DNA of 20,515 bases, from positions 1 to 20,515 of the IMG/VR virus record IMGVR_UViG_3300034108_000741; one strand, 5' to 3'. Made by a program: the position numbers and the translations under genes. The stretch comes from a virus. The stretch's first letter is position 1. The number at the start of each line of letters is the position of its first letter. Positions 1-20,515 of this stretch are shown piece by piece. A model generated the notes under the pieces. It worked only from the letters and a program-made list of their open reading frames with translations, had not been told where the DNA came from and made no database searches.

Positions 1-146
1 GTGGGCATCCTCGCCTAACCCGTGAAGAACGAGGAGGCGGATCGGCTTCTGTAAATATCGCTTGTGACCACTTCCTGAGACGGCGCGGAATGGCGAAAGT
101 AGATTTTAGCACGATTCAACAACCGAAGAACAAGAAAACCAAATGA
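1..146 (+). CDS. C-terminal end of an unrecognised protein (cut by window edge)
   Basis: An open frame enters from the left edge (first full codon at position 3) and ends at TGA 144-146, giving about 47 residues. The tail is strongly basic: it has RRRGMAK and finishes QQPKNKKTK. The stop overlaps the ATG of the next gene by the ATGA arrangement that recurs throughout this strand, which supports a real, translationally coupled gene. An internal ATG at 90 could start an 18-codon peptide, but the open frame continues upstream past it. No family can be named from this fragment. The neighbours suggest an early DNA-metabolism protein, which is inference only. Confidence 0.55.
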   Translation, partial: GHPRLTREERGGGSASVNIACDHFLRRRGMAKVDFSTIQQPKNKKTK

Positions 147-445
147 ACCATCCCGAACTAGACTTTGCGCGATACCCTAGCGCCCCCGGCTACAAGCGCC
201 CCGGCACATCCAAGGCGGCGGCTGATTCAATGCGCGAGAAAGCACCGACGCTGCGGCAAAAAGTGCTAGACGTTCTCTTTCATCAAGACCTGACTGCTGA
301 TGAGTGCGCTGCGGAAGTTGGCAAGTCGCTTTTGTCAATCCGCCCTCGACTGACTGAATTGCTGGCGCTTGGCAAGATTGCCGACACGGGAGAGACGCGG
401 ACGAACGCCAGCGGCAAGAAAGCAACCGTGTGGCGCGCAGTATGA
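143..445 (+). CDS. Small winged-helix / HTH DNA-binding protein
   Basis: This 100-aa protein has an N-terminal basic arm followed by a region that reads as a winged helix-turn-helix. A helix at about residues 35-47 (TLRQKVLDVLF) is followed by LTADECAAEVGKSLLSIRPR (about 50-69), the pattern of a positioning plus recognition helix. LTELLALGKIADTGETR then looks like the last helix and wing. The end, KKATVWRAV, is the beta-wing ending seen in many small phage HTH proteins of this type. It is probably a DNA-binding early regulator or accessory factor, and its target is unknown. It overlaps the preceding stop (ATGA), and its own stop overlaps the following ATG at 442. The upstream AAAACCAA-ATG leader has no Shine-Dalgarno. 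Confidence 0.8.
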   Translation: MNHPELDFARYPSAPGYKRPGTSKAAADSMREKAPTLRQKVLDVLFHQDLTADECAAEVGKSLLSIRPRLTELLALGKIADTGETRTNASGKKATVWRAV

Positions 446-819
446 ACCCGCACACAATTCGCCGCCTTTTTCCAAATGCCAGCAAATCCATTATCGCCGC
501 AAACGCACAAGACTACGGGAAGCCTCACGCTGAGGATACCTTGCCGCTTGCCGCTGTGGAACGCAATCCTAGCCATGCACCATTGGAAGCGAAAGAAGTT
601 CAAAGACGAACAGATGAACGTTTTCTTGTCCGCGTTGAAAGCGTCCGCAAAAGACTGGCAGACGAGGACGGGCTGTGCGAAAAATATGTTCTCGATTGCT
701 GCCGATACGCTGGCCTCATACCAGACGACTCGCCAGAACTGTGCAAAGTCGAAACGAGCCAGCGCAAAGCCGCGAAAGGCGAGGAAGAGCACACGCAAAT
801 CACGATAACCTACCCATAA
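442..819 (+). CDS. RusA-like Holliday junction resolvase family protein
   Basis: This 125-aa protein is read from the ATG at 442, which overlaps the previous stop; a GTG at 430 would add four residues. The C-terminal half has the RusA layout: a strand (FLVRVESVRKR), an acidic cluster LADEDGL followed by a conserved Lys (CEKY), the helix LDCCRYAGL, then IPDDSPE and a final strand HTQITITYP. RusA enzymes are dimeric, metal-dependent resolvases of branched replication or recombination intermediates. The first acidic motif is normally DxDN, and here it is DEDG, so the catalytic Asn position is changed. The N-terminal 60 residues (starting NPHTIRRLFP) are typical of phage relatives and probably not part of the fold. 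The family call is fairly secure; activity is not. Confidence 0.7.
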   Translation: MNPHTIRRLFPNASKSIIAANAQDYGKPHAEDTLPLAAVERNPSHAPLEAKEVQRRTDERFLVRVESVRKRLADEDGLCEKYVLDCCRYAGLIPDDSPELCKVETSQRKAAKGEEEHTQITITYP

Positions 820-1039
820 TTTAACGTCCCTGACTAAACCTAGTCCTGCCGAGTCTGCTGATTTATCTTGCAATAAAAAGGATTCGCGCTAGATTTTTCA
901 CATCCGCAATCGCGGTTCTTCGTTTATCCCGATGAAAAAACTAATACAAATGACGCCGCGTGCCGCAACTGTTTCCAGTGCGGGGATAACGCGCGGCGTC
1001 GCCTGTAAATCACATAACAAATTTAACCGCGCTGCTCAA
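820..1039 (+). other. Gene-poor stretch between resolvase and HNH region
   Basis: There is no convincing start-to-stop gene in these 220 bases. They contain a short hairpin (GACTA at 832-836, TAGTC at 841-845), a possible weak promoter (TTGCAA near 870 and TAGATT near 890, 15-16 bp apart), and a large two-stage inverted repeat at 952-1000 listed separately. A frame open from 877 to the TAA at 1006-1008 reads like protein, with three cysteines in CRNCFQCGD, but has no ATG, GTG or TTG. This may be a regulatory leader, a decayed gene, or the insertion boundary of the downstream HNH gene. Confidence 0.5.
952..1000. other. Two-stage GC-rich inverted repeat (structured RNA or DNA element)
   Basis: The outer arms GACGCCGCG (952-960) and CGCGGCGTC (992-1000) are perfect 9-base complements. 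Inside them, CCGCA (963-967) pairs with TGCGG (979-983), and CTG (969-971) pairs with CAG (976-978), with A968 bulged and a TTTC loop. The right side between the stems is GGATAACG. No U-run follows on either strand, so it is not an obvious intrinsic terminator. It lies in the gene-poor stretch upstream of the HNH and PP-loop genes and could be a leader structure, a small RNA, or a protein-binding site. Confidence 0.6.
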
Positions 1040-1171
1040 ATGAGCCAATCGTGTTCTTCCCGTTCTGGGTGTTTCGCCAACGCGAGACAAAATAAAAACG
1101 GGTGGGATAAAGTAAGCATGATTGCAAAATCCGCACAAAGCGGAGGATGGCGCGACCTCTTTCAAAAATGA
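1040..1171 (+). CDS. Possible 43-aa cysteine-containing small protein
   Basis: ATG 1040 to TGA 1171 encodes 43 residues beginning MSQSCSSRSGCFANA and ending GGWRDLFQK. The stop overlaps the ATG of the HNH gene at 1168 (ATGA), the same coupling used by most genes on this strand; this is the main support. The frame extends upstream to an ATG at 932 (79 aa), but that part crosses the large inverted repeat and is low-complexity, so the shorter form is preferred. No family is recognised. It could equally be a chance frame in a leader region. Confidence 0.35.
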   Translation: MSQSCSSRSGCFANARQNKNGWDKVSMIAKSAQSGGWRDLFQK

Positions 1172-1626
1172 AAACCATACCGCTCACGCTAGGAAAAGTC
1201 GCAATAGTAGATGATGAAGATTTTGAGCATCTAAATCAGTTTAAGTGGAGCGCGATAAAGGATGGAAACATTTTTTACGCACGTCGAGGCACGATAAACG
1301 GAAGCACTAAATCAATGCACAGGGAGATACTTTTTCCGCTGCCGGGATTTCATGCAGATCATATAAATGGAGACGGGCTTGATAATCGCAGAAGAAATCT
1401 GCGCATTGTAACGAACCAGCAAAATCAAATGAATAGAGGCGCGCAGAAAAACAATAAGCTAGGCGTAAAGGGCGTTTCGTTTCATTCAAGGAAGAAAAAA
1501 TATCAATCGCAGATAAAAGCAAATGGAAAAGTAATTGCGCTTGGGTATTTCAAAACCGTCTCAGAAGCATCAGATGCCTATAAAAAAGCATCCGCTAGAT
1601 TTTTCGGAATATACGCAAACCAATGA
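1168..1626 (+). CDS. HNH endonuclease with AP2 DNA-binding domain (homing-type)
   Basis: This 152-aa protein starts at MKTIPLTLGK, the usual first residues of this family; an ATG at 1147 would add seven. The N-terminal strand region (about 1-45) reads GKVAIVDDEDFEHL, then KWSAI. The HNH core follows: H51 (MHREI), ADHINGDGLDNRRRNLR at about 63-79, then IVTNQQNQMNR. Residues about 98-150 (KLGVKGVSFHSRKKKY to ALGYFKTVSEASDAYKK) form an AP2-type DNA-binding domain. Such free-standing phage HNH-AP2 proteins cut DNA at specific sites and are usually selfish homing genes. The gene sits between a gene-poor stretch and the PP-loop gene and looks more AT-rich than its neighbours, which agrees with separate acquisition. 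The key His and Asn residues are present, so it appears intact. Confidence 0.9.
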   Translation: MKTIPLTLGKVAIVDDEDFEHLNQFKWSAIKDGNIFYARRGTINGSTKSMHREILFPLPGFHADHINGDGLDNRRRNLRIVTNQQNQMNRGAQKNNKLGVKGVSFHSRKKKYQSQIKANGKVIALGYFKTVSEASDAYKKASARFFGIYANQ

Positions 1627-1654
1627 AAACCAAAACGCCAAGACGCGAGACAAT

Positions 1655-2518
1655 ATGACTGAACCAATACACATCATCAGTTGCGGTGCTGGCTGGCAAA
1701 GTTCCGTTATGATGCTCATGGCTGCAAGGGGCGACTTTAAAGACGGTGAGGGGCAAGTAATTCGCGTTTCCCATGCTATATTTGCCGATACAAAAGCCGA
1801 GCCTGAGTCCGTAATGAAATGGCTGGACTGGCTAGAAAAGGAAGTGCAATCGCTTCCTTTTCCATTCCCGATTCATCGCGTTAGTTCTGGCTCACTAGAA
1901 GAAGATGAAACCCGTGTTCGTGTTAGCGGAAAAAGCGGCAAGCGATACATGAAAGGCTCAATTCCGGCGTTTGTTCTTAATCCAGAAGGAACGAAAGGAT
2001 TGCTTGGTAGAAAATGCACGGCTGACTATAAGATAGTTCCTATTCAGAAAAAGGTGCGCGAGATTGTCGGAATTAAGCGGGCCGGAAAAGGGATTGTTTA
2101 TGCTAAAATGTGGATTGGAATATCAACGGACGAGTGCCACCGCATGAAGCCAAGCCGTGTTGATTACATTGAAAATGTATGGCCGTTAATTGACGCTGGA
2201 ATTTCGCGCCGAAAGTGCGGCGAATGGATGAAAGTAAATGGCTATCCAGAGCCGCCCAGAAGCGCGTGCGTGTTTTGTCCGTTTCACGGAGATGCCGAGT
2301 GGCGGCGGCTTAAGGACAGTGAACCGACTGAGTTTGCGCGAGCCGTTGCGTTTGAGAAAAAAATGCACTTAGCGCAGAAGTCTCAAGATACATTGAGAGG
2401 CGTCCCGTTTTTACACTCATCCTGCATCCCCTTGGGTGATGTTGATTTCCACAATGCCAAAGCCAAACAGCAACTTGAAATGTTCGGCAACGATTGCGAA
2501 GGACTTTGCGGCGTATGA
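1655..2518 (+). CDS. PP-loop ATPase, PAPS-reductase-like family with cysteine clusters
   Basis: This 287-aa protein is read from ATG 1655 (MTEPIHIISCGAGWQSS). The open frame runs back to 1535, but that part overlaps the HNH gene and adds nothing family-like. Residues about 9-17 (SCGAGWQSS) form the PP-loop of adenine-nucleotide alpha-hydrolases, here with Cys instead of the usual first Gly. FADTKAEPESV (about 43-53) is the second nucleotide-binding strand. Cysteines expected for metal or Fe-S binding occur at C121 (RKCTADYK), C205/C208 (SACVFCPFH), and C281/C285 (CEGLC), with C161 and C188 also present. Phage relatives are commonly labelled phosphoadenosine phosphosulfate reductase, but the real substrate is unknown. 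No other sulfur-assimilation or phosphorothioation genes lie nearby. Its stop overlaps the next ATG. Confidence 0.85.
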   Translation: MTEPIHIISCGAGWQSSVMMLMAARGDFKDGEGQVIRVSHAIFADTKAEPESVMKWLDWLEKEVQSLPFPFPIHRVSSGSLEEDETRVRVSGKSGKRYMKGSIPAFVLNPEGTKGLLGRKCTADYKIVPIQKKVREIVGIKRAGKGIVYAKMWIGISTDECHRMKPSRVDYIENVWPLIDAGISRRKCGEWMKVNGYPEPPRSACVFCPFHGDAEWRRLKDSEPTEFARAVAFEKKMHLAQKSQDTLRGVPFLHSSCIPLGDVDFHNAKAKQQLEMFGNDCEGLCGV

Positions 2519-2646
2519 CACCCGAAGAAAAAGCCGAACACGCGCACCTGATTAACCTGTGGAATTGCACGGAACCCATGACGCCCGAACAACTCGAAAG
2601 ACTTGAACAACTTGACGAACTTGCAAAACATGAAAACACGAACTAA
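2515..2646 (+). CDS. 43-aa acidic helical small protein
   Basis: ATG 2515 overlaps the TGA of the PP-loop gene, and the frame ends at TAA 2644-2646. The sequence MTPEEKAEHAHL followed by WNCTEPMTPEQLERLEQLDEL is rich in Glu and Leu with heptad-like spacing, so it is probably a single helix or short coiled coil. The last 17 bases overlap the start of the next small gene. No family is recognised. Support comes from coupling and composition only. Confidence 0.55.
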   Translation: MTPEEKAEHAHLINLWNCTEPMTPEQLERLEQLDELAKHENTN

Positions 2647-2815
2647 ACGCGAAAGCCACGCCAAGATGATGCTTGGCCTCGCAATGACAAGGCTTGCCCG
2701 CCTTAACGCTGGCACGGCGCAACTCCACGAAATCACGATTGCCGCGAAGGAAGTCGAGCGGTGGAAACAAGCCTTGTCGGACGAATCTTTGCCGCTGATA
2801 CCAGCGCGGAAGTGA
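2630..2815 (+). CDS. 61-aa basic small protein
   Basis: ATG 2630 begins MKTRTKRESHAKMMLGLAM. A TTG at 2603 would extend it by nine residues but lies deeper inside the previous gene. The protein has a basic N-terminus and a helical middle (ITIAAKEVERWKQAL), ending LPLIPARK. It overlaps its predecessor by 17 bases in another frame, which fits tight packing of early phage genes. No function can be assigned. Confidence 0.55.
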   Translation: MKTRTKRESHAKMMLGLAMTRLARLNAGTAQLHEITIAAKEVERWKQALSDESLPLIPARK

Positions 2816-2872
2816 CGCCTAGCTAAAACCTAGCAATCATAAACACTTGAAACCAATATGCTTAAAACAAAT

Positions 2873-2902
2873 GTTCAACTTTGTTCAACAAATAACTTGA
2901 AC
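2873..2902. repeat. Three abutting 10-bp GTTCAA boxes upstream of the initiator
   Basis: GTTCAACTTT (2873-2882) and GTTCAACAAA (2883-2892) are direct copies. TAACTTGAAC (2893-2902) is the same box inverted, reading GTTCAAGTTA on the other strand. The 10-bp spacing puts all boxes on one face of the helix. The same box is repeated five times inside the downstream gene (3318-3367), so this set is a likely initiator-binding or operator site just upstream of the putative start at 2933. Confidence 0.7.
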
Positions 2903-2923
2903 ACGCGCAGAATATCCTATACT
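2897..2923 (+). promoter_or_regulatory. Possible promoter for the replication genes
   Basis: TTGAAC (2897-2902) and TATACT (2918-2923) resemble -35 and -10 boxes, but the spacer is only 15 bp. The -35 lies inside the inverted GTTCAA box, so protein bound there would block it. A start point near 2930 would give an almost leaderless mRNA for the ATG at 2933. This is inferred from sequence likeness only. Confidence 0.3.
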
Positions 2924-2932
2924 AGACGCCTT

Positions 2933-3775
2933 ATGTTCGCCAAAGTTTTCTCTCAAATCTTCGATTCCTCCATAGCCGAAAGTCACGAAGTTAGGCACAT
3001 CTTCATGGACTTGCTTGTATTGGCAGACGCCACGGGAGTTGTGGACATGACAATGCACGCGATTAGCAGGCGAATCAATGTCCCGCTTGAAAGCGTGAAG
3101 GCGGCACTTGAAAAGCTGGCAAGCCCTGACCCGCTTTCACGATCTGCTAAAGAGGATGGACGGCGCATCGTTTTGATTGACTCGCACCGCGACTGGGGCT
3201 GGCAGATCGTGAACTACGAGCACTACCGAAAGACGCAAGACGAAGAGGCGAGGCGGTCTTATTTCCGCGACTATCGAAAGGCAGAAAGGGGAAAAGCCTC
3301 TGATAAGAAGAAAACAAGTTCAACTCCGTTCAAGTCTGTTCAACATTGTTCAACTCCGTTCAAAAATGTCACACAGGGAGAGGGAGAGGAAAAAGCAGAA
3401 GGAGAAGCAAAAGAAGAGGGAGTAAGAGAACCATCCCAAAGCAGCATCGTCGAATCTGCGCCCTCTCTCGCTGACTTTTTGAAAAAGACAAGATCGCTTG
3501 GAGTTCCTGACCAATTCGCCGAATTAAAGTATCATTGGAAATGCGAGAAGGGATGGAATCACAAATGGGAGCCGTTCGCTCAACAAGTTCTAATCTGGTA
3601 TCGTTCCGGCCCTCAAAATAATCAGCCCGCGCCAAAGCCTCGCTCAGTCGGCATCAAAGAAACCCCGATGGACAAGCTGCTGCGCGAAAACGAGGAAATG
3701 TTCGCAGACGGCGTGCATCCTGACAAATGGCGCGCAGCAAACCCCGGCAAAGACTACATCAAATGCAAACCTTAG
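2933..3775 (+). CDS. Phage replication initiator / helicase-loader (lambda O-like)
   Basis: This 280-aa protein is read from ATG 2933 (MFAKVFSQIFDSSIAES). An upstream in-frame ATG at 2858 has the phage's usual AAACCAAT leader, but its 25 extra codons cover the GTTCAA boxes and look non-conserved. Residues 1-110 form a winged-helix DNA-binding domain (IFMDLLVLADATGVVDMT, then AISRRINVPLESVKAALEKL), followed by DWGWQIVNYEHYRK and EARRSYFRDYRK. Residues about 125-165 are a low-complexity linker containing STPFKS/STPFKN repeats and an acidic QGEGEEKAEGEAKEEG run. The DNA of this linker carries the iterons and purine tract listed separately. The C-terminal part probably recruits the helicase encoded directly downstream (13-base overlap). 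The protein would bind the repeats and load that helicase, as lambda O with P and DnaB; this role is inferred. Confidence 0.8.
   Translation: MFAKVFSQIFDSSIAESHEVRHIFMDLLVLADATGVVDMTMHAISRRINVPLESVKAALEKLASPDPLSRSAKEDGRRIVLIDSHRDWGWQIVNYEHYRKTQDEEARRSYFRDYRKAERGKASDKKKTSSTPFKSVQHCSTPFKNVTQGEGEEKAEGEAKEEGVREPSQSSIVESAPSLADFLKKTRSLGVPDQFAELKYHWKCEKGWNHKWEPFAQQVLIWYRSGPQNNQPAPKPRSVGIKETPMDKLLRENEEMFADGVHPDKWRAANPGKDYIKCKP
3318..3367 (+). repeat. Five tandem 10-bp iterons (candidate replication origin)
   Basis: Five abutting units start at 3318, 3328, 3338, 3348 and 3358: GTTCAACTCC, GTTCAAGTCT, GTTCAACATT, GTTCAACTCC, GTTCAAAAAT. GTTCAA is invariant and the last four bases vary. The 10-base period is not a multiple of three, so the box is conserved through all three codon phases. 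That argues for selection on the DNA rather than the protein. Placement in the linker of an initiator gene repeats the design of the lambda origin inside gene O. Confidence 0.8.
3375..3430 (+). other. Purine-rich tract next to the iterons (candidate DNA unwinding region)
   Basis: Of these 56 bases all but three (C3396, C3408, T3423) are purines on the + strand. The tract starts seven bases after the last iteron. In the lambda origin a similarly skewed, easily melted stretch follows the iterons and is where strands open. The tract also encodes the acidic linker of the initiator. A coding-only explanation (Glu/Gly/Lys-rich linker) is possible, but the adjacency to the iterons favours an origin role. 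Confidence 0.6.
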
Positions 3776-5076
3776 ACTCATTCCTTCCTGACATTCAAAG
3801 GCTTTTGCCACAATGCGCGGAGACAGAAAAGGCCATTCTGTCGTCGCTAATGCTTTCACCCGTGGAAGTGTATGCCATGTGCAGCGAACAAGGAATTTCC
3901 GCTGACTTTTTCCATATTCCAGCCCATGCAACCACATACGGCGTTTTGGCTTCACTCGCGCAAGATTCAAAGCCATTCGACTTCATCACGGTCACTGGCG
4001 CACTGCGCGATGCCGGAAAACTGGAAAGCGTAGGAGGCGCGCCATTCATCACCGAGATTGCAACGTTTTTGCCAACGGCGGCGAATGTGCAATACTACCT
4101 AGACATTTTGCGCGAAAAGCATCTGATGCGTCAGATTATCCGCGTTGGCACTCATTTTGCCGCCAGAGCATACACAGACACTGAAACGGCGGAAAACCTC
4201 GCGCATGAGGCGCACAGCGCACTCACTGGCCTATTGGTAAAGAAGTCAAAACGCCAAACGGTGAAGGAAACGATCCTCGAAATCGTGAAGGAGCTTGGCA
4301 GCGGCGAGGCGGACGGCGAGATTGTCAAGACGGGCGTAATCGGAGTGGACGGCGTGCTCGACCTCTACCGGGGCGATTTGCTCATCATTTCCGCGCCTAC
4401 CAGTTGCGGAAAATCGGCACTGGCAAACCAAATCCTAATCACGGCGGCGGTGGAAAACGGCAGTCGAGTGGCTTTCTATCCGCTCGAAATGCGCCAGAAA
4501 CAGACGCTAAAGCGCGCTATCGCCGTGCGGAGCGGGAACAATCCGAAGTATGTCCGCACGCTGCTAAACAACGCCAAACATCCCGAAGCGCAGAGCTACG
4601 CCGATGCCGCTGCCAAAAGCCTTGTGGACGCTTGCGCTGATTTGATCAAAGCACCGATCCACATGAGGGACGATCTCTATTCGCTGGAAGCCATCATTGC
4701 CGACATTCGCGCAGAGCATGGCGTTCGCCCCTTCGATTTCATCTGCATTGACTACCTGCAACTCATTCGATGCCAAGGACGATTCGAGCGGAGGCAACTT
4801 CAAATTGCAGAAATTACGCAACGACTAAAAATGACGGCGAACGAAATGAATTGCGTCGTGATCGTGCCAAGCCAGCAATCACGCGACGGCTCAACAAGGG
4901 AGGCGCAAGACGCTGAAATGGACGCTTCATCGCTTATCAAAATCCACGCCGATGCCGAGAGCGAGGACGTGAAGCCCGGGAGAATTGAAATTTGGAAACA
5001 ACGCGAAGGGGCGCGTCACGTTGATCTCAAGTTGAAGTTTAACGGATTACTCACTCGATTTGAACTAGAAGCCTAA
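3763..5076 (+). CDS. DnaB-like replicative DNA helicase
   Basis: This 437-aa protein is read from ATG 3763, which overlaps the end of the initiator gene; an ATG at 3727 would add 12 unlikely residues. Residues about 16-125 match the DnaB N-terminal helical domain (CAETEKAILSSLML, ADFFHIPAH, GGAPFITEIATFLP). The RecA-like motor follows: Walker A APTSCGKSA (211-219), catalytic Glu in YPLEM (E242), Walker B FICID (D330) then YLQLIR, motif H4 around VIVPSQQSRDG (367-376), and a candidate arginine finger in WKQREGARH (R414). The length is close to bacterial DnaB (about 470). It would be the ring helicase that unwinds phage DNA, loaded by the upstream initiator. The linker residues 155-190 fit the DnaB interdomain helix. 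Confidence 0.92.
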   Translation: MQTLDSFLPDIQRLLPQCAETEKAILSSLMLSPVEVYAMCSEQGISADFFHIPAHATTYGVLASLAQDSKPFDFITVTGALRDAGKLESVGGAPFITEIATFLPTAANVQYYLDILREKHLMRQIIRVGTHFAARAYTDTETAENLAHEAHSALTGLLVKKSKRQTVKETILEIVKELGSGEADGEIVKTGVIGVDGVLDLYRGDLLIISAPTSCGKSALANQILITAAVENGSRVAFYPLEMRQKQTLKRAIAVRSGNNPKYVRTLLNNAKHPEAQSYADAAAKSLVDACADLIKAPIHMRDDLYSLEAIIADIRAEHGVRPFDFICIDYLQLIRCQGRFERRQLQIAEITQRLKMTANEMNCVVIVPSQQSRDGSTREAQDAEMDASSLIKIHADAESEDVKPGRIEIWKQREGARHVDLKLKFNGLLTRFELEA

Positions 5077-5080
5077 TCAC

Positions 5081-5242
5081 ATGGATGCAAAAACACGATT
5101 ACTATTAGCAGCCGCCAGTATCCCGCCGGAACCCGATCCGGCCAAACGCGAAGCAGCTACCGAAACCCGATTCATCGCCATGATGCGCGCCCTTGTATCG
5201 CGCCCACCTCTAAGCCCAAATCTATGCCAGACGAAACCATAG
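5081..5242 (+). CDS. 53-aa hypothetical small protein
   Basis: ATG 5081 lies four bases after the helicase stop, and the frame ends at TAG 5240-5242. The protein starts MDAKTRLLLAAASIPPEPDP and is followed by KREAATETRFIAMMRALVS, so a short helix, a proline-rich turn and a second helix are likely. It overlaps the following gene by 19 bases in another frame. No family is recognised. Support comes from tight packing and a sensible amphipathic composition. Confidence 0.5.
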   Translation: MDAKTRLLLAAASIPPEPDPAKREAATETRFIAMMRALVSRPPLSPNLCQTKP

Positions 5243-5400
5243 AAAGCCTGCGCGCAGAGATTGCCGCACTTACCGCCGAGCGCGATACGCTACTGCAAAA
5301 GCATCGCGCAGTGTGCAAGGCGTGTGCGCTTCTCGATACCGATCCGGCTTCTACAATCGAAGCGTTCCTAGCCAAGCACTCAAAGAAATCTGCAACCTAA
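5224..5400 (+). CDS. 58-aa coiled-coil small protein
   Basis: ATG 5224 to TAA 5400. The first half (ETIESLRAEIAALTAERDTL) is a clear heptad coiled coil. A CKAC pair at residues 31-34 follows, then a short helix FLAKHSKKSAT. This resembles many small phage early proteins of unknown function. It overlaps the previous small gene and precedes the zinc-ribbon gene by ten bases. Confidence 0.6.
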   Translation: MPDETIESLRAEIAALTAERDTLLQKHRAVCKACALLDTDPASTIEAFLAKHSKKSAT

Positions 5401-5410
5401 TCAACGAAAT

Positions 5411-5827
5411 ATGAGCACGCCACAACGCCGATACGAATACCACGCCGACCGCGCACTTGACGCCAACCTTGCCGAGACAATCGCCGCCGCGTGCTGCGAG
5501 AATTGTGGGCGCGAGCTTGTCGAAAAGGAAGAAACGAGTTGCGCGAAGTGCGAACAGATTTTAGAGAAAAAACAAACCAAAAACACCATGACAACAGACA
5601 CACTATTCAACATCGAACCAACGAAACCGACGAAGCTACAAGCCGCGAGGCGTGCGCTTGCTGATGCGGAGAGGGAGCTTGCCGCCGCAATCGAAAGAGA
5701 CTTGCCCGAAGGTGATGACGGGAAGAGCGAGATTGACGACCACGAGCGCGCCGTTAATCGCTTCGCTGAACTCGTCAAAGCCGAAGAGCTAGCCGAGTTG
5801 AACAATTCAAAACAAAACATTGTATGA
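5411..5827 (+). CDS. Zinc-ribbon-like early protein
   Basis: This 138-aa protein starts at ATG 5411. Residues 29-47 contain CENC and CAKC (C29, C32, C44, C47), the spacing of a small zinc ribbon. Residues about 60-130 are helical and charged (ARRALADAERELAAAIERDL, then FAELVKAEELAELNN), probably coiled coil. An internal ATG at 5588 (MTTDTLFNIEP) has its own A-rich leader AAAAACACC, so this may be two products: a zinc-ribbon form and a separate 79-aa helical protein. The stop overlaps the next ATG. The function is unknown; it could bind DNA or another early protein. Confidence 0.65.
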   Translation: MSTPQRRYEYHADRALDANLAETIAAACCENCGRELVEKEETSCAKCEQILEKKQTKNTMTTDTLFNIEPTKPTKLQAARRALADAERELAAAIERDLPEGDDGKSEIDDHERAVNRFAELVKAEELAELNNSKQNIV

Positions 5828-5952
5828 ACATCATCAAACTAATCACCATCCCGATATGCTTTATCGCGTGGGCAATCCTGACAATAGCTTGGGCAATAGA
5901 CCGTGAAGAAGGGGAAACTCTCAAGGAATACATCACTAAACAAATACTATGA
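5824..5952 (+). CDS. 42-aa single-pass membrane protein
   Basis: ATG 5824 overlaps the previous TGA, and its own TGA (5950-5952) overlaps the next ATG at 5949, so it is coupled on both sides. Residues about 4-25 (IKLITIPICFIAWAILTIAW) form one hydrophobic span. A charged tail DREEGETLKEYITKQ follows. It is probably a small inner-membrane protein made early in infection; its role is unknown. Confidence 0.65.
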   Translation: MNIIKLITIPICFIAWAILTIAWAIDREEGETLKEYITKQIL

Positions 5953-6317
5953 TACCAAACGAACGACCAACTCCGCTCACTGACGCGGTTTCACAATGGC
6001 CATTAGGTGAGCCAGAATCACAGCGGTTAATCGCGCAGCGTTATCTCGACTTCGCCCGCACCCTCGAACGCTCGCTCGCCGCAGTCACCGCAGAGCTGGA
6101 GATGTGGCGAGATGGAAGCATAGTTAGGGAAGAAGATAAGGCCGAGCGGGATGCGCTGAAACACGCGCTAATCGAACTTGAGGCGGCAGCGGAAGCGTAT
6201 GCAGCAGATCAATCGCGGGCAACGGATAGCCGCTGTGGGCTTGTTCAGCCGATAACCGTTAAGGACGGCAATCGCCTTTTATCCGCGCTAAAAATCGCAA
6301 ACGAACTTACGAAATGA
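5949..6317 (+). CDS. 122-aa helical hypothetical phage protein
   Basis: ATG 5949 overlaps the previous stop. The start NERPTPLTDA is a pattern common in small phage proteins. It is followed by YLDFARTLERSLAAVTAELE (about 32-51), which is a coiled coil, and a second helical stretch DALKHALIELEAAAEAYAAD (about 68-87). The C-terminal part (NRLLSALKIANELTK) is again helical. No catalytic motif is visible. The TGA overlaps the next ATG at 6314. Confidence 0.65.
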   Translation: MIPNERPTPLTDAVSQWPLGEPESQRLIAQRYLDFARTLERSLAAVTAELEMWRDGSIVREEDKAERDALKHALIELEAAAEAYAADQSRATDSRCGLVQPITVKDGNRLLSALKIANELTK

Positions 6318-6484
6318 TAGAAACGCCCGAACAACTCCGCCGTGAAATCGCCTATCGCCGTGATGAGCGAATCGGCATTATGACCAATGGTGCGCTGCCG
6401 TCTAAGTCGGTTGTCGAGTTTGCGGAGAATGAAGCGCGTGAGTGGGCGCTGCGGTGTTATCCTGAGCTTTACGCTTGTCTTTAA
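6314..6484 (+). CDS. 56-aa hypothetical protein, last gene of the + strand block
   Basis: ATG 6314 overlaps the preceding TGA, and the frame ends at TAA 6482-6484. The protein reads METPEQLR-like at the start (MIETPEQLRREIAYRRDERI) and ends WALRCYPELYACL. It is mostly helical and of unknown function. It is the final gene before the convergent junction. Confidence 0.55.
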   Translation: MIETPEQLRREIAYRRDERIGIMTNGALPSKSVVEFAENEAREWALRCYPELYACL

Positions 6485-6498
6485 TAAAAGACGCTAAG

Positions 6499-6534
6499 TG
6501 AGACGCAAGATGCGTAATGTCTCATGCGTGAGAC
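6499..6534. terminator. Overlapping hairpins between convergent operons
   Basis: GTCTCA (6519-6524) pairs perfectly with TGAGAC (6529-6534) around a TGCG loop. The same GTCTCA can instead pair with an upstream TGAGAC (6499-6504), whose loop holds a small ACGCA/TGCGT hairpin (6503-6507, 6511-6515). The element lies in the 50 bases between the two converging operons, ending exactly at the amidase stop codon. A U-run is lacking on both strands, so intrinsic termination is uncertain. Confidence 0.45.
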
Positions 6535-7140
6535 TCAAAGGCGATAGACAACGGGCAGTCCGGAGAAACCGCAGTGCTCGCGTAGGGCTTGCATGGGGAA
6601 AGCGGGGCCGGGGTCTTCTTTGCGTTCAGGCGCGATGCAGTCATGCCCCGTGATGTCGTCAAGATTATAGGTAGTGACAAGCTCCTTTGACAAGGCGAGC
6701 ACGGCGGCAAGTTGCGCAGGCGGGTAACATTCCCATTCTTGGACGCTTCCTCCGTTCCTATGGCGTTCCTGAATGCTTGTAAATCCAGCTTGCTTTTTTG
6801 CCCACGATAGCGCGCCGGAGTCGTTGCCAGCATTGGCTATCTCGATGCCGATTCCGCACGAATTTATGCCGTCGTAAAGATGCCCCGTCTTTGGATCGCG
6901 CCAGCGGCTTTTTCCGGCATGTGCGGCGGAACGGTTGAACGGCACGCACTGAGTCACCGAACCGTCGCGGTCAATAACCACATGAGCCGAGACACCGCGC
7001 TCGCGCATTGCTTCGATGCTGCTTCTTCCTGTTGCGCCTCCCGTGAAATGTATCACTAGGACGCGGCGAATCGGCATTTCTTTCGACGTTGCTATCTCGT
7101 CGCGCTTTCCGCCGTCAATCCAGTGGTCAGTGATTTTCAC
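6535..7140 (-). CDS. Endolysin: N-acetylmuramoyl-L-alanine amidase (Amidase_2 type)
   Basis: This 201-aa protein is a single amidase domain. H31 (LVIHFTGG), H166 (ITGHDCIAP) and D176 (ERKEDPGPAFP) fit the three zinc ligands of the Amidase_2/PGRP fold, and K174 matches the catalytic Lys of T7 lysozyme and AmpD. Other family marks are AHVVIDRDGSVTQCVPFNR (about 52-70), AAHAGKS (72-78), GIGIEIANAG (96-105) and YPPAQLAAVLAL. It cleaves the bond between muramic acid and the stem peptide at the end of infection. There is no signal peptide and no separate wall-binding domain, so release probably depends on a holin encoded upstream. The ATG overlaps the stop of the lipoprotein gene. Confidence 0.93.
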   Translation of the reverse strand: MKITDHWIDGGKRDEIATSKEMPIRRVLVIHFTGGATGRSSIEAMRERGVSAHVVIDRDGSVTQCVPFNRSAAHAGKSRWRDPKTGHLYDGINSCGIGIEIANAGNDSGALSWAKKQAGFTSIQERHRNGGSVQEWECYPPAQLAAVLALSKELVTTYNLDDITGHDCIAPERKEDPGPAFPMQALREHCGFSGLPVVYRL

Positions 7141-7355
7141 TTGGCATATCCGCGAATATCGTTTTCGAGCCTATCGCCGTCAACGCCTAGAACTATCGCC
7201 TTGCCGTCATAGGAAAGCGTAGCACCGTGATAGGTGACGCCAGCGCGGTATTTGATAGCGGAGCAGCTTGTGAGATACAAACACGCGAGGATTGCGAAAA
7301 CGGCATAGACGAAAGCTAGGACGATGCGGCGAGGGTCGTTAAGAAATGGGTTCAT
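7137..7355 (-). CDS. Small phage lipoprotein of the lysis cassette
   Basis: This 72-aa protein has a basic N-terminus (NDPRR), a hydrophobic stretch of about residues 11-28, and a lipobox LTSC with the lipidated Cys at 31 followed by Ser, which predicts outer-membrane sorting in Gram-negatives. The mature part (YRAGVTYHGATLSYDGKAIV) is beta-like and not proline-rich, unlike the usual Rz1 outer spanin. It lies between a holin candidate and the amidase, with ATGA overlaps on both sides. A role in outer-membrane disruption is plausible, but it might be a surface-exclusion lipoprotein instead. Confidence 0.65.
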   Translation of the reverse strand: MNPFLNDPRRIVLAFVYAVFAILACLYLTSCSAIKYRAGVTYHGATLSYDGKAIVLGVDGDRLENDIRGYAK

Positions 7356-7525
7356 TGTTTTGGTTGTTTGATTGCGTCACGGGCGACAACAAAGCCGCCG
7401 CCGATTGCTGCTGTTTCGAGAACTTGTCCGACAAGATAAATCCAAGCTGGCCCGCCTTGATATGTTTGAAGGAACTTTCCTAGTGCATAGGCGATGGCTG
7501 CGATGGTTGTTTTGTAGTTGTTCAT
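7352..7525 (-). CDS. Putative holin, 57 aa
   Basis: The protein starts at MNNYKTTIAAIAYALGKF (ATG at 7525), whose start overlaps the stop of the upstream gene. The open frame continues upstream to 7699 but there runs through the neighbouring gene. Two hydrophobic stretches are seen, about 6-20 and 27-47 (WIYLVGQVLETAAIGGGFVV), followed by a short charged tail. Many small phage membrane proteins that begin with a KTT motif and lie next to the endolysin are annotated as holins. It would form the inner-membrane lesion that lets the amidase out. The call rests on context and topology. Confidence 0.6.
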   Translation of the reverse strand: MNNYKTTIAAIAYALGKFLQTYQGGPAWIYLVGQVLETAAIGGGFVVARDAIKQPKQ

Positions 7526-7752
7526 AGTTTTGTTGTTTCTTTGAAAGGGCATGGCTTGCCGGGACACATCCGATACGCCATTAGCATACCGTGGTTCTCT
7601 CCAGCTTGCGCCCGAACGGATTCGATTGCGCTTCGTAGCTCTTTGCGGTCTGACTCGCATTGCTCGCTGCGATGCCAAAGGATTTTTGCAAGAAAACATA
7701 ACGCGCCAGTCACGGAACTTACGGCTATGAGCAAAGCGTTTTCAAGTGTCAT
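7522..7752 (-). CDS. Membrane-anchored coiled-coil protein, inner-spanin-like
   Basis: In this 76-aa protein, residues about 5-25 (NALLIAVSSVTGALCFLAKI) form one membrane span. A charged helix follows (CESDRKELRSAIESVRAQAG, about 32-51), then a cysteine pair in CPGKPCPF near the end. One N-terminal span with a periplasmic helix is the layout of an inner spanin (Rz), and the cysteines could form disulfides. It could also be a small holin. It is the most upstream of the coupled lysis genes and overlaps the next start (ATGA). Confidence 0.55.
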   Translation of the reverse strand: MTLENALLIAVSSVTGALCFLAKILWHRSEQCESDRKELRSAIESVRAQAGENHGMLMAYRMCPGKPCPFKETTKL

Positions 7753-7755
7753 GGC

Positions 7756-8037
7756 TTATTCTGTAAGCGCAGCAATCTCCGCTTCCGCCTCTGCCTTTTT
7801 AGCAAGTGCGGCGGCGAGCTTCTTTTCGTTCTCAGTTTGCAGCGCAGCAGCGCGCATCGCTGTCAGCTTGGCAATGTCGCCCTCGTCAAAAGCGGCGGAG
7901 GCTTCTGCGAGCAGCGCGGCGAGTCGGCTGCACTCGGCTGATAATTCCGCAAACGCCGCATCCTTCGCGTCGAGTTGTGCTTTGATGTCGAGCCATAGCT
8001 GGCCGGATTCGGTTTGAATTTGAAACAGTGATTTCAT
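7756..8037 (-). CDS. 93-aa coiled-coil protein downstream of the tail fibre
   Basis: The sequence begins MKSLFQIQTESGQLWLDIKA and is then almost entirely alanine- and glutamate-rich heptads (for example LSAECSRLAALLAEASAAF and KKLAAALAKKAEAEAEIAAL). A long coiled coil is likely. The start has a tandem AACCCA leader but no Shine-Dalgarno. Its position between tail fibre and lysis genes fits either a fibre-associated helical protein or a small virion component. The function is unknown. Confidence 0.65.
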   Translation of the reverse strand: MKSLFQIQTESGQLWLDIKAQLDAKDAAFAELSAECSRLAALLAEASAAFDEGDIAKLTAMRAAALQTENEKKLAAALAKKAEAEAEIAALTE

Positions 8038-8050
8038 GGGTTTGTGGGTT
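8038..8050 (-). promoter_or_regulatory. Tandem AACCCA leader before the coiled-coil gene
   Basis: On the - strand AACCCACAAACCC directly precedes the ATG at 8037: two AACCC units eight bases apart. It is a variant of the AACCAAT pair before other late genes. The first unit overlaps the tail fibre stop codon (TAA). Confidence 0.4.
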
Positions 8051-9743
8051 AGGCTAAGAGTCCGGCGTTCCGTAGCGCTTTGACTACTTGTGCAATCGTG
8101 TAGCCGTCAAACGTGTCGTCCGTTTTGAGATTTGTTCCCCCGCCGGGGCTTGCAACGGTCGCACTGGAAACTGCCGTTGTCGGCTGAACGATTGGCGTCG
8201 CATTCCAGAAGCTGAGTTTCTGCGTTGTTGCCGCGCCTATCTTCGTTCCGGTCGTCGTGTTGAAAGCGATGTTCTGCGCATCGCCTAAAGTGATTCCGCC
8301 GTTAGCTGTGAGAAGCCCCGTCAGCGTAGTCGCTCCTGTGACGGCGAGAGCGTTAGCAAGGGTAACGCCAGTTGTGCTGACCGTGAGGCGCAATGTGCCG
8401 CCAGCCGTGAAGCCGATTTGATCCTCGCCGACGCGATACATCCCGGAGTTCGTGTCGCCGGAACTGCCGAAGCTGAAGGTTGGGGCCGTTGCACTTCCGC
8501 TGCTGCCAAGCAATAGGCTCGCGGCGATGTTGTAGTCGTAATTTCCAGAGCCGGAAAACAGGTGTCCGCTTGAGGAAATGTGCCACCGCAAAACCCCTGC
8601 TGTCGCAAATCCGAAATTGTTTGTGCCGATATAATAGGCTCCGCAATCCGTATCCGACGCAAACCGCCATGCAGGGGTTGCCGCCGCGCCATTGGGAATC
8701 AGGATGCCGCCAGTGCCCTTGGGCACAAGACTGATGCTGATATTCGTGTCGCCGCCGCTCGCGGTCAGGGTCGGCGAGACGCCCGTCGCCGCGTTTGCGT
8801 AGGTCAATTCATTCACCGCGCTCGCCGTGGTGGTGAAAATCAGCAACTCATTGCCGTTCGCGTCTGCGATGAAACCGCCGCTGGCGAACTTGGGGGCTGT
8901 CAGCGTTTTATTTGAAAGCGTGGCTGTGCCGTCAATCGGCGAGTAGCCGCCTGCTGAGTTATTGGCGACGGCGAGCGCGGTAGCAACGCCAGCGCCCGGC
9001 GTGATGCCCGCCCACGTTGTCAGGTCTGCGTCGTAGGCTTGCACAGATACGCCGATGTCGGCGGTGGAAAGCAGCGTGCCGGAAAGCGGGAATGTGACAT
9101 CCGTTGTGCCCGTTGTATGCACCCAAAGTGGGCCAGCGTTGGCCGATAGCGCAAAAATAGAATCATCCTCTAGGAACTGGATGGAACCATTAACGGCTGG
9201 GTTGACTGTATCTTTTGAGATTTCAACGCCCCCTATTGTCGATCCTGTTGCAAAATGCTTGTTGCCCGCAACTGTCTGATTAGTGGTTAAATTTACGTAA
9301 TTCTGAGGGACAACGAAGTTGATCGCGGTTGTTCCAAGCGTGCCGCCTGCTACGACGTTGCAAAGCCATTGCGTGCCAGCGTTCGCCGTGCCCGCCTCGA
9401 CTGAAACAAAAGCGCCCACTATTTCAGTCCATGCGTCAAAGTCGGTGGCGCGGGCTGGTGCGCCCGATGCGGCGACGACGTAGATGCCGTTTTCAGCGGG
9501 GGCGGATTGGTTTTTAATGAGGATGCGGTCGCCCGTTGCTAATACGATTCCGTCAATGGTATCGCCGTTTTCAAACGCTGTGGCGAGCGTGCCGTTGGTC
9601 GTTGTGGCAGCGCGCACACTGTCTTTGGCGTCGGAACTTCCGCCCGTGAGTAATCCGTTGGCAGCGGCGAAGGTGGCAACAGGCGGATCAATGAGCGCGC
9701 CCGTGACTGGATTTACTTTTACTGCTGATGTAGGGACGGGCAT
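8049..9743 (-). CDS. Tail fibre protein
   Basis: This 564-aa protein has an N-terminal module, about residues 40-145, with DSVRAATTTNGTLATAF, NGDTIDGIVLATGDRILIKN and NGIYVVAASGAPARATDFD. This module is frequent in phage tail fibres and probably joins the fibre to the tail tip. The motif AYDADLTTWAGI (about 236-247) is also common in such fibres. Further on are two related repeats of about 45 residues: one around TPAWRFASDTDCGAYYIGTN and one around TAPTFSFGSSGDTNSGMYRV, each ending in a GFxxAGxLR-type strand. These are usual in trimeric fibre shafts. The C-terminus (TIAQVVKALRNAGLLA) is a short helix. No chaperone or peptidase domain is seen. It is the likely host-recognition protein. Confidence 0.85.
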   Translation of the reverse strand: MPVPTSAVKVNPVTGALIDPPVATFAAANGLLTGGSSDAKDSVRAATTTNGTLATAFENGDTIDGIVLATGDRILIKNQSAPAENGIYVVAASGAPARATDFDAWTEIVGAFVSVEAGTANAGTQWLCNVVAGGTLGTTAINFVVPQNYVNLTTNQTVAGNKHFATGSTIGGVEISKDTVNPAVNGSIQFLEDDSIFALSANAGPLWVHTTGTTDVTFPLSGTLLSTADIGVSVQAYDADLTTWAGITPGAGVATALAVANNSAGGYSPIDGTATLSNKTLTAPKFASGGFIADANGNELLIFTTTASAVNELTYANAATGVSPTLTASGGDTNISISLVPKGTGGILIPNGAAATPAWRFASDTDCGAYYIGTNNFGFATAGVLRWHISSSGHLFSGSGNYDYNIAASLLLGSSGSATAPTFSFGSSGDTNSGMYRVGEDQIGFTAGGTLRLTVSTTGVTLANALAVTGATTLTGLLTANGGITLGDAQNIAFNTTTGTKIGAATTQKLSFWNATPIVQPTTAVSSATVASPGGGTNLKTDDTFDGYTIAQVVKALRNAGLLA

Positions 9744-9746
9744 AGG

Positions 9747-11396
9747 TTATTGAAAGGCTTGCCAAACTTTGGCGTTAGTAGAAGCGTTGTAGTCGTCGGG
9801 ACGTATGATCGCTGGGCTGGATTCTGCGTCGGTTCCGGCGCGAAGTTTGAACACCTTGCCGCCAAAGCTGGCGTGATCGAATGCGAGCAAGCAAGGAACG
9901 GCGCGATTGGTTGTCACAAGGCTATCCAAATCTGTTGCCGTGCCGCCCGTGTATCCCGTGATCGTGCTATTGAAATAGCCGAACATCGAAGACGTTGCCG
10001 TTGTGAGATTGCCAACGTCTATCACGTCGCGGCGAATGGTGCAGGAAATTGACAACGCCTTGATCGGCTGTTCGCTAGGTTCCGTAACTTGAACTTCAAA
10101 GGTGCGGGTGATTTCATCCGTGCCAGCCGTGGCAAACTCCACATACATTGCCCATGTGGACAGTGAAAGCGTGCCAGTCCAAGTGAGCTGCCAAAGTAGG
10201 TTGCTTGTCAGCGTAAGTGCCGCCTGTGCGCCCGTGGTGCGGCCCGTCAATTCCCATTCCTTTGCGGAAACCTTGTTCACGTAGTAGAGCGTGCCTAGCT
10301 GCGCGCTGATGGTTTGCGCCGTGGCGTCGTATGGGAAGCTGGCGGCAATCGAATAGCCTGCCGTGGTTTCCGCGACTCCATACACGCCGCTGGTGGTTGG
10401 AGCCGAGCGCGCACCGCTTGCTACTTGTGTAATGGTGATAATCGCGCTGCTGCTTGTCGCGGTAAATTGCGCGTCGGCATCAATGATCGTTGTTAGCTTC
10501 GTGGCGACTTGCGTTGAAGTGTCGCCAATGAGGACGCCCGTAATCTCTATGCTGCGGTCACACGCCGCAACCGCCGCTGGCATCGTAGTTGAGCCTGAGT
10601 TAATCCAAACACCCACGCTGCCAGTTGCATCGTGAAGTATGAAATAACCGCCGCCGAGATAGCCCGTTGTTCCCGATGGGCAATAGACTTTGACAACTTG
10701 CGCCTGCGCCGTGTTCAGAATCCAACTGCCGCCCTTTACGTTGCCCGTGATGGCAATGCGGGTGATCTGCGGGACGCTCGCCGTGCCAGTCTGCACATTC
10801 GTCTGTGAAATACTCCCGCTGGCATCCTGCGCGAAGTCGGATGAATAGGCGAGATAACCTTTTTTGAGAACGACAACTTGCACTTCCTGCGTGCTCGCAT
10901 CGCCCGTTTGAACTTCTAGGACGTTGTTTGTGCTGATGACGGACGGCGAAAGCGTTCCCTTAGAGAATACAAGCAATGAACGTGCGCCAACCGTGTTGAA
11001 TGCTATGATATAAAGCCCGTCATCTTTCGTGACTTTTACGCCGCCTGCGGCTGTAATTGCGGGATTGGCGTTCAACGCGGTTTCAAGTGCCGCTGCCGTG
11101 ATGTTGTAGGCGAGGGCGGTTAATCCCGTGGAGTCGCCAAGGTAGGAAAGCCCAAACGTGCCGGAAGTTGGCGGATCGTCTGGCGTGCCAATGGCAACCT
11201 CCACAAGCGAGGATCCGTCAACGCCCGCGTCGTCAAACGTGCCGTCGCCCGATGGCGCAAGAAAGCGAACGCTACGATCCCGCCCGTCCCGGCGAATAAA
11301 GGCCGGATTTTGCGCGAGGCTTTCGCTGGACGCGCTCGAAAGCAATCCCGACGCCGTTTCATCTTGGAGGTTGATATTGAAAATTGCGGGCGACAT
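9747..11396 (-). CDS. Large distal tail / baseplate protein of unknown fold
   Basis: This 549-aa protein is rich in Thr, Ser, Ala and Gly with few charged residues, suggesting an all-beta structural protein. Residues 1-50 (AIFNINLQDETASGLLSSAS) look like an attachment region. A motif near 135-175, then several Ig-like stretches (for example ITRIAITGNVKGGSWILNTA, about 214-233) follow. The end, AKVWQAFQ, is the kind of short C-terminus found in phage tail tip proteins. It lies between a 274-aa tail protein and the fibre, so tail-tip or fibre-base attachment is likely. No enzymatic motif is visible, and no named family was recognised. Confidence 0.6.
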   Translation of the reverse strand: MSPAIFNINLQDETASGLLSSASSESLAQNPAFIRRDGRDRSVRFLAPSGDGTFDDAGVDGSSLVEVAIGTPDDPPTSGTFGLSYLGDSTGLTALAYNITAAALETALNANPAITAAGGVKVTKDDGLYIIAFNTVGARSLLVFSKGTLSPSVISTNNVLEVQTGDASTQEVQVVVLKKGYLAYSSDFAQDASGSISQTNVQTGTASVPQITRIAITGNVKGGSWILNTAQAQVVKVYCPSGTTGYLGGGYFILHDATGSVGVWINSGSTTMPAAVAACDRSIEITGVLIGDTSTQVATKLTTIIDADAQFTATSSSAIITITQVASGARSAPTTSGVYGVAETTAGYSIAASFPYDATAQTISAQLGTLYYVNKVSAKEWELTGRTTGAQAALTLTSNLLWQLTWTGTLSLSTWAMYVEFATAGTDEITRTFEVQVTEPSEQPIKALSISCTIRRDVIDVGNLTTATSSMFGYFNSTITGYTGGTATDLDSLVTTNRAVPCLLAFDHASFGGKVFKLRAGTDAESSPAIIRPDDYNASTNAKVWQAFQ

Positions 11397-11430
11397 CGTT
11401 ATTGTTAGTAGCTTGCGTTAGGGGTCATTG

Positions 11431-12255
11431 TCAAGTGCTGCGATAAGTCTTAAACCACGGCAACAGCGCGATGAAGTCTCCGATTGCGCCAGAGCCGTAG
11501 TTTTGGCGAAGGATGCCGACGAGTAGATCGTTGCAAGTGTGTTGAATCATGGCGTATTTGATGCCGTCCTCGAAAATCACATCCACCTTTTCGCCTTGTG
11601 TTTCCGTGCGCGCAGGCCGAAAGCTGACAAGGAGTTGATAAATGGTCGCGCCGCTTTGATACGTTTCGTCATATCCGCCGCCTGTTTTAGTGTAGGAATC
11701 TGGCCATGCCGCCCATCTTGGCCCGCTTCTAAGTGTCGCGCTCGTTAGCGAGCAATACGCTCCAACGACAACCTCCAAGTAAATGACATCCGTGCCGCGC
11801 GTGACGGAAACGGGTTCGTGCGTCGGCACTTCAAAGCCAGTGATGGCAACTTGTTTATCCCATTCCTGCCCTGTGTTGTCCCATGAGCTACCCCCGACTC
11901 CCCAAAGCGTAGAGAGTGGGTTGAAATCCACGTAAAGCCTCTTTGCGCGCCCCTCGTCGTTCGTGTCCGCGCCTTTGATAATCGGTTGCCACGGTGTCAG
12001 CTTGGTAGGGTAAAACGCGCCAAAGTCTTTGATGTGATTCGCGTTTGCAACTTCGACAAGCGAGTAACGGTCTCCGCGTGCGTTGCCGACAATCATTTGC
12101 AGCGGGTTTTGCGCGTTCTGCCCAACCTCTAGCTGCTCAATCATGTTGTTTGCATGATTCAGCGCGTCCACTACCTTGTTCAAGTGGTCGCGTTGTCGCA
12201 CGTTTCCGCCCTCAAAATGCGGGATGTTCTTTGCGTCAGCGTCTATGCGTGGCAT
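11431..12255 (-). CDS. Distal tail protein, 274 aa, unrecognised
   Basis: It starts MPRIDADAKNIPHFEGGNVR, followed by a helix (HLNKVVDALNHANNMIEQL, about 24-42), then a mixed-beta body with many Trp and Tyr residues (LSTLWGVGGSSWDNTGQEWD, about 114-133). A short N-terminal coiled coil before a beta body suits a trimeric tail-tip or fibre-connector protein. One base separates its start from the stop of the 263-aa gene, so the two are coupled. Function is inferred only from position downstream of the tape measure. Confidence 0.55.
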   Translation of the reverse strand: MPRIDADAKNIPHFEGGNVRQRDHLNKVVDALNHANNMIEQLEVGQNAQNPLQMIVGNARGDRYSLVEVANANHIKDFGAFYPTKLTPWQPIIKGADTNDEGRAKRLYVDFNPLSTLWGVGGSSWDNTGQEWDKQVAITGFEVPTHEPVSVTRGTDVIYLEVVVGAYCSLTSATLRSGPRWAAWPDSYTKTGGGYDETYQSGATIYQLLVSFRPARTETQGEKVDVIFEDGIKYAMIQHTCNDLLVGILRQNYGSGAIGDFIALLPWFKTYRST

Positions 12256-12256
12256 C

Positions 12257-13048
12257 TTACGTTTGCGACTGGTTCAAGTTGATATTCCAAAGGAGGGAGG
12301 CGAAGTCAAAAGGCATGATGACAACCTGATTCTTTTCTTCGCAAAGGTAGTATTGCCCCTCTTGCGTCCATGTCGGCCCTTCGTTGACAATGTTCGCAAT
12401 GCCATTGAACAAGTATTCTTGCGCGGGAAATGGCGCGGGAACAATCTCGCCAGTGTCGGGGTCAACTCCGTAATAGACAGGCACGTTGCTGATGCGAGGC
12501 TGAGACAATGGCACGATAGCGATTCCGCCCCGTGCGCCCGTCTGGTTGACAATTTGCAGCGATGGCGTGATGCCGCCAAGTTCCTGCGGATATGTCGCCG
12601 TTGCGGGACGATTGCGAAGCACGTATTTAATGCCGATGCTTGGCGCTTTGTAGGTCAACGTGGTGGTCGGCTTTGTGTAGGTGACTCCCAATGCCGCCGA
12701 AAGCTGCTCAACAACGGTGTTTTTGTAATCCAGTTGAACGCTTTGCGTGGTCATGCCGCCGCCAGTATATATGGGCGCGGGCAACTTGCCGTCAAACGTG
12801 CCCTTGTAATTTATGTCAACTTCCGCCCATGCGCGCCCTTTGCTGATGGTGTAATTCGTGAGCGTCAGCGCATTGTATTCCGCATCTGGCTTGTTGCGAT
12901 TCTTGCGAAGCGTAGCGATGAAATCGGGAATGTTCGCCACCTTGCCGCTATACTTGCGCGTGATGGAGTCCAATCCCCATGCGTCAATCGTGAGTTGTGC
13001 GCCGGGCTGCTCTACAAATGTTTCTCCGCTGGAATTGAGGTAGGTCAT
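12257..13048 (-). CDS. Tail protein downstream of the tape measure, 263 aa
   Basis: The ATG overlaps the stop of the tape measure gene (ATGA), so it is coupled to it. The sequence (SSGETFVEQPGAQLTIDAWG at the start, YVLRNRPATATYPQELGG in the middle) is beta-rich and lacks enzyme motifs. In siphoviruses the gene after the tape measure usually encodes the distal tail (Dit-like) or minor tail protein, and that is the working guess here. No family-level motif was recognised. Confidence 0.55.
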   Translation of the reverse strand: MTYLNSSGETFVEQPGAQLTIDAWGLDSITRKYSGKVANIPDFIATLRKNRNKPDAEYNALTLTNYTISKGRAWAEVDINYKGTFDGKLPAPIYTGGGMTTQSVQLDYKNTVVEQLSAALGVTYTKPTTTLTYKAPSIGIKYVLRNRPATATYPQELGGITPSLQIVNQTGARGGIAIVPLSQPRISNVPVYYGVDPDTGEIVPAPFPAQEYLFNGIANIVNEGPTWTQEGQYYLCEEKNQVVIMPFDFASLLWNINLNQSQT

Positions 13049-15480
13049 TTTGCGATGAGTTCTTTCACTGCGTCGGCAATGCTTGTGGACAGAAACTTAA
13101 TTTGATCTTCGGAAAATCCAGCGGCGATCTTCCCGTCATTGCCGCCCTCGTTGCCCCATCGCACGCGCTTCAATCGTTCCTGCGCCTCTTTATCTCCGGC
13201 TGCCGCTTTTCGCTCCATGTCTCTGCGCATCTTTTCTGCGGCCATGTCTGCCTTGCGCTTTGCAAGCTCGTCTTTGGTTAATTTCCTTCCAGTTACAGGA
13301 TCGGTTCCGGCGATAATCTCGCCGCCAACTCCTTTTTGGATTCCTATCAACCCCATGTTTTCGAGGGCGCGCCTTTCTGCCATGTCTTGCGCCCGCTCCT
13401 GCGCCTTGCGGTTGCGATTAAACGCGCCCATGCCGCCCGCGCCCATTGCGCCCATGTTGAAATTCTCGTTCACCTGCTCCCTGCGGAGCAATTCGAGCTT
13501 ATTGGCGATTTGCTGCGCCTCAATCGGCGAAAACGCCTTTTTCTTGTTCAGTAAATCCATCTCCATTTCGATAACCTTGCGCTTGTTCTGCGCCTCGGTG
13601 CCCGCAAGTCCGGCCTTGGTAAACTCAAAGCCCTCCCGTCGCATTGACTCGATCTCCTTGATCGCCCCTTCCTCCTGATTCAATAGCTCCAGCTTTTTCT
13701 GTGCAATCTTGGTTTCCCTTTCAAGACGCCCCATGTTGTAATCTTTTTCGAGTGCTGAAATTTCAGACTGAATACGAAGATATTTTTGCGCGCTAGTGTC
13801 TCGGAATTGAGAGGCGTCTTTTTCGGCTTTTGTTTTCTCTGATGTCAGCCTTACTTGTTCCTCTGCGCTTTTTACATACAACGCGGAGTTATCTTCTTCG
13901 CGCTTGCGTTTTCTCTGTGCGGAAATCTCTTCAATTTCCGCCATGCGAGCATCGGCAAGCATTCCATACTCTCTGTTTTTTTGGTCTGCTGTGCGGGATG
14001 AATCTCGAATTGAATTTCTTTTTGATATAAAATTCAATTCGCGTTGAAGATCCTCTGTGTTCTGCTTGTCTGCCTCCGTTTGTTCTCGCGCCCTAGCATC
14101 ACTAAGCGCGGCGGCATTTTTTGATTCTGTTATTGAGTCAATATATGCGGCTCGGCCCTTTGTGTTTATATCTACACCTGCTTCCTCCGCCGCTGCGCGA
14201 ATTTCTTGCCCCTGCTTTTGTAGCGCGGCCTTCCTAGCGTCATACTCAGTCGCTATTCGCCGCCTTTCCGCTGTGTCGAAATTAGGTAGCCCCAATCCAA
14301 CAGTAGCGCCCTGCATTTTTTGCGCCCTCTCTCTATTAAGATCAACCATCTTGTCTCGCAACTCCTGCATCTTCCTTTGATAATCTTCATTTGCGGAAAT
14401 TATAGAGCCAGCGGTTGCGCCCCTTTCTCTGGTCGCAATAGATGCGGCAGTGTCTGCGGCAATGGCCTTTGTTTTGGCGTTTATGCTCGCCATTTCCCTA
14501 ATGTGATCTTCAAGCTCTTTTGCTTTTCTTGCAGCCTTCTCCGTTCCGCTCGCAAATTCCCACATTGCCGCGCCAATCGCGATCACGCCGCCGATGACCA
14601 TTCCTTTCGGCCCGAAGATGCTGGCAATCTGAGATCCCTGCTGTGCAATCACGCGACTCGCGCTCATTCCCATTTGCAGCGATACTGCCACGTCCTGCGC
14701 CTGCTGTGATACCATCCCGACGCGATAGGCTGCGTTTTGACCGCCAGCGAAGGCAGAGCCACGGCGAGCGCCTGAGTATGCCGCGCCGCCCGGCCCGCCG
14801 CCAACCGCTACTTGCTTCTGCTTTTCTTGGGAAATGCTTTGCTCAAGACGAAGCATCGTGCGCGCCTGCTGCAATGCCTCTGACGGCTTCATGCCAGCGT
14901 TTAGTCCGGCCTGCACATTTCTTTCCAAAGTCGCCATTGCGCGCAAGTGTTGCTCGCGCTGCTTGTCGCCAGCCGCAATCGCGGCCATAAGCTGAATCTT
15001 CTTTTGCATCGCCGCCTGTTCCTTAGCGTTTGACGATGCGATTGAAGCCTGCTTTTCCGCAATCTGCTTAGCTGTTTCAAGTTCCCTTAGTTTCTGAGCA
15101 TTTAGAGACGCCTGCGATACTTCTATGTTCTTCGCTAGTTCAGCGGCCTTTTGCCTCGCGGCAATCTGCGACTCGTATTCGACATCTTTAGACGCCATGC
15201 GCCCCGCCTTTTCTGGCGTGAATCCAATGCGCCTGTATTCGTTCGCTTTTTGTAACTTTGTGATTATCCGATCAACGGCCCGTTCCTCTTGTTCGCTGCC
15301 TTCTGCGATATATCGCTTTTTTTCCAACGCGGCAGTTGCCATCATCTGACGCTCAAAGTCTGAAATCCTCTTGGATGACGCCCTTGCCTTAGCCTCCTGC
15401 GCGGCCATAACCTGCGAGTTGCCCGCAGCTTCGGACATCACTACTTCTATCTCGATTAAACCGTGGGCAGATGCGGGCAT
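13045..15480 (-). CDS. Tape measure protein
   Basis: This 811-aa protein is the largest here and is mostly long charged helices (for example EKKRYIAEGSEQEERAVDRI and NKLELLRREQVNENFNMG). It has one hydrophobic stretch at about 287-309 (IFGPKGMVIGGVIAIGAAMW). Before that stretch lies VSQQAQDVAVSLQMGMSASR, then VIAQQGSQIASIFG, a signature of tape measure proteins. The protein sets tail length inside the tube and is ejected into the host envelope. The length would correspond to a roughly 120-nm tail using about 1.5 A per residue, a rule of thumb for helical tape measures. The ATG at 15480 is preceded by CGTAACCT. Confidence 0.9.
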   Translation of the reverse strand: MPASAHGLIEIEVVMSEAAGNSQVMAAQEAKARASSKRISDFERQMMATAALEKKRYIAEGSEQEERAVDRIITKLQKANEYRRIGFTPEKAGRMASKDVEYESQIAARQKAAELAKNIEVSQASLNAQKLRELETAKQIAEKQASIASSNAKEQAAMQKKIQLMAAIAAGDKQREQHLRAMATLERNVQAGLNAGMKPSEALQQARTMLRLEQSISQEKQKQVAVGGGPGGAAYSGARRGSAFAGGQNAAYRVGMVSQQAQDVAVSLQMGMSASRVIAQQGSQIASIFGPKGMVIGGVIAIGAAMWEFASGTEKAARKAKELEDHIREMASINAKTKAIAADTAASIATRERGATAGSIISANEDYQRKMQELRDKMVDLNRERAQKMQGATVGLGLPNFDTAERRRIATEYDARKAALQKQGQEIRAAAEEAGVDINTKGRAAYIDSITESKNAAALSDARAREQTEADKQNTEDLQRELNFISKRNSIRDSSRTADQKNREYGMLADARMAEIEEISAQRKRKREEDNSALYVKSAEEQVRLTSEKTKAEKDASQFRDTSAQKYLRIQSEISALEKDYNMGRLERETKIAQKKLELLNQEEGAIKEIESMRREGFEFTKAGLAGTEAQNKRKVIEMEMDLLNKKKAFSPIEAQQIANKLELLRREQVNENFNMGAMGAGGMGAFNRNRKAQERAQDMAERRALENMGLIGIQKGVGGEIIAGTDPVTGRKLTKDELAKRKADMAAEKMRRDMERKAAAGDKEAQERLKRVRWGNEGGNDGKIAAGFSEDQIKFLSTSIADAVKELIAK

Positions 15481-15530
15481 AGGTTACGAAGCGCATATCT
15501 CAATCCCCCGCAAAGTGCAAGCAAATTGCG

Positions 15531-16241
15531 TTAAGCCTTCACTGAAAAGCTAGTGCCCCGGAACTTCTCCTTCAGAACTTCACTAACGGCCTTTCTGTCA
15601 ATATAGACCTTGATATCTGAGGTGGCGTTATTGATCGCCTGCTGAACAAACTCCATCCCTACGGTATCGCCGCCGCGCGACGTGTTGTAGAGCTTAACGC
15701 TGCACCGCTTATCTCCAGTGTAGGTAACACTGAACGATTGCGCAGCCGTTCCGCCGGCTGCTTTGTCAACGGTGGGGATGTTGCGCTGCTTTAGCCGTGT
15801 GAGCTTGTGCTTCTTTTGGAGGTATGGAGACTTTTCGTGTAAATCTCTCGCACAGAAGAGCCAACCTGCCGCAATGTATGCGCGGGAAGCAATTCGCATT
15901 TTGAGGATTGCCGCCATTGTCTGCTTTACGATCTCAGGGATGTAGCCCGCTCCCGTCCTTTTTAGCACATTCAGCGCAAGCCAGAAAAGCAGCGGTCGCG
16001 TAATTGTTCTGCCGCGAGGACTAGACGGCTTGCCGAGCCTGCCGGAAACGGGCTTGTTCAAATCCGACTTGATTCTGGCAGCAGTAGCCTTGCGGGTCAA
16101 CTGCACAAGCCCATCGCCCGTGCCGCTTCCGATAAGCACTTTCAACGCGGCATCCTGCACGATGTCCACGACGGGGGTGCGAGAAAGCTGTATCTTTTGC
16201 GCCAGAGCCTTGTTTAGCCCGCTGAAATCGTATTTAATCAC
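15531..16241 (-). CDS. 236-aa hypothetical protein upstream of the tape measure
   Basis: The start is GTG at 16241 (16239-16241), which follows a GGGGC stretch that could serve as a weak ribosome site. The protein begins MIKYDFSGLNKALAQKIQLS and is basic and helical (LLFWLALNVLKRTGAGYIPE, about 84-103; ILKMRIASRAYIAAGWLFCA). The C-terminal third (SFSVTYTGDKRCSVKLYN) is beta-like, followed by a helix and strands. The position between tail chaperone and tape measure, and the opening motif, resemble HK97 gp10-type or minor tail proteins, but no firm assignment is possible. Single-TM or membrane roles are unlikely. Confidence 0.55.
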   Translation of the reverse strand: MIKYDFSGLNKALAQKIQLSRTPVVDIVQDAALKVLIGSGTGDGLVQLTRKATAARIKSDLNKPVSGRLGKPSSPRGRTITRPLLFWLALNVLKRTGAGYIPEIVKQTMAAILKMRIASRAYIAAGWLFCARDLHEKSPYLQKKHKLTRLKQRNIPTVDKAAGGTAAQSFSVTYTGDKRCSVKLYNTSRGGDTVGMEFVQQAINNATSDIKVYIDRKAVSEVLKEKFRGTSFSVKA

Positions 16242-16265
16242 GCCCCGACTATGCGCGGGCGGGGG

Positions 16266-16361
16266 TTATTTTGCAAGCGCGGCGATAATCAGGTATGCGT
16301 GATAAGCGAGCGCAAAGGAGACAACCGCAATGGCAATATCTTCAAATGTTGATGTTTTCAT
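16266..16361 (-). CDS. 31-aa single-pass membrane peptide
   Basis: ATG 16361 overlaps the previous stop (ATGA), and the frame ends at TAA 16266-16268. The sequence MKTSTFEDIAIAVVSFALAY continues as a hydrophobic helix to HAYLIIAALAK. This is one membrane span with a charged edge on each side. It is too short to assign, but coupling and hydrophobic pattern suggest a real peptide. Confidence 0.45.
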   Translation of the reverse strand: MKTSTFEDIAIAVVSFALAYHAYLIIAALAK

Positions 16362-16591
16362 TTTGCAAGCACCCTCGCCAAGCACGCCGCGTCGCGCCTT
16401 CTCCTGCTTTCCTCAACGCGCTGTTTCGCTTCATTCTTTATTTGCTGTGCGCGAGCGTCAATATCCTCGTTAATACGTCTGCGGCGTTCCTCGGCGCATG
16501 GCAAGACGCAATCAATCGCATCGCGTCCAATTGGAGGCAGCCCATCCAGCGGCCTCATCCGTTCGTAATCTGAAAGCCATCCTTTTCTCAT
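16358..16591 (-). CDS. 77-aa arginine-rich helical small protein
   Basis: It starts MRKGWLSDYERMRPLDGLPP at 16591. Two cysteines (IDCVLPC) precede a long charged helix EERRRRINEDIDARAQQIKN that continues to ACLARVLAK. It looks like a coiled-coil small protein. It overlaps the stop of the upstream gene by one base (TAATG) and the start of the membrane peptide (ATGA). No family is recognised. Confidence 0.55.
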   Translation of the reverse strand: MRKGWLSDYERMRPLDGLPPIGRDAIDCVLPCAEERRRRINEDIDARAQQIKNEAKQRVEESRRRRDAACLARVLAK

Positions 16592-16824
16592 TATTTCAAG
16601 CCCTCTCTATTTGCTACTTCTTCGTCCACTTGATCCAATACATCTATTGCGTCGGCAACGGCATAGATTCCAAAACGCCCCACAAGCCCTTCCTTTTGCC
16701 AGTCTTTACCGCGATCATATCTAGTCATAATTGGCTCGTTGTCGTCGGCGTCCACTCTGGTGTAATGTCCGCTAGATAAAAGCGCGGACGCAATGCTGAT
16801 GATTTGTTCTTTCGTATGTTTCAT
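16591..16824 (-). CDS. 77-aa hypothetical small protein
   Basis: It starts MKHTKEQIISIASALLSSGH with a tandem AACCAAT leader. Further on are YDRGKDWQKEGLVGRFGIYA and the acidic helix AVADAIDVLDQVDEEVANRE. The charge pattern and compact size suit a soluble small accessory protein. It lies in the insert between DNA ligase and tape measure. No function can be assigned. Confidence 0.6.
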   Translation of the reverse strand: MKHTKEQIISIASALLSSGHYTRVDADDNEPIMTRYDRGKDWQKEGLVGRFGIYAVADAIDVLDQVDEEVANREGLK

Positions 16825-16838
16825 TGGTTAGATTGGTT
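16825..16838 (-). promoter_or_regulatory. Tandem AACCAAT leader before the 77-aa gene
   Basis: On the - strand AACCAATCTAACCA joins the ATG to give AACCAATCTAACCAATG: two AACCAAT copies nine bases apart, the second running into the start codon. There is no purine-rich Shine-Dalgarno in the leader. Confidence 0.5.
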
Positions 16839-16851
16839 TGTTTTCTCGAAA

Positions 16852-17526
16852 TTACTTGGCTAGAACAGCCCTTAAAAGTTTCCCGCGCTCCGTTACGCGC
16901 TCGTATTTAACAAGAATCTTGTCGCCAACTTTCGGCAAGCGTGCGAGCGATTGCACGGGCACGCCGCCAAAGGATACGCCGTGACGCGAGACTTCGATTG
17001 AGCACTTGGCGATGTTCACGGATGCGACTTCAAAGACTTCTTGCTGGTAGTTTTTCCAGCGTTGGCAATAGGGCGTGCGTCCCTCCATGTAGGGCGCATC
17101 TACTCGTTTCAGAACGATACCTTCGCCCCCGCTCGCCTTCACGCGCTCGCACAGTTCGCGCTTTGCTTCCTCGCCAATGACGCGCTCTACAACTTCGCCT
17201 CTCCATACGTCGCACAAAATATCACGGCGGGCGCTGTTGTCGGAAAGCACGGGCGATCCCATCAAGCCGTAAATGTCGAACGCCACGAATCGGCCCGCTG
17301 GCATCTGCTCGCCGTCGAGAACGAAGTCAAACGGCGAAAGCATAGCGAGAGCAACCGTTTCTTCGCTGAGTGCTACGCGATTGCCTTCGCGGGTGAATCC
17401 GATGACTTCGTTGCCGCTTTTAACCACACGCCGCCAATCGCCATCTAGCTTCACTTCCGCGCACCATAACGGAGAATGGAAAAGCGGTTCGGGGTCGGCG
17501 CAGTCGGTGAGCAATTGGAGTTTCAT
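16852..17526 (-). CDS. Small ATP-dependent DNA ligase
   Basis: This 224-aa protein is read from ATG 17526; an ATG at 17550 would add eight residues. Ligase motifs appear in order: motif I AEVKLDGDWRR with the adenylated Lys K26, motif Ia GFTREGNR (about 43-50), motif III FVLDGEQM (D71-E73), motif IIIa FVAFDIYG (80-87), motif IV GGEGIVLKR (133-141), and motif V near QRWKNYQ (K159), where the second Lys of KxK is replaced by Tyr. The end, VGDKILVKYERVTERGKLLR, fits an OB-fold. This is a minimal ligase of adenylation plus OB domains. It would seal nicks in phage DNA with ATP. It is found between the tail chaperone and tape measure genes, inside the late operon, which is unusual. Confidence 0.88.
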   Translation of the reverse strand: MKLQLLTDCADPEPLFHSPLWCAEVKLDGDWRRVVKSGNEVIGFTREGNRVALSEETVALAMLSPFDFVLDGEQMPAGRFVAFDIYGLMGSPVLSDNSARRDILCDVWRGEVVERVIGEEAKRELCERVKASGGEGIVLKRVDAPYMEGRTPYCQRWKNYQQEVFEVASVNIAKCSIEVSRHGVSFGGVPVQSLARLPKVGDKILVKYERVTERGKLLRAVLAK

Positions 17527-17592
17527 GGATTGATTTCCACCAAAATGCACAGCTTCACCGATTCCGTCAATGAAAATGTTTGCGAGTAGTAA

Positions 17593-18209
17593 CTATGGGC
17601 GTTTCGCCATGAACTCAGACACGTTCACGGGCCTTGCTTTGCGGGTGTGGCGTAGCTGGTTCTTGCCCGTCTCGTTTGCCGTTGTAATCCACCACGTATT
17701 TTCCAGCCGCTCGCCGTCTGCCTGCGACAAGTCCCAAAGGATCTGATGCGGCGTCATGCTGCCCATCGTGACCGCCGAGAGTGTGCCTATGTAGAACGCG
17801 GCACCGCCCGGCGTTATCCGTTTCCCGATCCGCCCTTTGTGTCCGGTTCCACGCTCAATGCGTCGGCAAGGTCTTTGTCAATCGCGTCCGATACCTCCAT
17901 TGCCTCTTTCGTGCGCGCTGCGCTGTCAATGCCGAGCTTTTCGGCCCACTCCATAGCCTTCACGCGAAACGCACTTGCGGCATCGCCACGGGCGGAGTCG
18001 CATTGCGCGGGTGACTGCGTGCAAATGAACAACTTCAAGATTGCCGACTCGATAACGCTGATGTCGTCCGTCCGCACGCGAAAGAATGTGACGCGGCGAT
18101 TGAACGAGAAAGGCTTTAGCGTGATGCCCGCGAAGGTGAACACGCGGCCCATGTCTTGCGAGATAGGCGCGGGAGTTGATGGTGCGTTGTCGTCTGTAAG
18201 TGTTTCCAT
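17593..18209 (-). CDS. Tail assembly chaperone G-T fusion made by -1 frameshift
   Basis: This is the extended product of the chaperone gene. Ribosomes read from ATG 18209, slip back one base at the heptamer 17820-17826 and continue in a second frame to the TAG at 17593-17595. The join is read through AAC (17822-17820), and base 17820 is then reused in CGG. The fusion is 130 residues of G plus 75 of T, 205 in all. The T part (AAFYIGTLSAVTMGSM, then TPHQILWDLSQADGERL and NETGKNQLRHTRK) resembles T domains of tail chaperones, where PHQxLW-type motifs recur. The T frame has its own ATGs but no leader. In lambda, G and GT in a fixed ratio coat the tape measure during tail assembly. Confidence 0.82.
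17795..17815 (-). other. Putative frameshift-stimulating hairpin
   Basis: On the - strand AACGC (17815-17811) pairs with GCGTT (17799-17795), and an inner GGC/GCC pair closes a GGT loop, leaving two bases (CG) bulged. It begins four bases after the slippery heptamer, close to the usual spacing for stimulatory structures. The G stop codon (TAA, 17816-17814) overlaps its base. Confidence 0.5.
17814..18209 (-). CDS. Tail assembly chaperone, G protein
   Basis: This 131-aa protein is the product when no frameshift occurs. It starts METLTDDNAPSTPAPISQDM after an AACCCAATAAAACCAAT leader. The core is alternating strands and helices (VFTFAGITLKPFSF at about 23-36, then VIESAILKLFICTQ and FRVKAMEWAEKLGI). 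The C-terminus is acidic and glycine-rich (SVEPDTKGGSGNG). The order relative to tape measure and tail tube, the size and the frameshift site at its end match lambda gpG-type chaperones. The protein would bind the tape measure during tail assembly and be absent from the virion. Sequence similarity alone would not name it; context does. Confidence 0.8.
   Translation of the reverse strand: METLTDDNAPSTPAPISQDMGRVFTFAGITLKPFSFNRRVTFFRVRTDDISVIESAILKLFICTQSPAQCDSARGDAASAFRVKAMEWAEKLGIDSAARTKEAMEVSDAIDKDLADALSVEPDTKGGSGNG
17820..17826 (-). promoter_or_regulatory. GGGAAAC slippery heptamer for -1 frameshifting
   Basis: In the frame of G the codons read G GGA AAC, the X XXY YYZ pattern with X=G and Y=A. 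Lambda G-T uses the near-identical GGGAAAG. Slipping back one base puts the two tRNAs on GGG and AAA. The G stop codon follows two codons later. Confidence 0.85.
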
Positions 18210-18226
18210 ATTGGTTTTATTGGGTT
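18210..18226 (-). promoter_or_regulatory. Tandem AACC(C)AAT leader before the tail chaperone
   Basis: On the - strand AACCCAATAAAACCAAT lies directly before the ATG at 18209: two AACCAAT-like units about ten bases apart. No Shine-Dalgarno is seen. It overlaps the stop codon of the upstream gene. Confidence 0.5.
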
Positions 18227-18720
18227 AGATGTTGAATTGTCTCTGCGCTGGCGTCTTTGCCGAAAAATGTCCAATCGCCGTTTTCGGATTGCACGGCGAG
18301 CTTGGCAACTGCGCCTTTCATCATGCCGATCATGCGGGCGCGCTTTCCGTTCGGGCCAAGGGCGATTGCGAGCAATGTCGCCGCCTCTTCCTCTTGTATC
18401 TGGTCAATCTGCACGCGAAACTCAGTGTCTTTGATTGCCTGACAGCCTTTTTCCCATCCCTTTAAGATGACGGAAAGTAACGGCGTTTTCTTGAAAAAGT
18501 AGGTGCATTGATCTACCAGATCAAGGCGTTGCGCGTCCTGCGGTGTGAATGGGGTTTCCTGCTCCCATTTGCCACGGCTGACAAGATGCCGCTTGTGCTC
18601 CGCAAGAAACTTGTCTGTGTAAGTCATCGCACACGGGAATTGCGGATTCACCCACGGGACGCCTAGAAGCTCAAGCGTAATTGCGAGAGGCGTGGAAGGC
18701 GTCGAGAAAAACTGATCCAT
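18217..18720 (-). CDS. 167-aa tail-region protein between tail tube and chaperone
   Basis: Read from ATG 18720 (MDQFFSTPSTPLAITLELLG) because a tandem ACCAAT leader sits directly upstream. A TTG at 18795 would give 192 aa but overlaps the preceding stop. The sequence is a helical and strand mix (KFLAEHKRHLVSRGKWEQET near residue 37, then LLSVILKGWEKGCQAIKD). The C-terminal half has a helical repeat (EEEAATLLAIALGPNGKRAR) and ends in an Asp/Gly-rich turn. Location between tail tube and chaperone suggests a minor tail or tube-associated protein. No named family was recognised. Confidence 0.55.
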   Translation of the reverse strand: MDQFFSTPSTPLAITLELLGVPWVNPQFPCAMTYTDKFLAEHKRHLVSRGKWEQETPFTPQDAQRLDLVDQCTYFFKKTPLLSVILKGWEKGCQAIKDTEFRVQIDQIQEEEAATLLAIALGPNGKRARMIGMMKGAVAKLAVQSENGDWTFFGKDASAETIQHLTQ

Positions 18721-18733
18721 TGGTTTGATTGGT
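18721..18733 (-). promoter_or_regulatory. Tandem ACCAAT leader before the 167-aa gene
   Basis: On the - strand ACCAATCAAACCA followed by ATG gives ACCAAT twice, nine bases apart, the second running into the start codon. It supports ATG 18720 over the upstream TTG. Confidence 0.5.
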
Positions 18734-18781
18734 AGGGGCGTGGTATTATTGATGCCGCCACGCACGGCCTTTGTTTTTGGT

Positions 18782-19198
18782 TTAGGCGATGCCAACGTAT
18801 TGCTGGTATTCTGCCGAGAAAGTTCTCCAGCCCGTAGCGGATTCGTCCACTTTGGCGGTATTCATATAAACGCCGCCCGTGTTGGCTAAAAGCCCGTTGG
18901 CGGTTGCGCCAGTGACGCCGAGCGTATTCGTGAGGGTAACAGCGGCATAGAAAGTAGCGTCAATAACGCCAGTTGCAGAACTGATTTCGCCCGTGATGCT
19001 GATCTTCGTGCAAATCGCGCCACGCGCTTCATTGATGCGCTCGCCAACCTTGTTAGTAAGCGGGTCGGTAAACTCAGGCTCAAAGCTGAGTCCGAAAGAT
19101 TTAATGAGGATGCCCGTCTCGTCGGCGGTGATTCCGTGCGTTGGGCCTGCTGTTCCGATGATAGTCATTGTGTAAAAAAGTAAGAGTAAGAGTTTCAT
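18782..19198 (-). CDS. Probable major tail (tube) protein
   Basis: The product is 138 aa from ATG 19198, which has the tandem AACCAAT leader. A second ATG at 19168 (MTIIGTAGPTHGITADETGI) would remove a hydrophobic ten-residue leader (MKLLLLLFYT) and gives the start expected for a tube protein, so the true start is uncertain. A TTG further upstream is not supported. The sequence is beta-rich with a conserved-looking AGPTHGITADE near the front, then LTNKVGERINEARGAICTKI and ITGEISSATGVIDATF. Placement between the terminator candidate and the chaperone is where the tail tube gene lies in siphoviruses. The tube polymerises around the tape measure. Function rests on context. Confidence 0.6.
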   Translation of the reverse strand: MKLLLLLFYTMTIIGTAGPTHGITADETGILIKSFGLSFEPEFTDPLTNKVGERINEARGAICTKISITGEISSATGVIDATFYAAVTLTNTLGVTGATANGLLANTGGVYMNTAKVDESATGWRTFSAEYQQYVGIA

Positions 19199-19200
19199 GC

Positions 19201-19219
19201 GGATTGGTTGGAATTGGTT
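19201..19219 (-). promoter_or_regulatory. Tandem AACCAAT leader before the tail tube gene
   Basis: On the - strand AACCAATTCCAACCAATCC lies four bases ahead of ATG 19198: two perfect AACCAAT copies ten bases apart. It is one of the best copies of the pattern in this window. Confidence 0.55.
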
Positions 19220-19224
19220 TCTGC

Positions 19225-19253
19225 GTTGCTTATTGCAACTTACTTGCGACAAG
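19225..19253. other. Two short hairpins after the terminator gene
   Basis: GTTGC (19225-19229) pairs with GCAAC (19235-19239) around TTATT. CTTG (19243-19246) pairs with CAAG (19250-19253). Both lie between the stop of the 145-aa gene and the tail tube leader. They may tune or process the late mRNA. No clear U-run follows. A weak TTGACT lies just upstream on the - strand, without a convincing -10. Confidence 0.35.
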
Positions 19254-19691
19254 TCAAGACGTAACTACGCGAAATGTTCGTGACCATTCGCGCACTTGGG
19301 ATCCCGGCCCTTGGCGACTTCCGCCGTCTGCGGCCTTGATTTGAAAATAGCCATTCGTCGATCCGTAAAGCGTGTTAAAAAGAGATGTAGTCGCGGCGGG
19401 AACTGAACCCGCAAAAGCTGCGTCAATAGCCGTGCTCCATAGTTGCAATTTTGCCATGTCGGTAATACTGGCAAGGCGCATTTCAACGGTCAAATCTGCG
19501 CCCCATCGTGAAGGTGCGCGCCCCTCGTCGCGGTTGCCAAGTTCAACCTCGCGGGGGTCGCAACTGACAATGATGCGATCCTTGTCCGCGCCATCGTCAA
19601 CGTCGCGGTGTAAGGCGGATGGTAAATCCGTCTGCGCGGCGAGAATGGTGATAACCATGCGTTCAATATCGTATTCAGCGAAGTTGCTCAT
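19254..19691 (-). CDS. Tail terminator candidate, 145 aa
   Basis: It starts MSNFAEYDIERMVITILAAQ, a helix followed by LPSALHRDVDDGADKDRIIV, then EVELGNRDEGRAPSRWGADL. The pattern helix, polar loop, beta strands (DLTVEMRLASIT, FRVVTS) suits the small tail terminator or head-tail completion proteins that cap the tube. The stop of the 110-aa gene overlaps its ATG. The last residues precede the tail tube gene, as terminator genes usually do. No diagnostic motif was seen. Confidence 0.55.
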   Translation of the reverse strand: MSNFAEYDIERMVITILAAQTDLPSALHRDVDDGADKDRIIVSCDPREVELGNRDEGRAPSRWGADLTVEMRLASITDMAKLQLWSTAIDAAFAGSVPAATTSLFNTLYGSTNGYFQIKAADGGSRQGPGSQVREWSRTFRVVTS

Positions 19692-20020
19692 AAGCCTGCG
19701 CGCTTGCCAAGTTTCATGTAAATCATGCCGTCGTGAATGTTGGTATCCATTACGTCATACGTGCCGTTTGCGCCGTCTGATGCCGCTAGGACTGCGGTAT
19801 CGTTTTTAGTCGGCACGGTTGACCACGAAGATAGCTTGCTGCTGATTTGCGGCCCGTCTGGGTCGGTTAGCGCGCCGTCAAATATCTGTTGGTCAATCGG
19901 GTTGTCGCCAACAAGGATGCTGGTAACGGTGATTGCGCCGATGGTCAGCGTTGGCGATGAGCCGCGTGCGGCGTTAATGGCCGTCACCAGCGAATCAAAT
20001 GCGTCGGTGATCTGGCTCAT
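19688..20020 (-). CDS. Head-tail connector candidate, 110 aa
   Basis: It begins MSQITDAFDSLVTAINAARG (amphipathic helix), then a strand-rich part ITVTSILVGDNPID and DTAVLAASDGANGTYDVM, ending IHDGMIYMKLGKRAGL. Small beta proteins in this position between head and tail terminator genes are commonly head completion or connector proteins. The start and stop overlap or nearly touch its neighbours, so it is part of the same transcript. Family not recognised. Confidence 0.5.
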   Translation of the reverse strand: MSQITDAFDSLVTAINAARGSSPTLTIGAITVTSILVGDNPIDQQIFDGALTDPDGPQISSKLSSWSTVPTKNDTAVLAASDGANGTYDVMDTNIHDGMIYMKLGKRAGL

Positions 20021-20028
20021 TTGTAAAA

Positions 20029-20515
20029 TTAACTAATCGTGACGTTGTTTTTTGAAACTACGTTCCAATGCCCGTCTATCGAAACAAGCGTCACGCTTGC
20101 TCCTCCGTATCCGGCAAATGTAATTAGGCTTTTATGTCCACCCACAACGCCGTCCCTAATTATGCCAGTGGCAGTAATCGTATGCGCATTGGCAGTGGAT
20201 GATGTTGCGACGATAGTAATTCCGTCTGTTGTCGGGGTGGCCAATGTCAGCGCGCAAACGCCAGCCTTGGTGATATTGACAACGCCGGATGTGATCGTGA
20301 TTGCGCCGTTAGCCGATGCCGTAGCGACTGGATAAGTAATCGCTGGTGCGGCGAGATTTGGAGCGGTTCCGAATACTGCCGAGCCTGTTCCTGTTTCATC
20401 GCTGATTTCATCGGCAAAGTTTTCGCTGGTTCGCGGGCTTGTGTCAGATTCCGCGATTGAATACGTTAATTCTCCCTCGCTGGAAAGAATCTCGTATTGT
20501 CGCGGAGTCGGGAAC
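20029..20515 (-). CDS. C-terminal part of a structural protein (cut by window edge)
   Basis: The frame is open from the right edge to the TAA-type stop at 20029, giving at least 161 residues. Ahead of a TTG at 20244 the frame continues without interruption, so the short 71-aa version is not real. Visible features are YEILSSEGELTYSIAESDTS near the left part, SGVVNITKAGVCALTLATPT in the middle, then IVATSSTANAHTITATGIIR and the end SIDGHWNVVSKNNVTIS. This last half matches a beta domain often attached to the C-terminus of phage capsid-decoration or tail proteins (the ANAHTITATG and GHWNVVS pattern). The full protein lies outside the window; it may be a head decoration or neck protein. Confidence 0.7.
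   Translation of the reverse strand, partial: FPTPRQYEILSSEGELTYSIAESDTSPRTSENFADEISDETGTGSAVFGTAPNLAAPAITYPVATASANGAITITSGVVNITKAGVCALTLATPTTDGITIVATSSTANAHTITATGIIRDGVVGGHKSLITFAGYGGASVTLVSIDGHWNVVSKNNVTIS

Follow-up and report, generated by a model that had tools for sequence, protein, structure and literature searches.

What role does a row of five short direct repeats, followed by a stretch consisting almost entirely of purines on one strand, play inside the coding sequence of a phage gene? The question is raised by the virus record IMGVR_UViG_3300034108_000741, a fragment that we analysed from position 1 to position 20,515, i.e. over its whole length of 20,515 bases (hereafter the window). 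An earlier interpretation made from the letters alone (the sequence-only reading) had proposed that the repeats and the tract form a replication origin within the gene for its own initiator. The DNA elements concerned are directly visible (table 1), and comparison with related loci leads us to consider it quite probable that the segment 3318–3430 is indeed a phage replication origin embedded in the initiator gene, where the protein would occupy the repeats, the strands would open, the phage's own helicase would be loaded and the initiator gene would be autoregulated.

Table 1. Coordinates of the features discussed, given as positions of the window.
Feature	Position	Strand	Remarks
Two GTTCAAC copies, 10 bp apart	2873–2889 (starts 2873, 2883)	+	Probable operator sites
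Inverted copy, TTGAAC on the + strand	2897–2902	−	
Least stable stretch, A+T-rich, in which the upstream copies lie; probable promoter region	2820–2932		TATACT at 2918–2923
Initiator gene	2933–3775	+	280 aa; N-domain, long helix, linker, C-domain
Five GTTCAANNNN units, period 10 bp	3318–3367	+	Inside the initiator gene (2933–3775)
Degenerate sixth unit GTCACACAGG	3368–3377	+	Border of array and tract, in register
Purine tract	3374–3430	+	53/57 purine; the window's form of the family's (GCAGAN)n-like hexamer tract
DnaB-type replicative helicase gene	3766–5076	+	Overlaps the end of the initiator gene; DnaB_C 1e-30, DnaB N 1.2e-18; phrog_19 4.5e-56

The protein encoded by 2933–3775 is interpreted as an initiator because its relatives match PHROGs that mostly represent replication initiation, primosomal and helicase-loader families, and because the next gene encodes a DnaB-type helicase. 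The window protein itself shows only a weak match to a known initiator family (phrog_3926, E = 0.0074) and none in a Pfam search; single relatives match PHROGs labelled 'O-like', and the Pfam O family was not encountered among 19 family members. The predicted model comprises a winged-helix-like N-domain (residues 1–93), a long helix (95–128), a disordered linker (about 138–173) and a helical C-domain, with the N-domain confidently modelled as a helix-turn-helix arrangement plus two short strands. The part of the protein encoded by the array and the tract overlaps the predicted disordered stretch. A fold search against the PDB retrieved weak winged-helix matches only (best E = 0.19), including RepA of pPS10 (E = 0.25), and sequence searches returned no credible relative with a solved structure. 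Protein searches likewise found no cultured-phage relatives of the window initiator or of those of loci L076 and L041. The start codon could also be the ATG at 2858, as 2858–2932 (+) is open in frame, and the matching stretch is open in the related loci L005–L007 as well. Elsewhere in the window, 1649–2518 (+) is a gene resembling phage phosphoadenosine phosphosulfate reductases (phrog_424, E = 3.5e-44) and 16852–17550 (−) matches ATP-dependent DNA ligases (phrog_114, E = 5e-10); Rfam and tRNA searches yielded nothing.

The repeats are arranged as originally described, with exact GTTCAA cores starting at 3318, 3328, 3338, 3348 and 3358 and falling into all three codon phases (1, 2, 0, 1 and 2, respectively). 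They are 10-bp direct repeats with a non-palindromic core, and GTTCAA is the only 6-mer in the 20.5-kb window with five exact tandem copies. Second-order Markov simulations (n = 200, periods 8–12) gave three copies in 3 cases and never more, and synonymous recoding of 3300–3440 according to the codon usage of the phage restored five copies in one of 20,000 trials; on these results we reject both chance and codon usage as explanations for the repeats. The purine tract, too, is a genuine feature, but the seven bases previously seen as a gap separating it from the array belong to the degenerate sixth unit, which is common to relatives, including ones with other repeat words. Among all 54-bp stretches of the window, purine content peaks within the tract (fraction 0.944, against a simulation maximum of 0.815). 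Since the tract encodes a peptide rich in Glu, Gly and Lys, recoded versions still average a purine fraction of 0.84 as compared with the observed 0.93, a value reached by 0.0014 of them, and the peptide explains the purine richness partly, not wholly. These figures bear on the simplest alternative, namely that a repetitive, charged peptide in the linker generates array and tract as mere by-products, which have no role as DNA. The predicted disorder of the linker and the 84% purine retained on recoding are what this alternative can draw on, whereas the spread of the array over all three phases and its near absence from recoded sequences speak against it.

Relatives of the locus were drawn from IMG/VR and GTDB genomes and comprise 47 non-redundant types. 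When the window is compared with L005–L007, third codon positions in the N-domain are 54–58% identical, the array cores are identical at 29 of 30 positions, and the 4-bp spacers between them at 6–10 of 20. Locus L148 keeps five cores (at spacings of 9 and 10) and a purine-rich tract, with GTCACACA as the border unit; its array differs from that of the window in both frame and peptide. In L028, L087 and L091 (together with L092 and L095) the stop codon of the initiator comes ahead of the array or right where it begins, and the DNA beyond it still contains most of the repeats; L028 has one further copy just ahead of the stop, and the tract of L087 is short, falling below the measure used for the tract count given below. 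The initiator genes of L028, L087 and L091 stop right after the DNA-binding domain, and it seems that a domain-only initiator suffices in these phages or that the C-domain is supplied elsewhere. In L020 and L024, as read from their sequences, the linker is free of repeats, and a row of them precedes the gene instead. Because the cores outlast codon drift, the frames differ in L148 and arrays continue beyond stop codons, the DNA pattern must be held independently of the peptide; this independence is seen directly. The sequence-only reading had itself put forward retention of the array under codon drift as a test of its proposal, and the cores and spacers, L148, the arrays past stop codons and the rows in L020 and L024 all bear it out.

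The repeat word varies from phage to phage (GTCAAC, GTAAGC, GTCAGC, GTAAAC, GTCGC, GTCCAA and others). Chains of at least three units in steps of 9–12 or 19–22 bp occur in the linkers of 35 of the 47 relatives (one of them, in L083, being the hexamer tract itself), as compared with about 3.7% of simulated linkers; by this measure the remaining 12 have no chain of three. Successive spacings are mostly 10 bp (55 cases), followed by 9 (22), 20 (14), 11 (7) and a few others. In 38 of 47 relatives the repeats are followed by a (GCAGAN)n-like tract that outscores all background stretches at the locus concerned, and nine have no clear hexamer tract by the measure used. These family counts, and the count of upstream copies given below, treat related types as independent and are to be taken as strong, yet not as exact probabilities. 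The tract occurs in all frames and both orientations: like DNA is translated as EAEA, DADA, TDTD, QTQT, KQKQ, NANA or SESE, in the reverse orientation as SASA or SLSL, and also as SPSP. The by-product explanation is thereby contradicted for the tract by the range of frames and orientations across the family and for the array by recoding, by core conservation and by the relatives that keep the DNA without the reading frame, and we regard it as extremely improbable. Start sites for primase (CTG every six bases) were considered as the reason for the tract; at least three are in register in 26 of 47 relatives and none in the window, so this cannot be a general explanation.

The family also provides cases of exchange. 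The helicases of L010 and L012 are 98–99% identical to that of the window and the C-terminal end of the initiator is the same, with L012 possessing a DUF1376 N-domain, a CTCCGT pyrimidine tract and GGTTCAACCAC repeats of its own; the sequence of L010 starts only within the same CTCCGT tract, so that its N-domain is not seen. L013 and L014 combine a helicase of 91% identity with a divergent N-domain, TGTAA repeats and a GAGTCA tract. From these comparisons, the N-domain, the repeats and the tract appear to be exchanged as a block while the helicase stays constant. A search by mutual information for a residue-to-word recognition code was discarded, as most of the top-scoring columns are not part of the predicted recognition helix and reflect the history of the family.

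Further copies of the repeat, overlooked in the sequence-only reading, are located upstream of the gene, at 2873, 2883 and, inverted, at 2897. The two direct copies and the inverted one are kept in L004–L007, and the more distant L148 has the same layout, with two direct copies and an inverted third. Across loci, the linker word occurs 33 times within 80 bp upstream of the gene against 4.2 copies expected when other parts of the same loci serve as the reference, and none of 20,000 draws reached 33. The match between linker and upstream words is thus directly apparent from this same-locus test, which we prefer over a swap test of upstream versus linker 6-mers (640 against 364 ± 33), the latter being inflated by base composition. 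At least two upstream copies are present in 11 of 31 loci, and in 15 of 31 the linker array occurs without any. The upstream copies are probable operator sites of the same initiator protein. A consensus sigma-70 promoter was not found upstream of the initiator gene; the TATACT motif ends nine bases ahead of the ATG at 2933 and would fit a leaderless transcript.

The same region invites a different assignment of the origin, in which the A+T-rich stretch 2820–2932 with its three GTTCAA copies would be the origin proper and the linker array an auxiliary element, either titrating the initiator or contacting the upstream sites through a loop, as in iteron plasmids. DNA stability within the window is, indeed, lowest upstream of the initiator gene, around 2839, GC content around 2858–2921 is 32%, and L020 and L024 have their repeat row upstream and none in the linker. 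However, the hexamer tract follows the linker array and not the upstream copies, many loci do without the latter altogether (see the 15 above), and the upstream group consists of two or three copies, partly inverted, as is usual for an operator. We therefore consider an upstream origin unlikely. The main doubt attached to an in-gene origin, and to the melting region assumed in the sequence-only reading, concerns the place of strand opening, which may be the tract, with a GC content of 48% against 53% for the window and hence not A+T-rich, or the A+T-rich stretch upstream of the gene, about 400 bp away from the repeats and the tract.

GTTCAA rows are not restricted to this gene family. We found 87 stretches with the motif at 10-bp spacing as compared with 10 at a control spacing of 13 bp, and most of the 87 fall outside the initiator family; because such rows also occur near unrelated genes, a GTTCAA array alone is not diagnostic. 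All ten stretches among the 87 with a tract of at least 86% purine belong to the initiator family, these being mostly near-copies of one another, and a tract of 81–83% purine accompanies one family member (L148) and one other stretch (L120). In L104, L112 and L115 the array lies about 27 bp ahead of an integrase-like ORF starting MAGHVRKRGNK, and these rows are possibly operator or arm-type sites unrelated to the initiator. A five-unit row in L102 and L111, about 19 bp ahead of a 294-aa ORF starting MKTILFDRISNK and separated from it by an apparent ribosome-binding site, is probably an operator row. Rows that immediately precede a different gene in another phage can thus be operators, and one may ask whether the linker array is likewise regulatory only, for instance a roadblock or silencer limiting transcription into the helicase gene, with the origin elsewhere in the phage; a 20.5-kb fragment leaves room for other candidate origins. 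This explanation accounts neither for the hexamer tract after the repeats in 38 of 47 relatives nor for the way in which N-domain, repeats and tract are exchanged together, and strikes us as distinctly improbable.

An origin within the initiator gene would work as follows. The winged-helix N-domain would bind the GTTCAA cores, probably with one protein per 10-bp step, such that the bound molecules would all be aligned along the same side of the helix. Once assembled, the row would strain the DNA at the border unit (3368–3377), strand opening would take place within the purine tract or next to it, and the C-domain would recruit the DnaB-type helicase that the phage itself encodes in the adjoining gene. 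The initiator may also bind the upstream copies and repress or tune its own gene. Binding of the protein to the repeats is supported indirectly, in that linker and upstream words match within loci and N-domains and repeats are exchanged together; binding itself, opening, helicase loading, the start of replication and autoregulation we infer from the sequence pattern. Cumulative GC skew, suggested earlier as a check, shows no turn at 3.3 kb, and in a record that is a fragment this measure is uninformative.

The lambda origin, invoked as the model in the sequence-only reading, holds as an analogy. In lambda, 19-bp near-perfect inverted repeats within gene O bind O dimers, and immediately after them comes an A+T-rich tract in which one strand carries nearly all the purines (PMC5043065; for Stx phages, see PMC7466680). 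Shared with the window are initiator sites inside the initiator gene, in its linker-coding part, and a purine-asymmetric tract after them (53/57 here). Membership of the lambda type does not follow, given the 10-bp direct repeats without symmetry and the lack of a clear O homology (no Pfam O family match, next to the 'O-like' PHROG matches of single relatives); the tract has 48% GC instead of being A+T-rich and, in the family, a hexamer rhythm, a phage DnaB-type helicase gene takes the place of the P loader with the host helicase, and repeat copies occur also upstream of the initiator gene. Another comparable system is oriL of the Bacillus phage SPP1, located in gene 38, where gp38 binds to direct repeats and the phage supplies a helicase of the DnaB family (PMC6316719). 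Both systems thus have direct repeats within the initiator gene and a phage DnaB-family helicase gene in the same module; SPP1 differs in having a separate loader gene (39), a second origin (oriR) and an A+T-rich unwinding element, whereas none lies beside the repeats here and the tract has 48% GC. In our general searches, no relation in sequence between gp38 and the window initiator came to light.

Plasmid iterons are about 20 bp long and located outside the gene, serving as direct-repeat sites for a winged-helix initiator, with related, partly inverted sites at the promoter. The window resembles such plasmids (RepE and RepA, pPS10 type) in its direct repeats, its predicted winged-helix initiator and the related, partly inverted sites at the initiator's own probable promoter, but its repeats are shorter, at 10 bp, and reside in the gene. 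Autoregulation of RepE is treated in PMC13028717. The locus is thus one that works like ori-lambda and SPP1 oriL and meets neither definition in full. As far as our incomplete coverage of the open-access literature extends, we encountered no description of the hexamer tract or of matched upstream copies in phages.

More tentatively, and with rather less than even confidence, we suggest that the locus may represent a widespread class of origins in mostly uncultured phages. Each phage would have its own word of about 6 bp, present both in the linker and at the promoter and recognised by a winged-helix initiator, followed by a (GCAGAN)n purine/pyrimidine ladder that is not A+T-rich and would serve as a distinct opening or helicase-loading element, and the word and the domain reading it would change together. 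If so, a row of short repeats at 10-bp steps with a hexamer purine ladder after it, inside an initiator gene or adjacent to it, would serve as a rule by which origins could be located in the sequences of many uncultured phages, the loci would constitute a natural set of matched protein/repeat pairs for studying DNA recognition by initiators, and the recognition code could be worked out from sequence. The conservation of the ladder as DNA across frames and orientations, together with its not being A+T-rich, poses the question of how such origins open. A similar design was seen with another N-domain family in L101, where a DUF1376-type gene contains, at 1840–1925, CTTCAACCAAC repeats and then a TCTTCT pyrimidine tract.
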